DNA of 64,000 bases, taken from NCBI RefSeq assembly GCF_021545845.1, contig NZ_CP088923.1, positions 1,612,001 to 1,676,000 of the forward strand, read 5' to 3'. The stretch is from Rhodanobacter thiooxydans. Lineage in GTDB: Bacteria > Pseudomonadota > Gammaproteobacteria > Xanthomonadales > Rhodanobacteraceae. Below the pieces are notes generated by a model. That model ran no database searches, was not told where the DNA came from, and saw nothing but the letters and a program-made list of their open reading frames with translations. The position numbers were made by a program, and so were the translations under genes. This document shows positions 1 through 64,000 of the stretch, in pieces. Every line of letters begins with the position of its first letter. The first letter of the stretch is position 1.

Positions 1-1
1 C

Positions 2-1189
2 AGCTTCACCCTGCACAGCGACGATCTCGGTTCGCTCGACATCGGCTCGCCGGTGTACTACCGGCGGATCCAGGTGGGCCGGGTGGCGTCCTACGAGCTG
101 GACAAGGACGGCAAGGGCGTCTTGCTGCACATCTTCGTCGACGGCCCGAACGACAAGTTCGTCACCCGTTCCGCGCGCTTCTGGAACGCCAGCGGCGTGG
201 ACGTGTCGATCGGCGCGAACGGGCTGAAGCTCAACACGCAATCACTGGCCACCGTGCTGGCCGGCGGCGTGGCGTTCCAGGACCCGCCCGGGCCGCACGA
301 CAGCACGCCGGCGCCAGAAGACAACGCGTACCAGCTGTTCGGCGACCAGACCACGGCGATGGCGCCGCCGGACGGTGCGCCGCACTACATCCGCATGCGC
401 TTCGAGCAGTCGGTGCGCGGGCTGGCGGTGGATGCGCCGGTGGAGTTCCTCGGCATCAACATCGGCAAGGTGGCGTCGGTGCGGCTGGACTACGACGAGA
501 AGACGCAGCGCTTCCCGGTGCTGGTCGGCGCGGTGGTCTATCCGCAGCGCCTGGGCGCCGCCTACGACAAGCTGGAGGCGCTGGCCAAGGCGCATGGGGA
601 GAACCCCGACCTGTCGCAGCTGATGGGCCACCTGGTCGAACACGGCCTGCGCGCGCAGGCGCGTACCGGCAACCTGCTCACCGGCCAGCTGTATGTGGCG
701 CTGGATTTCATCCCGAAGACGCCGAAGGTGGCGTTCGACCCGGCCGCGAAACCGCTGACCATCCCGACCGTGACGGGCAGCTTCGACAAGCTGCAGGAGC
801 AGATGGCCGGGATCGTCGACAAGCTCGACAAGGTGCCGTTCGACAGCATCGGGCAGAACCTGGACCAGACCCTGGTGGGGCTCAACCGCACGCTGAAGCA
901 GGTCAACGGCCAGACCCTGCCAGCGCTCAGCGACACCCTGCACGGCGTGCAGCGGACCATGGGCACGGCGAACGAGACGCTGGCCGGCGACTCGCCGCTG
1001 CAGCAGAACCTGGGCGCCACGCTGGAGCAGCTGCAGCGCATGGCGCGCTCGCTGCGCGTGTTGACCGATTACCTGGGCGGCCATCCGGAGGCGCTGGTCC
1101 GCGGCCGTCAAGCGGATCCGAAGCCGGCCGAGCCGAAACCCGTCACCACGCCCGCGGCGCTGTCGCCGGCGCAAGGGAGCAAGCCATGA
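2..1189 (+). CDS. pqiB: PqiB family MCE-domain intermembrane transport protein (5' partial)
   Basis: The reading frame is open from base 2, so the N-terminus lies outside the window. The visible part starts inside an MCE (mammalian cell entry) domain (SPVYYRRIQVGRV), followed by a second MCE repeat (AVDAPVEFLGINIGKVASV, near bases 420-480). The C-terminal third is helical (KLQEQMAGIVDKLDKV, LNRTLKQVNGQTLPAL), as expected for the coiled-coil tunnel of PqiB/MlaD-type proteins, and ends in a Pro/Ala-rich tail. The family carries lipids between inner and outer membranes. The stop overlaps the start of the next gene (ATGA), and that gene encodes the expected lipoprotein partner. Two or more MCE domains favour PqiB or YebT over MlaD. 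Confidence 0.88.
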   Translation, partial: SFTLHSDDLGSLDIGSPVYYRRIQVGRVASYELDKDGKGVLLHIFVDGPNDKFVTRSARFWNASGVDVSIGANGLKLNTQSLATVLAGGVAFQDPPGPHDSTPAPEDNAYQLFGDQTTAMAPPDGAPHYIRMRFEQSVRGLAVDAPVEFLGINIGKVASVRLDYDEKTQRFPVLVGAVVYPQRLGAAYDKLEALAKAHGENPDLSQLMGHLVEHGLRAQARTGNLLTGQLYVALDFIPKTPKVAFDPAAKPLTIPTVTGSFDKLQEQMAGIVDKLDKVPFDSIGQNLDQTLVGLNRTLKQVNGQTLPALSDTLHGVQRTMGTANETLAGDSPLQQNLGATLEQLQRMARSLRVLTDYLGGHPEALVRGRQADPKPAEPKPVTTPAALSPAQGSKP

Positions 1190-1812
1190 TGCGTAGCGCA
1201 AGATATCTGCCGGGCGTGGCGGCGGCCCTGCTGCTGGCGGCCTGCGCCTCGGCGCCGTTGCACTACTACACGCTCGTTGCGCCGGCGGACGAGTCTGCCG
1301 GCAGCCGGGTAGCGCCGGTGGCGGCCGCGCCAGCGCTGCCGTTCGAACTGCTGCCAGTCGGCGTGCCGGCCCAGGTCGACCAGCCGCAACTGGTGGTGCG
1401 CGAGGGCGACCAGGGCGTGGCCCTGCTCGGCAGCGAGCGCTGGATCGCGCCGCTCGGCGACGAGGTGCGCAGCGCGCTGTCCGCCGACCTGGCGCGCGAG
1501 CTGCACAGTGCGGACGTCAGCGGTCTGCCCGGCAACGACAGGCCGCTGCTGCGGATCAAGCTGGACCTGCGCCGGTTCGATTCCGCGCCCGGCAGCTACG
1601 CCCTGGTCGAGGCCGCCTGGAGCGTGCGCCTGCTGCATGGCGAGCGGCCCGTCACGCTGGCCTGCACCAGCCGGGTCGGCGAGACGGTGGGCCCGGGCTA
1701 CGCCGCGTTGGTGCAGGGCCACCAGCGCGCGATCGCCCGGCTGGCGGCGCAGATCGCCGGCGTGGCGCGCACGCTTGGCGGCGGTCGGGCCGCGGTCTGC
1801 CCGAGCGGCTGA
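1186..1812 (+). CDS. pqiC: PqiC-type lipoprotein (ABC transport auxiliary lipoprotein family)
   Basis: This 208-residue protein has a lipoprotein signal peptide with lipobox LLLAAC at about residues 14-19, followed by the typical YYTLVAP start of the PqiC/YmbA domain. In the PqiABC system the outer-membrane lipoprotein PqiC docks the PqiB needle and completes the lipid path across the periplasm. The start codon overlaps the pqiB stop (ATGA), which implies translational coupling. The motif LVVREGDQGVALLGSERWIAPL matches the conserved core of the family only in part by eye: the PQLVVR and ERWIAPL blocks are clear. Function follows from family and neighbour. Confidence 0.85.
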   Translation: MMRSARYLPGVAAALLLAACASAPLHYYTLVAPADESAGSRVAPVAAAPALPFELLPVGVPAQVDQPQLVVREGDQGVALLGSERWIAPLGDEVRSALSADLARELHSADVSGLPGNDRPLLRIKLDLRRFDSAPGSYALVEAAWSVRLLHGERPVTLACTSRVGETVGPGYAALVQGHQRAIARLAAQIAGVARTLGGGRAAVCPSG

Positions 1813-1850
1813 AGGCCCGCCAGCTTGGCGCCCGGCCTGCGCTGGGCTAG

Positions 1851-5280
<3,430 letters not shown>

Positions 5281-5281
<1 letters not shown>

Positions 5282-6291
5282 TGCCGCTCAGTCCCGGCCA
5301 ATGGCAGAAGGCGCTGGCGGCGGACAGCCTGCAGCCGGTCTACCTGCTCGCCGGCGAGCAACTGCTGGTGCTGGAAGCCGCCGATGCGCTGCGCGCGCAG
5401 GCGCGCAAGCTGGGCTACAGCGAGCGTGAAGTGCTCGAGGTCGGCCAGCATTTCGATTGGAACGACCTGGCCCGTGCGGCGGCCGGCATGTCGCTGTTCG
5501 CCACCCGCCGGCTGCTCGACCTGCGCCTGCCCACCGGCCGCCCCGGCATCGACGGCGCCAAGGCGATCGGCGCGTTCTGCGCCGATCCGCCGCCGGACGT
5601 CACCTTGCTGATCACCGCGATGGAGTGGAGCAACAAGCACGACGGTGCCTGGAGCAAGAAGCTCGACGCCAGCGGTGCGATGGTGGTGTTCAACTCGCCG
5701 CGACCGGACCAGTGGGGGGCGTGGCTCGGCGCGCGGCTCGCCTCGCGCGGACTCACCGCCACGCCCGACGCGGTGGCGCTGCTGGCCGAGCGCGTCGAAG
5801 GCAACCTGCTGGCCGCGGCGCAGGAGGTCGACAAGCTCGCCGTGCTGCACGGCGAGGGTCGCGTCGATGCCGCCGAGATGGAGAACCTGGTCGCCGACAG
5901 CGCCCGCTACGACGTGTTCAAGCTGACCGATGCCGCCTTTGCCGGCGACGGCGCGCGTGCGCTGCGCATCCTCGCCGGGCTGCGTTCCGAGGGCGACGAA
6001 CTGCTGGCGCTGATGGGCTGGCTGGTCAACCAACTGCAGCTGGCGTTGCGCCTGGCCAATGCGCCGGACTTCGCCGCGCAGGCCAAGGCCGAGCACCTGT
6101 GGGACAGCCGCGCGCAGCAGTTCCGCCAGGCCCTGCGCCGTGCGCCGCGCGAGCACTGGCTGCAATGCCTGGCCCGCGCCGCGCGCATCGACCGCATGGT
6201 CAAGGGCCGCGAACAGGGCAACCCGTGGCAGGAAGCCGAACGGCTGGTCGCCGCCATCGCCGAACCGCGCGCCACCCGCGCGCTCGCCTGA
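5281..6291 (+). CDS. holA: DNA polymerase III subunit delta
   Basis: HolA is the clamp-loader subunit that opens the beta sliding clamp. The 336-residue length fits. Characteristic features are the N-terminal VYLLAGEQLLVLEAADALR, the RLLDLRLPTG segment of the degenerate RecA-like fold, and ALLAERVEGNLLAAAQEVDKL in the lid region. The start codon overlaps the lptE stop (TGATG), so it is translationally coupled. The catalytic P-loop is absent, as is normal for delta. Confidence 0.95.
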
Positions 6292-6302
6292 TCGCCTGAT
6301 CG

Positions 6303-6342
6303 CTCCCTCCCCTGCGCAGCAGGGGAGGGCTGGGGAGGGGTA
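6303..6342 (+). repeat. Family A palindromic repeat
   Basis: CCCTCCCCTGC and GCAGGGGAGGG form a hairpin between holA and nadD, followed by CTGGGGAGGGG. It is the same family as the two copies inside leuS. It may attenuate read-through into nadD, but there is no T tract. Confidence 0.7.
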
Positions 6343-6348
6343 AAGCTC

Positions 6349-7005
6349 TTGCCACACACCGCAAACAAACCACTCGCCATCTTCGGCGGCACCTTCGACC
6401 CGGTGCATCTCGGCCACCTCAGCGTGGCATGGGAAGCCGCCGAACTGCTCGATGCCGAGGTGCGCCTGCTGCCGGCCAGCGTGCCGCCGCACCGCGCGCC
6501 ACCGATCGCTACGGCAGCGCAGCGGGTGGCGATCCTGTGCGCCGCCTTGCGCGGCCAGTCGCGGCTCACGCTCGACACCCGCGAGCTGGATCGCAGCGGG
6601 CCATCGTTCACCATCGACACCTTGCACGAACTGCGCGCGGAGCAGGGCGAACGCCCGCTGGTGCTGCTGCTCGGCGCGGACGCGTTTGCCGGCCTTGCCA
6701 CGTGGCATCGCTGGCACGAGCTGTTCGGCGCGGCGCATCTCGGCGTGCTGAGCCGGCCCGGGGTTTCCGCGGTACTGCCGGACGAGCTGGAGCGCGAAGT
6801 GGCCGACCGGCGCGTCGCCGACGCTTCCGCGTTGCGGGCGTTGCCGGCGGGCAAGCTCATCGAGCTGGCGGTGACGCCGCTGGAAATCTCCGCCACGCGC
6901 GTCCGCGAACTGCTCGCCGCCGGGCGTGACCCGCGCTACCTGCTGCCGGCGGGGCTGTTCGACGATCCCGCCCTGTTGGCGCCCTATCGCACCCCTGCCG
7001 TGTAG
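6349..7005 (+). CDS. nadD: Nicotinate-nucleotide adenylyltransferase
   Basis: NadD adenylates nicotinate mononucleotide to deamido-NAD in NAD biosynthesis. The nucleotidyltransferase motif GGTFDPVHLGHL is at residues about 12-23 and the ISATRVREL motif near the C-terminus. The protein has 218 residues. No ATG precedes the motif; TTG at 6349 is the only plausible start, just after the family A repeat. The TAG stop is the TAG of a GTAGGAGCCCGC REP sequence (7002-7013), so the C-terminus is defined by a repeat. In related bacteria rsfS and rlmH follow directly; here they lie about 11.9 kb downstream. Confidence 0.93.
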   Translation: MPHTANKPLAIFGGTFDPVHLGHLSVAWEAAELLDAEVRLLPASVPPHRAPPIATAAQRVAILCAALRGQSRLTLDTRELDRSGPSFTIDTLHELRAEQGERPLVLLLGADAFAGLATWHRWHELFGAAHLGVLSRPGVSAVLPDELEREVADRRVADASALRALPAGKLIELAVTPLEISATRVRELLAAGRDPRYLLPAGLFDDPALLAPYRTPAV

Positions 7006-7168
7006 GAGCCCGCGTCTTCCCCGAAAGCAGGGACGACCTTACGCTTGTCGCCCTTGATGACCAACGTACAAGGAGCGCGCTCGCGGGCGATGCTCTGCTT
7101 TCGCGAATCCCGAATCACCAATCCCGAATCCCGGCCCCAAAGCATCGCCTGCCAGCGGGCTCCTACGG
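7002..7168. repeat. Composite family B (REP) and family C repeat region
   Basis: A partial REP (GTAGGAGCCCGC, 7002-7013) ends nadD. A larger composite follows: AAGGAGCGCGCTCGCGGGCG near 7071-7090, then family C units (CGAATCCCGAATC, AATCCCGAATCCCGG), then the inverted REP arm GCATCGCCTGCCAGCGGGCT running to CCTACGG at 7168. That last arm contains the stop codon of the convergent PepSY gene. Confidence 0.75.
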
Positions 7169-8731
7169 CTGAGGGGCGGAAATGGCCCACACGCTGTTCG
7201 TCGCCCCGTCGCGGCCACGGCGGGAGGTGGCGCGTGCCAGTGCGGCAAACCCGGCAGCCAGCGCCAGTGCGCCAAGGTCGATGGCCAGCAGCGCGCCATG
7301 CCCGACCGCGGCGCTGCGCCAGAACCACCAGCCGGTGGCGAGGCCATGCGCCAACGGCACCAGCGCGGTGACGATCGCGGCCAGCCACAGCAGTTCCCGC
7401 GCCGCGCGCAGCGGTGCGCGCCACGACGCCCACAGCACGCACAGCGCCCAGCTGGCGAAGCAGACCCAGCGTTCGCCCGTTGCCGAGTTCCAGCCCAGCC
7501 ACGGCAGCAGCTGTGCTGCCACGAAGGCGGCCGAGACGGCCACGCACACGCCGATGCAGATGCCCACGGTGGCGCGGGCCATCGCCAGCGAGGTGCGGCC
7601 CTGTTCCGTTTGCCGCCGCTTGCGCCGCGACTCGATCCACAGCAGGTTGCCCGAGTAGAACAGGAACGCGCCGCCCAGCCCGAGCAGAAAGTACAGCCAC
7701 TGCACGACGACATTGCCGTAGTCGCCGAAATGCAGCGCGTACACCGCGGCCAGGGTGGCGTGGTTGGCGTCGCGCGCGCCGGGCAACTGGGTGGCGAGCA
7801 TGCTGCCGTCGACGGCAGCGAGCGCCACCGCGCCGCTGCCCAGTCCATGCGACGAACGGCCGGTGACCTCGACCACCGCATGCGCATCGCCGGCATGCGC
7901 CAGCTTGAGGTAACCCGGCTCGAAATCGGCGACGCCGTGTTCGCGCGCGACTTCGATCGAGCGCGCATGCCAGCTCGCCAGTGGCGACAGGGGCCTGGCG
8001 ATATCGGCTTTCTGCACAATCGGTGCGGTATCCATCGCTGCGGGCGACGCGGCCATCAGCTTGCTGTCGTAGATCAGCGGGTTCAGCGCGAGCATCAGCA
8101 CGAACAGCAGGCACAGCAGTGCGCCGGTAACCGCGAACATGATGTGGAACGGCAGGCTGAGCACGCCGATCACGTTGTGCGCGTCCTGCCAGAAGCGCTT
8201 GAGGTTGCGTCCGGGGCGCAGCGCGAACAGGTCCTTGGCCAGTCGCGGCAGGTGGATCACGAAGCCGGACACCAGGGCGACGCCGTACAGCAGGCTGACC
8301 AGTCCCATCAGCCAGGTACCGACGAGAGGAAGCCCCAAGGTGTAGTGCAGTTCGTTGATGAGTTCGGGCAGGCTGGCGCCCGGTGGTGTCGGGCTGCCGG
8401 CCAGGTGATCCGGCGTGGCGAATTGCCAGGTGCCGTGCGCGTCCAGCCAGTACGCGGTGGGCTGCGCCAGTTCGTAGCCGGGGAAAGTCATGCCCAGGTG
8501 TTCGCGCGCTTGCGGGTGGCGCGCCAGCACACCGTCGAGCAGGCGCTGCGCGTCGTCGAGCGTGGCCGGGGCGGCGTCGACGGCCTGCGGCGTCGACCAC
8601 TGCTGCAGGCCACGATGGAACACCGTGATCGCCCCGGCGTAGAACGCCACGAACAGCGCGAAGCCGGCAACCATGCCCATCCATGAGTGCAGCGTGGTGA
8701 AGGTGCGCAGGGTGGCGGGTTTCAGCTTCAT
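7163..8731 (-). CDS. PepSY-associated transmembrane protein, iron-uptake operon
   Basis: This 522-residue inner-membrane protein has an N-terminal signal-anchor (LHSWMGMVAGFALFVAFYAG), PepSY-type regions, and several later membrane helices, for example WLYFLLGLGGAFLFYSG. Related proteins (PiuB/FoxB-like) sit in siderophore operons and are proposed to reduce or release iron at the inner membrane. It is the last gene of the operon TonB receptor-DUF3325-DUF3649-PepSY; the spacing from the preceding gene is 10 bp. The stop TAG belongs to an inverted REP (…CCGTAGGAGC on the minus strand). Biochemical role is inferred from family and context only. Confidence 0.85.
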   Translation of the reverse strand: MKLKPATLRTFTTLHSWMGMVAGFALFVAFYAGAITVFHRGLQQWSTPQAVDAAPATLDDAQRLLDGVLARHPQAREHLGMTFPGYELAQPTAYWLDAHGTWQFATPDHLAGSPTPPGASLPELINELHYTLGLPLVGTWLMGLVSLLYGVALVSGFVIHLPRLAKDLFALRPGRNLKRFWQDAHNVIGVLSLPFHIMFAVTGALLCLLFVLMLALNPLIYDSKLMAASPAAMDTAPIVQKADIARPLSPLASWHARSIEVAREHGVADFEPGYLKLAHAGDAHAVVEVTGRSSHGLGSGAVALAAVDGSMLATQLPGARDANHATLAAVYALHFGDYGNVVVQWLYFLLGLGGAFLFYSGNLLWIESRRKRRQTEQGRTSLAMARATVGICIGVCVAVSAAFVAAQLLPWLGWNSATGERWVCFASWALCVLWASWRAPLRAARELLWLAAIVTALVPLAHGLATGWWFWRSAAVGHGALLAIDLGALALAAGFAALARATSRRGRDGATNSVWAISAPQP

Positions 8732-8741
8732 GCGGACGATC

Positions 8742-9005
8742 TCAACGGACCCAGCCGGACCGCTGCAACAGCCACAGCAGGCCCAGCGCGGACAACGCCA
8801 GCGCGCTCAGCCCGGCCCACGCGCGAGCGCCGCTGGAGAAGCGGAACGCGACGCAGAACACGCCGATCCACAGCGGAAAGAACGCCAGCAGACCGGCCAC
8901 CATGGTGGATTCCCACGCACCGGGCAGCAGCCAGCTGACCATGCCGACCAGCGCGGCGGCAAGGAAGAAGCCGGGCACGATGCCGGCGCTGGCGCGTGCC
9001 CACAT
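8742..9005 (-). CDS. Small membrane protein, probable DUF3649
   Basis: An 87-residue protein with three predicted membrane helices: PGFFLAAALVGMVSWLLPG, MVAGLLAFFPLWIGVFCVAF and a C-terminal one ending LLWLLQRSGWVR. In Pseudomonas and Xanthomonas siderophore operons a protein of this size and topology (DUF3649) lies between a DUF3325 protein and a PepSY protein, exactly as here. The domain assignment is from context and topology rather than a clear motif. Molecular function is unknown. Confidence 0.75.
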   Translation of the reverse strand: MWARASAGIVPGFFLAAALVGMVSWLLPGAWESTMVAGLLAFFPLWIGVFCVAFRFSSGARAWAGLSALALSALGLLWLLQRSGWVR

Positions 9006-9032
9006 CAGCGTGACTCCGGCAGATCGACGCTT

Positions 9033-9113
9033 CCGTAGGAACCCGCTGGCGGGCGATGCCCTTGCCCTGGATTTCCGAAGCGAAGAGCATCGCCCGCCAG
9101 CGGGTTCCTACGG
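9033..9113. repeat. Perfect family B (REP) inverted repeat inside the iron operon
   Basis: Arms 9033-9059 and 9087-9113 are perfect 27-nt reverse complements (CCGTAGGAACCCGCTGG...) separated by 27 nt. The unit lies between the DUF3325 and DUF3649 genes, so the operon mRNA would contain a very stable stem-loop there. It has the layout of a BIME-type REP pair. Confidence 0.85.
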
Positions 9114-9132
9114 CAAGAGGCGTGGAGTCTGT

Positions 9133-9432
9133 TCATCGCTCCTGCTCCGTAGCGGTGACGTGGGCGTCCGGCGTGCCGGCGCACCAGGCCAGGTACGGCT
9201 GCACGGCCAGCGCCAGCATCCAGCTGGCCAGCATCGCGCACAATCCGACGGCGGCGCCGAGTACGTCGATCCAGATCAGCAACGACAGCATGGCCAGCAC
9301 GATGCCGAGGTTGCGCGCGACACGCGGCCTGCCGCGCAGCGCGTTCCACATGCAATGCGGTGACGCGGCGTACAGCGCAACGGCGGACAATGCGGCCATC
9401 GCGACGGCTGCCATGCTCAGCCAGAAAGCCAC
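9133..9432 (-). CDS. Small membrane protein, probable DUF3325
   Basis: The 99-residue protein starts with GTG at 9432, four bases after the TonB-receptor stop, and reads MAFWLSMAAVAMAAL. It has about three membrane helices (LSMAAVAMAALSAVALYAA, NLGIVLAMLSLLIWIDVLG, LCAMLASWMLALAVQPYLAW). Size, topology and position fit DUF3325 proteins of siderophore-uptake operons. A longer frame starting further upstream would overlap the receptor gene in full and is less likely. Role in iron uptake is inferred from position. Confidence 0.72.
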   Translation of the reverse strand: MAFWLSMAAVAMAALSAVALYAASPHCMWNALRGRPRVARNLGIVLAMLSLLIWIDVLGAAVGLCAMLASWMLALAVQPYLAWCAGTPDAHVTATEQER

Positions 9433-9436
9433 GCGC

Positions 9437-11599
9437 TTACCAGCGGTAACGCGCGCTGGCGGTGACCGTGCGCTCGTAGCCGTAGTAGCACCAGTAGGCG
9501 CTGTTGCAGACGGAGACGTAGTCCTTGTCGGTGAGGTTCGTGACATTCAGCTGGAAGCGCCAGTTGCCCGTGTCGTAGTGCACAGCGGCATCGAGCAGGG
9601 TGTACGACGGCGTCTTCCAGTCGTTGTAGATGTCGCCGTAGTGGCTGCCCACGTAGCGCACGCCGCCGCCGAAGCCGAGCCCGGCCAGCGGGCCGCCGAC
9701 GATGGTGTAGTCGGCGCCCAGCGAAGCCTGCTGCTTCGGCAGCAAGGCGATCTGCTTGCCCAGCGAGGGCCGGTCGTTGCTGCGGGTGACCTTCGAGTTG
9801 CTGTAGGTGTAGTCGCCGTAGACGGTGAAGTTCGTGCCGATGTTCCAGCGGCCTTCCAGCTCCACGCCGCGCAGGCGCGTTTCGCCCTGCTGCACCTGGT
9901 ACAGGGTGTGGTTCGGGTCGATCGTCAGCGAGTTCTTCTGGGTGATCTGATAGGTGGACAGGGTGAGCAGGCCGTTGCCGCCGGCCGGCTGGTATTTCAG
10001 GCCGGCTTCGTACTGGTTGCCGGTGGTCGGTTCGAACGCCTTGCCGGCGAAGTCGGTGCCCACGGTGGGCTGGAACGAATGCGACCAGGAGACGTACGGC
10101 GCCAGTCCGTTGTCGAACAGATAGTTGACGCCGATGCGGCCGGAGAACGCATGGTCGGTCTGGTGCGCGGTGCTGCCGCCGAGCCGGTTGTCGGTGTCGG
10201 TCTTCACGCGGTCCTGGCGACCGCCGATGGTGATGCCCCAGCGACCAAGCTTGACCTGATCCTGCAGGTACACGCCCAGCTGCGACTGCGTCTGGACGGT
10301 GTGGCTGGTGTAGGCCGGGACGGTCACCGGGCTGCCGTAGACCGGATCGAAGATGTCCAGCGGCGGCGCGTTGAAAGCGAAGGCAGAGGCGTAGTCGTCC
10401 TTTGAACGACGGTAGTCGATGCCGGCCAGCACCACGTGCTGCACGTTGCCGCTGCCGAAGGTGTACTGCAGGTTGTTGTCGACGCCGAAGGTTTTGGTGT
10501 GGTTCTCGTTCGGGAACAGATAGCGCAGCAGGGTGCGCTGGTCGGCGAGCAGGCCGAACGCGCCCACGTTGGCGCCGTTGTTGTCGACGTCGGCCTTGCC
10601 GTAGCGCAGGTTCTGGTTGAACGCCAGGCCGCTGGCGAAATCGTGGTGGAATTCGTAGCCGATCGAGGCGATCTTCTTGTTGTAGTCGTTCTGGCCCGGC
10701 TCGCCGGTGAAGCGGTGGCGCGGGATCTTGCCGTTCGGGTTCGATAGCAGGGTGCCCGACGCCGGCAGGAAGCCGCCGCCGGAGGCGGTATCGGCCTTCT
10801 GGAAGCGCGACAACACGGTCAGCGAGGTGCTGTTGTCGGGCTTCCAGGTCAGCGCCGGGGCGAGGTAGTAGCGGTCGTCCTTGATGTAGTCGACCATGGT
10901 GTCGCTGTTGCGCGCCAGCCCGGTGAGCCGGTACAGCAACGTGCCCGAATCGTTCAGCGGGCCGCCGAAATCGAACGTGCCCTGGCGCAGGTCGAAACTG
11001 CCGAGCTCGACACCCACTTCATGCAGCGGCTGTTCGGTTGGGCGCTTGCTGACCATGTTGATCATGCCGCCTGGCGGCATCGCGCCGTAGACCACCGATG
11101 ACGGGCCCTTCAATACTTCCAGCCGCTCCAGCCCGTACGGCTCGATGCGGGTGAGCTCGGTGCCCGAGCCGGCCGGCAGGGCCAGCCCGTCCATGTAGCG
11201 TGCCGGGGCGAAGCCGCGCACCAGCAGCCAGTCGCTGCGCGAATCGGGGCCGTAGCCGCCGCCCTGCGCGCCGGCGGTGTACCACACCGCTTCCTCGATG
11301 CCGTGGATGCCGCGCACGCGCATCTGCTCGTCGGTGATCACCGAAACCGACTGCGGGATCTCCACGATCGGCGTATCGGTCTTGGTCACCGAATCGCTGT
11401 CCTTGGCGATCGGCGCGGTGACCTGCACGCCTTCGAGCGTGGTCGCCTTGCGTTGTGCGTCGTCGGCGGCAGCGGTGTCGGCGGCGTACGTCGGCGCCGC
11501 CAGCAACGCCAGCGCAGCGAGCAGGGGCAGGCTGGTCAGGGCCTGGCGAATGGCGCGCGGCAACGGCGCAGCGACGGAGGATGCGATCGGCAGTGGCAT
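9437..11599 (-). CDS. TonB-dependent siderophore receptor
   Basis: A 720-residue outer-membrane receptor. A signal peptide (ALTSLPLLAALALLAAPTYA) is followed by the plug domain: IVEIPQSVSVITDEQM, then GLERLEVLKGPSSVVYGAMP and GGMINMVSKRP, all diagnostic for ferric-siderophore receptors. The barrel ends with RTVTASARYRW, a C-terminal aromatic residue as recognised by the Bam machinery. The start at 11599 (ATG) is preferred to a longer frame because it puts the signal peptide at the N-terminus. A Fur-like box lies upstream at 11771-11789. It is the first gene of a four-gene iron-uptake operon. The siderophore cannot be told from sequence; no biosynthesis genes are nearby. Confidence 0.93.
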   Translation of the reverse strand: MPLPIASSVAAPLPRAIRQALTSLPLLAALALLAAPTYAADTAAADDAQRKATTLEGVQVTAPIAKDSDSVTKTDTPIVEIPQSVSVITDEQMRVRGIHGIEEAVWYTAGAQGGGYGPDSRSDWLLVRGFAPARYMDGLALPAGSGTELTRIEPYGLERLEVLKGPSSVVYGAMPPGGMINMVSKRPTEQPLHEVGVELGSFDLRQGTFDFGGPLNDSGTLLYRLTGLARNSDTMVDYIKDDRYYLAPALTWKPDNSTSLTVLSRFQKADTASGGGFLPASGTLLSNPNGKIPRHRFTGEPGQNDYNKKIASIGYEFHHDFASGLAFNQNLRYGKADVDNNGANVGAFGLLADQRTLLRYLFPNENHTKTFGVDNNLQYTFGSGNVQHVVLAGIDYRRSKDDYASAFAFNAPPLDIFDPVYGSPVTVPAYTSHTVQTQSQLGVYLQDQVKLGRWGITIGGRQDRVKTDTDNRLGGSTAHQTDHAFSGRIGVNYLFDNGLAPYVSWSHSFQPTVGTDFAGKAFEPTTGNQYEAGLKYQPAGGNGLLTLSTYQITQKNSLTIDPNHTLYQVQQGETRLRGVELEGRWNIGTNFTVYGDYTYSNSKVTRSNDRPSLGKQIALLPKQQASLGADYTIVGGPLAGLGFGGGVRYVGSHYGDIYNDWKTPSYTLLDAAVHYDTGNWRFQLNVTNLTDKDYVSVCNSAYWCYYGYERTVTASARYRW

Positions 11600-11770
11600 G
11601 GGGAACCTTGTGGACGGATCTGCGTGGATGGGCTGGCGTTTCGCGCGTGCGGCCGGTGGTGATCGGAGGCGACTCGCCTGGCCGGTTGTCGCGCGATGGC
11701 TTTTCTTATCTGCACCGGTCGATACCGGACGCAGGCGGGCCTGGGCGCCGCCCACCGCTACCGATCAGGT

Positions 11771-11789
11771 GAGAATGATTCTTATTGTA
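11771..11789 (-). promoter_or_regulatory. Fur-box-like operator of the TonB receptor operon
   Basis: GAGAATGATTCTTATTGTA matches the 19-bp Fur consensus GATAATGATAATCATTATC at 13 of 19 positions. It stands about 170 bp upstream of the receptor start in AT-rich sequence unusual for this genome. Repression by Fur with iron is the natural reading. Confidence 0.7.
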
Positions 11790-11853
11790 AAGATTGTCTC
11801 GCAGCACGACAACCGCGCCTACGGTGCGGCACGGTGTCGCGGAAGGGTGGCAC

Positions 11854-13728
11854 TCAGTGGCCGGCCAGTTGTGCCGTCACGTCGTTGATCGAATCGCGGA
11901 TGCGCCGGGAGAACACCGAGTCCAGGTGATGGATCAGCAGCAGGTGTTCGGTGGCGCGGGTCATGGCCACGTAGAGCAGACGCGCTTCGTCGTTCTCGCC
12001 CTGGCCTTCCTTGGGCAGGCCGCCGATGCCGGGGATGATCACGAGCGGGAATTCCAGGCCCTTGCTGGAATGCATGGTGACCAGCTTGACGCTGTCCTCC
12101 ACTACGAACAGGGTCTGCTTGCCGGTGTTGTCGGCGAGCCGGCTGGGGATGTCCAGCCCGCGCAGCACCTCGTGCAGCTTTTCGCCTTCCCACTGGTTGC
12201 GGTAGATCACCGCCATCTCGGAATACGGACGGCCATGCGCGTGTTCGTCGCGCAGCCGCGCGATCAGCACGTCCATCTGCGCGCGGGCGGTGTCGGTGCG
12301 TACCAGTTCGGGCACGGCGCCGCGGCGGCCGGCGCTTTCCGGGGCGATCAGCGGCACGCCGTCGCCATCGGCCTCGTCGAGGCGCGAGGCGAGCAGGTCC
12401 TGCGCGAAGGCGCGCGCGACGGAGAGGATTTCCAGCGTGTTGCGGTAGTTGAGCTTGAGGATGGTGGTGCGGCCCTGCGCCTGCACGCCGAGGCTTTTCC
12501 AGCTGATCCTGCGGCGGTTCGGGTTGCCGTAGATGTTCTGCGCGTCGTCGTACAGCACCAGCAGCGAGTTGGTCGCCGGGTCGATCATCTGCACGATCAG
12601 CTTGTACCAGTCCGGCTCGAAGTCGTGGCCTTCGTCGACCAGCACGGCGCCGTACTGGGCGCGCGGAATCTGGCCGCGGTCCACGCCGGCGATCACCGCC
12701 GGCGGCAGCGCGTCGACGAAGGCCTTGCCGCTGCCGGGCGGCAGCGGCTCGTGGTAGGCCACCAGCATCTTGCGGCACCACTTGTGGAAGTTGTAGACCT
12801 GCACCTTCTCGCCGAGGCCGCGCTCGCCGATCAATTGTTCCAGCCGCGCGGCCAGCGTCTTGTTGTAGCAGAGCACCAGGATCGGCTTGTCCATCCCGCG
12901 CGCCAGCTGCATTGCGCGAAAGCCCAGGATCATCGTCTTGCCGGAGCCGGCCACGCCGTGGATGATCCGGTGCTCGTCGCCGATCGAGCGCGCCAGCTGC
13001 TCCTGCTGCGAGTCCATTACCTTGACCAGGTCGGGAATTTCCAGCGGCCGCACCGCCGCGTCGGTGGGGCCGAACAGGCCGAACTGGCCGCTGCCGGCTT
13101 CCACGCGCAATTCCGGGAACAGGTGCCAGCGCACGCGATCGATCTGCGGCAGGGTGAGCGCCACCGGATACACCTGCGGGAACATCGCCCACAGCCGTTG
13201 CTGGAACGCCTCGGCGTCGACCGTCTCGTACAGCTCGTCGCGGCAGATCACCAGGTGTTCGGGCAGCACCTCGCCCAGTGCGCCATCATCGAATTGCTTG
13301 CGGGTGATGTTGGCCAGCACCACGCCCCAGCCCCACGGCATGATCAGCTTGCCGGCATAACGCGAGCCTTCCGGGTGGCGCAGCGCCGGGTCGCGTTCCA
13401 GCACCACGCCGATCTCCAGCGCGTACGCGCGCGCCTGCAGCAGCGGGTTGTTCTCCTTCACCAGGCCGCGTTCGGTGACCAGGGTGAACTGGGTGCTGTC
13501 GGCGTGGCGGAGGGTGTCGGCCTTCCAGTCCTTCACCTCCAGCACCAGCAGGCCGCGGCGCGGGTGGAACACCACGAAGTCTGGATGGCGCTGCTTCACG
13601 CCGACCGGCACGTCGTACCACAGCAGGTAGTCGTCCTCGAGCTTCTGTTCCAGCCGCTCGGAAACGCGTTTCTCGCCGCCGGTCATCCGCGGCAGGCAGC
13701 TGTTGCGGGTCGGAATGAGGGTCGCCAC
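11854..13728 (-). CDS. NERD-domain UvrD/Rep-type DNA helicase
   Basis: A 624-residue protein. The N-terminal nuclease-related domain (NERD) contains PDFVVFHPRRGLLVLEVKDW, with the D...ExK arrangement of PD-(D/E)XK nucleases. It is followed by a superfamily I helicase: Walker A VAGSGKTMILGF, Walker B-like VLVDEGHDFEPDW, LYDDAQNIYG, LNYRNTLEIL, the SSKGLEFPLVIIPG motif and VAMTRATEHLLLI. The GTG start at 13728 has a GAGGA ribosome site. NERD helicases are widespread, of uncertain role (repair or defence). It stands alone between the iron operon and the DUF2236 gene. Confidence 0.87.
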   Translation of the reverse strand: MATLIPTRNSCLPRMTGGEKRVSERLEQKLEDDYLLWYDVPVGVKQRHPDFVVFHPRRGLLVLEVKDWKADTLRHADSTQFTLVTERGLVKENNPLLQARAYALEIGVVLERDPALRHPEGSRYAGKLIMPWGWGVVLANITRKQFDDGALGEVLPEHLVICRDELYETVDAEAFQQRLWAMFPQVYPVALTLPQIDRVRWHLFPELRVEAGSGQFGLFGPTDAAVRPLEIPDLVKVMDSQQEQLARSIGDEHRIIHGVAGSGKTMILGFRAMQLARGMDKPILVLCYNKTLAARLEQLIGERGLGEKVQVYNFHKWCRKMLVAYHEPLPPGSGKAFVDALPPAVIAGVDRGQIPRAQYGAVLVDEGHDFEPDWYKLIVQMIDPATNSLLVLYDDAQNIYGNPNRRRISWKSLGVQAQGRTTILKLNYRNTLEILSVARAFAQDLLASRLDEADGDGVPLIAPESAGRRGAVPELVRTDTARAQMDVLIARLRDEHAHGRPYSEMAVIYRNQWEGEKLHEVLRGLDIPSRLADNTGKQTLFVVEDSVKLVTMHSSKGLEFPLVIIPGIGGLPKEGQGENDEARLLYVAMTRATEHLLLIHHLDSVFSRRIRDSINDVTAQLAGH

Positions 13729-13804
13729 GGAAATCCTCGACTGACGCTGTCGCACGACGTTAGCCGATGGGACGACGCTGTCAATGCCGCTGGACGGCGC
13801 GGCG

Positions 13805-14728
13805 TTACCTCCAGTGCCGCAACTGTTCCGGCGCCCTGTCCATGCGTCGGCAGGCGCGGCTGGCGATGCCGTCCTTCAGCGCAGCATGGAACACCGGCGC
13901 CACCGACCACAGCGCATGCGCCGCCAGTTGCGCCTGGCGGCGTTGCCACGGCGTGTGGCGCAGCAGCGTGAGCGCCCAGTTCGGCAGCAGCGCGTGGCCG
14001 GCGTACAGGAACAGGTCGCGCGACAGCCCGGCCGCCGGCACCGGCAGGCGCACCCGCGCCAGCAGATCGAGCACGACGCGGGAGCGTTCAGTGAAGGCCA
14101 GCTCGGGGCGGATGCGCCGGAAATAATCCGCCACCTCGTGTTCGCTGGCCGGCACGCCGTGGGCGCCCAGCGCCTCGGCGGTCCGTCGCACCTCGTCGTA
14201 GTAGCGGTCGGCCGCGTCTTCCGGCAGTGCCGCATGGCTGTAGCGGCGGTAGCCCTGTAGGAAGCAGTACGCCTCGCTGACGTGCACCCAGGTCAGCAGC
14301 TCGGGATCGTTGGCGCGGTAGGGGCGCCCGTCCTCGCCATGCCCCACGATGTGGTCATGGATCTGCCGCACGTGCTCGATCAGCGCCTCGGCCTGGGCGC
14401 GCGGCGCATAGGTGGTGCCACCGACGAATGCGGTGGTGCGGCGCAGCCGGCCGAGCAGATCGCCGCGGAAATTGGAGTGGTCCCATACCCCGGCCAGCGC
14501 CAGCGGGTGCAGCGCCTGCAGGGTCAGCGCGGCGAGGCCGCCGGCGAGCATGCCGGGGAAGTCCGCATGCACACGCCAGGTCGCGCTGTGCGGCCCGAAC
14601 AGGCCGGGGTCACCGTGCGGGTGGTCGTAGTCGGGGCCTCCATTTTCGGCGCGGGGAAAGGCCTTGAGCACCCAGCGGCGGATCGGTTCGCGGGCGGGTC
14701 GGGTCAGCAGGTCGAGGGGCAATGGCAT
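13805..14728 (-). CDS. Oxygenase MpaB family protein (DUF2236)
   Basis: The 307-residue protein matches the DUF2236 family: conserved WRVHADFPGMLAGGLAALTL, LHPLALAGVWDHSNFRGD, GRLRRTTAFVGGTTYAPR and LTWVHVSEAYCF, with the histidines of the putative haem- or metal-binding four-helix fold. Members include mycobacterial and rubber-degrading latex-clearing oxygenases (Lcp), and MpaB'-type enzymes. A substrate cannot be named. It is transcribed away from the aroG leader; a shared promoter region lies at 14729-14795. Confidence 0.8.
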   Translation of the reverse strand: MPLPLDLLTRPAREPIRRWVLKAFPRAENGGPDYDHPHGDPGLFGPHSATWRVHADFPGMLAGGLAALTLQALHPLALAGVWDHSNFRGDLLGRLRRTTAFVGGTTYAPRAQAEALIEHVRQIHDHIVGHGEDGRPYRANDPELLTWVHVSEAYCFLQGYRRYSHAALPEDAADRYYDEVRRTAEALGAHGVPASEHEVADYFRRIRPELAFTERSRVVLDLLARVRLPVPAAGLSRDLFLYAGHALLPNWALTLLRHTPWQRRQAQLAAHALWSVAPVFHAALKDGIASRACRRMDRAPEQLRHWR

Positions 14729-14760
14729 GCCGCCAGTCTAGCCTTCTGCCGGCGGGGAGT

Positions 14761-14788
14761 TTGATTTGGACGTCCATTGTGTTATCAA
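14761..14788 (+). promoter_or_regulatory. Candidate promoter of the aroG leader
   Basis: TTGATT (14761-14766) and TATCAA (14783-14788) are separated by 16 bp. Transcription would then begin close to the leader-peptide ATG at 14796, making the leader peptide nearly leaderless; no Shine-Dalgarno is visible before that ATG. A promoter further upstream is the alternative. Confidence 0.4.
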
Positions 14789-14795
14789 TGTCGTC

Positions 14796-14879
14796 ATGTC
14801 CTCCATCACCGCCCGCCTGTATTTCTGGTTTTACGGCTACCCGAAGCCAATGGCGGCGGCGCGGACGCGATCGTTTTGA
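14796..14879 (+). CDS. Aromatic-rich leader peptide of DAHP synthase
   Basis: A 27-codon frame encodes MSSITARLYFWFYGYPKPMA and a short basic end. Residues 9-15 read Tyr-Phe-Trp-Phe-Tyr-Gly-Tyr (codons at 14820-14840), six aromatic codons in seven, covering all three end products of the shikimate pathway. An intrinsic terminator follows 22 nt after the stop and a DAHP synthase gene 84 nt after it. This is the classical layout of ribosome-mediated attenuation: starvation for charged tRNA-Phe, Tyr or Trp stalls the ribosome at codons 9-15 and frees the segment at 14851-14856 to form an antiterminator. The peptide is too short to be called by length-based gene finding. Confidence 0.87.
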   Translation: MSSITARLYFWFYGYPKPMAAARTRSF

Positions 14880-14927
14880 ACTGATCGAAAGAACCACACC
14901 GAACCGCCACCACAGGGCGGTTTTTTT
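14808..14927 (+). promoter_or_regulatory. Transcription attenuator upstream of DAHP synthase
   Basis: Four segments can pair in alternation. Segment 1 ACCGCC/CCCGCC (14808-14817) lies within the leader frame just before the aromatic codons. Segment 2 TGGCGGCGGC (14851-14860) follows them. Segment 3 AACCGCCA (14902-14909) pairs either with segment 2 (TGGCGG with CCGCCA, 6 bp) or with segment 4 GGCGGTT (14916-14922). The 3:4 stem is followed by a T tract. The 1:2, 2:3 and 3:4 choices reproduce the trp/phe attenuation logic. Pairings were read by eye; no energies were computed. Confidence 0.78.
14902..14927 (+). terminator. Intrinsic terminator of the aroG attenuator
   Basis: AACCGCC (14902-14908) pairs perfectly with GGCGGTT (14916-14922) around the 7-nt loop ACCACAG, followed directly by TTTTT. 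It stands between the leader peptide and the DAHP synthase gene, so it must be conditional. Confidence 0.88.
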
Positions 14928-14963
14928 ATGGCCGCTACCTGAAAAATCCCCAGGAGAGCCGCC

Positions 14964-16049
14964 ATGCATACCACCGACGACCTGCGCATCCGCGCCTTCA
15001 CCCGCCTCGGCACACCAGCCGAAATCATCCGCGACTGCATGGCCACCGACGCGGCGCTGGCCACCGTGGACGCGTCGCGCCGCGTCCTGCACCGCATCCT
15101 TTCCGGTGACGACGACCGCCTCGCGGTGGTGATCGGCCCGTGCTCGATCCACGACCCGCGCGCCGCGCTGGAATACGCCACGCGGCTGGCGCCGCTGCGC
15201 CGCGCGCTGGGCGATGCGCTGGAGATCGTGATGCGGGTGTACTTCGAGAAGCCGCGCACCACGGTCGGCTGGAAGGGGTTGATCAACGATCCCGACCTCG
15301 ACGGCAGCTTCCAGATCGACAAGGGCCTGCGCATCGCCCGCGGCCTGCTCCGGGACATCAACGTGCTGGGCGTGCCGGCCGGCTGCGAGTTCCTCGATAT
15401 GATCACGCCGCAGTACATCGCCGACCTGGTGGCGTGGGGTGCGATCGGTGCGCGCACCACCGAGAGCCAGGTGCATCGCGAGATGGCCTCGGGGCTGTCC
15501 TGTCCGGTCGGCTTCAAGAACGGCACCGACGGCAACGTGAAGATCGCGGTGGACGCGGTGCAGGCCGCGTCGCAGCCGCACCATTTCATGGCGGTGACCA
15601 AGGACGGCCAGGCCGCCGTGGCGGCGACCAGCGGCAACGGCGACTGCCACGTGATCCTGCGCGGCGGCAAGGCGCCGAACTACGACGCGGCCAGCGTCGA
15701 CGCCGCCTGCGCAGCGATCGGCAAGGCCGGTCTGCGCGCGCAGGTGATGATCGACGCCAGCCACGCCAACAGCAGCAAACAGCCGGAGAATCAGCCGCGA
15801 GTGGTCGGCGACATCGCCGCGCGCATCGCCGCCGGGGAAACGCGCATTCTCGGCGTGATGGTGGAGAGCCACCTGCTCGGCGGCCGCCAGGAGCTGCAGC
15901 CGGGCCAGCCGCTGCGCTACGGCCAGAGCATCACCGACGGCTGTATCGACTGGGACAGCTCGGTGCAGGTGCTGCAGCATCTGGCGCAGGCGGTACGCCA
16001 GCGGCGCCAGGCCGATGCATCCGTGCCCCGTGCGGAGGTTGCCGCCTGA
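14964..16049 (+). CDS. aroG: 3-deoxy-7-phosphoheptulonate synthase (class I, AroF/G/H type)
   Basis: This enzyme condenses phosphoenolpyruvate and erythrose 4-phosphate, the first step of the shikimate pathway. The 361-residue class I enzyme shows VVIGPCSIHDPRAAL, RVYFEKPRTTVGWKG (phosphate and PEP binding), GARTTESQVHREMASGLS and the metal-site DASHANSSKQ. The ATG has an AGGAG ribosome site. Expression is probably controlled by the upstream leader peptide and attenuator. Which aromatic acid inhibits the enzyme itself (AroF, G or H type) cannot be decided from motifs; the leader senses all three. Confidence 0.95.
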   Translation: MHTTDDLRIRAFTRLGTPAEIIRDCMATDAALATVDASRRVLHRILSGDDDRLAVVIGPCSIHDPRAALEYATRLAPLRRALGDALEIVMRVYFEKPRTTVGWKGLINDPDLDGSFQIDKGLRIARGLLRDINVLGVPAGCEFLDMITPQYIADLVAWGAIGARTTESQVHREMASGLSCPVGFKNGTDGNVKIAVDAVQAASQPHHFMAVTKDGQAAVAATSGNGDCHVILRGGKAPNYDAASVDAACAAIGKAGLRAQVMIDASHANSSKQPENQPRVVGDIAARIAAGETRILGVMVESHLLGGRQELQPGQPLRYGQSITDGCIDWDSSVQVLQHLAQAVRQRRQADASVPRAEVAA

Positions 16050-16050
16050 G

Positions 16051-16476
16051 TCAGCTTTCCAGCCGGGCGTCCAGCGTGATCTCGGCCTTCAACAGCTTGG
16101 ACACCGGGCAGCCCAGCTTGGTCGCCTGCGCGATGTTGTCGAACGTGGCCGCGTCGATGCGCGGCACCTTGGCCCGGCAGCTAAGTGCTACCGCGGTGAT
16201 GCTGAAGCCGTCGCCGTCCTTGAGCAGGGTCACCGTTGCCTTGGTGTCGATGCTGTCGGCGGTGAAGCCGGCCTTGCCCAGCTCCAGCGACAGCGCCATC
16301 GAGTAGCAGCCGGCATGGGCCGCGGCGATCAATTCCTCCGGGTTGGTGCCGGGTCCGTCCTCGAAACGCGACTTGAAGCCGTACGGCGCCTCGCGCAGCA
16401 CGTCGGTATCGGTCGACATCGTGCCCTGGCCGTCCTTGATGCCGCCGGACCAATGCGCGGACGCGGATCGTTTCAT
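16051..16476 (-). CDS. osmC: OsmC family peroxiredoxin
   Basis: OsmC proteins reduce organic hydroperoxides with two cysteines. The 141-residue protein has the first catalytic cysteine in AAHAGCYSMALSLEL and the second in KLGCPVSKLLKAE, plus the conserved Arg/Glu context (NPEELIAAAHAG). The ATG at 16476 carries a good site (GGGAGA); the frame continues upstream but that extension is Arg/Cys-rich with no domain similarity. It is convergent with the aroG gene, with only one base between the stop codons. OsmC rather than Ohr fits the N-terminal ASAHWSGGIKDG segment. Confidence 0.9.
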   Translation of the reverse strand: MKRSASAHWSGGIKDGQGTMSTDTDVLREAPYGFKSRFEDGPGTNPEELIAAAHAGCYSMALSLELGKAGFTADSIDTKATVTLLKDGDGFSITAVALSCRAKVPRIDAATFDNIAQATKLGCPVSKLLKAEITLDARLES

Positions 16477-16624
16477 GGGATTCTCCCGTGGGTTGTGGCA
16501 GGCAGGTACCCACGATGCCCGATGCCGCATGCAGCCGGCGCGAACGAAGCGACGCCATCGCTTCACGCCCGGTTGCCACGCACAGGTCGTATCCTTGTCG
16601 ACTGCCTTTCCGGAGGAAGTTCGC

Positions 16625-16900
16625 ATGCCGTTCGCCATTCAGCACGATCGCCTTGCCCATCGCTTCGAAACCCGCGTGGATGGCGAGCTATGCCTGCTCG
16701 ATTACACCCTGGCCACCGGCGTGATGACGATCACCCGTACGGAAGTGCCAGCCGTGGTGGGCGGGCGCGGCATCGCCGCTGCCCTGGTGCAGGAGGCGCT
16801 GGCGGCGGCGCGCGCCGAAGGCTGGAAGGTGGTGCCGGCCTGCTCGTATGCTGCCGCGTGGATGCAGCGGCATCCGGCATACCACGACCTGCTCGGCTGA
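16625..16900 (+). CDS. Small GNAT-type N-acetyltransferase (YjdJ-like)
   Basis: A 91-residue protein of the short GCN5-related group. The acetyl-CoA loop is VVGGRGIAAALVQEAL, and the C-terminal block VPACSYAAAWMQRHPAYHDLL is typical of the YjdJ family (human NATD1-like). The ATG at 16625 has a strong GGAGGAA site; an upstream in-frame extension would run antisense through the osmC gene. Substrate unknown. Confidence 0.85.
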   Translation: MPFAIQHDRLAHRFETRVDGELCLLDYTLATGVMTITRTEVPAVVGGRGIAAALVQEALAAARAEGWKVVPACSYAAAWMQRHPAYHDLLG

Positions 16901-16921
16901 GTTCCTGACGCGGAGATACGC

Positions 16922-17614
16922 ATGGAAAAAACCCCGGCAGGGGCGGCATCGGGTGCAACGAAGCCGCATGGTTGGCGGCCGTGGCATTTCGTGAAGGGCC
17001 GGCCATGGATGATCGCGGCGCTGGCCATCCTCGTCGCCTGCATGGTGGTGTTGTCGGCTTTCGGCATGCGCCCGACCACCGCGTTGCTGCTCGGCTTCGA
17101 CCTGGCCGCGGTGGTCTACCTGGGCAGCCTGGCGCGCCTGTTCAACCGGGCCACGCCGGACCACATGCGCAGCCGGGCGCAGAAGCTGGATATCGGGCGC
17201 TGGGGCGTGTTGTGGGGCGGCGTGCTGTTGTCCGCGGTGGTACTGGCCGCGCTGGGCAACGAACTGCACGCGGCCAAGGGAGGCGGCATGCTGGCGCTGG
17301 CGGTCGGTGTGCTCAGCGTGGTCCTCAGCTGGCTGTTCCTCAACATGATGTTCGCGCTGCACTATGCGCATGGCTACTACGGCGATCTCGGCGGCAAGCA
17401 TGCCGGACTGGAATTTCCCGATACGCCCAGGCCCGACTACTGGGATTTCGCCTACTTCTCGATCGTGATCGGCATGACCTTCCAGGTCTCCGACGTGCAG
17501 ATCAGCAGCAAGTACCTGCGCCGCGTGGTACTGCTGCACAGCGTGATCTCGTTCTTCTTCAACGTGTTCATCATCGCGATCACGGTGAACATCGTGGCTG
17601 GACAGGGCGGCTGA
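16922..17614 (+). CDS. DUF1345 integral membrane protein
   Basis: The 230-residue protein has five to six membrane helices, for example MIAALAILVACMVVLSAFG, GVLWGGVLLSAVVLAALG and VVLLHSVISFFFNVFIIAIT. The conserved DUF1345 blocks LHYAHGYYG, FPDTPRPDYWDFAYFSIVIGMT and FQVSDVQISSKYLRR are all present. The function of the family is unknown. It begins 21 bp after the acetyltransferase gene and may be cotranscribed with it. Confidence 0.88.
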   Translation: MEKTPAGAASGATKPHGWRPWHFVKGRPWMIAALAILVACMVVLSAFGMRPTTALLLGFDLAAVVYLGSLARLFNRATPDHMRSRAQKLDIGRWGVLWGGVLLSAVVLAALGNELHAAKGGGMLALAVGVLSVVLSWLFLNMMFALHYAHGYYGDLGGKHAGLEFPDTPRPDYWDFAYFSIVIGMTFQVSDVQISSKYLRRVVLLHSVISFFFNVFIIAITVNIVAGQGG

Positions 17615-17707
17615 GCGTTCGACACCGGCAGGCGCAACTGTCGGTGGCTTCTGCCGCGCAGCGCACAGGCGGATACTTGGCCGGTTTCCACTGCGGGCCA
17701 CCATGCC

Positions 17708-18775
17708 ATGCAAACCGCGTTCGCCAGCCGGCTCGGCATCGAGCATCCGCTGATCCAGGCTCCGATGTCCGGCTCGACGCCACCGGCGCTGGTGGCCGCC
17801 GTATCGAACGCGGGTGCGCTGGGTTCGCTTGGCGCCGGTTATCTCGAAGCGCAGGCGATCCTTGATCAGGCGGCGCGGATCCGTGCGCTCGGTGAGCGAC
17901 CGTATGCGATCGGCCTGTTCGTGCTGCCGGACGAATTCGCGGCCGACATGGCCGCGGTGGCGAAGGCGCGCGCACAGCTCGATGCGCTGATGGCGCGCGA
18001 AGGTCTCGACGTGTGCACCAGCCTGCCGTCACGCTGGGCGCCGCGCTTCTCCGAGCAGTTCGCCGCGCTGTGCGAGGCGCGCCCGGCGGTGGCGATCTTC
18101 GCGTTCGGGGTGATTGCTCCGGCGCAGATGCGTGAGCTGCACCAGCGTGACATCTATGTGATCGGCACCGCCACCACGGTGGCCGAGGCGCGCGCCTGGG
18201 CCGAGGCCGGCGCCGACGCGGTGTCCATGCAGGGCGCCGAGGCTGGCGGCCATCGCGGCAGCTTCCTGCACGAGGCCGAGGACGCGATGATCGGCTTGTT
18301 CGCGCTGCTGCCGCTCGCCGTGCGGGCGGTCGACATTCCGGTGATCGCCGCCGGCGGCATCATGGACGGCCGCGGCCTGCTGGCGGCCGAAGTGCTCGGC
18401 GCGGCGGCCAGCCAGCTCGGCACCGCCTTCCTCGCCTGCCCGGAGTGTTCGGCGGCCGAGGCGTGGAAGCGCGACCTGCCGCTTGCCGAGGAATACCGGG
18501 TCACCACCATCCGCAGCTTCTCCGGTCGCGCCGCGCGCGGCTTGCGCAACCGCTTCGTCGAGGCCATGCCCGAGGCGGCGCAGGGCTTGCCGTATCCGGT
18601 GCTGAATGCGCTCACTGCGCCGTTGCGCCGTGCCGCCGCGGAAGCTGGGCGCGGCGACCTGCTGTCCGAATGGTGCGGCCAGGCTGCCGCCCTGGTGCGT
18701 CCGCAGCCAGCCGCCGAACTGGTGGCGCGGTTGATGCACGAATACCGGCTGGCCAGGCGCACGCTGGCGGGTTGA
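17708..18775 (+). CDS. Nitronate monooxygenase / 2-nitropropane dioxygenase family flavoprotein
   Basis: A 355-residue FMN-binding TIM-barrel protein. The N-terminus GIEHPLIQAPMSGSTPPALVA, the segment VSMQGAEAGGHRGSF and IPVIAAGGIMDGRGLLA (phosphate-binding loop for FMN) are diagnostic for the nitronate monooxygenase (Npd) family. Such enzymes oxidise alkyl nitronates such as propionate 3-nitronate; NAD(P)H-quinone reductase activity exists in sister groups, so substrate is uncertain. It stands alone between the DUF1345 gene and the rsfS promoter. Confidence 0.87.
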   Translation: MQTAFASRLGIEHPLIQAPMSGSTPPALVAAVSNAGALGSLGAGYLEAQAILDQAARIRALGERPYAIGLFVLPDEFAADMAAVAKARAQLDALMAREGLDVCTSLPSRWAPRFSEQFAALCEARPAVAIFAFGVIAPAQMRELHQRDIYVIGTATTVAEARAWAEAGADAVSMQGAEAGGHRGSFLHEAEDAMIGLFALLPLAVRAVDIPVIAAGGIMDGRGLLAAEVLGAAASQLGTAFLACPECSAAEAWKRDLPLAEEYRVTTIRSFSGRAARGLRNRFVEAMPEAAQGLPYPVLNALTAPLRRAAAEAGRGDLLSEWCGQAAALVRPQPAAELVARLMHEYRLARRTLAG

Positions 18776-18800
18776 GCGAGCGCAGCTGCGGGCCGCCGCC

Positions 18801-18832
18801 TTGACGTGCCGTTGCGGTTGCGCGGTTATACT
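18801..18832 (+). promoter_or_regulatory. Candidate promoter of rsfS-rlmH
   Basis: TTGACG (18801-18806) and TATACT (18827-18832) precede rsfS. The 20-bp spacer is longer than ideal. An own promoter is expected because rsfS is separated from nadD in this genome. Confidence 0.4.
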
Positions 18833-18879
18833 GCGACCGCGCCATTTCGCGCTGCGATCCCGCATCGAGGCCCATCCTC

Positions 18880-19266
18880 TTGAGCACAGCCCGTACCCAC
18901 AAGGCCGTCACCACGGCCGCCCTGCGCAAGTCGGTCATCGACGCGCTCGAAGAACTGAAGGCCAAGGACGTGCGCGAGATCGACGTCCGCGGCAAGACCT
19001 CCATCGCCGACCTGCTGGTGATCGCCTCCGGCACCTCGGCCCGCCACGTCAAATCCATCGCCGACGAAGTGGGCAAGTTTGCCAAGAAGGCGGGTGTGAT
19101 GCCGCTGGGCGTGGAAGGCGAGGCGGAAGGCGAATGGGTGCTGGTCGACCTGGGCGACGTGATCGTCCACGTGATGCTGCCGCGCATCCGCGAGTTCTAC
19201 GGCCTGGAGCGGCTGTGGACGGTGGGTGACCACGGGCACGAAGCCGACGCTGCACAAGCGGGCTGA
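18880..19266 (+). CDS. rsfS: Ribosome silencing factor RsfS
   Basis: RsfS binds ribosomal protein L14 and blocks joining of the subunits in stationary phase. The conserved blocks are [27 protein letters not shown] (seen as [19 protein letters not shown]) and [30 protein letters not shown]. The protein has 128 residues. The only plausible start is TTG at 18880, with GAGG about ten bases upstream; no ATG or GTG precedes the domain. rlmH follows, as in most Gammaproteobacteria. Confidence 0.93.
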
Positions 19267-19280
19267 GTCCGACCCACGGC

Positions 19281-19751
19281 ATGCGCGCGCGCCTGATCGC
19301 GGTCGGTGAACGCATGCCCGGCTGGGTGGCGGAAGGCTTTGCCGAATACCGCAAGCGGCTGTCGCACGAGCTACCGCTGGAACTGGTCGAACTGAAGCCA
19401 GGCAACCGCGGCAAGGGCCGCGACGATGCGCGGGCGATCCAGGACGAGGGCGCGGCGATTCTCGCGGCGTTGCCGCACGACATCCACGTCGTCGCGCTCG
19501 ATGGCCGTGGCAAGCCGTGGTCCAGCGAGGAGCTGGCCGCGCAGCTGGCGAAGTGGCGCATGGTCGGGCGTGACCTGGCGTTCCTGATCGGTGGCCCCGA
19601 CGGCCACGCGCCCGAGGTGCTGGCACGCGCCGAGCAGCGCTGGTCGCTGGGGCCGCTCACCTTGCCGCACATGCTGGTGCGGCTGGTGCTGGCCGAGCAG
19701 TTGTATCGCGCCACCACGATCGCGTCCGGCCACCCGTATCATCGTGCCTGA
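19281..19751 (+). CDS. rlmH: 23S rRNA (pseudouridine-1915-N3)-methyltransferase
   Basis: RlmH methylates pseudouridine 1915 of helix 69 in 70S ribosomes. This SPOUT-family protein has 156 residues. Diagnostic blocks are [29 protein letters not shown] and the C-terminal knot [19 protein letters not shown] with the ending SGHPYHR. It lies 14 bp after rsfS and is probably cotranscribed with it. Confidence 0.96.
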
Positions 19752-19772
19752 CCCCCACGGAACCTGCCCGCC

Positions 19773-20222
19773 ATGTCCTTCCAGATCCGCCAGGCCACCA
19801 TGCTCGACCTCGATACGCTGGCGCCGCTGTTCGACGGCTACCGCCAGTTCTACGGCCAACCGGCGGACCTGGCGCGGGCGCGGGATTTCCTGGCGGAGCG
19901 CTTCCACCACCACGAATCGCTGGTCCTGCTGGCGCTGGACGAGCATGGCGCGGGGCTTGGTTTCACCCAGCTGTATCCGTTGTTTTCCTCGGTGCGCACC
20001 GTGCGCACCTGGCTGCTCAACGACCTGTTCGTGGCCGCGACGGCGCGGCGGCAAGGCGTGGGGGCCGCGTTGCTGAAGGCGGCCGCGGAGCATGCGCACG
20101 CGCTGGGCGCGGCCAGCCTGTCGCTGTCCACCGCGCTGGACAACGCGCCGGCGCAGGCGCTGTACGAATCGCTGGGCTGGCAGCGCGACCGCCAGTTCTG
20201 CGAATACGGCCTGACACTTTGA
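19773..20222 (+). CDS. GNAT family N-acetyltransferase
   Basis: A 149-residue acetyltransferase. The acetyl-CoA pyrophosphate loop is [16 protein letters not shown], and the C-terminal [19 protein letters not shown] is typical of the family. It is inserted between rlmH and maf, which are adjacent in many relatives. The stop overlaps the TTG start of maf. Substrate unknown. Confidence 0.88.
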
Positions 20223-20803
20223 CGCCGGTGCTCCACCTCGCCTCGCAATCGCCGCGCCGGCGCCAGTTGCTGGAACAACTCGGCGTGGATTTCGCCGTAC
20301 TCGACGTCGACGTGCCTGAGCAGCGCGCGCCAAGTGAATCACCGCGGGGCTACGTGAGCCGGGTGGCGCGCGACAAGGCGCGCGCCGGCCTCGCGGCGCT
20401 GGCGCACGCGGGCGACGCGCGGGTGATCGGCGCGGACACCGAGGTGGTGCTGGACGACGAAGTGTTCGGCAAGCCGCGTGATGCCGCCGATGCGGCCGCC
20501 ATGCTGCGCCGGCTGTCGGGCCGCACGCATGCGGTGATTTCGGCGGTGTGGCTGGTCGGCGCCGGCGGCGAGCAGTGCGAGGTGTGCGTGTCGCAGGTAC
20601 GCTTCGCCACGCTGGACGAAGCGGCCATCGCTGCCTACGTCGCTACCGGCGAGCCGTTCGGCAAGGCCGGCGGGTACGCGATCCAGGGCCGCGGCGCGGC
20701 GATGGTCGCGCACCTCGACGGCAGCTATTCCGGAGTGATGGGCCTGCCGCTGTTCGAGACCGCGCGGCTGCTGCGCGCTGGCGGGATCAGCCCGGCGGGT
20801 TGA
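20219..20803 (+). CDS. maf: Maf family nucleoside triphosphate pyrophosphatase
   Basis: Maf proteins hydrolyse noncanonical or pyrimidine nucleotides; the YhdE subgroup acts on dTTP and UTP. The signature is [16 protein letters not shown] at the N-terminus, followed by [18 protein letters not shown] and [12 protein letters not shown]. The protein has 194 residues. The start is TTG at 20219, overlapping the preceding stop (TTGA); GTG at 20228 is an alternative that keeps the motif. The 3' end overlaps the convergent CPBP gene by 17 bp. Confidence 0.92.
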
Positions 20804-21614
20804 CCGCCACGAACCAGGCGGCGGTGGCCAGCAGGTTGTTGACGCCATGCGCCAGCACCGTCGGCCAGATCGAGCCCGCACGCAGACGCAGGCCGGCCAG
20901 CAGCAGTGCCAGCAACAGCAGGTTCGGCAGCGCGTACCACTGATACTCCAGCCCTGGCAGATGCACCAGCGCGAACAGCAGTGAGCTGACGGCCACCGCC
21001 CAGCCGACCGGCCAGCGCTTCATCAGGGCCGACAGCAGCACGCCGCGGAACAGCAGTTCCTCCACCAGCGGCCCCACGCCCACCACCATCACCAGCAGTG
21101 GCAGGCGCAGGCCCAGTGGAGTACGCCCGCCGATCTGCTGGATGTCCTGGGTCACCGTGTGGCCCTGGGCCAGCCACTCGGTCAACAGCGCACCGAGGAA
21201 CGGCGCCGCCAGTCCGACCAGCACCGCCAGCGCGAAGAACAGCGGCTGGCGCGGCGGCGTGAAGCCGAAACCCGGCGGCTGCGCCAGCGGCCACAGCGCC
21301 GGCCAGGTGCGGCGAGCCAGCCACAGGGTGAGCGGCGCGGCCACGCCTAGCGATAGTATCGCCAGCAATGCCTGCATCGCCGGCTGCGTCAGCGTCGTGC
21401 GGATGGTTGCCTCGATGCCCGGGCCGCCGTCGCGCAAAGCCGCCGTCACCGCGATCGCCGACGCGAACAGGAAGCTGACGATGAGCTGCAGCGCGAAGTA
21501 GGTGACGATGATGCCCACGGTGGCGCGCAGGCCGGGCGCAGCGCTGCCGGCATGCGGTGGGGGTGGCGAATCCTGAGGCGACAGTGGCGAGACCTCGGTG
21601 CTGCTGATTTGCAT
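20787..21614 (-). CDS. CPBP family intramembrane glutamic protease
   Basis: The 275-residue protein has about eight membrane helices. The Abi/CPBP motifs are [15 protein letters not shown] (EExxxR), [13 protein letters not shown] (FxxxH) and [16 protein letters not shown] (HxxxN). These residues form the active site of Rce1-like intramembrane proteases, although many bacterial members are of unknown function. ATG at 21614 is chosen; a TTG start at 21662 would add 16 residues. It overlaps the end of maf tail to tail. Confidence 0.88.
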
Positions 21615-21734
21615 GCGGTGACCATCGCTTGTGGCGGAGAGCGGCGCAAGCTGCGCCTTCAAGCTAGTGGCTGGCAGGCCGACCGCGCAACCCTGCCGAT
21701 CGGCAGGATCGTACGCGGCCTGCGGGCCGGGTGT

Positions 21735-22124
21735 TCAGACCAGCATCGCGCGGCCGACGCCGACGCAGGCCAGCACCAGCAAGGCGGCCCAGCCGGACAT
21801 GCCGACCAGGTAGCCGGGGCCGCGTCTGGCCGGATCCTTCAGGTAGGCCAGCGCATACCACACACGGCCGGCGACCCACACCAGCCCGGCCACTCCGGCC
21901 CAACCGCTGAAACCGTAGTGCGCCGCCAGCCACAGCGTGGGCAGGAACATCACCGTGTTCTCCAGCGTGTTCATCTGCACCCGGTAGGCACGTTCGAATG
22001 CGGGGTGCCCGCTGGTGGCCGGCGCCTTGATGGCGTACTTGCCGCGGGCATGGCCGACGGCCCACATGGTGCCGAACAGCAACAGCACGGTGAGCAGGGT
22101 GACCAGGGCGGGCAGGTGGGTCAT
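21735..22124 (-). CDS. MAPEG family membrane protein
   Basis: A 129-residue protein with four predicted helices. The family signature is RAYRVQMNTLENTVMFLPTLWLA (seen as FERAYRVQMNTLENTVMFLP), followed by WVAGRVWYALAYLKDP. MAPEG proteins are membrane glutathione transferases or eicosanoid-related enzymes; bacterial members are mostly uncharacterised. It stands alone, with the CPBP gene 120 bp downstream. Confidence 0.88.
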   Translation of the reverse strand: MTHLPALVTLLTVLLLFGTMWAVGHARGKYAIKAPATSGHPAFERAYRVQMNTLENTVMFLPTLWLAAHYGFSGWAGVAGLVWVAGRVWYALAYLKDPARRGPGYLVGMSGWAALLVLACVGVGRAMLV

Positions 22125-22247
22125 GCTGGAATCCTCACGAAGGGTCGCCTACTTTAGCGGCAGCGCGCGGCGTGGCGTGACCCTGGCCGACGCGTTATCG
22201 TCGCCCCGCGGCGTCGGGGCGGATGCATCAGTCAACGAGGGGTTCCT

Positions 22248-23105
22248 ATGGATTGGCGGAAAGGCGGCAGCAGCAGCAACGTGGAGGTCGACAGCGGCGG
22301 CGGTGGTCCGCGCTTCGGCGGCGGCGGGCGGATGGGCCTGGGCGGGCTGATCGTGCTGGCGCTGCTGGGCTGGATCTTCTTCAAGAATCCGCTGGCGCTG
22401 CTGGACCAGAGCGGCGGCCTGCCGGGCGCCCAGACGCAGACCGGGCAGCCCGTCCAGGTCGATCCCGAGCAGCAGGCTTTCGTCAGCGCGATCCTGCATT
22501 CGACCGAACAGAGCTGGGGGCAGATTTTCCAGGCGCATGGCGCGACCTATGTCGAGCCCAAGCTGCACCTGTTCAGCGGCGGCGTGAACACGGCCTGCGG
22601 CGGCGCCACCACAGCGGTGGGGCCGTTCTACTGCCCAGGCGACCAGAAGGTGTACCTGGACCTGGCGTTCTTCCAGCAGTTGCAGGGCGAGCTGCACTCC
22701 TCCGGCGATTTTGCCCGCGCCTACGTGATCGCGCACGAGGTCGGCCACCACGTGCAGAAGCTCACCGGCGTGTTCGACAAGGTGCGCCAGCTGCAACAGC
22801 GTGGCGTGCCGATGGATGGTGCCGACGGCCTGTCGGTACGGCAGGAACTGCAGGCGGACTGCTACGCCGGCGTGTGGGCCAACCACAGCCAGCAGGAGCT
22901 GAACTGGCTGCAGCCGGGCGACATCGAGTCGGCGCTCAACGCGGCCAGCCACATCGGCGACGATGCCCTGCAGCAGCAGGCGCAGGGCCGGGTGCGCCCG
23001 GATACGTTCACCCACGGCACCTCGGCGCAGCGCGTGAAGTGGTTCAAGGCCGGCTTCAGCAGTGGCGACGTCGCCCAGTGCAACACCTTCGCCGGTGAGC
23101 CATGA
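22248..23105 (+). CDS. Neutral zinc metallopeptidase, YpfJ/KPN_02809 family
   Basis: A 285-residue protein that starts MDWRKGGSSSNVEVDSGGGG, has one N-terminal membrane anchor (MGLGGLIVLALLGWIFF) and a peptidase domain with the zinc motif YVIAHEVGHHVQ (HExxH). LQADCYAGVWAN supplies the downstream conserved Asp and Tyr. The family is widespread and its substrates are not established. The ATG has a GAGGGG site. A terminator-like hairpin follows at 23112-23142. Confidence 0.92.
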   Translation: MDWRKGGSSSNVEVDSGGGGPRFGGGGRMGLGGLIVLALLGWIFFKNPLALLDQSGGLPGAQTQTGQPVQVDPEQQAFVSAILHSTEQSWGQIFQAHGATYVEPKLHLFSGGVNTACGGATTAVGPFYCPGDQKVYLDLAFFQQLQGELHSSGDFARAYVIAHEVGHHVQKLTGVFDKVRQLQQRGVPMDGADGLSVRQELQADCYAGVWANHSQQELNWLQPGDIESALNAASHIGDDALQQQAQGRVRPDTFTHGTSAQRVKWFKAGFSSGDVAQCNTFAGEP

Positions 23106-23111
23106 GTTCTC

Positions 23112-23142
23112 AAGCAGGCAGCCGCAAAACGACTGCCTGCTT
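23112..23142 (+). terminator. Probable terminator after the metallopeptidase gene
   Basis: AAGCAGGCAG (23112-23121) is the exact complement of CTGCCTGCTT (23133-23142) around an 11-nt loop. Only a short T run follows. Confidence 0.5.
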
Positions 23143-23147
23143 TCAAA

Positions 23148-23188
23148 GCCCCTCCCCTGCTTGCAGGGGAGGGTAGGGAGGGGTGGCT
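23148..23188 (+). repeat. Family A palindromic repeat
   Basis: CCCCTCCCCTGC-TT-GCAGGGGAGGG followed by TAGGGAGGGG, closely like the copy at 6303 and the second copy in leuS. It is intergenic, between the metallopeptidase and ykgJ genes. Confidence 0.72.
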
Positions 23189-23261
23189 TTTGCTGCGCAG
23201 CCGCTGCCCGCTGCTCTAGAATCCGCCTCCTGCGCGCCTCGGGGCGCCCCCGGCCAATCCG

Positions 23262-23648
23262 ATGGAACATCCCTGCCTGCGTTGCGGTGCCTGCTGCGCG
23301 TACTTTCGCGTGGCGTTCCATTGGTCGGAAGCGGAAGCCTTCCTCGGCGGCAACGTGCCGCCGGAGCTGACCGAAAAGCTCGACCCGCACCGCCTGGCGA
23401 TGCGCGGCACCAACGCCGCGCAGCCGCGCTGCGTGGCCTTGCAGGGTACGGTGGGTGAGGCGGCGCATTGCGGCATCTACCCGCAGCGGCCCTCGGTATG
23501 CCGCGAGGTGCAGCCGTCGTGGGAGTTCGGCACGGTCAGCCCGCAGTGCGACAAGGCGCGCCTCGCGCACGGCCTGCCGGTGCTGACGCCGGAGGACTGG
23601 CTCGACCCGTTCGACGCTGGTGAACCGCCGCTGCCGCAGAGCGCCTGA
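23262..23648 (+). CDS. YkgJ family cysteine cluster protein
   Basis: The 128-residue protein begins MEHPCLRCGACCAYFRV, giving the CxxCGxCC motif of the YkgJ family, and later CGIYPQRPSVCREVQPSWEFG with further conserved cysteines. The cysteines bind a zinc ion or iron-sulfur cluster; function is unknown. A TAGAAT -10-like box stands at 23217-23222. The IS630 element lies 20 bp beyond the stop codon, so the gene itself is intact. Confidence 0.88.
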   Translation: MEHPCLRCGACCAYFRVAFHWSEAEAFLGGNVPPELTEKLDPHRLAMRGTNAAQPRCVALQGTVGEAAHCGIYPQRPSVCREVQPSWEFGTVSPQCDKARLAHGLPVLTPEDWLDPFDAGEPPLPQSA

Positions 23649-23668
23649 GCGCGCTGCGGCGTCTGATA

Positions 23669-24190
23669 CTAATTTGCGTTCAATGATATAGAAGTTATCC
23701 ACTTGAAGCCGGTCAAAGACTGGGTTTGGTCGTGATCGACTTCCAGTGCGCGCAATCCGCCGGCTAGGGTCGTTTCGACGGCATCGAGGTTCTTGAAGAC
23801 CTCGTTGCCGAAGTCTTGCTCGCGCAAGGCCTTCCAGAGATGCTCGGCTGGGTTGAGCTCGGGGCTATAGGGGGGAAGGAACACCAGGCGCATGGAGTCG
23901 GGAACGACCAGGGCGTTTGCCTGATGCCAGCCGGCTTGATCCATGACCATGAGAATGAACTCGCCAGGATGGCGACCGGCCACTTCGGCCAGGAACAGGG
24001 ACATGGCCTCGGCATTGACCCACGGCAAGATGAGACTGTCGAGGACGCCGTCGTGAGGACTCACGGCGGCGAAGGCGTAGATGTATTGACGTTCCAGCCG
24101 CGCCCCCACGACAGGACGTGTCGGTGAGGGCGCCCAACATCGCCGTGGCGAGCCGAGCAGGCCAAACCGCCCCTCGTCCTGGAACATCAA
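23669..24190 (-). CDS. IS630 transposase, C-terminal frame (DDE catalytic domain)
   Basis: 173 residues from the first ATG, but the frame is open back to the A7 run. It carries the DDE catalytic residues in MFQDEGRFGLL, LMVMDQAGWHQAN and LPPYSPELNPAEHLW, the classic IS630 signature. Without a frameshift it has no ribosome-binding site of its own. The reading frame runs to the last codon of the inverted repeat. Confidence 0.82.
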   Translation of the reverse strand: MMFQDEGRFGLLGSPRRCWAPSPTRPVVGARLERQYIYAFAAVSPHDGVLDSLILPWVNAEAMSLFLAEVAGRHPGEFILMVMDQAGWHQANALVVPDSMRLVFLPPYSPELNPAEHLWKALREQDFGNEVFKNLDAVETTLAGGLRALEVDHDQTQSLTGFKWITSISLNAN

Positions 24191-24209
24191 GCGAACCGGG
24201 CGACCGCAC

Positions 24210-24734
24210 CTAGCCTGACGCGCGACCTCGGCGCGAACGCAGCGCCGCAGTTTTTTTATATGCCGCTTGGGCCGAAACGTCTGCCTTCGGGTGGCGGGGC
24301 CGTGGAATCACCTTGCGCCAACCATGCCGCTCCAACAGGCGATAGATCGTCGACAGCGCCACCGGTTTGCCGACCCGTGCCGCATATGCCTGCCGGATGT
24401 CCAAGGCACGCAACATCCCACCCATCTCGGCCTGTCGCACAAACGGCTCCAGCAGTGCCTTCTCCTCTTCCTCGCTCAAGTACTGATGATGGCGGCCGCC
24501 ACGCTCGTTCAGCGCGAAGATCGCCTCACCTTCCTTGGCCCAGCGCGAATGGATCGTATGGACGGTCGACGCCGACCATCCCAGGATCTGGGCAATCTCC
24601 TGCGCCGAGCTCCCCAGTGTGGCCCGTAGCAGCACGCACTGGATTCGCTGGTACTCGCGATGCGATCCGGCTTGCTTCAGTCGCTCCGCCAGTCGCTTCA
24701 CCGTGGCCTTGTCGTTGCCGATCAGTGTCTTCAC
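24210..24734 (-). CDS. IS630 transposase, N-terminal frame (helix-turn-helix)
   Basis: 174 residues. It begins MKTLIGNDKATVKRL and contains a homeodomain-like helix-turn-helix (SSAQEIAQILGWSASTVHTI) and a winged-helix block (LSTIYRLLERHGWRKVIPRP), the DNA-binding half of an IS630 transposase. At TAT-AAA-AAA-ACT (seven A residues, near 24251-24257) the frame leaves the family consensus and ends after about 13 unrelated residues. The catalytic half continues in the +1 frame. Loss of one A would join them. Either slippage on the A7 run makes the full protein or the element is mutated. Confidence 0.82.
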   Translation of the reverse strand: MKTLIGNDKATVKRLAERLKQAGSHREYQRIQCVLLRATLGSSAQEIAQILGWSASTVHTIHSRWAKEGEAIFALNERGGRHHQYLSEEEEKALLEPFVRQAEMGGMLRALDIRQAYAARVGKPVALSTIYRLLERHGWRKVIPRPRHPKADVSAQAAYKKTAALRSRRGRASG

Positions 24735-24864
24735 TTGCCATCTCCCTTCCAGGCGATGGCAAGAGTATATCTAGTTTATTGAACGCAAGTTGGTATGAAA
24801 CAGCAGGGGAGAGCTGCCCGCCACCGCGATGGGTGACGGGCATGCGGATTACCCGGGAGCCTGT

Positions 24865-26460
24865 TTATTGGCAGCCAGGGAACTTGAACGACGCAATGCG
24901 CGTGTTCCAGTTGAACGAGCCGGTGTTCTGCAGGTACTCGGTGGTGTACCAGAACGTGCAGTCGTCGACCGGGTCGACCGTCATCGCGCTGTAGTCACCC
25001 CAGCGCGACAGGTTGTTGCCGCTCTGCGATCCGTTGCCTTCGATGATGCTGTTCTCCGCTTCCAGCGTGTTCAGCGGGTCGCTGGCCAGGCGGCCGGTGT
25101 AGCGGATCGCCGGGTGCAGCGCGCTGCTGGATACGCTGTAGCCGAGCGCCATGTTGCCCTGCTTGTCCATCGCCACCGAGCCCATCCAGCGGAAGCTGGT
25201 GTCCGGCGAGAAGGTGGATTGCTGGTACACCACCGGTGTGGTGCCCGGGCTGCGGATCTCGTACCAGCGCACGCCGGTATACGGGTTCTTGCGCGAGGTG
25301 CCGACCTGCACCGAGTGGTTGACCACCAGTGACTCGTGAGTGCCGAAGTTGCGGTAGGCCAGGCGGAACATCAGGCGGTCGCCCAGCGAGTCCAGCTTTT
25401 GCCGCGTACCGTATTGCGGGATGCAGCTGCCGCCGCGGCAGGCGGTGGCGAAGGCGGCCACCGGAATGTTGAGCGGACCGCTCAACGAGGTGTTGGCGCT
25501 GTTCGCCCAGTCTACGTGGAACTTCCACAGGTTCACCGAATTGCTGGTGAAGTTCAGCATGTAGTTCGGCGAACCGGCCGGCGGCGCGGTGGCGCCATCG
25601 AGGTCCGCCGGCAGCACGCCGCCGTAGCTGGTGGACAACTGGAAGCACTGCTGGGTCGCCGCCTGGCCGTTCAACATCGCCGTGCGGTCATAGGCGCACA
25701 GCTTGGCACCCTGGAACGTACTGGTGAACATGTTGAAGGTCTCGTAGTAACCGTCCGGCCAGACACCCATCTTCGGATAGTCAGGAAAGACGCTGCCGTA
25801 GGAGAAGGCATAGCGGTAGTACGCGCCGGTGGCGTCGCTGGTGGCCGACACGGCCACGCACTGGTAATACGGCGTGGCGCTGACGGCGAACTGCGAGACG
25901 ACCCAGCGGTTGGCGGCCTTGTCGTAGACCACCACGGCATCGCCGTCGTTGTCGGCCTCGCAGGGGCCGCCGAAGCCGGACCACAGGGTGTTGCTCGGCA
26001 CCGGACCGTAGGTCACCGCCTTGCTGGCCTTGTCGAACACCGCGAAGCCGGTGTTGACGATCTGCAGATACTGGGTGGCGCCGACAGCGCCGTTCGTATC
26101 CGGCGGCGCGCTGTTGACGGTGAAGGTGCCCTGCGGGCCGCTGAAGCCCTGGCCGACGCCTTCGAAACCGGCGCCCAGTGCGGGCGCAAACGCCCCGGTG
26201 ATGGTGTGTTGCACGGCGCCGTCGGTCTGGTTGCCCGGAGCCAGCGGCGGCAGTGGATGCAGCGGATGAATGCGGGGACTCTTGGAGAAATCTTCCGGTC
26301 GCGGCATCGTGCCGCGCAGGGAGCGCAAGGTGTCGTGTTTCACGGCAGGCGTCACTTCCACCTTCGGCGCCGCGTTTTCGGCGAAGGCCTGGTTGCTTGT
26401 CGCCAGACCGAAAACGGCGCCCAGCGCGATGCTCAAGGCTGTCAAGTTTCGTGATGACAT
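24865..26460 (-). CDS. Secreted protein of unknown function (531 residues)
   Basis: A Sec signal peptide (ALSIALGAVFGLATSNQAFA) is followed by a Pro-rich linker (HPLHPLPPLAPGNQ) and a long domain rich in Gly, Ser, Tyr and Trp. Segments such as PDTNGAVGATQYLQIVN, RWVVSQFAVS, GYYETFNMF and FRWMGSVAMDKQGNMALGY repeat at intervals, suggesting a beta-propeller. Single cysteines occur in CEADNDGD, YYQCVAVS, CFQLS and CRGGSC, allowing disulfides. The ATG has a strong GGAGGGG site. No enzymatic motif was recognised. The gene lies 70 bp from the IS630 element and has no operon partner. Confidence 0.8.
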   Translation of the reverse strand: MSSRNLTALSIALGAVFGLATSNQAFAENAAPKVEVTPAVKHDTLRSLRGTMPRPEDFSKSPRIHPLHPLPPLAPGNQTDGAVQHTITGAFAPALGAGFEGVGQGFSGPQGTFTVNSAPPDTNGAVGATQYLQIVNTGFAVFDKASKAVTYGPVPSNTLWSGFGGPCEADNDGDAVVVYDKAANRWVVSQFAVSATPYYQCVAVSATSDATGAYYRYAFSYGSVFPDYPKMGVWPDGYYETFNMFTSTFQGAKLCAYDRTAMLNGQAATQQCFQLSTSYGGVLPADLDGATAPPAGSPNYMLNFTSNSVNLWKFHVDWANSANTSLSGPLNIPVAAFATACRGGSCIPQYGTRQKLDSLGDRLMFRLAYRNFGTHESLVVNHSVQVGTSRKNPYTGVRWYEIRSPGTTPVVYQQSTFSPDTSFRWMGSVAMDKQGNMALGYSVSSSALHPAIRYTGRLASDPLNTLEAENSIIEGNGSQSGNNLSRWGDYSAMTVDPVDDCTFWYTTEYLQNTGSFNWNTRIASFKFPGCQ

Positions 26461-26885
26461 GGGTTCCCCTCCACGAGGTAACGGCATTGGAAAGGGTCGA
26501 CGCGTGCGACTGGCGTTGCACAGCTTTGGTGGCCAGGCACGACAGGGATCCGATAACCGTTCCACCATCACGCGACTTCGGCATCGCGCGCCCCTGGACT
26601 TCCAGGCGGAACGGCGGAGTCATAGCGCTTCGAGGGGAATTTTTCGTGAAGAGGTCGTCCGGCGCCTGACGGCAGGCAGCCGTTTATCCCGAGCCGCGTA
26701 CGCGGCCGCCTGCAGGTACGCGATGGCGGCCGGCGCCGACCAGTCGAGTCGCGGCTCGGCGTCGCGGAATGGACGATGTTCGACCGTCGAGCTGGAGCCC
26801 GACATACGGCGAGTTCGCGGCAACGACGGCCCTGCAGGTGTGGTGTCGTCGCGCCGTCGCTTGTCGTGCGGCGCGACCCGGACGC
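26461..26885. other. 425-bp intergenic region, nothing recognised
   Basis: This stretch lies upstream of the secreted-protein gene and downstream of the DEAD-box helicase gene, both on the minus strand. It must hold the promoter of the secreted-protein gene. No convincing -35/-10 pair, RNA gene, repeat or coding frame with domain similarity was found; the open frames across it are compositional. Confidence 0.5.
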
Positions 26886-28730
26886 TTACTTGCGCCGCGG
26901 CGGTTTGGCCCCGCCGGGCCGCGGCTTGAAGCTGCCGGGCTTCCTGAAACCGCCCGGCTTGTGCGCCGGCGGTGCGCTGTTGCCGGTGTCGCTGCCGTCC
27001 CACTCATGGATGCGCAACTGCTGCTGCACCACCCACACCTTTTTCAGGTGCTCGAAGATTTCCTTCGGCATGCCGTCGGGCAGGTCGATCAGGCTGTAGT
27101 GGTCGCGGATGCTGAGGCGGCCGATGTACTGGCTGTCCAGCCCGGCTTCGTTGGCGATCGCGCCGATGATGTTGCCCGGCTTCACGCCGTGCTCGTGGCC
27201 GACCTCGATACGATAGGTGCGCTTGCCCTGCTCGGTGGCGTGCGCGCGCAGCGGGTGGGGATGGCCAGACTCGCGCGGCAGCGCGTCTTCGTGACTGCGC
27301 GGTTTGTGCTCGCGGGTCGTGCGGCTGGCGCTGTCGCGCTCGCGTGGCTTGTGCTCGCGGGCGGCCGGTTCGTATTTCTCGCGCTTCGGCGGCGGCGCCA
27401 GCAGCAGTGGCTGGTCGCCCTGGGCGATGCGCGCCAGCGCGGCGGCGATCTCGACGGCCGGCACGTTGTGTTCCTGCTCGTACTGCTCGATCAGCTTCTG
27501 GAATTCACCAAGGTCGCCCTGGGCCAGCATGTCGCTGATGCGCTGCTTGAACTTGCCGATGCGCACGTCGTTGACCACCTCGACCGACGGCAGCTGCATC
27601 TGCTCGATCGGCTGCCGGGTGGCGCGCTCGATCGCGTGCAGCATGCCGCGCTCGCGCGGGCTGACAAACAGGATCGCCTCGCCGCTGCGCCCGGCGCGAC
27701 CGGTGCGACCGATGCGGTGCACGTAGCTTTCGGTGTCGTAGGGGATGTCGTAGTTCAGCACATGGCTGATCCGCTCCACGTCGAGGCCGCGCGCGGCCAC
27801 GTCGGTGGCGACCAGGATGTCGAGCTTGCCGTCCTTCAGCTGCTGGATCACCCGCTCGCGCTGCGCCTGGGCGATGTCGCCGTTGATCGCGGCGGCGGCC
27901 AGGCCGCGCGCCTGCAGCTTCTCGGCCAGCTCCTCGGTGGCCTGCTTGGTGCGCGCGAAGATGATCATCGCGTCGAACGGCTCGGCCTCGAGGATGCGCG
28001 TCAGCGCGTCGAGCTTGTGCATGCCGCTGACGAACCAGTAGCGCTGGTGGATGTTCGCCGCGGTGGTGGTGGCCGCCTTGATGGTGACCTCGACCGGCTC
28101 CTTCAGGTGGCGCTGCGCGATCTTGCGGATCGGCGCCGGCATGGTCGCCGAGAACAATGCGACCTGGCGTCCCGGCGGGGTGGCCTGCAGCACTTTCTCC
28201 ACGTCGTCGATGAAGCCCATGCGCAGCATCTCGTCGGCTTCGTCGAGCACCAGGAACTTCAGCTCGGAGAGGTCCAGCGTGCCCTTGTCCAGGTGATCGA
28301 TCACGCGGCCGGGCGTGCCGACCACCACGTGCACGCCGCGCTTGAGCGAGTGCAGCTGCGGGCCGTAGCTCTGGCCGCCGTAGATCGGCAGCACCTGGAA
28401 GCCGGGCAGGTGGGCGGCGTAGGTCTGGAATGCCTCGGCCACCTGGATCGCCAGCTCGCGCGTGGGCGCCAGTACCAGCGCCTGCGGCTTGCCAGGCTTG
28501 CGCTCGATACGCGACAGGATCGGCAGCGCGAACGCGGCAGTCTTGCCGGTGCCGGTCTGCGCCTGGCCGAGCACGTCGCGGCCTTCCAGCAGCGGCGGGA
28601 TGGTCGCGGCCTGGATCGGCGAGGGGGACTCGTAGCCGACGTCGGCCAGCACGCGCAGGACATCGGGGTGCAGCGCAAGTGCGCCGAAGCCGGACGACAC
28701 CGGGGTGTGGTCGGGAGCAGGGGACGACAT
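26886..28730 (-). CDS. deaD: DEAD-box ATP-dependent RNA helicase, CsdA/DeaD type
   Basis: A 614-residue RNA helicase. The Q motif GYESPSPIQAATIP, Walker [22 protein letters not shown] (DEAD), SATMP, and [13 protein letters not shown] are all present. After the core come a charged Arg/Glu/His-rich region and a DbpA-type RNA-binding domain (RTYRIEVGHEHGVKPGNIIGA, visible in two blocks, with GRLSIRDHYSLIDLP), then a Gly/Pro/Lys tail. This architecture fits CsdA/DeaD, which assists 50S assembly and mRNA decay in the cold. ATG at 28730 is chosen, with GAGG upstream. Confidence 0.92.
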   Translation of the reverse strand: MSSPAPDHTPVSSGFGALALHPDVLRVLADVGYESPSPIQAATIPPLLEGRDVLGQAQTGTGKTAAFALPILSRIERKPGKPQALVLAPTRELAIQVAEAFQTYAAHLPGFQVLPIYGGQSYGPQLHSLKRGVHVVVGTPGRVIDHLDKGTLDLSELKFLVLDEADEMLRMGFIDDVEKVLQATPPGRQVALFSATMPAPIRKIAQRHLKEPVEVTIKAATTTAANIHQRYWFVSGMHKLDALTRILEAEPFDAMIIFARTKQATEELAEKLQARGLAAAAINGDIAQAQRERVIQQLKDGKLDILVATDVAARGLDVERISHVLNYDIPYDTESYVHRIGRTGRAGRSGEAILFVSPRERGMLHAIERATRQPIEQMQLPSVEVVNDVRIGKFKQRISDMLAQGDLGEFQKLIEQYEQEHNVPAVEIAAALARIAQGDQPLLLAPPPKREKYEPAAREHKPRERDSASRTTREHKPRSHEDALPRESGHPHPLRAHATEQGKRTYRIEVGHEHGVKPGNIIGAIANEAGLDSQYIGRLSIRDHYSLIDLPDGMPKEIFEHLKKVWVVQQQLRIHEWDGSDTGNSAPPAHKPGGFRKPGSFKPRPGGAKPPRRK

Positions 28731-28887
28731 GGGGGAACCTCGGGAAGGCAGCGCCGGGAATGCGGCGCGCGGATCGTGCATTCTACCAGCGTCCATGGGC
28801 GCGCGCGGCGCTTCCGGCTGAACGCGAACGTGATGGCGGCGCGGTTATGCTTCGCGTTGCCTTTGCCAATGGAGCGACGAGCCGACG

Positions 28888-29736
28888 ATGGGCACGCTTG
28901 AAACGATCTCCGAACAACGCCTGCACGGCGGCGTGCAGGGCTTCTACCGCCACCACTCGGAAGCCTGTGCCGGTGCCATGCGCTTCGCCGTCTATCAGCC
29001 GCCGCAAGCCACGCGGCAGCGCTGCCCGGTGCTGTATTTCCTCGCCGGGCTGACCTGCACCGAAGAAACCGCCACGATCAAGGCGGGCGCCCAGAGGCTA
29101 GCCGCCGAGCTGGGTTTGGTGCTGGTGATGCCTGACACCAGCCCGCGCGGCACCGGTATCGAGGGCGCCACCGGCGACTGGGAATTCGGCGAGGGTGCGG
29201 GTTTCTACGTCGATGCCACGTCAGCACCATGGTCATCGCGTTTCCGCATGCACAGCTACGTGGTGGACGATCTGCCGGCCTTGATCGGCGCCCATTTCCC
29301 GGTGGACACGGCGTTGAGCGGCATCTGCGGCCATTCGATGGGCGGCCACGGCGCGCTGACCCTGGCCTTGAAAAATCCGCGACGCTACCGCTCGGTGTCG
29401 GCGTTCGCGCCGATCGTGGCGCCCAGCCAGGTGCCGTGGGGGCGCAAGGCCTTTCCGCGTTATCTCGGCGACGATCAGGCAGCGTGGGCCGACCACGACG
29501 CCTGCGAGCTGGTGCGGCGGCAGACCTTCGGCGGCACTATCCTGATCGACCAGGGCGAGGCCGACGGTTTCCTCGAAGCGCAACTGAGACCCGAGCTGTT
29601 CGACCAGGCCTGCGCCGAGGCGGGGCAGCCGCTGCTGCTACGCCGGCATGCCGGCTACGACCACAGCTACTGGTTCATCGCCAGCTTCATCGACGACCAC
29701 CTGCGCCACCACGCGGCAGCGCTGGGGCTGTTGTAG
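28888..29736 (+). CDS. fghA: S-formylglutathione hydrolase
   Basis: This esterase completes glutathione-dependent formaldehyde detoxification by hydrolysing S-formylglutathione. The 282-residue alpha/beta hydrolase has LAGLTCTEE near the N-terminus, nucleophile serine in GICGHSMGGHGAL, the acid in LIDQGEADGFL and the histidine in GYDHSYWFI. No formaldehyde dehydrogenase gene is adjacent. The stop TAG is the TAG of a GTAGGAGCCCGC REP copy, as in nadD. Confidence 0.93.
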   Translation: MGTLETISEQRLHGGVQGFYRHHSEACAGAMRFAVYQPPQATRQRCPVLYFLAGLTCTEETATIKAGAQRLAAELGLVLVMPDTSPRGTGIEGATGDWEFGEGAGFYVDATSAPWSSRFRMHSYVVDDLPALIGAHFPVDTALSGICGHSMGGHGALTLALKNPRRYRSVSAFAPIVAPSQVPWGRKAFPRYLGDDQAAWADHDACELVRRQTFGGTILIDQGEADGFLEAQLRPELFDQACAEAGQPLLLRRHAGYDHSYWFIASFIDDHLRHHAAALGLL

Positions 29737-29898
29737 GAGCCCGCTCGCGGGCGATGCTTTTAGCGCCCGGATTCGGGATTAGAAAAAAAGCAGAGCGTCG
29801 CGCATGGCAGCTCTTCCGAATCCCAAATCCCAAATCCCGAATCCCGAATCCCGAATCCCGAATCCCGAATCCCGAATCCCGAATCCCGAATCCCGGCC
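29733..29898. repeat. Composite repeat: family B REP plus family C heptamer array
   Basis: The REP GTAGGAGCCCGCTCGCGGGC begins at 29733 and provides the fghA stop. CCGGATTCGGGATT (29768-29781) can pair with the array downstream. From 29821 to 29890 there are ten contiguous heptamers, two TCCCAAA followed by eight TCCCGAA, then TCCCGGC. The array ends at the 3' end of the convergent rhlE gene. Confidence 0.88.
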
Positions 29899-29901
29899 CC
29901 A

Positions 29902-31230
29902 TCAGGCCTTGGCGACGGGACGGCGGTTGGAGCGGCGGCGCTGGGTGCCGGCGGCCCGCTCGCCGCGACCCTGCGGCGCGTAGCCGTTCGGCCGCGCCGC
30001 GCCGGCGGGCTTGCCCTGGCGCGGCGCACGCTGCTGCTGGCGCTGGCCGCCACCACCCTGCTTCGGGCGTGGCGCGCCGGCATCCAGCCGCAGCGGGGCC
30101 GACGGCTCGTAGCCGGCCACCGGGGTGATCGCGATGTCCTGCTTCAGCAGCTTGCGGATGTCGAACAGCAGGCCGCTTTCGTCGTGGCTGACCAGCGACA
30201 GCGCCAGGCCTTCCATGCCGGCACGGCCGGTGCGGCCGATGCGGTGCACGTAATCCTCGGCCACCGACGGCAGGTCGAAGTTGATCACGATCGGCAGCTG
30301 CTCGATGTCGATGCCGCGGGCGGCGATATCGGTGGCGACCAGCACGGTGACGCGGCCGGACTTGAAATCGGCGAGCGCACGGGTGCGCGCATTCTGGCTC
30401 TTGTTACCGTGGATCGCGGCAGCGCGCAGGCCGGAGGCGTTGAGGAAGGTGACCAGCTTGTCGGCGCCGTGCTTGGTGCGGCTAAACACCAGGGTCTGCC
30501 GACGACTGTCCTGCGACAGCACGTGCAGCAGCAGGTCGCGCTTGCGCGAGGCATCGACCGGATGCACCTGGTGGCTGACCAGGGTGGTGACGGTGTTCGG
30601 CGCCGAGACCGAGATCTCGCGCGGGTTGTGCATGAAGTCCAGTGCCAGCGCCTTGATCGCCGGCGCAAAAGTGGCCGAGAACAGCAGGGTCTGACGCTTC
30701 TTCGGTACCGACTGCAAGATGCGCTTCAGCGCCGGCAGGAAGCCCATGTCGAGCATGCGGTCGGCTTCGTCCAGCACCAGCGTCTCTACCGCCGACAGAT
30801 CCAGCGTGCGCTGCTGCAGGTGGTCGATCAGCCGGCCGGGGGTGGCGATGACCACGTCCACACCGCGGCGCAGCGCATTGATCTGCGGGCCCATGCCGAC
30901 GCCGCCGAAGATGGTGGCGGCGCTGACATGGATGTGCTTGCCGTAGTCGCGCATGTTCTCGTGGATCTGCGCGGCCAACTCACGGGTGGGGGTGAGGATC
31001 AGCGCGCGCGGGCGGCGGGTCATGGTCTGGCCGCTGGTCGAGAGCTTCTGCAGCAGCGGCAGTGCGAACGCGGCGGTCTTGCCGGTACCGGTCTGCGCGG
31101 CGGCGAGCAGGTCGTGGCCTTCCAGCGCGGGCGGAATCGCGGCGGCCTGGATCGGGGTGGGCTGGGTGTAGCCGTAATCGGCAAGCGCACGCAGCAACGC
31201 GGGCGCAAGGCCCAGCGAATCGAAAGACAT
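29902..31230 (-). CDS. rhlE: DEAD-box ATP-dependent RNA helicase RhlE
   Basis: A 442-residue RNA helicase. It starts [20 protein letters not shown], with Q motif [13 protein letters not shown], Walker [25 protein letters not shown] (DEAD), SATF, and [13 protein letters not shown]. The short basic Gly/Gln/Arg tail ([15 protein letters not shown]) is typical of RhlE rather than CsdA or DbpA. The ribosome-binding site AGGAG lies inside the 3' arm of a hairpin immediately before the ATG, so translation is probably controlled by RNA structure. RhlE functions in ribosome maturation and RNA decay. Confidence 0.93.
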
Positions 31231-31259
31231 GGAACACTCCTGGGCAACCCGGAGTGTTC
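31231..31259 (-). promoter_or_regulatory. Hairpin sequestering the rhlE Shine-Dalgarno
   Basis: On the mRNA strand GAACACTCC (31259-31251) pairs perfectly with GGAGTGTTC (31240-31232). The intervening GGG and CCC can extend the stem by 3 bp past a bulged A, leaving the loop TTG. The AGGAG ribosome site is inside the 3' arm and the AUG starts one base after it. A stem of 9+3 bp here would block initiation unless opened. Confidence 0.75.
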
Positions 31260-31364
31260 ATACCGTGTTGCGTATCGAGGGAAAGGGGGCAGCCTGGGCC
31301 GCAGCAGTCAGAGTGATTGCGCCGCGCAGTATAGCGGGTATCGGAGGTGGCGTGTGCATGGGAG

Positions 31365-32081
31365 TCAAACTGATTTGGCAGGCCGGTCGCCACGGAGCGC
31401 GATAGCTCTCGGCGGAGCGCACGCCACGATCAGGTAGCTGTTGTATGGGGTTCGGCCGCGCAAGGGGCGGATGCCGACCTCCAGCCCGGCGTCCTCCAGC
31501 GGCCCGCGCAATTCGGCCGCTGTCGGATAATGCTGAGCACCGCCGGGGATCCAGCCCGAGGTGCGCAGAAAGAACTCTTCTACGCGGGTGGCGTGAAAGC
31601 GCCAATTCGGCTCGCGCAGCACACTGCGGATGACCAGGCAGCCGTCAGCGGTCAGGTGTTCGGTGGCGGCTTTCAGCAAGCTGCGTTGTCGCCGGGCGTC
31701 CAGGTAATGCAGCACGTCAAGCAGGGCGACGTGTCCGTGCACGGCGGGGAGTTCATTGGCGTCGGCGTGCTGCAGTTCCACCACGACATCGAGTCCACCG
31801 CGATGTGCCGCGCGCTGACCGGCAAGGATTTTTCGGTGATCGTGATCAAGCCCCACGTAGGACTGCGCGTTTCTCCCGGCATTCAAATACTGACCGAGCA
31901 GGCCGAGGCCACAACCGATGTCGAGCAACGGCAGAGGGGTGCGGGTAATGATGGCCGCCGTGGCGGCGTAGGCGGGGTCGACGCGGAGCTTCCAGCGCAC
32001 ATGGTTTCGCTGCAGCCAGCCGTCGTAGCGTCTGGCGATCAGCTCGCGAGCGGTGCGATCCATCTCAGCCACGTCTGTCAT
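31365..32081 (-). CDS. Class I SAM-dependent methyltransferase
   Basis: A 238-residue methyltransferase. Motif I is PLPLLDIGCGLGLLGQYL and the acidic residue of motif II is in YVGLDHDHRK; VALLDVLHYLD is motif IV. The ATG at 32081 has AGGAGG upstream; a longer frame exists but lacks a ribosome site. The segment YLIVACAPP ends the fold. Substrate unknown. It is divergent from the MFS gene, with a 164-bp shared upstream region. Confidence 0.83.
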   Translation of the reverse strand: MTDVAEMDRTARELIARRYDGWLQRNHVRWKLRVDPAYAATAAIITRTPLPLLDIGCGLGLLGQYLNAGRNAQSYVGLDHDHRKILAGQRAAHRGGLDVVVELQHADANELPAVHGHVALLDVLHYLDARRQRSLLKAATEHLTADGCLVIRSVLREPNWRFHATRVEEFFLRTSGWIPGGAQHYPTAAELRGPLEDAGLEVGIRPLRGRTPYNSYLIVACAPPRAIALRGDRPAKSV

Positions 32082-32245
32082 GGACGGCCTCCTGTCTGCG
32101 TCGTCGCACGTGAGCGCGTTGTCGATTCTGGCGAGGCTGCCGATGCAGCCACCCGATCGGTGGCCTTGTCGCCCGTGGGGCTGTGCGATGAGGCCCTGCC
32201 GGCGTTTACGATACGCCTTTATGCCATCTGTCCGGGAATGCTCCG

Positions 32246-33478
32246 ATGTCGCTGCTCGCACCTTTGCATGAACTCGATTCGACCGAGAGGCATACGGTGC
32301 TGGCCGGCTTCCTGGGCTGGACGCTGGATGCATTCGATTACTTCCTGCTGACCTTCGTCATCGTCACGGTGGCGAGGGAGTTCCAGGTGGGCACCGCCGA
32401 GATCACCTACGCGCTGTTCCTGACCCTGGCGGCGCGACCGCTGGGCGCGCTGCTGTTCGGCCGGCTGGCCGACCGCTTCGGGCGGCGGCCGATCCTGATG
32501 CTCGACGTGGTCCTGTTTTCGCTGTTCGAGTTCGCCACGGCATTTGCCTCGTCGCTGACCGCCTTGCTGGTGCTGCGATTCCTGTTCGGCGTGGCGATGG
32601 GTGGCGAGTGGGGCATCGGCGCGTCGCTGGTGATGGAGTCGATCCCGGCGAAGGCACGCGGCGTGGTGTCGGGCCTGTTGCAGAGCGGCTACCCGTGCGG
32701 CTTCTTTCTCGCCGCACTGGCGAACTGGCTGCTGGTCGACCACATCGGCTGGCGCGGCCTGTTCGTGGTCGGCGCGATCCCGGCCTTGCTGGTGCTGTAC
32801 ATCCGCCGCAAGGTGCCGGAGTCGGCAGTCTGGCAGGAAGGCGCGCGGGCGGTGAAGCGGCCGGGTCTGCTGGAAGCCATGCGCGGGCACTGGAAGCTGG
32901 CGGTCTACCTGATGCTGCTGATGATGGCGTTCAACATGTTCAGCCATGGCTCGCAGGACATGTACCACACCTTCGAGGAGGTGAACCTGCACCTGCCTAC
33001 CGGCTCGGCCACGGCCTTCGTGCTGGTGGCGCTGCTGAATTTCGGCGCGCTGGTAGGCGGCCTGTATTTCGGCGCGTTGTCGGAGCGGATCGGCCGGCGC
33101 CAGGCGATGATGATCGCCGCGCTGCTGGCGATACCGGTGATTCCGCTGTGGATGTACGGCGGCTCGCTGATCCTGCTGGGGCTGGGCGCGTTCCTGATCC
33201 AGGTGATGGTGCAGGGCGCCTGGGGCGTGGTGCCGACGCATCTGAACGAGCTGTCGCCGGCCGCGGTGCGCGGCACCTTGCCCGGGTTTGCCTACCAGAT
33301 GGGCAACCTGCTGGCGGCGGTCACCGCCACCGCGCAGACCTGGCTGGCGCAGCGCCATGGCGGCAATTTCGCGTTCGCGATGTCGCTGTGGATGGTGCTG
33401 GTGGCGTTGTTGCTGGCGGCGTTGCTGTGGCTGGGGCCGGAGGCGCGCGGGGTGGGCTTCGGCCATCGCAGGTCCTAG
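32246..33478 (+). CDS. MFS transporter (carboxylate/sialate:proton symporter type)
   Basis: A 410-residue, 12-helix carrier. The A-loop motif is FGRLADRFGRRPILMLD and its C-domain counterpart GALSERIGRRQAMMIAALL. GWTLDAFDYFLLTFVIVTVA in helix 1 and FGVAMGGEWGIGASLVMESIP resemble the sialate/aromatic-acid group (NanT, JEN1 and relatives) rather than sugar or drug exporters. The substrate cannot be given and no catabolic genes are adjacent. Confidence 0.85.
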   Translation: MSLLAPLHELDSTERHTVLAGFLGWTLDAFDYFLLTFVIVTVAREFQVGTAEITYALFLTLAARPLGALLFGRLADRFGRRPILMLDVVLFSLFEFATAFASSLTALLVLRFLFGVAMGGEWGIGASLVMESIPAKARGVVSGLLQSGYPCGFFLAALANWLLVDHIGWRGLFVVGAIPALLVLYIRRKVPESAVWQEGARAVKRPGLLEAMRGHWKLAVYLMLLMMAFNMFSHGSQDMYHTFEEVNLHLPTGSATAFVLVALLNFGALVGGLYFGALSERIGRRQAMMIAALLAIPVIPLWMYGGSLILLGLGAFLIQVMVQGAWGVVPTHLNELSPAAVRGTLPGFAYQMGNLLAAVTATAQTWLAQRHGGNFAFAMSLWMVLVALLLAALLWLGPEARGVGFGHRRS

Positions 33479-33495
33479 CGCGGCCAGGCTACTGC

Positions 33496-33501
33496 TAGAA
33501 T
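33496..33501 (+). promoter_or_regulatory. -10 box of slyD
   Basis: TAGAAT in CTGCTAGAATCCGCCG, about 32 bp upstream of the slyD ATG. An almost identical CTCTAGAATCCGCCT lies before ykgJ at 23217. No good -35 hexamer was found. Confidence 0.4.
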
Positions 33502-33532
33502 CCGCCGTTTGATCCCATCGACGAGACAGGCA

Positions 33533-34027
33533 ATGAAGGCTGGCAAGGACAAGGTCATCGCGATCCACTACACACTGACGGTGGACGGTGAAAAGGTTGA
33601 GAGCTCGCACGACCGCGATGAGCAGCTGTGGATCCTGCTTGGTCACGGCCAGTTGATCGCGGGCCTGGAAACCGCACTGGATGGCCACGAGGCCGGCGAG
33701 ACGCTGAGTGTGGACGTGGCGCCGGTCGACGCTTACGGCGAGCGCCAGGAAGGCCAGATCCAGCGCATGTCGAAGAAGTACTTCCCGCAGGCCAACCGGC
33801 TCAAGCCGGGCATGACCACCGTGCTGCAGCTGAAGCAGGGCGGCCAGCGCGCGGTGACTGTGCACAAGGTAGGCATGAGCGCGATCGACGTGGACCTGAA
33901 CCACCCGATGGCGGGCAAGACCCTGCATTTCGACGTGGCCCTCGGCGAAGTGCGCGACGCCACCGAGGAAGAGCTCGCCCACGGCCACGCCCATGCGCCG
34001 GACAGTGCAGAGCACCCGCCTCAATAA
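33533..34027 (+). CDS. slyD: FKBP-type peptidyl-prolyl isomerase SlyD
   Basis: SlyD is a prolyl isomerase and chaperone with a metal-binding tail. The 164-residue protein has the N-terminal FKBP strand VIAIHYTLTVDGEKVESS, LLGHGQLIAGLETALDGHEAGE (isomerase core), the inserted chaperone flap, and NHPMAGKTLHFDVALGEVRDAT. The C-terminus is short and His-poor (HGHAHAPDSAEH), so nickel capacity would be lower than in E. coli SlyD. ATG at 33533 is chosen over an upstream TTG. A strong terminator follows. Confidence 0.93.
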   Translation: MKAGKDKVIAIHYTLTVDGEKVESSHDRDEQLWILLGHGQLIAGLETALDGHEAGETLSVDVAPVDAYGERQEGQIQRMSKKYFPQANRLKPGMTTVLQLKQGGQRAVTVHKVGMSAIDVDLNHPMAGKTLHFDVALGEVRDATEEELAHGHAHAPDSAEHPPQ

Positions 34028-34036
34028 AGCCTGAGC

Positions 34037-34067
34037 AATAACGGCGCCGTCGGGCGCCGTTATTCGT
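34037..34067. terminator. Strong intrinsic terminator after slyD
   Basis: AATAACGGCGCC (34037-34048) and GGCGCCGTTATT (34053-34064) form a perfect 12-bp stem with loop GTCG, followed by CGTTTG. The A-rich foot on the other side could terminate leftward transcription as well. Confidence 0.85.
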
Positions 34068-34069
34068 TT

Positions 34070-34104
34070 GCCCTCTCCCCCTCCGGGGGAGAGTTGGAGA
34101 GGGA
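34070..34104 (+). repeat. Family A palindromic repeat
   Basis: GCCCTCTCCCCCTCCGGGGG with AGAGTTGGAGAGGG, related to the second unit inside leuS (CCTCTCCCGGTGGGAGAGG). It is intergenic between slyD and the NlpC/P60 gene. Confidence 0.68.
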
Positions 34105-34203
34105 AAGCACAAGATCACCTCAAACCCCCCACTGCCATGCCGCTTTTCAGGGAAGAGGATCGCCAGGCTAACCTTGATCCCGATAGTTCACCCGCCGGAA
34201 CCC

Positions 34204-34779
34204 TCAATCCAGCACCCGCTTCCCATAGGCAAAATGCCCGCCCCAATACGGCCCGTCGATGTCGTCCAGCCGCACCGTGCCGCCGCTGTTCGGCGCGTGC
34301 ACGAAGCGGCCCTTGCCGACGTACACGCCGACATGGCTGATCGCGCCGCCGATGTCGAAGAACACCAGGTCGCCACTGGCCAGCTGGGTCATCTGGCGCA
34401 CCTTGCGGGCATCCATCGTGGCCATCTCGTGCGAGGTGCGCGGCAGCTGGATGTTGGCGGCGGTGCGGTAGATGTAGTCGACCAGTCCGCTGCAGTCGAA
34501 GCCGCCGGCGGGCGTGTTGCCGCCCCAGCGGTACGGTGTGCCGACCAGGCCGATCGCGCGGAACAGGATGTCGTTCGCCTCGCCGGCGCTGGCGGCCGAA
34601 GGCACGCGCGGCGGCAGGCCGGCCAGTGCGGAGTGCGATGTTCCCGAGCCGGGTGGTCGCCGTTGCGGACCACTGGCGCACGCGGCCAGCAACAACACGG
34701 CCGCTAGCAGCAGTGCATGCCGCATGGCTCGATGCGTCGGCAACACGGCCGTTTCGGGAACGGAGGGGTTCTGCTGCAT
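34204..34779 (-). CDS. NlpC/P60 family (C40) cell-wall peptidase lipoprotein
   Basis: A lipoprotein peptidase that hydrolyses peptidoglycan stem peptides. The lipobox is LLLAAC and the catalytic domain has GTPYRWGGN, the cysteine in GGFDCSGLVDYIY, LPRTSHEMA and the histidine in ISHVGVYVG. The ATG at 34779 (191 residues) has GAGGT upstream. ATG at 34725 would give a more usual short signal peptide (MRHALLLAAVLLLAAC); the choice is open. It resembles NlpC/Spr of E. coli. Confidence 0.9.
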   Translation of the reverse strand: MQQNPSVPETAVLPTHRAMRHALLLAAVLLLAACASGPQRRPPGSGTSHSALAGLPPRVPSAASAGEANDILFRAIGLVGTPYRWGGNTPAGGFDCSGLVDYIYRTAANIQLPRTSHEMATMDARKVRQMTQLASGDLVFFDIGGAISHVGVYVGKGRFVHAPNSGGTVRLDDIDGPYWGGHFAYGKRVLD

Positions 34780-34949
34780 CAGACGACCTCGGGGTGCGAC
34801 GCAGCGAGGTTATCAATTCGACAAATCACATGCAAATCAATTGATTCAATGTCTGTTTGAAGGGAAACCCTTAACCAGGGCCGCTGCTGACGGCCAGGTT
34901 GAAACAGCAGCCCATTGCCGCATCGCTGGCCGCCGCAGGGTGGGTCGCG

Positions 34950-35409
34950 TCAGGGCCTCGCGACCACGATGGCGCGCTCGTTCAAGGTCCGCCCATCGGC
35001 ACCACGCTGCGCAATCGGTAGGGCCGGGACGTGGGGCCTCGTTCACCATCACCAGGTGCCGGTTGCCGGCCAGCGTGTCGATGGCATCGACCGCGTCCAC
35101 CGCCTGCCAGCGATCGGCTTGCGGGGCGGTCAATCCTTTTGGCAGTTCGTTGCGCAGCGGGAAATCGCGAACCGCCTCGCTGTAGAGCCCCAGTTCGTTT
35201 TCGCTGAAGGCCAGCATCTGCTGGGCGAGCAACTGGTCGTTGCCGGTCAACTGCGGCGTTGCCGCGATGAGGTATTCGTACCGGGCCAGTTCGCCGGTCA
35301 ACGGCTGCAGCTCATCGAACAGGTTCGATGGCGCTCCCTTTTGCGCGGCGTGAGCACCGCTGCAAGCCATGGCAAGCGTCAGCAGGACCCATGTGGCGGC
35401 AGGATGCAT
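34950..35409 (-). pseudogene. Decayed paralogue of the adjacent secreted protein (internal deletion)
   Basis: The frame encodes a signal peptide (ATWVLLTLAMACSGAHAA), then ELARYEYLIAATPQLTGND, LLAQQMLAFSENELGLYSEA and HLVMVNEA, aligning well with the neighbouring gene up to its VLINEA. Thereafter similarity stops; the next bases encode, with small frameshifts, PYRLR and DGRTLNERAIVVARP followed by a stop, which matches the C-terminal tail RYRLRAWDTRGRTLAEQVIT of the neighbour. So about 290 internal codons are missing and the tail is out of frame. In the original frame the codons run on to 34846 as unrelated sequence. Confidence 0.78.
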
Positions 35410-36611
35410 GAGCTTTCCACCTGCAATGCGTTATGCGGGTCCGGACCGGGGTTCCACGATGCCACGCCAGGCAACGCCAGCGGCTTTCCGATGGCCTAGC
35501 GCTCGTTGACCGTGATGACCTGCTCAGCCAGGGTCCTGCCGCGAGTATCCCAGGCGCGCAGTCGATAACGGCCAGGTCGTAGATACAGCTTGCTTGTCGT
35601 GTCGCCCTGCATGAAGGCGTAGCGGTCGGCAGCGATGGCGTCGTTGCCTTCATCGACGTAGTGCGCGTCGACGACACAGGGCGTGGTGACCCGGCACAGG
35701 GTGGTGCTGATGGTGTACGGGTGGCGTTCGTCGTGCAAAGTGAGCCACTCCGGTCGTTGCGTGTTGACGAAGTGCGCCAGCATGGGCTGGTTGCGGACCA
35801 TGTCGTGCACGATCGTCGAAGGCTGGGTGTAACCGCTCTCGACGGCGCGCTGGCCGGCGGCGGGTGGCAGCAGCACGTTGATGTCGTATTGCTCCGGATG
35901 TGCGCTCCATGGCTTGCCGGTGCTGCGGTCGAGCAGCACGAGGGGGCCCTTGGAAGGGAAGTTCCCGACCAGTGCCGTGTAGGGGTCCGCTTCGCTGGGA
36001 ATCTGCTCGCGGAACTGGGTCTGATCGATCGACAGCGGTTCGATGCCAGTCAGCTGTTGCAGCTGCATGGCCATCGGTGCGGTGCTGCCCAGGCGCCCCT
36101 TGGCCTTGTCGATGTGTGCGTAGCCGGCATGGACGAACAGTCTGGCATCGGGGCTCCTGGCGAACACTTTCCGGTACAGGTTGTTGGCCTGCCCGGTCTC
36201 GCGCTCCTGCGTGCTGCGGCTGTCCACGTCGTAGGACACGACCTTGAAGCCCAGTCTGATCGCCGTGCGCACGATTTCGCCATACGAGGGTTCGTGCAGG
36301 TAGTCGCTGCCGCTGTCCGCGGTCGGATAGCCGCGGCCCATCAGGCTGGCGTCCTTGTCGAGCAACGCCTCGGCCGCGAAATGGTCGAAGCCGAGTGCGC
36401 GCAGGCGAGGCAGCAGGGCCAGCGTGAGCTGCCGGGTGTGGGCGTCATGGTGCGCCTCGTTGATCAGGACGATGCGGCGGTCGGCGGCCTGCCTGACGAT
36501 GACGTCGGCGGCATCGGCGGCCTTCCACCGTGCCGCCGTGGGGATGGCGGTGTCCGCCGCCACGTGGCTCTTCAGCGGGAAGTCGCGCAATGCCTCGTTG
36601 TAGAGGCCTAG

Positions 36612-37273
36612 ACCAACGAGGGAGTCCCCCCGGCTCTGCCGGGGAGGCAGTAGAAGTTTGACGTTTACAGGAGTCCATCGGGGAAACTCCAACTCGTGAG
36701 CCGCCAAGCACACGAGAGGAGAGTCCGCCGATGGACGAGTACAAGAGCTTAAACCACACGCCATGGGAATGCCTGTACCACGTGGTGTTCATCCCGAAGT
36801 GTCGACGTCGCACGTTGTACGTCGAGCTTCGAAAGTATCTGGGAGAGGTGTTCCGCCGGTTGGCGGAGCAGAAGGAGAGTCGGGTCGAAGAGGGACACCT
36901 GATGTCCGATCATGTGCATATGATGCTGAGTATTCCGCCGAAGTATGCGGTGTCGGAGGTGGTGGGTTACATCAAAGGGAAGAGTGCTATCCACTTGGCG
37001 CGAGTGTATGCAGAGCGCAAGCGAAATTTTGTAGGGCAGAGCTTCTGGGCGAGGGGCTACTTCGTCTCGACGGTGGGTCGGGATGAGCAAGTGATCCGGG
37101 CGTACATTCGCAATCAGGAGGAAGAGGATCGACGATTGGAGCAGTTGCAACTGCTTCGATAGGCAGGCCACCGTAGGGTGGCCCGATCAGAGGGGCCGCG
37201 TTAGCGACCCCGCCCAAGCCGCTTTGAGCGGCTCACACAACTAAAGCCCCCGGCTTTGCCGGGGGATACTTAC
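36612..37273 (+). mobile_element. IS200/IS605-type insertion sequence
   Basis: The 662-bp element has a subterminal hairpin at each end: CCCCGGC-TCT-GCCGGGG near 36637-36653 and CCCCCGGC-TTT-GCCGGGGG near 37247-37265. It has no inverted repeats and no target duplication, as expected for single-strand transposition by a Y1 transposase. The junctions CCTAG|ACCAAC and CTTAC|TTCG are placed by restoring the interrupted reading frame. Confidence 0.88.
36731..37162 (+). CDS. tnpA: IS200/IS605 family Y1 transposase TnpA
   Basis: The 143-residue protein is full length for TnpA. It has YHVVFIPKCRRR at the N-terminus, the HUH metal motif in MSDHVHMML, GYIKGKSAIHLAR, FWARGYFVST and the catalytic tyrosine in IRAYIRNQEEED. 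It cuts and joins single-stranded ends at subterminal hairpins. The element carries no tnpB/IscB gene. The frame looks intact, so the element may still be mobile. Confidence 0.95.
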   Translation: MDEYKSLNHTPWECLYHVVFIPKCRRRTLYVELRKYLGEVFRRLAEQKESRVEEGHLMSDHVHMMLSIPPKYAVSEVVGYIKGKSAIHLARVYAERKRNFVGQSFWARGYFVSTVGRDEQVIRAYIRNQEEEDRRLEQLQLLR

Positions 37274-37617
37274 TTCGTTCTCGACCGAGGCGAGCATCTG
37301 CATCGCGAGCGGCCGGTCGGCGGCGGAAAGTTCCTGCGCCGTCTTGATCAGGTAAACGTAACGGGCCAGGTCGTTGGGTTGCTGCCTCAGCCCGTGGAAC
37401 ATCTCGACCGCCGCAGGGCTGAAGCTCTGCGCCCGCGCCGGTGGGATCAGTGACGCGCTCAGGCAGAGCGCGACGGGAATCCATCGGAGCAGTACCCTGG
37501 CCGGCATCTTCGACCCCCGTGGACGATTCGGAGCTAGCGTGCCTGCGTATGCTTCCGCAGGCAAGCGCGTCCCGGCCAGGCGCAGGGACGCGGCGGGGGA
37601 CTGAGTACAATGCCGCG

Positions 37618-38400
37618 ATGACTACCGCCTTCACTCTGCAGCGCGGCCATGCGCCGCTGCTGATCAGCCTGCCGCACGATGGCAGTTTCGTCCCCGGCGA
37701 TATCGCGGTGCGGATGCGTCCGGCGGCCCGGCGCGCCCCGGACACCGACTGGCATGTCGGCCGGCTGTACGAGCCGCTGGCGCAGGCGCTTGGCGCCAGC
37801 GTGCTGAAACCGGTGGCATCGCGCTACGTGGTCGACCTGAATCGCCCCGCCGATGGCCACGCGCTGTATCCAGGCCAGCGCGAGACCGGCCTGATTCCGC
37901 TGCTCGGTTTCGATGGTGAACCGTTGTATCTGGAAGGCGAGGAGCCCGATGACGCCGAAATTCAACGGCGCGTGAATGACGGCTGGCGACCCTACCACCA
38001 GGCGATTGCGCAGGAACTTGCGCGGCTGCGCGCCGAGCATGGCCGGGTGGTGCTGTGGGAGGGGCATTCGATCCGCAGCCGGGTACCCATGCTGTTCGAC
38101 GGGCGACTGCCGGATTTCAATCTCGGCACGGCGGGGGGAGCGAGTTGCACTCCCGCGCTGCAGGCCCGGCTGCAGTCTTGCCTGACGTCGCAGTCGCGCT
38201 TCGATTTTGCCGTCAACGGCCGCTTCAAGGGCGGCTACATCACGCGCCACTACGGCACGCCGGCGAACGGCGTGCAGGCGGTGCAGCTGGAGCTGGCCCA
38301 GCTCAATTACATGGACGAGCAGAGCTTCGCCTACGACGAGGCGAAAGCGCCGGCGGTGCAGGAGCTGATCGGCCGCCTGCTGCAGCTCTGCCTGGCTTGA
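37618..38400 (+). CDS. hutG: N-formylglutamate deformylase
   Basis: HutG hydrolyses N-formylglutamate to glutamate and formate at the end of the five-step histidine degradation route. The 260-residue protein shows HAPLLISLPHDGSFVP, TDWHVGRLYEPLA, RYVVDLNRPADGHALYPG, VLWEGHSIRSRVP and FKGGYITRHYG, all typical. The ATG at 37618 is chosen because upstream codons overlap the divergent pseudogene's 5' end. No other hut gene is in the window, so it may be an isolated copy. Confidence 0.92.
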   Translation: MTTAFTLQRGHAPLLISLPHDGSFVPGDIAVRMRPAARRAPDTDWHVGRLYEPLAQALGASVLKPVASRYVVDLNRPADGHALYPGQRETGLIPLLGFDGEPLYLEGEEPDDAEIQRRVNDGWRPYHQAIAQELARLRAEHGRVVLWEGHSIRSRVPMLFDGRLPDFNLGTAGGASCTPALQARLQSCLTSQSRFDFAVNGRFKGGYITRHYGTPANGVQAVQLELAQLNYMDEQSFAYDEAKAPAVQELIGRLLQLCLA

Positions 38401-38589
38401 GCGCAAGTAATTGCGGCCACGATCGGCTGCGGTGAAAGTCAAGCCGCCGCGTGCCCGTTGCGCGGGCAATCGCGGCGCTCATTCAGCGCTCGTACGCCAT
38501 GGTCGTCGCATCGTCGGTTTCGTCGCGCCGCCCGAGGTGCCGGGTTCCGGCCGGGTCCGCGATTCCTCCAACGTCCGAGGCTCGACATC

Positions 38590-38850
38590 ATGATGCGTAA
38601 ACTTCTGACCGCTGCCCTAGTCGTGGCAGGTGTTGTGCTTTCCGGTTCCGTGTTCGCCCAGGCGACCCCGGCCCCGCAAGCGACCACTCCGGCGGCGCAA
38701 ACAGAGCCGGCCACTCCTGCTCCGGCCACGACTGAGAACACCGCGCCGAAAACGGCCACGCACCACAAGTCGCACCACAAGTCCCGTCATCACAAGAGCC
38801 ACCAGGCGGCCGCCGGTGCCGAGCCGGCGCCGGCATCGACGGCGGGTTGA
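38590..38850 (+). CDS. Small exported Ala/Pro/His/Lys-rich protein
   Basis: An 86-residue protein with a signal peptide (LLTAALVVAGVVLSGSVFA, cleavage after Ala-Gln region) and a mature part of low complexity: about 30 residues rich in Ala, Thr and Pro, then HHKSHHKSRHHKSH, ending in Ala/Pro. No globular domain. It resembles short periplasmic proteins such as acid-shock proteins in composition only. The His/Lys repeat could bind metal or nucleic acid. A clean terminator follows. Confidence 0.72.
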   Translation: MMRKLLTAALVVAGVVLSGSVFAQATPAPQATTPAAQTEPATPAPATTENTAPKTATHHKSHHKSRHHKSHQAAAGAEPAPASTAG

Positions 38851-38871
38851 TGCCGTCGTAGTGGATCGGAA

Positions 38872-38900
38872 CCCCGCCGGCACCGTCCGGCGGGGTTTTT
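38872..38900 (+). terminator. Intrinsic terminator after the small exported protein gene
   Basis: CCCCGCCGG (38872-38880) and CCGGCGGGG (38887-38895) form a perfect 9-bp stem with a 6-nt loop, followed by TTTTT. Confidence 0.9.
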
Positions 38901-38934
38901 CATGCGTGGCCGGTTCGCGCGCCGTTCGCGGGGT

Positions 38935-39366
38935 TCAGTGCGACGACACCGGCAAGGCGGCGATGCACTTCAGCTCGATCGCGATCGGCGTGGGCAGCGC
39001 GGCGATGCCCACCGTGGTGCGGCAGGCATCGACACCGGCGAAGTGTTCCGCGTAGAGGCGGTTGTAGGCGGCGAAGTCGCGCTGCATGTCGGTGAGGAAC
39101 ACAGTGACGTCGAGCAGGTCCTCCCAGCATGCGCCGCTGGCCTCCAGCACGGCGCGCACGTTGGCGAACACCTGCCGGCACTGCGCCTCGATGTCGTAGT
39201 CGGTCAGCCGACCATCCGCGTCGTGCACGTTGCCGGGGATCGCGTTGCTGCCAGGCTGGCGCGGGCCGACGCCGGAGAGGAACAGCAGGTTGCCGACGCG
39301 CCGTGCGTGCGGATAGGCGCCGACCGGCGCGGGGGCAGTGTCGGCGCGGATGCTGCCGCTGCTCAC
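38935..39366 (-). CDS. RidA family protein, probable 2-aminomuconate deaminase (AmnD type)
   Basis: A 143-residue member of the RidA/YjgF family. The sequence APAPVGAYPHARRVGNLLFL, SGVGPRQPGS, DYDIEAQCRQVFANVR, FLTDMQRDFAAYNRLYAEHF and CRTTVGIAALPTPIAIE resembles the AmnD group, which deaminates 2-aminomuconate, more than housekeeping RidA. The GTG start at 39366 overlaps the stop of the carbonic-anhydrase gene (GTGA). The operon also holds an aldehyde dehydrogenase of the matching family. Assignment to the aminomuconate step is by similarity and context. Confidence 0.78.
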   Translation of the reverse strand: MSSGSIRADTAPAPVGAYPHARRVGNLLFLSGVGPRQPGSNAIPGNVHDADGRLTDYDIEAQCRQVFANVRAVLEASGACWEDLLDVTVFLTDMQRDFAAYNRLYAEHFAGVDACRTTVGIAALPTPIAIELKCIAALPVSSH

Positions 39367-40028
39367 GCTGCGCCTTCCCAGCGACGGGTGAGCTGGGTCA
39401 TCGCCTGGTGGTAGGCCTCGGGCAATTGCTCGCGGCTGCGTACGTCCAGGCCCAGGTCGTGGATGTGGCCATCGTCCAGCCCGTAGATCCATGCGTGCAC
39501 TGCCAGCTGCTGGCCGCGCTCCCACGCCTCGCGCACCACCGTGGTGTGGCACACATTAAGCGCCTGTTCCAGCGCGTTCAGTTCGCACAGGCGGGCATGA
39601 CGTATCGCGAACGACTGTGCCGGATCGAGTTTGTCGGCGTGCTTCATGGCGATGTCGGTGATGTGCCTGAGCCAGTTGTCGATCAGGCCCAGACGGCTTT
39701 CCTTCAGCACCGCGCCGACGCCGCCGCAACCGTAGTGGCCGACCACCAGGATGTGTTTCACGTGCAGCACGTCGACCGCGAACTGGATGGTGCTGAGCGC
39801 GTTGAGGTCGGTGTGCACCACCACGTTGGCGACGTTGCGGTGCACGAAGATCTCGCCCGGCGGCAGGTCGACGATCTGGGTGGCCGGCACGCGCGAGTCC
39901 GAGCAGCCGATCCACAGGTAGCGCGGCGCCTGCTGCTGCGAGAGCTGCTCGAAAAAGGTCGGATCCTGCGCGGTGACCTGGGCGGCCCAGCGGCGGTTGT
40001 TGGCAAGCAGGTCTTTCAGTGAATTCAT
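39363..40028 (-). CDS. can: Beta-class carbonic anhydrase
   Basis: The enzyme interconverts CO2 and bicarbonate. The 221-residue protein has the zinc ligands in WIGCSDSRVPA (Cys-Asp-Ser-Arg) and VVGHYGCGGVGAV (His and Cys), with FVHRNVANVV between them. It sits between the aldehyde dehydrogenase gene (30 bp upstream) and the ridA-like gene (overlap), so it is probably part of the operon. Bicarbonate supply or handling of CO2 released by a decarboxylase upstream in the pathway are both conceivable. Confidence 0.94.
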   Translation of the reverse strand: MNSLKDLLANNRRWAAQVTAQDPTFFEQLSQQQAPRYLWIGCSDSRVPATQIVDLPPGEIFVHRNVANVVVHTDLNALSTIQFAVDVLHVKHILVVGHYGCGGVGAVLKESRLGLIDNWLRHITDIAMKHADKLDPAQSFAIRHARLCELNALEQALNVCHTTVVREAWERGQQLAVHAWIYGLDDGHIHDLGLDVRSREQLPEAYHQAMTQLTRRWEGAA

Positions 40029-40058
40029 CAGGGCTCCATGGGTTCGCGCCTGTGTGTT

Positions 40059-41546
40059 CTAGCGCTGCGGCGGGGTCGCCTCGTAGGCAAGGCAGATGTT
40101 CTTCGGTTCGGTGAAAAAGTGCAGCGCTTCATTGCCGCCCTCGCGGCCGAGCCCGGATTGCTTGACTCCGCCGAACGGCGTGCGCAGGTCGCGCAGCAGC
40201 CAGCAGTTGATCCAGACGATGCCGAATTCGAGCCGGGCGGCGAGCCGGTGGGCGCGCGCGAGGTCCTGCGTCCACAGCGAGGCGGCCAGCCCGTAGCGGC
40301 TGTCGTTGGCGATCGCCAGCGCCTCGGCTTCGTCCTCGAACGGAATCAGGCTGACCACCGGGCCGAAGATTTCCTGCTGGTTGGTCGGGGCCGCCGAGGG
40401 CAGGCCGTCGATCACCGTCGGCGCGATGAACCAGCCGCCGGCACAGCGGCCGGGCAGGGTGAGTGCGCCGCCGCCGCAGAGTACGCGGCCGCCTTCGGCA
40501 CGGGCCTGCTCGATGCAGCCGAGCACCTTGTCGTGGTGCGCTTGCGAGACCATCGCGCCGAGGTCGCTGGCGGCGTCATCCGGGTCGCCCACACGCAGCG
40601 CCTGCACGCGCGCCAGGTAGCGTTCGCGGAACGCCCCGTAGATCGAGCGCTGTACCAGCAGACGCGAGCCGCACAGGCAGATCTCGCCCTGGTTGGCGAA
40701 ACCCGAGCGCACGATGGTGTCGAGGTTGGCGTCGGACAGCTCGGCGTCGGCGAACACGATCGCCGGGTTCTTGCCGCCCATCTCCAGCGACACCTTCTTG
40801 AACTGCGTCGCCGCGATGGCGGCGATCCGCGCGCCGGTGGCAGTGCTGCCGGTGAAGGAGACCGCCTTGACCTCGGGGTGCTCGACGATCGCCTGGCCCA
40901 CAGCAGGCCCGCGGCCCTGCACGATGTTCAGCACGCCGGGCGGAAAGCCGGCCTCGATGCTCAGCTCGCCGAGCAGCGCGGCAGTGCAGGGCGTTACTTC
41001 CGACGGCTTGGCCACCACCGTGTTGCCGGCAGCCAGCGCGGGGGCGATCTTCCAGGTGAACAGGTACAGCGGCAGGTTCCACGGGCTGATGCAGCCGACC
41101 ACGCCGAGCGGCTGGCGCAAGGTGTAGTTGATCGCGCCGATGCCGCCGGAGCCGGCCTCCATCGCGTGCGATTCGCTGCCCCAGCCGACGATCGCGGCGG
41201 CGAAATAACGCAGGTTGCTGACCGCGCGCGGGATGTCGAGCCGGCGCGCGAGCTCCAGCGGCTTGCCGCTGTCGCGCGATTCCAGTGCGGCGAATTCCTG
41301 CAGCCGCGCCTCGACCAGGTCGGCCAGCCGGTTCAGGTATTGCGCGCGCTGCTCGATCGGCGTGCCGGCCCATCCCGGCGCGGCGCGGCGGGCGGCATCC
41401 ACCGCGGCAGCGACATCCGCCGCCGTCGAATCGGGGCATTGCATGAAGACCTGGCCGGTCGCCGGCTCGTGCACGTCGAGCCAGGCATCGACGCGGGGCG
41501 CTTGCGGGCGACCATCGATCAGATTGGCTAGGCGCGGGGTGGACAT
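40059..41546 (-). CDS. Aldehyde dehydrogenase, 2-(amino/hydroxy)muconic semialdehyde type
   Basis: A 495-residue NAD-dependent aldehyde dehydrogenase. The cofactor motif is VSFTGSTATGARIA, the general-base region SLEMGGKNPAIVFADAEL, and the catalytic cysteine is in NQGEICLCGSR. The C-terminus FFTEPKNICLAYE is characteristic of the muconic-semialdehyde group (XylG, AmnC, ALDH8). Together with the AmnD-like RidA gene this points to oxidation of 2-aminomuconic semialdehyde in tryptophan/kynurenine breakdown. ATG at 41546 is chosen; a further 12 codons upstream are unlikely. Confidence 0.87.
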   Translation of the reverse strand: MSTPRLANLIDGRPQAPRVDAWLDVHEPATGQVFMQCPDSTAADVAAAVDAARRAAPGWAGTPIEQRAQYLNRLADLVEARLQEFAALESRDSGKPLELARRLDIPRAVSNLRYFAAAIVGWGSESHAMEAGSGGIGAINYTLRQPLGVVGCISPWNLPLYLFTWKIAPALAAGNTVVAKPSEVTPCTAALLGELSIEAGFPPGVLNIVQGRGPAVGQAIVEHPEVKAVSFTGSTATGARIAAIAATQFKKVSLEMGGKNPAIVFADAELSDANLDTIVRSGFANQGEICLCGSRLLVQRSIYGAFRERYLARVQALRVGDPDDAASDLGAMVSQAHHDKVLGCIEQARAEGGRVLCGGGALTLPGRCAGGWFIAPTVIDGLPSAAPTNQQEIFGPVVSLIPFEDEAEALAIANDSRYGLAASLWTQDLARAHRLAARLEFGIVWINCWLLRDLRTPFGGVKQSGLGREGGNEALHFFTEPKNICLAYEATPPQR

Positions 41547-41633
41547 CGCGACAAGCTTAGGACCAGCGTGCCGCAATTGCACCGGACGCTGGCGTATGCG
41601 CGAGCGGGAAGCGGGTCGGCAGCAGACGCCCGC

Positions 41634-42425
41634 TCAGCTCAACGCGCGGGTGCGGCCACCGTCCACCGCGATGCTGACGCCATTGACGTAGGCGGCGGCG
41701 GGCGTGCACAGGAAGGCGATCACCGCGGCCACTTCGCCGGCTTCACCGAAACGGCGGGCCGGCACCGAGGCCAGCATGCTCTGGGCGATGGTGTCCTCGT
41801 CGCATCCGCTGGCCGCGGCCTGCGCGGCGAGCAGGCTGTCCAGACGCTGGGTGCGGATGTAGCCGGGCAGCACGTTGTTGACGGTGATGCCGTCGGCGGC
41901 CAGTTCGGCGGACAGGGTCTTGGCCCAGCCGGCGACGGCGGCGCGCACGGTGTTGGACACGCCCAGCCCGGCGATCGGTTCCTTCACCGAGGTGGAGATC
42001 ACGTTGACGATGCGGCCGTAGCCGCTCGCGCGCATGCCGGGCAGCAGCGCCTGCAGCAGCACCTGGCCGGCCAGCAGATGCTGGCGGAACGCGGTCTCGA
42101 AGGCGGCCAGGTCCGCGCTGTATGCCGGGCCGCCCGGAGGGCCGCCGCTGTTGTTGATCAGGATGTGCACCGGGGTGCGGGCAGCAAGGTCGGTGGCGGT
42201 GGCTTGCAGGCCGGCCGTGTCCAGCATGTCGACGCCGCACCAGTCGTGCCGCTGCCCGGTGCGTGTCTGCGGCAGGCTCTCGGCGGCGGCCTTGAGCCGA
42301 TCGCCCGAGCGCGCCAGCAGGGTGACGCTGGCGCCGAGTTCGGCCAGCTCGATCGCGCTGGCGCGACCAATGCCTTGCGAGGCGCCGCAGACCAGCGCGT
42401 GACGTCCACCCAGATCCAGTTGCAT
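41634..42425 (-). CDS. SDR family oxidoreductase with altered active site
   Basis: A 263-residue short-chain dehydrogenase. The cofactor motif ALVCGASQGIGRA and ILINNSGGPPGG are clear, and YVNGVSIAVDGGRTRA closes the fold. In the place of the usual YxxxK the sequence reads GVSNTVRAAVAGWAK, so the catalytic Tyr is Ser and Lys is Arg. This change defines a known atypical SDR subgroup with SN..R. It is the first gene of the SDR-aldehyde dehydrogenase-carbonic anhydrase-RidA cluster. Catalysis by the normal mechanism is doubtful. Confidence 0.85.
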   Translation of the reverse strand: MQLDLGGRHALVCGASQGIGRASAIELAELGASVTLLARSGDRLKAAAESLPQTRTGQRHDWCGVDMLDTAGLQATATDLAARTPVHILINNSGGPPGGPAYSADLAAFETAFRQHLLAGQVLLQALLPGMRASGYGRIVNVISTSVKEPIAGLGVSNTVRAAVAGWAKTLSAELAADGITVNNVLPGYIRTQRLDSLLAAQAAASGCDEDTIAQSMLASVPARRFGEAGEVAAVIAFLCTPAAAYVNGVSIAVDGGRTRALS

Positions 42426-42440
42426 GTCCGTCGGCTCCTT

Positions 42441-42755
42441 TCAGTGCACCCACAGCCGCATGGTCAGCGCGGCGAGCCAGCACAACCAGCCCAGCCATTG
42501 GCTGTAGCGCCACACCAGGCGCCAGCGGTTGATCGTGGCGTCGCCCAGCGCCGGCAGGGCCGGCGAGCGCAGTACCTGCTGCATGTTGGCCCAGACACGG
42601 AACCCGGAGAACCGGCCCTGCGCGGCCGTGGCGATGACCTGCCAGTGTTGCGGGTAGCGCGTGCGCAGCAGCGCGGCAGCACGGAACGGCGCCACGTACG
42701 ACAACACGAACAGGCCGACGCCGCTCGCCAGCAGGGCGAGATAGAGGGCGATCAT
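42441..42755 (-). CDS. Small membrane protein, UspB-like
   Basis: A 104-residue protein with an N-terminal helix (MIALYLALLASGVGLFVLSY) and a C-terminal one (WLGWLCWLAALTMRLWV). The middle reads FRAAALLRTRYPQHWQVI and resembles proteins annotated as universal stress protein B, though by topology more than by conserved residues. The ATG overlaps the stop of the MalM-family gene (ATGA), so the two are translationally coupled. Function unknown. Confidence 0.72.
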   Translation of the reverse strand: MIALYLALLASGVGLFVLSYVAPFRAAALLRTRYPQHWQVIATAAQGRFSGFRVWANMQQVLRSPALPALGDATINRWRLVWRYSQWLGWLCWLAALTMRLWVH

Positions 42756-43573
42756 GGCGAAGGACTATGGCCGTTCTTGCCGCCGCTGCCGTTGCTCCAG
42801 GGCAGCGGCAACGCGGTGCGCAGGGTGTTGAGCACGCCTTCCCCCTTCGCGGCCTTCTTGCAGATCGCGTTGTCGAGCGCCTTCTCGTAGATCTTGTTCA
42901 TCATGCCGACCCACAGGGTGCCGTCAGGCCCGTGCGGGATGCTGAAGCTGCCGGTGGAATTCATCTGCAACGAGGCGGCGCTGGAGCTGGAGAACGACGC
43001 CGGCGACTGTTCCCAGTAGGTCTTGCCCGACTGCTGCTCGGCGGAACTGTAGACCAGCAGGTAGCGTGCCTTGGCGCTGTCGATGTTCAGGCTGCCGAAG
43101 GCGCCGCTGGTCTCGTCGCTCCAGCCCATGTGCTCGCACAGCCCGATGTCCTCGGCGCGGATCGGCTGGAACCCCTCGTCCAGCAGCACCACGGTCGGCG
43201 CGAACAGGTAGCTGGCATGCAGCCAGCGCCCGTTCAATTCCGCCTTCATGGCGACCCGGTACGGCAATTTCGCCTCGGTGGGCAGGCGGAAGGCGAGGAA
43301 GTAGCTCTGCGTGCCGTTGAGGTTCGCCACCATGCTGCCGCTGCCCAGCACGAACTTCTGCGGCTGCCACGGCAGCATGCTGCGATAGGAGAAGTCGGCG
43401 AAGTTGCTGCAGCACGGGCTGGCCTGCAGCAGCTGCAGCTGGGCCAGCTTCAGTGCATCGCCGGTGTTTTCCGACGGCGGGCGCAGGTTCGGCGGCAGCA
43501 GGACCTTGGCGTTGTGGCAGCCGCCCAGCAGGACGGCGAGGGCCAGTGCGGCGGCGGGGAGTCGGATCGGCAT
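42752..43573 (-). CDS. MalM family lipoprotein
   Basis: The 273-residue protein has a lipoprotein signal (ALALAVLLGGC), then a block typical of the MalM family: LLQASPCCSNFADFSYRSML and YFLAFRLPTEAKLPYRVAMK (two segments), with LLVYSSAEQQSGKTYWEQSP. MalM is a periplasmic protein of the E. coli maltose operon with unknown mechanism. No maltose transport genes are present here; instead it follows asnS by 14 bp. Start at ATG 43573. Confidence 0.8.
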   Translation of the reverse strand: MPIRLPAAALALAVLLGGCHNAKVLLPPNLRPPSENTGDALKLAQLQLLQASPCCSNFADFSYRSMLPWQPQKFVLGSGSMVANLNGTQSYFLAFRLPTEAKLPYRVAMKAELNGRWLHASYLFAPTVVLLDEGFQPIRAEDIGLCEHMGWSDETSGAFGSLNIDSAKARYLLVYSSAEQQSGKTYWEQSPASFSSSSAASLQMNSTGSFSIPHGPDGTLWVGMMNKIYEKALDNAICKKAAKGEGVLNTLRTALPLPWSNGSGGKNGHSPSP

Positions 43574-43587
43574 GGGCAAGGGTGTAC

Positions 43588-44988
<1,401 letters not shown>

Positions 44989-45139
44989 CGCTTGAAACTC
45001 CTGCTGGTGCGCCGCCTGCCGGCACGCAATGATGATGAACGGCGCGCGCGGCGAAGCCGCAAGGCCAAGCCGGCATGATAATGTAGCTGTCGCCCGCGCT
45101 GCGACTTTCCGGGCCATCTGCCGAGGTCGATCCATCGTC

Positions 45140-45466
45140 ATGAGCATCACCATCACTCCCGCCGCCAACGAACGCATGCGTCACTTCCTGGCCGGTACGC
45201 CGACGGCGGCCGGCGTGCGCTTCGGCGTCCGGCGCAGCGGCTGCTCCGGCTTCGCCTACGTGGTGGACCTGGCCGACGTGGTCGGCGCGAGCGACCGGCT
45301 GGTCGAGGTGGACGGGCTGCCGTTGATCGTCGACAACAAGAGCCTGGCGCTGGTGGACGGCACGGTGATCGACTTCCAGCGGCAGGGCCTCAACGCCAGC
45401 TTCGTGTTCCACAACCCCAACGCCACCGGCGAATGCGGCTGCGGCGAGAGTTTCACGGTGGGTTGA
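45140..45466 (+). CDS. HesB/IscA family iron-sulfur cluster carrier
   Basis: A 108-residue A-type carrier. The three cluster ligands are the cysteine of [13 protein letters not shown] and the two of GECGCGESF. Such proteins (IscA, SufA, ErpA) deliver Fe-S clusters to apoproteins. The C-terminal [14 protein letters not shown] fits the IscA/SufA group. No isc or suf genes are adjacent, so the name is left open. The start at 45140 shortens an upstream-extended frame. Confidence 0.9.
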
Positions 45467-45684
45467 ACGGGGTGGTCCTTGTGTGCTCATCCCTGAGCGC
45501 GAAGGTCAAAAAGCGGTCATCCGAGGCCGTACCTTTCAAGTCCCGTGCGATCCTCCGTGGACGCATGAGCCGGAAGGGAGGCATCCATGGAGCCCTCTTC
45601 AGATTCAGCCACTTGCGCCGCATTCCGCGTTCCACGTAGAATTCCGCTTCTGTCCGCGTCCCAACCGGCGCCGGCAGGACACTT

Positions 45685-45707
45685 GCCTCACCGCACCGGC
45701 GGGAGGC
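45685..45707 (+). promoter_or_regulatory. Candidate S6:S18 autoregulatory hairpin in the rpsF leader
   Basis: GCCTC (45685-45689) pairs with GAGGC (45703-45707) and, past a bulged A, CCGC (45691-45694) with GCGG (45699-45702), leaving the loop ACCG. A hairpin with a bulge and a CCG-containing loop is the published recognition motif of the S6:S18 complex in rpsF leaders. It lies about 44 nt before the rpsF ATG. Confidence 0.55.
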
Positions 45708-45750
45708 TGCAAGGCCGCTTTTGGCCGCATCCACAAGGAGTCAAACCACG

Positions 45751-46173
45751 ATGACCCTGCGTCATTACGAAGTCGTGTTCATGGTCCATCCGGACCAGAG
45801 CGAGCAGGTCCCCGCGATGCTCGAGCGCTACAAGGCGCTGATCGAGACCGATGGCGGCAAGATCCACCGCCTGGAAGACTGGGGCCGCCGCCAGCTGGCC
45901 TACCCGATCGTCAACCTGGCCAAGGCGCACTACGTGCTGCTCAACATCGAAGTGAGCCAGCATGCGCTGAACGAGCTGGAGTCGGGTTTCCGCTTCAACG
46001 ACGCCGTGTTGCGCCACCTGGTGATCCGTCGCGACGAGGCCGACACCGAGCCGTCCTTCATCCTGAAGTCGAAGGAAAAGGACGACGCCAAGTCCACCCG
46101 TCGCCGCGACGACGAGGGTGACGGCGAGGGCCGCGGCCGTGACCGCGAAAACGATCGCGACAGCGACGACTGA
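45751..46173 (+). CDS. rpsF: 30S ribosomal protein S6
   Basis: S6 binds with S18 to the platform of the 30S subunit. The 140-residue protein starts [20 protein letters not shown], then [24 protein letters not shown] (split by the strand) and [16 protein letters not shown]. The C-terminus is an Asp/Arg-rich tail (about 35 residues), longer than the E. coli glutamate tail. The ATG has AAGGAG. It is the first gene of rpsF-rpsR-rplI. Confidence 0.96.
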
Positions 46174-46187
46174 TCAGGAGCACACCC

Positions 46188-46418
46188 ATGTCCAAGTTTT
46201 TCCGCCGCCGCAAGTTCTGCCGCTTTACCGCCGAAAACGTGAAGGAGATCGACTACAAGGATCTCAACACCCTGCGCCAGTACGTCACCGAGAACGGCAA
46301 GATCGTGCCGAGCCGCATCACCGGTACCAAGGCCCGCTACCAGCGTCAGCTGGCCACCGCGATCAAGCGCGCGCGCTTCCTCTCGCTGCTGCCGTACACC
46401 GACAACCACGACGTCTGA
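46188..46418 (+). CDS. rpsR: 30S ribosomal protein S18
   Basis: The 76-residue protein has the standard sequence [20 protein letters not shown] and [19 protein letters not shown]. The conserved cysteine is in KFCRF. It lies 14 bp after rpsF. A family C hairpin repeat separates it from rplI. Confidence 0.97.
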
Positions 46419-46424
46419 TGACGT

Positions 46425-46515
46425 CCGGGATTCGGGATTGGGGATTCGGAATTCGGTAGAAGCGGCGACTCGCCGCATCGCGCCTTTCCGAATCCCGTCT
46501 CCCGAATCTCCGCCC
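46425..46515. repeat. Family C inverted repeat between rpsR and rplI
   Basis: GGGATTCGGGATTGGGGATTCGG on the left and CCGAATCCCGTCTCCCGAATCTC on the right form a long imperfect hairpin inside the ribosomal-protein operon. The same arms occur at 47093-47180. Confidence 0.8.
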
Positions 46516-46576
46516 TTCGGACAACCGTCCTCTGGCTGCGTCGGGCCACACCGGCGCTAACGAACAGGAAAGCATC

Positions 46577-47026
46577 ATGGAACTCATTCTTCTGCAGAAA
46601 GTCCGCAACCTGGGCAACCTCGGCGACAAGGTCGTGGTGAAGCCGGGCTACGGCCGCAACTACCTGCTGCCGCAGGGCAAGGCCGTGCGCGTCAATGCCG
46701 CCAACCTGGCCGCGTTCGAGCAGCGTCGCGCCGAATACGAGGCGAAGGCCAACACCATGCTGGCCAATGCCGAGTCGCGCAAGGCCAGGCTGGCCGAGGT
46801 CGCGGTGACCATCGCCGCGCACTCCAGCGCCGAAGGCAAGCTGTTCGGCTCGGTCGGCCCGCGTGACATCGCCGAGGCGCTGGCCGCCGCCGGCCACGAA
46901 GTCCACAAGAACGAAGTGATCCTGGGCGAAGGCCCGCTGCGCAACGTCGGCGAGTACGACGTGGTGGTGAACCTGCACGCCGACGTGCAGACCACGGTCA
47001 AGGTGATCGTGGTCGGCGACAAGTAA
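46577..47026 (+). CDS. rplI: 50S ribosomal protein L9
   Basis: A 149-residue protein with the L9 signature [19 protein letters not shown] followed by [16 protein letters not shown], the long connecting helix and a C-terminal domain ([19 protein letters not shown]). It follows rpsR after 158 bp containing a hairpin repeat. A terminator follows. Confidence 0.97.
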
Positions 47027-47053
47027 GCCGTACGCCATCCGCGCGATGGGACC

Positions 47054-47084
47054 AACGGGCGCCGCGAGGCGCCTGTTTGTTTTT
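47054..47084 (+). terminator. Intrinsic terminator after rplI
   Basis: AACGGGCGCC (47054-47063) pairs with GGCGCCTGTT (47068-47077, one G-T pair) around loop GCGA, followed by TGTTTTT. Confidence 0.85.
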
Positions 47085-47092
47085 GGAGGGCC

Positions 47093-47180
47093 GAGATTCG
47101 GGATTGGGGATTGGGGATTCGTTGAAAGCGGATGCCGCAGGTTTGCGCGGGAGTCGCTTGTCCGAATCCCGAATCCCGCA
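47093..47180. repeat. Family C inverted repeat upstream of dnaB
   Basis: GATTCGGGATTGGGGATTGG on the left and CCGAATCCCGAATCCCGC on the right form an imperfect hairpin of the same type as 46425-46515. rplI with its terminator lies between the two copies. Confidence 0.8.
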
Positions 47181-47181
47181 T

Positions 47182-47211
47182 TTATCCCCAGCCGTCCCCA
47201 ACATATCCACA
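47182..47211 (+). promoter_or_regulatory. Two DnaA-box-like 9-mers upstream of dnaB
   Basis: TTATCCCCA (47182-47190) and ATATCCACA (47203-47211) each differ by one base from the DnaA box TTATCCACA. They are 12 bp apart, about 115 bp before the dnaB start. DnaA control of dnaB is a hypothesis. Confidence 0.45.
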
Positions 47212-47325
47212 GGGTTGTTGTATCGAAAGTTGAGACGCCGCCGCGCATCATGGTGTCCGTGGGGTTACCCGCGACCTGTCGGCGCATGGCGCGCCGCTCG
47301 TGGGGCCATTCCCAGAGGTAAGTCG

Positions 47326-48720
47326 ATGTCCTTCGTGCCCGAACGCAAACCCTCGTCGCCCGCCATCGAGGCGCTGCGGGTGCCGCCGCATTCCATCGAT
47401 GCCGAGCAGGCGGTGCTGGGCGGCCTGATGCTGGCGCCGGACGCGCTGGACAAGGTGGCCGACCGCCTCGGTGAGGACGATTTCTACCGCAAGGACCACC
47501 GGCTGATCTGGCGCGCGATCAACGAGCTGGCGAACAAGGGCATGCCGTGCGACGCGGTGACCCTGGGCGACTGGTTCGAGAGCAACGGCCTGGCCGAGAT
47601 GGTCGGCGGCGCCGGCTACCTGATCGAGCTGGCCAACAGCACGCCCAGCGCGGCCAACATCGCCGCCTACGCGGAGATCGTGCGCGAGAAATCGGTGCTG
47701 CGCCAGCTGATCGATGCCGGCACCTCGATCACCGAGGACGGCTACCGGCCCGAGGGCAAGAGCGTGCACGAGGTGCTGGAAAGCGCCGAGCAGCGCGTGT
47801 TCCATATCGCCGAATCCGGCGCACGCGGCAAGAAGGATTCGGTCTCGATGCGCGAGGCGGTGAAGGACGCGTTCCGCCTGCTCACCGAGCGCTACGAGAA
47901 CCGCGGCCAGCTCACCGGCGTGAGCACCGGTTTCACCGACCTGGACAAGCTCACCTCCGGCTTGCAGCCATCGGACCTGATCATCGTCGCGGCGCGCCCC
48001 TCGATGGGCAAGACCGCCTTCGCGCTGAACATCGCCGAGGCCGCCGCGCTGGGCGGCAAGAAGGCGGTGGTGGTGTTCTCGATGGAAATGTCCTCCTCGC
48101 AGCTGGCGTTCCGCCTGATCTCCTCGGTCGGCCGCATCCACCAGCAGCACCTGCGCAACGGCACTCTCGAAGAAGAGGATTGGCCGCGTGTCTCCAACGC
48201 CATCGCGCTGTTGTCCGAGGCGAAGATCTTCATCGACGACACGCCCAGCCTGTCGCCGGTGGAACTGCGTTCGCGCGCGCGCCGGCTGCACCGCGAGCAT
48301 GGCGGGCTGGGCCTGATCGTGATCGACTACCTGCAGCTGATGCAGGTGCCCGGCAACAAGGAGAACCGCGCCACCGAAATATCGGAAATCTCGCGTTCGC
48401 TGAAGGGGTTGGCCAAGGAACTGAACGTGCCGGTGATCGCCCTGTCGCAGCTGAACCGGTCGCTGGAGCAGCGCGCCGACAAGCGCCCGATGATGTCCGA
48501 CCTGCGCGAGTCCGGCGCGATCGAGCAGGACGCCGACGTGATCATGTTCATCTACCGCGACGAGTACTACAACAAGGAATCGCCCGACAAGGGCATCGCC
48601 GAGATCATCATCGGCAAGCAGCGCAATGGCCCCACCGATACCTGCAAGCTGACCTTCCTTGGCCACTACACCCAGTTCGTGAACTACGCGTCGGACTCGT
48701 TCGTCGGCTCGTTCGACTGA
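47326..48720 (+). CDS. dnaB: Replicative DNA helicase DnaB
   Basis: DnaB is the hexameric helicase that unwinds the fork. The 464-residue protein has the N-terminal domain (PPHSIDAEQAVLGGLML), a linker helix, and the RecA-like core with Walker A ARPSMGKTAFALNIAE, LIVIDYLQLMQVPG (Walker B) and SQLNRSLEQRADKRPMMSDL with ESGAIEQDADVIMFIYR. The ATG at 47326 has AGAGGT upstream; earlier starts give a non-conserved leader. The gene order rpsF-rpsR-rplI-dnaB is common in bacteria. Confidence 0.97.
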   Translation: MSFVPERKPSSPAIEALRVPPHSIDAEQAVLGGLMLAPDALDKVADRLGEDDFYRKDHRLIWRAINELANKGMPCDAVTLGDWFESNGLAEMVGGAGYLIELANSTPSAANIAAYAEIVREKSVLRQLIDAGTSITEDGYRPEGKSVHEVLESAEQRVFHIAESGARGKKDSVSMREAVKDAFRLLTERYENRGQLTGVSTGFTDLDKLTSGLQPSDLIIVAARPSMGKTAFALNIAEAAALGGKKAVVVFSMEMSSSQLAFRLISSVGRIHQQHLRNGTLEEEDWPRVSNAIALLSEAKIFIDDTPSLSPVELRSRARRLHREHGGLGLIVIDYLQLMQVPGNKENRATEISEISRSLKGLAKELNVPVIALSQLNRSLEQRADKRPMMSDLRESGAIEQDADVIMFIYRDEYYNKESPDKGIAEIIIGKQRNGPTDTCKLTFLGHYTQFVNYASDSFVGSFD

Positions 48721-48830
48721 GCGCAAGGAAACCACGCGGCGAAAACGGACAGCTTTTCGCGCCGATGCGTCTCGCCGTCTGCGATGATCGCGTGCCAAGC
48801 TCGCCTCTACGTATTCAGCCGGGAACCCGC

Positions 48831-50216
48831 ATGGCCAAGGCCAAGACCGCCTATGTCTGCACCGATTGCGGTGCCGAGCATCCGAAGTGGCAGGGCGCGT
48901 GCGCCGAGTGCGGCGCGTGGAACACGCTCAGCGAGATCGTGCTGGCGCCGGCGTCGGCGGCGAAGCCGTCGGTGGGCGCGCAGCGTTCCAGTTACGCCGG
49001 CGCCGCCGCGGGCGCGCCGCGTATCACGCCGCTGACCGCGGTGGCGCTGACCACCGAGGCCCGCACGCTGACCGGCATCGGTGAGCTGGACCGCGTGCTC
49101 GGCGGCGGCCTGGTGCAGGGCTCGGTGGTGCTGATCGGCGGCGATCCAGGCATCGGCAAGTCGACCCTGCTGCTGCAGATGCTGGGCACGCTGGGCGGGC
49201 AACTGCCCAGCGTCTACGTCACCGGCGAGGAGTCGCTGGCCCAGGTGGCGGCGCGGGCGCAGCGCCTGGGCCTGCCGCTGGAGCCGCTGCAGGCGCTGGC
49301 CGAGACCTGCATCGAACGCATCCTCGAACAGGCGGCGGCGACGCGGCCGCGGGTGCTGGTGGTCGACTCGATCCAGACCATCTGGACCGAACTGCTCACC
49401 GCCGCGCCCGGCTCGGTGTCGCAGGTACGCGAGTCGGCGGCCAAGCTCACCCGCTACGCCAAGGAAACCGGCACCAGCGTGTTCCTGGTCGGCCACGTCA
49501 CCAAGGAAGGCGGCATCGCCGGTCCGCGCGTGCTGGAGCACATGGTCGACGCGGTGCTGTATTTCGAGGGCGAATCCGGTTCGCGCTTCCGCGTGCTGCG
49601 CGCATTCAAGAACCGCTTCGGCGCGGTCAACGAGCTGGGCGTGTTCGCGATGGGCGACAAGGGCCTGCGCGAGGTGCCGAACCCGTCGGCGATCTTCCTG
49701 TCCACGCACGCGGGCCCCACGCCGGGCAGCGCGGTGATGGTCACCCGCGAAGGCACCCGGCCGCTGCTGGTGGAGGTGCAGGCGCTGGTGGACCAGAGCT
49801 CGCTGGGCAACCCGCGCCGGGTCACCCTGGGCCTGGAACAGAACCGGCTGGCGATGCTGTTGGCGGTGCTGCACCGGCACGGTGGCGTGGCGGCCTACGA
49901 CCAGGACGTGTTCGTCAACGTGGTCGGCGGCATCCGCGTGCAGGAGACGGCGGCCGACCTGCCGGTGCTGCTGGCGGTGCTGTCCAGCTTGCGCGACCGG
50001 CCGCTGCCGGAGCACACCATCGCCTTCGGCGAAGTGGGCCTGTCCGGCGAGATCCGCCCGGTGCCGAACGGCGAGGAGCGCTTGAAGGAGGCCGCCCACC
50101 ACGGTTTCCGCCGCGCCATCGTGCCGAAGGCGAACGCACCGAAGAAAGGGCGCGTGGGCGAGATGGAAGTGGTCGGGGTGGAGCGGCTGGGCGAGGCGAT
50201 CGACGCCTGCCGCTGA
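48831..50216 (+). CDS. radA: DNA repair protein RadA
   Basis: RadA is a RecA-related branch-migration helicase in recombination. The 461-residue protein begins MAKAKTAYVCTDCGAEHPKW with a C4 zinc finger (CTDCG...CAECG), then Walker A GGDPGIGKSTLLLQML, the RadA-specific KNRFGAVNELGVF, and a C-terminal Lon-protease-like domain (VGGIRVQETAADLPVLLAVL). It follows dnaB after 110 bp in the same direction. Confidence 0.96.
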   Translation: MAKAKTAYVCTDCGAEHPKWQGACAECGAWNTLSEIVLAPASAAKPSVGAQRSSYAGAAAGAPRITPLTAVALTTEARTLTGIGELDRVLGGGLVQGSVVLIGGDPGIGKSTLLLQMLGTLGGQLPSVYVTGEESLAQVAARAQRLGLPLEPLQALAETCIERILEQAAATRPRVLVVDSIQTIWTELLTAAPGSVSQVRESAAKLTRYAKETGTSVFLVGHVTKEGGIAGPRVLEHMVDAVLYFEGESGSRFRVLRAFKNRFGAVNELGVFAMGDKGLREVPNPSAIFLSTHAGPTPGSAVMVTREGTRPLLVEVQALVDQSSLGNPRRVTLGLEQNRLAMLLAVLHRHGGVAAYDQDVFVNVVGGIRVQETAADLPVLLAVLSSLRDRPLPEHTIAFGEVGLSGEIRPVPNGEERLKEAAHHGFRRAIVPKANAPKKGRVGEMEVVGVERLGEAIDACR

Positions 50217-50248
50217 GCGGCCCAGCGACTGACGGCCGGCGTGCGTGC

Positions 50249-51049
50249 TCAGGGCACCGTGCGGTGCAGGATCAGCTCCAGCACGAATTTCGAGCCGAAG
50301 AATGCCAGCACCAGCACCGCCATGCCGATCAGGGTCAGGTTGACTGCGCGGGTGCCGCGCCAGCCATGCCGCCAGCGGCCGTACAGCAGCACGCCGAACA
50401 CCAGCCAGGCGCCGATCGACAGCACGGTCTTGTGCGCCAGGTGCTGGCCGAACAGGTTGTCGACGAACAGCACGCCGGTGAGCAGGGTCAGCGTGAGCAG
50501 CACGAAGCCGGCGCTGATCAGACGGAACAGCAGGGTTTCGGTCAGCGTCAGCGGCGGCAGCGCGCGCAGCCAGCGGCCGAGCTGGCGATGGCGCAGGGCG
50601 CGCTCCTGCAGCGCCAGCATGATCGCCAGCACGGCGGCGATCGACAGCACGCCGAACGCGAGCAGCGCCACCGTCACGTGCAGCTTGATCTGCCAGTCCA
50701 TTGGCTGCGGCAGGGTGGGCGGCGCCAGGAAGCTGTCCAGCGCGAGCAGCGCGGCGGTCAGCGGAAACACGATCACGCCGAGCGCGGCGACCGGGCGCGA
50801 GACGTTCACCAGCAGGGTCAGCGCCGAGACGACGAATGCGACCAGCGACAGCGCGGCGAAGAAGTGCAGGTCCAGCGCGCCGCGATGCATGCCGAGCAGG
50901 ATGCCGGCGTGGATCAGCACCGCGGCGCCGGCCAGTGCCAGCGCCAGCCGGTTCAGCGGCTGGCCGCCGCCCAGCAGCGGGCGCGCCAGCCCGGCGGCGG
51001 CAGCGAGGTAGAGCGCGATGGCGAACAGGGCCAGAACGTGGATGGTCAT
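50249..51049 (-). CDS. ypjD: Inner membrane cytochrome-c-assembly-like protein (YpjD, CcsA/HemX family)
   Basis: A 266-residue protein with about eight membrane helices, for example LIHAGILLGMHRGALDLHFF and LHVTVALLAFGVLSIAAVLA. Conserved histidines in the helices and HLAHKTVLSIGAWLVFG are typical of the CcsA/HemX-type cytochrome-c assembly family. In E. coli ypjD also lies next to ffh. The ATG at 51049 gives MTIHVLALFAIAL. It is divergent from ffh, about 96 bp apart. Role in haem handling is inferred from the family. Confidence 0.87.
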   Translation of the reverse strand: MTIHVLALFAIALYLAAAAGLARPLLGGGQPLNRLALALAGAAVLIHAGILLGMHRGALDLHFFAALSLVAFVVSALTLLVNVSRPVAALGVIVFPLTAALLALDSFLAPPTLPQPMDWQIKLHVTVALLAFGVLSIAAVLAIMLALQERALRHRQLGRWLRALPPLTLTETLLFRLISAGFVLLTLTLLTGVLFVDNLFGQHLAHKTVLSIGAWLVFGVLLYGRWRHGWRGTRAVNLTLIGMAVLVLAFFGSKFVLELILHRTVP

Positions 51050-51110
51050 TGCCGGGCAGTGTCGCACAGGGTCGTGCCGGCTTGCATGCGGAGTGGGGCG
51101 ATCCGTCCGC

Positions 51111-51116
51111 TATAAT
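51111..51116 (+). promoter_or_regulatory. -10 box of ffh
   Basis: A perfect TATAAT stands 30 bp before the ffh ATG. No matching TTGACA was seen at 16-18 bp spacing; TTGCAT at 51082 is 23 bp away. Confidence 0.5.
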
Positions 51117-51145
51117 CGGCTGCTTTCCCGTTTGCCGGTCCCGTC

Positions 51146-52525
51146 ATGTTCGAGTCGCTCAGCCAACGCCTTGCCACCACCGTCAACCGCCTGCGCGGCC
51201 GCGGCCGGCTGACCGAAGAGAACATCCGCGAAGCCCTGCGTGAGGTGCGCATTGCGCTGCTGGAAGCCGACGTGGCGCTGCCGGTGGTGCAGGCGCTGAT
51301 CCAGCGGATCAAGGTGCGCGCGGTCGGCCAGGACGTGATCAAGAGCCTGTCGCCGAGCCAGGCGCTGATCAAGGTGGTCAGCGACGAGCTGACCGTGGTG
51401 ATGGGTACCGCCAACACCGAACTGAACCTGGCCCAGCAGCCGCCGGCGGTGGTGCTGATGGCGGGCCTGCAGGGCGCCGGCAAGACCACTACGGTGGCCA
51501 AGCTGGCGCGGCTGCTGACCGAGCGCAAGAAGAAAAAGGTGATGGTGGTGAGCTGCGACGTCTACCGTCCGGCCGCGATCGAGCAGCTGCGCACGCTGGC
51601 CGAGCAGGTCGGGGTGAAGTTCTTCCCGTCCGCGACGGGCCAGGATCCGGTGCAGATCGCGAAGGACGCCATCGCCGCCGCGCGGCGCGAGGTGGTCGAC
51701 GTGCTGCTGGTCGACACCGCCGGCCGCCTGCACGTGGACGAGACGATGATGGCCGAGATCAAGGCGCTGCATGCCGCGATCACGCCGATCGAAACCCTGT
51801 TCGTGGTCGACTCGATGACCGGCCAGGACGCCGCCAACACCGCCAAGGCATTCAACGAGGCGCTGCCGCTGACCGGCGTGATCCTCACCAAGACCGACGG
51901 CGATGCCCGCGGCGGCGCGGCACTGTCGGTGCGCTACGTCACCGGCAAGCCGATCAAGTTCCTCGGCGCCGGCGAGAAGACCGACGCACTGGAGCCGTTC
52001 CATCCGGACCGGCTGGCCCAGCGCATCCTCGGCATGGGCGACGTGCTGAGCCTGGTCGAGGAGGTCGAGCGCAAGGTCGACCAGGACAAGGCGCAGAAGC
52101 TGGCCCAGAAGGTGATGAAGGGCAAGCGCTTCGACCTGAACGACATGAGGGACCAACTGGAGCAGATGGGCAACATGGGCGGCCTGGCCGGCCTGATGGA
52201 CAAGCTGCCGGGCGTGTCCAGCCTGCCGGACAGCGTCAAGTCCAAGGTCAACGACGGCGAGATGAGGCGAATGATCGCGATCATCGGCTCGATGACGAAG
52301 AAGGAACGTCGCCACCCGGATCTGCTGAACGGCTCGCGCCGCGCGCGCGTGGCGCGTGGTTCGGGTACCCAGCCGGCCGACGTCAACCGCCTGCTGAAGC
52401 AGTACATGCAGATGGAAAAGATGATGTCCAAGCTGTCCAAGGGTGGCAGCAAGGGCCTGCTGCGGCAGATGCGCGGCGCCATGAAGGGCATGGGCGGCAT
52501 GGGTGGGCTGCCGCCGCTGCGCTGA
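51146..52525 (+). CDS. ffh: Signal recognition particle protein Ffh
   Basis: Ffh is the GTPase that binds signal peptides and 4.5S RNA and delivers ribosomes to FtsY. The 459-residue protein has the N domain ([18 protein letters not shown]), G1 [39 protein letters not shown] and the methionine-rich M domain ([27 protein letters not shown]). Conserved neighbours are ypjD upstream and rpsP-rimM-trmD-rplS downstream. Confidence 0.97.
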
Positions 52526-52547
52526 GGAACCCCTACCCGAAGCCGAC

Positions 52548-52654
52548 CGTCATTCCCGCGAGGCGCTTTTCAACGGCCGAAGGGCCGGTCAAGCGGGAAC
52601 CCATTTTGACTTTTGCGGCCAGAGCAAGATGGATTCCCGCTCTCGCGGGAATGA
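52548..52654. repeat. Family D inverted repeat between ffh and rpsP
   Basis: CGTCATTCCCGCG on the left and CGCGGGAATGA on the right, with internal GGGAACCC and GGATTCCCGC units, make a long imperfect hairpin. A related element lies at 58798-58905 after efp. Confidence 0.8.
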
Positions 52655-52708
52655 TTCCGGTGCGGGGCTGTCATGTCGCGAAAGCCTTCCCTTTTCCCGA
52701 AAATCCGC

Positions 52709-52714
52709 TAAAAT
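52709..52714 (+). promoter_or_regulatory. -10 box of the rpsP operon
   Basis: TAAAAT in CCGCTAAAATGCCCCG, about 65 bp upstream of rpsP and just after the family D repeat. No convincing -35 hexamer. Confidence 0.4.
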
Positions 52715-52778
52715 GCCCCGTTTCCCGCGCACGACTCTCGTGCGCCTGCCGCTGATTCGGCAATTCTGGAGTTCTACC

Positions 52779-53033
52779 ATGGTCAAGATTCGTCTTTCGC
52801 GCGGTGGCGCCAAGGGCCGTCCGTTCTACCACGTCGTCGTGACCGACCAGCGCAACAAGCGCGACGGCCGCAATATCGAGAACGTGGGCTTCTACAACCC
52901 GGTCGCGGCGGGCAAGGACAAGCGCCTTGAGCTGAACGTCGCGCGCGTGCAGGAGTGGGTCGGCAAGGGCGCCCAGCTGACCGACAAGGTCGCCGCCCTG
53001 GTCAAGGAAGCCGGCAAGCAGCAGGCTGCCTGA
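52779..53033 (+). CDS. rpsP: 30S ribosomal protein S16
   Basis: The 84-residue protein starts [20 protein letters not shown] and contains [16 protein letters not shown], the family signature. It is the first gene of rpsP-rimM-trmD-rplS; a gap of two bases separates it from rimM. Confidence 0.97.
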
Positions 53034-53035
53034 GT

Positions 53036-53551
53036 ATGACTGCAGCCGGTCGGCGCGTCCTGATCGGGCGCATCGTCGGACTGTATGGCGTGCAGGGCTG
53101 GCTCAAGATCGAATCCTGGGCCGAGCCGCGCATGCGGATCTTCGACTACCAGCCGTGGCTGCTCGGTGCAGCGCCCGGCACGGAGACGCAGGTCAGCGAA
53201 GTGAAGGGTCGCACGCAGGGCAAGGGGCTGGTGGCCCATCTGCCTGGGGTGGACGACCGGGAGCAGGCAGCGGCGCTGGTCGGTACCGACATCCATGTCG
53301 CCCGCGAGCAGCTGCCGCCTCCTGCGGAAGGCGAGTATTACTGGGTCGATCTCGAGGGACTTGAGGTCGTCACCACGGAAGGCGTGAAGCTGGGGCGGGT
53401 CAGTCACCTGTTCGCCACCGGCGCCAATGACGTGGTGGTGGTGAGGGACGGCGAGCGCGAGCGGCTGGTTCCCTTCGTCCAGGGTTCGTATGTGCGTTCG
53501 GTGGATCTGTCCGCAGGGCGCATGGTGGTGGACTGGGATCCCGAATTCTGA
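53036..53551 (+). CDS. rimM: Ribosome maturation factor RimM
   Basis: RimM binds S19 and assists 30S head assembly. The 171-residue protein has the N-terminal barrel ([20 protein letters not shown]) and a C-terminal PRC barrel ([35 protein letters not shown]). The ATG at 53036 lies two bases after the rpsP stop. Confidence 0.95.
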
Positions 53552-53570
53552 AAGCTGGAGTTTGAGGCCC

Positions 53571-54344
53571 ATGCGCATCGATGTCGTCAGCCTGTTTCCC
53601 GACTTCGTGCGCCAGTGCGCCGCGGTCGGTGTGGTGGGACGCGCGCAGCAGCGCGAGCTGCTGCAGGTGGAAACCTGGAACCCGCGCGACTACGCCACCG
53701 ACCGGCATCGCAGCGTGGACAGCAGCTCGTATGGCGGCGGTCCCGGGATGGTGATGATGATCGAGCCGTTGCGCACGACCCTGGCGGCCATGCGTGCGGC
53801 GGCACCGGAACCGGTGCATCTGGTTTATCTCAGTCCGCAGGGAGCGCGGCTGACGCAGGGCAGGGTGGAAGCGCTGGCGAAAATGCCGCGCGTCGCCTTG
53901 CTCTGCGGGCGTTATGAAGGTGTGGACGAGCGTCTGCTGGCGCACGAGGTCGACGAGGAGCTTTCCATCGGCGATTATGTGCTGTCCGGCGGCGAGCTCG
54001 CCGCCGCGGTGGTCATCGACGCGGTGGGGCGCTTGCAGGATGGCGCGTTGAACGATGCGCAGTCGGCCGAGCAGGATTCATTCTCGGATGGCCTGCTGGA
54101 TTGTCCGCACTATGCAAAACCGGTGCACGATGCGCTGGGTTCCGTGCCGGAGGTGCTGCTGTCCGGCGACCATGCGGCGATTGCCCGCTGGCGCCTGAAG
54201 CAGTCGCTGGGACGGACCTGGTTGCGGCGGCCCGACTTGTTGTCACAGCGGGGGCTGGATGCGCCATCCCGGGCCCTGCTGGATGAATTCCGCCGTGAAC
54301 ACGCCTCGCGAAGGCCGACACGGCAAGACGATGCGACCGGTTGA
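53571..54344 (+). CDS. trmD: tRNA (guanine-37-N1)-methyltransferase
   Basis: TrmD makes m1G37, which prevents +1 frameshifting. This SPOUT enzyme has 257 residues. The trefoil knot motifs are [27 protein letters not shown] and [35 protein letters not shown] is the conserved loop. It stands between rimM (19 bp) and rplS (45 bp). Confidence 0.97.
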
Positions 54345-54389
54345 CGGTCGCAGCCATTGATATCGCAAACGTGAACCGACAGGTGCGCC

Positions 54390-54782
54390 ATGAACAAGAT
54401 CATTGAACAGTTCGAATCCGAGCAGATCACCCGCCAGCTGCCGGAATTCAACCCCGGCGACACCGTGGTGGTCAACGTCAAGGTGAAGGAAGGCAACCGC
54501 GAGCGTGTGCAGGCGTTCGAGGGCATCGTCATCGCCCGGCGCAGCCGCGGCCTGCATTCGGCCTTCACCGTGCGCAAGATCTCGCACGGCACCGGCGTGG
54601 AGCGCGTGTTCCAGGCGCACAGCCCGGCCATCGACTCGGTGACGGTGAAGCGCCGGGGCAAGGTGCGCGGCGCCAAGCTGTACTACCTGCGTGGTCTGGA
54701 AGGCAAGGCTGCTCGCATCAAGGAAGACGTCGCCGCCGCTGCCGCCGCCAAGGCCAACGCGAAGGCTGCTGCTGCCGAGTAA
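54390..54782 (+). CDS. rplS: 50S ribosomal protein L19
   Basis: The 130-residue protein has the L19 signature ([36 protein letters not shown] and [15 protein letters not shown]) and an Ala/Lys-rich C-terminal tail of about 18 residues beyond the usual end. A strong terminator follows. Confidence 0.97.
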
Positions 54783-54810
54783 TTCGCCCGGCGATCGCCG
54801 TGGCATGAAA

Positions 54811-54838
54811 AACCCGCGGAGCGATCCGCGGGTTTTTT
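54811..54838 (+). terminator. Intrinsic terminator of the rpsP-rplS operon
   Basis: AACCCGCGGA (54811-54820) and TCCGCGGGTT (54825-54834) form a perfect 10-bp stem with loop GCGA, followed by TTTT. Confidence 0.93.
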
Positions 54839-54880
54839 CGTGCTTCCGGGGCGGCTGGCGGCGCGCTTTGCCGCAGGCCG

Positions 54881-56923
54881 TCACTCCAGGCGTTGCGGCT
54901 GCTGCAGGAAATTGCCCTGCACGAAATCCACGCCGCAGGCGAACAGCAGCGAGGTGCTGGTGGCGTCCTCGACCCATTCGGCGATGGTCAGGCGCTTCAG
55001 CTCGTGGGCCTGCTGGCAGATCTCGGTCACCTTCTTCTGGCTTTCCGGGTGCTGCGGCAGGTCAGCCATGTAGCTGCGGTCGATCTTCAGGTAGTCCGCG
55101 TCGATGTGGTTGAGCAACTGGAACGAGTTCAGGCCCGAGCCGAACTGCTCCAGCGCGAAGCGGCCGCCCACTTTCTTCCAGCCGTTGACGAACTCCTGGG
55201 CCGGGCGCAGCAAGGTCATCACCTTGCTCTCGGTCATCTCCAGCACCAGTTGGCCGCGCTTCAACCCGGCCCGCTTGAGCCGATCGCCCAGCCACGCCAG
55301 CAACTTGTCGTCCTGTAGCGAGGCGGCGGTGAGCTTGATGAAGAACGTGGTCTGCTGGCCCAGGCCCTCGCGCGCCTGCAGTGCCCTGATGGCCTGGTCG
55401 AGCACCCAGCGGTCGATCGCGCCGGTAAGCCCGTGCTTCTCGGCGATCGGCATGAAGAAGCCGGGCAGCACCTCGCCCTGCGGGCCGTTCATGCGCAGCA
55501 GGATCTCCGAATAGTCACCCTCGGCGTCTTGCAGGCTGATGGTCTGCTGATGATAGAGCACCAGGCCTTCCCCGGTGAGCGCCTTGCGCAGCAGTTCCAG
55601 CCAGTAGCGCTCGCGTTCCTCGTCGGCCTTTTCGCGCGCGGCCGGGTCATGCAGCTCCACCTGGCTGCCGCCCAGGCTCTGCGCGGTGCGCAGGGCCTGG
55701 CTGGCCTGGTTGAGCAGCAGTTCGGCGTTGGCGTTCTTTTCGCCCAGCAGGCTGCCGCCGATGCTGGCGGTGACCGTGATCGAGCGCGAGCCGGCGTCGA
55801 AAATCTCGTTGCTGACGCTGTGTTGCAGCCTGGCGATCCACTCCTTGATCGCCTCGTCCGGACGCGCATCGAGCACCACGCCCAGGGTGTGCTCGGCGAG
55901 CATGCCGGCGACATCATCGGCGCCGAGCAGCATGCGGATGCGGTCGGCGAAGCCGGCCAGCAACTCGTCGGCCTTGCCCAGGCCGATGCCGCCCACCAGC
56001 GAGGCCCAGTTGTCCGGCTCGACCAGCAGCAGCGACTGGCCCTTCTTGCCCTTCGCCGCGGCGGTCACGGCATCATCGATGGATTCCAGCATGCGGGCGC
56101 GATTGAACAGGCCGGTGACCGGGTCGCGCTGCAGCTGCTCCAGCACCGTCTGGTCGACCAGTTGCCGGCGGAACACGATCTGCAGGCAGGACTCGCCCTC
56201 GAAGGTGGCCGGCGCGAACTCCACCGTGGCGTCGAACTGGCTGCCGTCGGCGCGGCGCGCATGCAGGGTGAGCTGGGATGGTGTCTTCTCCTGCCGCGCG
56301 TGTCCGCGCAGCAGGGTCTTGAACTCGTCGGCATGGGTCGAGTCGATCATGTCCAGCACCGGCAAGCCGAGCAGGTCGTCGAAGCTGTCGTAGCCGAAGG
56401 TTTCCAGGTAGGCCTGGTTGGCGCGCACGTGCATGCCCTCGTGCACGTAGGCGATCGCGTCGGTGGAGGAGTCGAGCAGCGCGTCGCAGCGCCGCTCCGA
56501 TTCGCGCAGGGCGGTTTCCAGGCGGCGGACCTGGCGGCGCGTCTGCAGCGAGTCGAACTCGCGCTGCAGCACCGCGATCAGCTGCTTCGGCTGGCTGCGC
56601 GAGGCGACGCCGCGGGCACCGTGCACGAACAGATCCGCCACGATCTGGTTGTCGATCGTGTTGACCAGTCCCAACAGCGAATAATCGCGGCCGTAGGCAT
56701 CGAGCACCTTGACCGCCTCTTCCAGGGTGATGCCGGTGATCGCCGGGTCGAACATCACCACGTCCGGTTCCAGCTCGTTCACCGCGGCCTGCATCTGCTC
56801 GACGTTGGTGGCGCGGGCTGGCCGCACGGCAATGCCGGTGTTGCGCAGCAGGCTGATGATCTGCTCGGCCTCCTCCAGCGAGCTTTCGACGAAGAGGATC
56901 TTGATGACGAAATCTTTTTTCAT
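54881..56923 (-). CDS. fimX: FimX-type c-di-GMP receptor (REC-PAS-degenerate GGDEF-EAL)
   Basis: A 680-residue protein. Domains in order: a degenerate receiver (residues about 1-130, VVMFDPAITGITLEEAV), a PAS domain (DAIAYVHEGMHVRANQAYLE), a GGDEF domain whose signature is replaced by AEHTLGVVLD, and an EAL domain with EILLRM in place of EAL. In the EAL domain the metal ligand Asn is Lys (FFIKLTA) and the DDFG loop is EQFG, so phosphodiesterase activity is not expected. This is the pattern of FimX of Pseudomonas and Xanthomonas, which binds c-di-GMP and controls type IV pilus assembly with PilZ and PilB. Confidence 0.87.
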   Translation of the reverse strand: MKKDFVIKILFVESSLEEAEQIISLLRNTGIAVRPARATNVEQMQAAVNELEPDVVMFDPAITGITLEEAVKVLDAYGRDYSLLGLVNTIDNQIVADLFVHGARGVASRSQPKQLIAVLQREFDSLQTRRQVRRLETALRESERRCDALLDSSTDAIAYVHEGMHVRANQAYLETFGYDSFDDLLGLPVLDMIDSTHADEFKTLLRGHARQEKTPSQLTLHARRADGSQFDATVEFAPATFEGESCLQIVFRRQLVDQTVLEQLQRDPVTGLFNRARMLESIDDAVTAAAKGKKGQSLLLVEPDNWASLVGGIGLGKADELLAGFADRIRMLLGADDVAGMLAEHTLGVVLDARPDEAIKEWIARLQHSVSNEIFDAGSRSITVTASIGGSLLGEKNANAELLLNQASQALRTAQSLGGSQVELHDPAAREKADEERERYWLELLRKALTGEGLVLYHQQTISLQDAEGDYSEILLRMNGPQGEVLPGFFMPIAEKHGLTGAIDRWVLDQAIRALQAREGLGQQTTFFIKLTAASLQDDKLLAWLGDRLKRAGLKRGQLVLEMTESKVMTLLRPAQEFVNGWKKVGGRFALEQFGSGLNSFQLLNHIDADYLKIDRSYMADLPQHPESQKKVTEICQQAHELKRLTIAEWVEDATSTSLLFACGVDFVQGNFLQQPQRLE

Positions 56924-57056
56924 GGGGCGTGACGCTGTCCGTTGTTCATCGCGGGCGGTGCTGGACGGTCGGCGCATTTGGCCGCAGTGACCGTTTGTAA
57001 CGGATTCCGCCAGCAGCCGCCAGCGGGAAAATCATGCGACGGGCGCCACTGCCGCT

Positions 57057-58073
57057 TTACAGCGGCCGTTTGGAGGCGTCGCCGCCCACCTCGCGCACCA
57101 GTCGGGGCACCAGGTAGCCCGGCAGGCGGGCGCGCAGCGCTTCCACCAGGACCAGGGCGCGGTGGTCGTCGACCTCGAAGTGCGCGGCGCCCTGTACGCG
57201 GTCGAGCTGGTGCAGGTAGTACGGCAGCACGCCAGCGGCGAACAGCCGCTCGGACAGCTCGGCCAGCGCGTTGGCGTCGTCGTTGACCCCGCGCAGCAGC
57301 ACCGACTGGTTCAGCACGGTGGCGCCGGCCGCGCGCAGCCGGGCGCAGGCGGCGTCGACGCTGGCGTCCAGTTCGTTGGCATGGTTCGCGTGCAGCACCA
57401 CCACCTTCTGCAGCGGCAGCGCGCCCAGCCAGCCGGTGAAGGCGTCATCGATGCGCTCCGGCAGCACCACCGGCAGGCGGCTGTGGATGCGCAGGCGGAT
57501 GACCTGCGGCAATTCGGCCAGGCCGCGGCCCAGTTCCTCCAGTTTGGTGGTGGCCAGCGCCAGCGGGTCTCCGCCGGACAGGATCAGCTCGCTAATCGAG
57601 GGGTCCTGGCGCAGATGCTCCAGCGCCTGCTTCCACTGGCCGGCGGCGGCCATCTCCTCGCCATACGGGAAGTGACGGCGGAAGCAGTAGCGACAGTTGA
57701 TCGCGCAGCTGCCGCTGGCGATCAGCAGGGCGCGCCCGTGGTACTTGTGCAGCACGCCGCGCGCCTCACGCGCTGCCATGTCGCCGACCGCATCGGTAAC
57801 GAAGCCGGGCACCTCGTCCAGCTCGACCAGTTGCGGCAACACCTGCAGCAGCAGCGGATCGCGCGGATCGCCGTGGCGCATGCGAGCCACGAAGCCGCGC
57901 GGCACGCGCAGCTGGAAACCGGCGTCCGCCGGCGGCAGCTGGCCGGCGAGATGCTGCAGCCCGAGCAGGTCCAGCAGTTCGCCAGCATCGGTGACAGCCT
58001 CGCGCCACAGCTGGCGCCAGTCGGCGGCCGGGGCGTCCGGCGTAATGCGTGCGGCAGGGCTTGCGGTTATCAT
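57057..58073 (-). CDS. epmB: EF-P beta-lysylation protein EpmB
   Basis: EpmB is a radical-SAM lysine 2,3-aminomutase that makes (R)-beta-lysine for attachment to EF-P. The 338-residue protein has the cluster motif SGSCAINCRYCFRRHFPYG (CxxxCxxC), SELILSGGDPLALATTKLEE and LRIHSRLPVVLPERIDDAF. ATG at 58073 is chosen over an upstream-extended frame. It is divergent from efp, its target, with a 117-bp spacer. EpmA was not seen in the window. Confidence 0.94.
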   Translation of the reverse strand: MITASPAARITPDAPAADWRQLWREAVTDAGELLDLLGLQHLAGQLPPADAGFQLRVPRGFVARMRHGDPRDPLLLQVLPQLVELDEVPGFVTDAVGDMAAREARGVLHKYHGRALLIASGSCAINCRYCFRRHFPYGEEMAAAGQWKQALEHLRQDPSISELILSGGDPLALATTKLEELGRGLAELPQVIRLRIHSRLPVVLPERIDDAFTGWLGALPLQKVVVLHANHANELDASVDAACARLRAAGATVLNQSVLLRGVNDDANALAELSERLFAAGVLPYYLHQLDRVQGAAHFEVDDHRALVLVEALRARLPGYLVPRLVREVGGDASKRPL

Positions 58074-58136
58074 GTGTGGCCTTGTCTGGGCCGGCCGGCC
58101 CGTCAAACCATCTATTTTAGCCGCCGGCAGCGGCGC

Positions 58137-58157
58137 AAGGGCCCGTTTCGGGCCCTT
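58137..58157 (+). promoter_or_regulatory. Perfect hairpin in the efp leader
   Basis: AAGGGCCCG (58137-58145) and CGGGCCCTT (58149-58157) form a 9-bp stem with loop TTT, 33 bp upstream of the efp ATG. There is no T tract on either side, so it is not an ordinary terminator. Confidence 0.5.
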
Positions 58158-58190
58158 GAACATTGAAATTCATATATCGGAGCGCACTGC

Positions 58191-58757
58191 ATGGCCACCG
58201 CCGGTCTCAACGACGTCAAGAAGGGTATGAAGATCCTTCACAACAACGATCCGTGGATCATCACCGAAGCCGAGTTCATCAAGCCCGGCAAGGGACAGGC
58301 GTTCACCCGCATCTTCATCCGCAACCTGAAGACGGGGCGCACCACCGAGCAGACGATGAAGTCCAGCGATTCGTTCGAGGTGGCGGACATCACCGACACC
58401 GACATGCAGTACCTGTACTCCGACGGCGAGTTCTGGCACTTCATGCACCAGGAATCGTTCGAGCAGCACCAGGCCGGCAAGACCGGCGTCGGCGACACGG
58501 CGAAGTGGCTGAAGGGCGAGGAAGAGTGCGTGGTCACGCTGTTCAACGGCGAGATCATCGCGGTGCAGCCGCCGAACTTCGTCGAGCTGAAGATCACCGA
58601 GACCGATCCCGGCGTGCGCGGCGACACCTCCGGCGGCGGCGGCAAACCGGCCACGCTGGAAACCGGCGCGGTGGTGCGCGTGCCGCTGTTCGTGGGCACC
58701 GACGAGGTGATCAAGGTCGACACCCGCACCGGCGAGTACGTCAGCCGCGTCAAGTGA
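58191..58757 (+). CDS. efp: Elongation factor P
   Basis: EF-P rescues ribosomes stalled at polyproline. The 188-residue protein has the modification loop [15 protein letters not shown] with the lysine that receives beta-lysine (about Lys34), and the C-terminal domain [19 protein letters not shown]. The lysine loop fits the EpmA/EpmB pathway rather than the rhamnosylated-arginine one, in agreement with the divergent epmB gene. Confidence 0.97.
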
Positions 58758-58766
58758 CGAACCGGC

Positions 58767-58789
58767 GCGCGGGCTGTGCCCGCGCCTTT
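58767..58789 (+). terminator. Probable terminator after efp
   Basis: GCGCGGGC (58767-58774) and GCCCGCGC (58778-58785) form an 8-bp stem with loop TGT, followed by CTTTG. The T tract is short. Confidence 0.5.
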
Positions 58790-58797
58790 GCCGGTTC

Positions 58798-58905
58798 GTC
58801 ATCCCGGCGAAGGCCGGGATCCAGTGAAGTACTCGTGCGCAGCACGCCAAACCCTTCACCCGGCTGCACGAGAGCCCTGGACTCCGGCCTATCGCCGGAA
58901 TGACG
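58798..58905. repeat. Family D inverted repeat after efp
   Basis: GTCATCCCGGCGAAGGCCGG and GATCCAGT on the left, CTGGACTCCGGC with GCCGGAATGACG on the right. It is the same class as 52548-52654 and lies between efp and the mtaD gene. Confidence 0.8.
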
Positions 58906-58989
58906 ATGCCGAGACATGACGATTCTGGGGCGGACGCCGCAAGGTGCGCCGCCCCGTCTCGTATTTATCCCTTGCACAGTGAGTGAGCG

Positions 58990-60321
58990 ATGAGCCAGAT
59001 GCCTCCGCAGCCCGTCGACCTGATGATCGAAGCGCGCTGGGTCGTCCCGATCGAACCGCATGGCGTGGTGCTCGACAACCACGCCGTCGCCGTCGACGGC
59101 GGCCGCATCGTGGCCGTGCTCCCCATGGCCGAGGCGCATGCCGCCTACGCGCCGCGCGAGCGTGTTTCGCTTTCCGAACACGCGTTGATTCCCGGTCTGG
59201 TCAACAGCCACACGCACAATCCGATGACCCTGCTGCGCGGCCTTGCCGACGACCTGCCGCTGATGGTGTGGCTGCAGCAGCACATCTGGCCGGCCGAGGC
59301 GAAGGTACTGGGGCCGGAGTTCGTGCGCGACGGCGTGGAACTGGCGGTGGCCGAGATGCTGCGCGGCGGCACCACCTGTGCCAACGAGAACTACTTCTTC
59401 CCCGACGTGATCGGCGCCACTTACCGCAAGCTGGGTTTCCGCGCGGTGGTCGGCCTGCCGGTGATCGAATTCCCCACCGCCTGGGCGAAAAGCCAGGACG
59501 AGTACTTCGAACGTGCCGGCGAGGTGTACGACAGCTTCCGCGGTGACCACCTGATCAGCACCGCGTTCGCGCCGCATGCGCCGTATACGGTGTCGGACGA
59601 GAGCTTCGAGCGCATCCGCGTGTTGTCCGACCAGCTCGACATCCCGGTGCACCTGCACACGCACGAGACTGCGCACGAGGTCGAGGACGAGAAGGCCAGG
59701 AGCGGGCTGCGCCCGTTCCAGCGGCTGCAGAAGCTGGGCCTGGTCAACGACCGCCTGATCGCGGTGCACATGACCCAGCTGACCGACGGCGAGATCGCCG
59801 CCTGCGCCGCCGCCGGCGTGTCGGTGGTGCATTGCCCGGAGTCCAATCTCAAGCTCGCCTCCGGCTTCTGCCCGGCGGAAAAACTGCGCGTCGCCGGGGT
59901 CAACCTGGCGCTTGGCACCGATGGCTGCGCCTCCAACAACGACCTGGACATGTTCGGTGAGATGCGTACCGCCGCGCTGCTGGCCAAGGCGGTGGCCGGC
60001 GACGCCGCGGCGTTCGATGCGGCGTTCGCGCTACGTGCGGCCACGCTCAACGGCGCGAAGGCGGTCGGACTGGAGGCGAAGATCGGCTCGATCGAAGTCG
60101 GCAAGCAGGCCGACTTCGCCGCCGTGCGATTGAGCGACCTGGAAACCCAGCCGCTGTTCCACGTCGTCTCGCAGCTGGTCTATGCCACCGGCCGCCATCA
60201 GGTCAGCGACGTGTGGATTGCCGGCAAGCGCAAGCTGGCCACGCGCGAACTGGTCGGCATGGATACCGTCGCGATCCTGGAGCGCACGCGCGCCTGGCGC
60301 GAGCGTATCGCCTCGGCCTGA
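58990..60321 (+). CDS. mtaD: 5-methylthioadenosine/S-adenosylhomocysteine deaminase (TRZ/ATZ family)
   Basis: A 443-residue amidohydrolase. The metal ligands are in LIPGLVNSHTHNPMTLLRG, the HLHTHETAHE motif, IAVHMTQLTDGE and LGTDGCASNNDLDMFGEMR, the hallmark of the MtaD/SAH deaminase group. Such enzymes deaminate 5'-methylthioadenosine and S-adenosylhomocysteine in a salvage route. Related TRZ/ATZ hydrolases act on other aminopyrimidines or triazines, so the substrate is probable, not certain. yciI follows 14 bp later. Confidence 0.9.
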   Translation: MSQMPPQPVDLMIEARWVVPIEPHGVVLDNHAVAVDGGRIVAVLPMAEAHAAYAPRERVSLSEHALIPGLVNSHTHNPMTLLRGLADDLPLMVWLQQHIWPAEAKVLGPEFVRDGVELAVAEMLRGGTTCANENYFFPDVIGATYRKLGFRAVVGLPVIEFPTAWAKSQDEYFERAGEVYDSFRGDHLISTAFAPHAPYTVSDESFERIRVLSDQLDIPVHLHTHETAHEVEDEKARSGLRPFQRLQKLGLVNDRLIAVHMTQLTDGEIAACAAAGVSVVHCPESNLKLASGFCPAEKLRVAGVNLALGTDGCASNNDLDMFGEMRTAALLAKAVAGDAAAFDAAFALRAATLNGAKAVGLEAKIGSIEVGKQADFAAVRLSDLETQPLFHVVSQLVYATGRHQVSDVWIAGKRKLATRELVGMDTVAILERTRAWRERIASA

Positions 60322-60335
60322 AGCGGAGTCCCTCG

Positions 60336-60590
60336 ATGAACCGTTACCTGGTCCTGCTGATCCGCCGGCCGCAGCTCGATCCCGCCGCGGTACCGCTGCA
60401 TCTGGCCTTCCTGCAGGGCTTGCGCAAGGAGGGCCGGGTCGAGCTGTCCGGCGGCTTCAGCGACAAGTCCGGCGGTGCCTACCTGCTGCGTGCGGCCGAC
60501 CTGGCCGAGGCGACCGCACTGGTGCACCGCGATCCGGCCCACGTCAGTGGCGGTTGGGACATCACGGTGTACGAGTGGCAGGCGGTTTGA
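60336..60590 (+). CDS. YciI family protein
   Basis: An 84-residue protein of the YCII fold (dimeric alpha/beta barrel). The conserved His is in PLHLAFLQGLRKEG and the Asp in LVHRDPAHVSGGWD, with GGFSDKSGGAYLL between. Members include muconolactone-like and dehydrochlorinase enzymes, but most are of unknown function. It is probably cotranscribed with the deaminase gene upstream. Confidence 0.87.
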   Translation: MNRYLVLLIRRPQLDPAAVPLHLAFLQGLRKEGRVELSGGFSDKSGGAYLLRAADLAEATALVHRDPAHVSGGWDITVYEWQAV

Positions 60591-60668
60591 TCTGAGCGGG
60601 AGAATCAACAGGGAGTCATCCATGGCCGCACTTTCCAATAGACTCATGGGCTCACCGTGGACTCGAAC

Positions 60669-61397
60669 ATGACCACCGCCAACGTCAACCCCGCCGAGAT
60701 CGCCCGCTTCGACAGCCTGGCGGCACGCTGGTGGGATCCCGATGGCGAGTCGCGCCCGCTGCACGACCTCAACCCGGTGCGCGCGGCCTACGCCGCCGCC
60801 CGCGTCGACCTGTGCGGGGCGAAGGTCGCCGACGTCGGTTGCGGCGGCGGCCTGCTCAGCGAGGCGCTGGCGCGCGCCGGCGCGAAGGTCACCGGCATCG
60901 ACCTGGGCGGGAAGGTGATCGAGGTCGCGAAGCTGCACCTGCATGAATCCGGCCTCGCCGTCGATTATCGCGTGCAGTCCTCGACCGAACTGGCGGCGGC
61001 CGAGCCGGCGAGCTTCGACGCGGTGTGCTGCATGGAACTGGTCGAGCACGTACCCGACCCACAGGCATTGGTCAACGACCTGGCTGCGCTGCTGAAGCCA
61101 GGCGGGCGGCTGTTCATGTCCACGCTCAACCGCACGCCGGCCGCGTTCGGCGCGGCGATCGTGGGCGCGGAATACGTGATGCGCCTGCTGCCGCGCGGCA
61201 CCCACCACTACGCGCAGTTCCTCAAGCCGTCCGAGCTGGGCCGCCTGCTGCGCCACGCCGGGCTGGAGCTGGAGGATGTCTCCGGGCTGGCCTACAACCC
61301 GCTCAGCCGCAAGGCCTGGCTGAGTTCGATCACCGCGGTCAACTACGTGCTCAGCGCACGTCCCACGGGGACTTCCTACGGTCGCAAACCGGCATGA
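60669..61397 (+). CDS. ubiG: 3-demethylubiquinone 3-O-methyltransferase
   Basis: UbiG performs both O-methylations in ubiquinone synthesis. The 242-residue protein has RFDSLAARWWDPDGESRPLH, the SAM motif VADVGCGGGLLSEALAR, CCMELVEHVPDPQALV and LFMSTLNRTPAAFG, all characteristic. ATG at 60669 is chosen; a GTG at 60657 would add four codons. The stop overlaps the next gene (ATGA). Confidence 0.95.
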   Translation: MTTANVNPAEIARFDSLAARWWDPDGESRPLHDLNPVRAAYAAARVDLCGAKVADVGCGGGLLSEALARAGAKVTGIDLGGKVIEVAKLHLHESGLAVDYRVQSSTELAAAEPASFDAVCCMELVEHVPDPQALVNDLAALLKPGGRLFMSTLNRTPAAFGAAIVGAEYVMRLLPRGTHHYAQFLKPSELGRLLRHAGLELEDVSGLAYNPLSRKAWLSSITAVNYVLSARPTGTSYGRKPA

Positions 61398-62074
61398 AGC
61401 CCTTGCCCGAGAACATCCAGGGCGTGCTGTTCGACCTGGACGGCACCTTGCTCGACAGCGCTCCCGACCTCTATGCCGCGCTGCTGGCGCAGTGCGCGGA
61501 AGAGAACGTGGCGCCGCCGCCGTATGCAGCGGTGCGCGAGGTGGTGTCGCGCGGTGCGCGCGCTGTGCTGCGCACCGCGTTCGCCGCGTGTGGCGAGCCG
61601 GCGCTGGAGGCGCTGGTGCCGCGCTATCTGCAGTTGTACCAGGACGTGATGGCGCAGCAGACGCGTGCGTTCGACGGCATCGACGAGCTGCTGGCGCGGA
61701 TCGAGGCGCACGGCCTGCGCTGGGGCATCGTCACCAACAAGGCGGGTTTCCTCACCGACGAGCTGGTGGCCCGCATCGGCTGGGCGGGGCGCGCCGGTGC
61801 GGTGGTCTCGGGTGACACCCTGGCAGTAAAGAAGCCGGACCCGGCGCCGGTGCTGCTGGCCTGCGAGCGTGCCGGCGTGGCGCCCGCGCAAAGCCTGTTC
61901 GTCGGCGACGACCGTCGCGACGTACAGGCCGGCGCGGCGGCCGGCCTGTACACGGTGGCGGTGAGCTGGGGCTATCTCGACGGCGGCGATCCCCACGACT
62001 GGGGCGCCGATGCCGTGCTGGACCACCCGGCCGGGCTGGTCGAGCTGCTGAAACTGCAACCGGTAGTCGCATGA
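61394..62074 (+). CDS. gph: HAD phosphatase, phosphoglycolate phosphatase or MupP
   Basis: A 226-residue HAD hydrolase. The nucleophile motif is VLFDLDGTLLDSAPDL, motif II is GIVTNKAGF, and motifs III/IV are VKKPDPAPVLLACE and LFVGDDRRDVQAG. It overlaps ubiG (ATGA). In Pseudomonas the gene in this position is mupP, the N-acetylmuramate 6-phosphate phosphatase of cell-wall recycling, closely related to gph. The sequence alone does not decide between them. The stop overlaps the next gene (ATGA). Confidence 0.87.
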   Translation: MKPLPENIQGVLFDLDGTLLDSAPDLYAALLAQCAEENVAPPPYAAVREVVSRGARAVLRTAFAACGEPALEALVPRYLQLYQDVMAQQTRAFDGIDELLARIEAHGLRWGIVTNKAGFLTDELVARIGWAGRAGAVVSGDTLAVKKPDPAPVLLACERAGVAPAQSLFVGDDRRDVQAGAAAGLYTVAVSWGYLDGGDPHDWGADAVLDHPAGLVELLKLQPVVA

Positions 62075-62925
62075 TCGAACTGGTCGAACAGAACGCGGTA
62101 CTGCAGGGCTTCATCGACAAGTGGCTGGCGGTGCAGCCGCAGCAGCGCGTGGCGCTGGCCTTCGTCGATGGCCGGCATTATCCCGGCCACGTTGCATTGG
62201 CCGCGCTGGAGCAGGAACTGCTCGGCGCCGCCTACGGCATCCGCGAACCGCTGGTGGCCACCGCCAAGCTCAACTGGTGGGCCGAGGAACTGGCCGGCGC
62301 GCCAGCCAGCGGCGGGCGTCACCCGCTGAGCCAGGTGCTGTTCGACGACGAGCGCGCGCATGCCATCGCCAGCGAGCTCTGGCTGGCGCCGGTGCTGGCC
62401 GCGATGGCACAGCTGGAACAGGGCACCGCCGCCGACTTCCCCGCACAGATCGAAGCCGCGCTGCCGCTGCACGGTGCGCTGGCCGCGCTGGAAACCGCCT
62501 GGTGGTACGGTGCCGAGGCGTCGCCGGCGCAGGCGTCGCGGGTGGCCGTGCTGAATCATCTGCTGCATGCGCTGGTGCGGCTGCAGCAGGATGTCGAGCG
62601 CGACCGCCTGCCGCTGCCGATGGCGTGCCTGGCGCGACATGGCCTGAGCCGCGCGCAGTTGCGTACGGCCGGCGCGGCGCGGCAGCAGGCGGTCAGGGCG
62701 CAATTGGGCGACCTGCTGGCCAGCTGGCAGGAGTCGTCCACGCTGGCCGGGCCGCTCAGCGTGTTTCGCGCGCTGGAATCGCGTCATGCCAGCAGTCTGG
62801 CGCGGCGGGCGGCGCGTGCCGGCGACGCGCTGGCAGTACTGCAGGCCGGCCAGTCGCGCACCGTGCTGACCACCGCGCTGCAGGCCTGGCAGGCGGCGCG
62901 CGCATGGCGCCGGTACGTGGCGTAA
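62071..62925 (+). CDS. Squalene/phytoene synthase-like protein
   Basis: A 284-residue all-helical protein. VATAKLNWWAEELAG corresponds to the RL.WWR region of the squalene/phytoene synthase family, and LNHLLHALVRLQQDVERDRL to the later conserved helix. The two aspartate-rich motifs of true synthases (DxxxD) are not evident; DVERDRLPLP may be a remnant of the second. Similar degenerate members are known, such as human NDUFAF6. The gene overlaps the phosphatase gene by 4 bp. No carotenoid or hopanoid genes are nearby. Confidence 0.75.
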   Translation: MIELVEQNAVLQGFIDKWLAVQPQQRVALAFVDGRHYPGHVALAALEQELLGAAYGIREPLVATAKLNWWAEELAGAPASGGRHPLSQVLFDDERAHAIASELWLAPVLAAMAQLEQGTAADFPAQIEAALPLHGALAALETAWWYGAEASPAQASRVAVLNHLLHALVRLQQDVERDRLPLPMACLARHGLSRAQLRTAGAARQQAVRAQLGDLLASWQESSTLAGPLSVFRALESRHASSLARRAARAGDALAVLQAGQSRTVLTTALQAWQAARAWRRYVA

Positions 62926-63034
62926 AACGGCCACGGACGCAGCGTTTCCACCACGCCACTATTGCGCGGCCGCCTGCCTGCCCCAAGATTGTCTGCTTCA
63001 CGGCGCCCGCTCGCCGATGCCAGGATTCCCCATC

Positions 63035-63982
63035 ATGCCGAACCAGGAAAATACCGCCCGCCTGCTGCCCGATGTCGCCGTGCACGCGCAGCCGCATCTT
63101 GCCGGCGCGCTGGACTGGGTCGGCATGGCCGACATCCAGGTGCCGGTGCTGTTCGACGCCGGCGATGGCCAGGTGCAGCGTTCCAGCGCCCGGGTCGGTG
63201 CCTTCGTCAACCTGAGCCGGCCAGACAAGCGCGGCATCCACATGTCGCGGCTGTACCTGCAGGTCGAACAGGCGCTGAGCACGCAGACGCTGGATGCGTC
63301 GATGCTGCACGCGCTGCTGCGCGGCTTCCTCGATTCACACAAGGATCTGTCCGACCGGGCCTGCCTCAGCATCCAGTTCGAGCACCTGGTGCGCCGCCCC
63401 GCGCTGAAGAGCGCCAACAGCGGCTGGCGCGCCTACCCGGTATGCATCGAGGCCAGCCTCACCGGCGACGAGTTCCTGCTCGAGTTCGGCACCGAGGTGG
63501 TCTATTCCTCCACCTGCCCGGCCTCGGCGGCGCTGTCGCGCCAGCTGATCCAGGACCAGTTCGCCAGCGACTTCGATGCCGGTCAGCCGCTCGACCATGC
63601 TGCGGTGCTGGCCTGGCTCGGCAGCGAGCGCGGCATCGTCGCTACCCCGCATGCCCAGCGCAGCGTGGCGCGCCTGCGCATCCGCCTCGTGCCCGGCGCC
63701 GACTTCCACCTGATCGGCTTGATCGATCGCGTCGAGCATGCGCTAGGCACGCCGGTGCAGACCGCGGTGAAGCGCGAGGACGAACAGGCCTTCGCGCTGG
63801 CCAACGGCGGCAACCTGATGTTCTGCGAGGATGCCGCCCGACGCATCCAGAAGGCACTCGACACCGATGCCGCGCTCGGTGATTTCCATGTCCGCGTCGA
63901 GCACCAGGAAAGCCTGCACCCGCACGATGCCGTGGCCTATGCGAGCAAGGGCGTGGAAGGCGGCTACGGCTCCACGCCGTGA
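63035..63982 (+). CDS. folE2: GTP cyclohydrolase FolE2
   Basis: FolE2 (type IB) converts GTP to dihydroneopterin triphosphate for folate and queuosine, and can use metals other than zinc. The 315-residue protein has VGAFVNLSRPDKRGIHMSRL, the active-site FGTEVVYSSTCPASAALSRQ with the metal cysteine, and the C-terminal FHVRVEHQESLHPHDAVAY. ATG at 63035 has AGGA upstream; ATG at 63017 would add six residues. A zinc-repressor site was sought upstream and not found. Confidence 0.94.
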   Translation: MPNQENTARLLPDVAVHAQPHLAGALDWVGMADIQVPVLFDAGDGQVQRSSARVGAFVNLSRPDKRGIHMSRLYLQVEQALSTQTLDASMLHALLRGFLDSHKDLSDRACLSIQFEHLVRRPALKSANSGWRAYPVCIEASLTGDEFLLEFGTEVVYSSTCPASAALSRQLIQDQFASDFDAGQPLDHAAVLAWLGSERGIVATPHAQRSVARLRIRLVPGADFHLIGLIDRVEHALGTPVQTAVKREDEQAFALANGGNLMFCEDAARRIQKALDTDAALGDFHVRVEHQESLHPHDAVAYASKGVEGGYGSTP

Positions 63983-64000
63983 CGATCGCTCCGTGACGAT

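Follow-up and report, generated by a model that had tools for sequence, protein, structure and literature searches.

Locus organization

In the 4.2-Mb genome of Rhodanobacter thiooxydans, a tiny open reading frame (ORF) with a run of aromatic codons and an intrinsic terminator precede aroG. All coordinates refer to the window, the whole stretch of 64,000 nucleotides that was analysed, and the features are collected in Table 1. The aroG product is 98% identical to AroG of R. thiooxydans strain LCS2, and the solved structures nearest to it by sequence are DAHP synthetase and Phe-regulated DAHP synthase chains (e.g. 1n8f and 1gg1). The gene is flanked by one divergent and one convergent gene. As the upstream gene is divergent, the terminator before aroG can act only on transcripts initiated between that gene and the leader; assignment of the terminator to the MPAB/Lcp-type gene itself was rejected for its divergent orientation. 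A NERD-domain UvrD-like helicase protein is encoded near the locus at 11854–13755 (minus strand). Among the related loci, a glycine riboswitch lies near aroG of [Pseudomonas] boreopolis (L017:4436–4526, minus strand).

Table 1. Features of the aroG locus and its leader in window coordinates
Feature	Position	Strand	Basis or remark
Upstream neighbour, MPAB/Lcp-type oxygenase domain	13805–14728	opposite	Reads away from aroG
−35-like TTGATT, 16 nt before −10	14761–14766	+	Sequence
Extended −10 TGTTATCAA	14780–14788	+	Predicted transcription start ~14795
Leader peptide ORF MSSITARLYFWFYGYPKPMAAARTRSF, no Shine–Dalgarno	14796–14879	+	ATG 14796, stop 14877–14879, 27 codons
Segment 1, pairs with segment 2 (protector hairpin)	14808–14817	+	Window fold; weakly conserved
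Aromatic control codons Tyr-Phe-Trp-Phe-Tyr-Gly-Tyr, codons 9–15	14820–14840	+	Sequence, conservation
Segment 2, antiterminator 5' arm	14851–14860	+	Core GGCGG 14852–14856, leader codons 19–21
Segment 3, common to antiterminator and terminator	14902–14909	+	Core CCGCC 14904–14908
Segment 4, terminator 3' arm	14916–14922	+	Core GGCGG 14916–14920
T tract of intrinsic terminator	14921–14927	+	Sequence, terminator scan
aroG ribosome binding site AGGAG	14952–14956	+	aroG ATG at 14964
aroG, type I DAHP synthase, 361 aa	14964–16049	+	TIGR00034 / PF00793
Downstream neighbour, OsmC	16051–16638		Reads towards aroG

The 27-codon frame with its YFWFYGY block, proposed in an initial annotation of this DNA, was read in the sequence at exactly these coordinates, as were the alternating complementary segments and the terminator with its T tract; no Shine–Dalgarno-like sequence is present before the leader ATG, as had also been noted.

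Aromatic ORF upstream of aroG

The chance occurrence of such an ORF was assessed over the 420 nt upstream of the 206 aroG loci with enough sequence. An ATG ORF of 9–50 aa with at least six F/Y/W in nine residues was found at 159 of these loci; among dinucleotide shuffles, 2 of 4120 had one. Searched as DNA, the pattern [FY][FY]W[FY][FY] has a single occurrence in the 4.2-Mb genome, which is the aroG leader; its backwards control occurs once on each strand. The leader peptide had no match in NCBIfam. Rfam gave no match in the window at gathering score, no leader family over 14700–14980 at E ≤ 10 and no leader-family match at the aroG leader in ten related loci.

Distribution of the leader

In total, 208 type I aroG loci were compared. 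Of these, 128 belong to genomes of the same family and order and 80, the best of at least 592, to named genomes; some loci may be counted twice because the same genome may stand in both sets. A leader was accepted with at least four F/Y/W in nine residues, a filter that 155 of 4120 ATG-only shuffles also pass. It is present at 187 of the 208 loci (a sample that includes the best 80 of at least 592) and absent at 21, a number that counts loci with too-short upstream sequence (L058 has 52 nt only). Five leaders start with GTG (L051, L175, L197, L204 and L207), two of which, L175 and L197, were set as leaders by eye; L201 is ambiguous. Two enterobacterial loci, L070 and L074, pass the loose filter and have no terminator in the scan, and were counted as lacking the leader. 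The ORF at L074 (Entomohabitans), MACFFWFSGLFRKAVK, lies about 130 nt before aroG and is probably due to chance.

Among Xanthomonadales, 135 of 136 type I aroG loci carry the leader. The sequence before the one aroG of the 136 without the leader (L098, genome G136) seems unrelated, as might be expected of a gene relocated without its attenuator. Further carriers are found in Burkholderiales and Rhizobiales (Bradyrhizobium, Mesorhizobium and Devosia). The loci without it are, among others, those of Enterobacterales, Methylotenera, Ferrovum, Azoarcus and Thauera. Mapped on a tree of 89 AroG proteins, presence of the leader requires six changes; none of 500 label shuffles gave so low a number. 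In this tree 16 alphaproteobacterial rows group with 17 Xanthomonadales rows (support 100/99), which suggests that gene and leader moved together between classes.

A covariance model (R1) was built from 59 of 171 distinct leader-to-terminator sequences, picked for diversity. In 250 genomes of the same order, strong full-length matches (E ≤ 1.1e-16) were found in 64, which are 64 of the 65 genomes with type I aroG (the missing one being G136) and none of the 185 without; the next best match in the order is partial (4.8e-5). As many of the matched sequences or their kin are in R1, what is informative in this result is the lack of strong matches in the other genomes. Matches at E ≤ 1e-3 were found in 101 of 398 genomes of the phylum, many being short and limited to the terminator. 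The best 30 phylum loci (L236–L265) and two from the order search all lie beside an AroG gene (32/32). Of the next 21 matches 18 precede AroG (17/20, plus G792), and the remaining three precede pheA (two) and pheS (one), confirmed by Pfam, and are ordinary Phe leaders. R1 also recovers leader types outside the 59, e.g. MSALRAYFFAYFWFPVSGGREASA. Ten aroG leaders with another C-terminal half (e.g. FWFSVPGGREASA; L274, L276, L277, L279–L283, L286 and L294) were found by R1 only and are, at a guess, Comamonadaceae-like. Behind one Phe-rich leader, the C-terminus (residues 424–490) of the pheA product at L278:350–1831 (plus strand) additionally gives a partial match to DAHP synthase I; the examined stretch ends there.

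Alternative RNA structures

The terminator hairpin at 14901–14923 with its T tract was the sole hairpin returned by the terminator scan (0.2 expected). The fold of the whole region is only mildly unusual (z of −1.85 and −1.93 in two runs), and the case therefore rests on conservation. Without segment 1, 14841–14912 folds as the antiterminator at −23.2 kcal/mol (z −2.0; reached by 4 of 200 shuffles), as does 14848–14927 (z −0.96); for the full leader, the minimum structure is mixed and the centroid bears the terminator. Pairing of 14808–14817 with 14851–14860, two of the complementary segments noted initially, is present in the fold of the window, yet no other pairing is less conserved: over 170 distinct loci this protector pairing has a mean z of 0.98, with 72% above their own shuffle mean.

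The pairings of segment 3 with segments 2 and 4, in contrast, are kept in relatives. With the register chosen by pairing, 180 of 186 loci have the whole five-position core of segment 2 paired with segment 3, and the other six have four of the five positions paired; the core counts cover 186 of the 187 leaders, L078 being left out since its terminator arm reads GGCG and the scan needs GGCGG or AGCGG. Flanking 2:3 pairs average 2.07, compared with 1.74 (sd 0.06, maximum 1.94) in 2000 re-pairings of 124 distinct triples, a test in which relatedness was not controlled. At L060, L176 and L178 the antiterminator and terminator cores are altered (a ACCGCTAAT hairpin; GCGGCTY with GGGCCGC) and the partners are still partly complementary.

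Covariation was tested on an alignment (A1) of 59 sequences. The terminator is paired in 94.7% of cells and has 33 cells changed on both sides, with none of 500 shuffles as high; RNAalifold on A1 predicts the terminator alone. The antiterminator is paired in 76% of cells, compared with 17–44% when slid, and has 15 two-sided cells (1 of 500 shuffles as high). Its covariation score was reached by 13 of 500 shuffles, the number of its pairs with two-sided change was matched by 154 of 500 and that of further pair types by 342 of 500. Compensatory change in the stems, which the initial annotation had suggested looking for, is thus clear for the terminator and modest for the antiterminator, as the core of the latter hardly varies.

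Selection on the peptide and on the RNA

Codon choice varies among the 101 distinct aromatic runs (TAT 132, TAC 132, TTT 212, TTC 60, TGG 86), and the residues stay aromatic. Phe and Tyr are swapped between relatives (e.g. YFWFYGY and FYFWYYGF), and Trp is retained in Xanthomonadales. The codons also differ from those of aroG, as compared at the 107 loci where 900 nt or more of that gene are available: among Phe codons the share of TTT is 80% in the run as against 12% in aroG, and TAT makes up 56% and 27%, respectively, of Tyr codons.

After the run it is the letters that are kept. Codons were replaced by random synonyms drawn from aroG codon usage; the exact complement of the segment 3 core follows the run in 128 of 136 distinct leaders, and 45.4 (sd about 5.0) are expected from this recoding. 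At a gap of 8 or 11 nt the complement occurs in 95 leaders, against 27.1 expected. Codon counts anchored on the pairing (third-position G 68/68; GCG 67/68) are circular and were not used. The count was instead anchored on the peptide, by an Ala at residue 3–7 after the run, which is found in 122 of 132 distinct leaders: the codon before this Ala ends in G in 116 of the 122 and the Ala codon is GCG in 118. The residue before the Ala is of ten kinds (L, P, Q, T, K, M, S, R, E and W), and in aroG of the same loci 36% of codons end in G and 40% of Ala codons are GCG. With residues kept in the run and letters kept after it, selection acts on the peptide within the run and on the RNA letters GGCGG beyond it.

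These results bear on the simplest alternative, a chance ORF before an ordinary terminator-containing 5' region. A single-window folding z of only about −1.9 would suit it, but the aromatic density that shuffles reach twice in 4120, the recoding test and the conservation over Alpha-, Beta- and Gammaproteobacteria contradict it, and it was rejected as wholly improbable. A leader-peptide attenuator of DAHP synthase, as first proposed, is supported by the distribution of the leader (187/208 loci) and by the recoding test (128/136 against 45 expected).

Spacing of codons, segments and stop codon

In 121 of 186 loci, 11 nt separate the last aromatic codon from the segment 2 core; the gap measures 8 nt in another 23 loci and 17 nt in 18. 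By toeprinting, a ribosome with its A site on a codon covers about 9–10 nt beyond that codon. With a footprint of this size, stalls within the aromatic run would leave the core free and stalls at later codons would cover it; with the control codons placed in this way, segment 2 would stay available when a ribosome stalls at them.

In 129 of 186 loci the stop codon begins 25 nt beyond the start of the core, and the starts of the segment 2 and segment 3 cores are a median of 55 nt apart. By these spacings, a ribosome that has reached the stop codon would sit past segment 2 and short of segment 3. In the E. coli trp leader the ribosome at the stop codon masks segment 2; this geometry is not found at the aroG leader, the stop codon of which lies 3' of segment 2. 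Such masking is a feature of trp and not of every attenuator.

Promoter and translation start

The motif [GA]TGNTAT, with TAT 12–15 nt before the leader start codon, was found in 110 of 124 distinct Xanthomonadales sequences, compared with 38 of 6200 mononucleotide shuffles, and TTG stands at −35 distance in 92 of the 110. A consensus promoter scan that required at least 9 of 12 matches gave nothing at threshold before the leader. The spacing of the −10 motif, taken with the usual distance from −10 to start, places the predicted transcription start 0–4 nt before the leader ATG.

Shine–Dalgarno-like 4-mers at −20 to −5 of the leader were found in none of the 124 distinct Xanthomonadales sequences, none of 16 alphaproteobacterial sequences and 1 of 33 sequences from Burkholderiales and others; near the start of aroG itself they were found at 163 of 186 loci. 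The leaderless start that the initial annotation had considered possible is, given the −10 position in the 110 sequences, probable: the leader is probably translated from an mRNA that begins at or close to its AUG.

In 14 of the 16 alphaproteobacterial sequences a loose motif, [TC]GAC[AT]-N15-19-TWNWN, ends 7–12 nt before the start codon, a count without a shuffle control. Among the 33 sequences of Burkholderiales and others, a TA[TC][ACT]A[ATG] box 41–45 nt upstream of the leader gave 12 matches; with the box at this distance the leaders of this group are not leaderless by the box criterion, and a Shine–Dalgarno site is absent nonetheless. Four Burkholderia-type loci (L036, L040, L041 and L045) have a TATAAA box about 43 nt upstream, a T-rich stretch and no Shine–Dalgarno sequence. 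Judged by these sequences, leaders of this type may use another mode of initiation.

DAHP synthase isozymes

The R. thiooxydans genome encodes a second DAHP synthase, of type II. Its likely ATG is at L083:1462 and the preceding ORF, dsbB-like by eye, ends at 1432, so there is no room for a leader. No aromatic-rich leader was found before the type II gene, trpE or pheA of this genome. In the family, type II is present in 193 of 197 genomes (166 of the 166 of good quality) and type I aroG in 91 of 197. The leader thus apparently controls one isozyme of a pair in R. thiooxydans, the optional one, and the earlier proposal that it replaces a multi-isozyme scheme finds no support there, as the type II enzyme is present.

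The named loci come from 39 genomes, 30 of them with a leader-bearing aroG. Type II was found in 11, which are the 11 alphaproteobacterial ones. Of the other 19 leader-bearing genomes, 14 have at least two type I genes (E ≤ 1e-60). In five of the 30 (L015, L048, L055, L056 and L061) the leader-bearing gene is the sole DAHP synthase found; some of these are metagenome bins, so absence of a second enzyme is not proven in the five. The proposal that the leader replaces isozyme-specific control may still hold for these five. Among 23 further type I genes examined in the genomes, 22 have no aromatic leader. The exception, G422:C10, comes from a metagenome bin of Devosia, where it is the second copy of this AroG type (70% identical to the query).

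Proposed mechanism

The element is very probably a ribosome-mediated transcription attenuator of aroG. From the arrangement described above we infer a course of events that runs from transcription start through translation and stalling to a response to each amino acid. RNA polymerase would start at about 14795, so that the leader mRNA begins at the leader AUG or a few bases from it, and ribosomes would load without a Shine–Dalgarno site. Were charged tRNA-Tyr, tRNA-Phe or tRNA-Trp in short supply, the ribosome would stall in codons 9–15, covering segment 1 with its front edge short of the segment 2 core, which begins 11 nt past the last aromatic codon. Segments 2 and 3 would then pair, the terminator would be blocked and aroG would be transcribed. 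With all three amino acids plentiful, the ribosome would run through segment 2 to the stop codon and sit there between segments 2 and 3; segment 1 could re-pair with segment 2, segments 3 and 4 would form the terminator, and transcription would end at about 14927. The switch would tune the type I DAHP synthase, and the type II enzyme, which has no leader, would supply the base flow in this genome.

The inputs were considered from the composition of the leaders. W, F and Y are all present in 135 of 135 Xanthomonadales leaders, so that the aromatic run of the initial annotation is kept in relatives, and in 15 of 16 alphaproteobacterial leaders. All three occur in 14 of 35 leaders from Burkholderiales and others, and in none of 12 Oxalobacteraceae-like leaders, which have F and Y only (Trp absent in 12/12). 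Sensing of all three amino acids is plausible for the Xanthomonadales, and the codon patterns point to pooled sensing of Phe and Tyr with a separate Trp input where the leader has Trp. In the same attenuator only one or two of the amino acids might matter, with the other aromatics as tolerated look-alikes, an alternative that we consider tentatively. It would agree with the loss of Trp from the 12 Oxalobacteraceae-like leaders and from 20 of the 35 leaders from Burkholderiales and others, and with the aroR leader of Corynebacterium glutamicum (Phe-Tyr-Phe), said in review passages to answer Phe and not Tyr; it sits poorly with Trp, which has a single codon, being kept in 135/135 Xanthomonadales and 15/16 alphaproteobacterial leaders, since a non-functional TGG should drift.

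A further and unlikely alternative is that the leader mainly gauges how fast translation runs in general, or that its terminated small RNA or its peptide acts in trans, like rnTrpL and peTrpL of Sinorhizobium. The terminated aroG leader transcript is predicted to be about 132 nt long, and trans-acting products are described for the leaderless trp attenuator of S. meliloti in the accessible portions of PMC7298713 and PMC10117765. Strict linkage to one gene (64/65 genomes with aroG, 0/185 without) and the aromatic composition speak for a role in cis, with which a trans role would be compatible.

With some reserve, we favour regarding the element as an undescribed attenuator family of Alpha-, Beta- and Gammaproteobacteria in which one leader would act as an OR gate for Tyr, Phe and Trp, a stall at any of the codons leaving the antiterminator core free. 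It would be leaderless in Xanthomonadales and Rhizobiales, and in R. thiooxydans would make one DAHP synthase of the pair starvation-induced, with trpE and pheA free of an aromatic leader. If this is true, it would provide a control of aromatic biosynthesis for Xanthomonadales, Burkholderiales and rhizobia, none such having been reported in the literature searched. The leader would be a natural three-input sensor with visibly evolving inputs (Trp present or absent by lineage), in a family where leaderless initiation and attenuation seem coupled. The element also suggests that, among several isozymes, a leader can single out the one that is regulated.

Comparison with known systems

An earlier report of a proteobacterial aroG attenuator was not found in the literature searched, although an earlier mention is possible; six leader peptide words, searched as literature text, gave no match. 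Such an element is not mentioned in the portions available of PMC2965389, PMC1262725, PMC5343134 and PMC1183508. Attenuators have been predicted before aroF in Shewanella (listed as sensing Tyr-tRNA; PMC2659441) and before aroF-tyrA in Vibrio (PMC1173090). As far as these partial descriptions go, they share a DAHP synthase gene with the present leader and are predictions.

The aroR-aroF attenuator of C. glutamicum was reportedly treated by Neshat and coworkers in 2014. According to partial text of PMC4046766 and PMC11802643, leader-peptide attenuation of DAHP synthase operates there. Compared by description, the two are alike in having a leader peptide before one of the cell's two DAHP synthases and in acting by transcription attenuation; the C. 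glutamicum system differs in its Phe-Tyr-Phe leader, said to answer Phe, and in belonging to Actinobacteria. For leaderless initiation, extracts of PMC7298713 and PMC10117765 give trpL of S. meliloti as established, its ORF beginning with the RNA 5' end; for Streptomyces, passages of PMC8079986 describe leaderless leaders.

The leaders of pheA and pheST likewise combine an aromatic-rich peptide with a terminator, and the three weaker R1 matches are of that kind; in contrast to the aroG leader they are Phe-rich, lack a Tyr-Trp block and serve other genes. These leaders are named pheL and pheM. The trp attenuators (E. coli trpL and S. meliloti trpL) follow the same logic of segments 1–4, but sense Trp alone and target trpE. 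In the ilvGMEDA and thr leaders, too, a single leader carries codons for more than one end product of a pathway; they differ from the aroG leader in that they belong to the branched-chain and threonine pathways.
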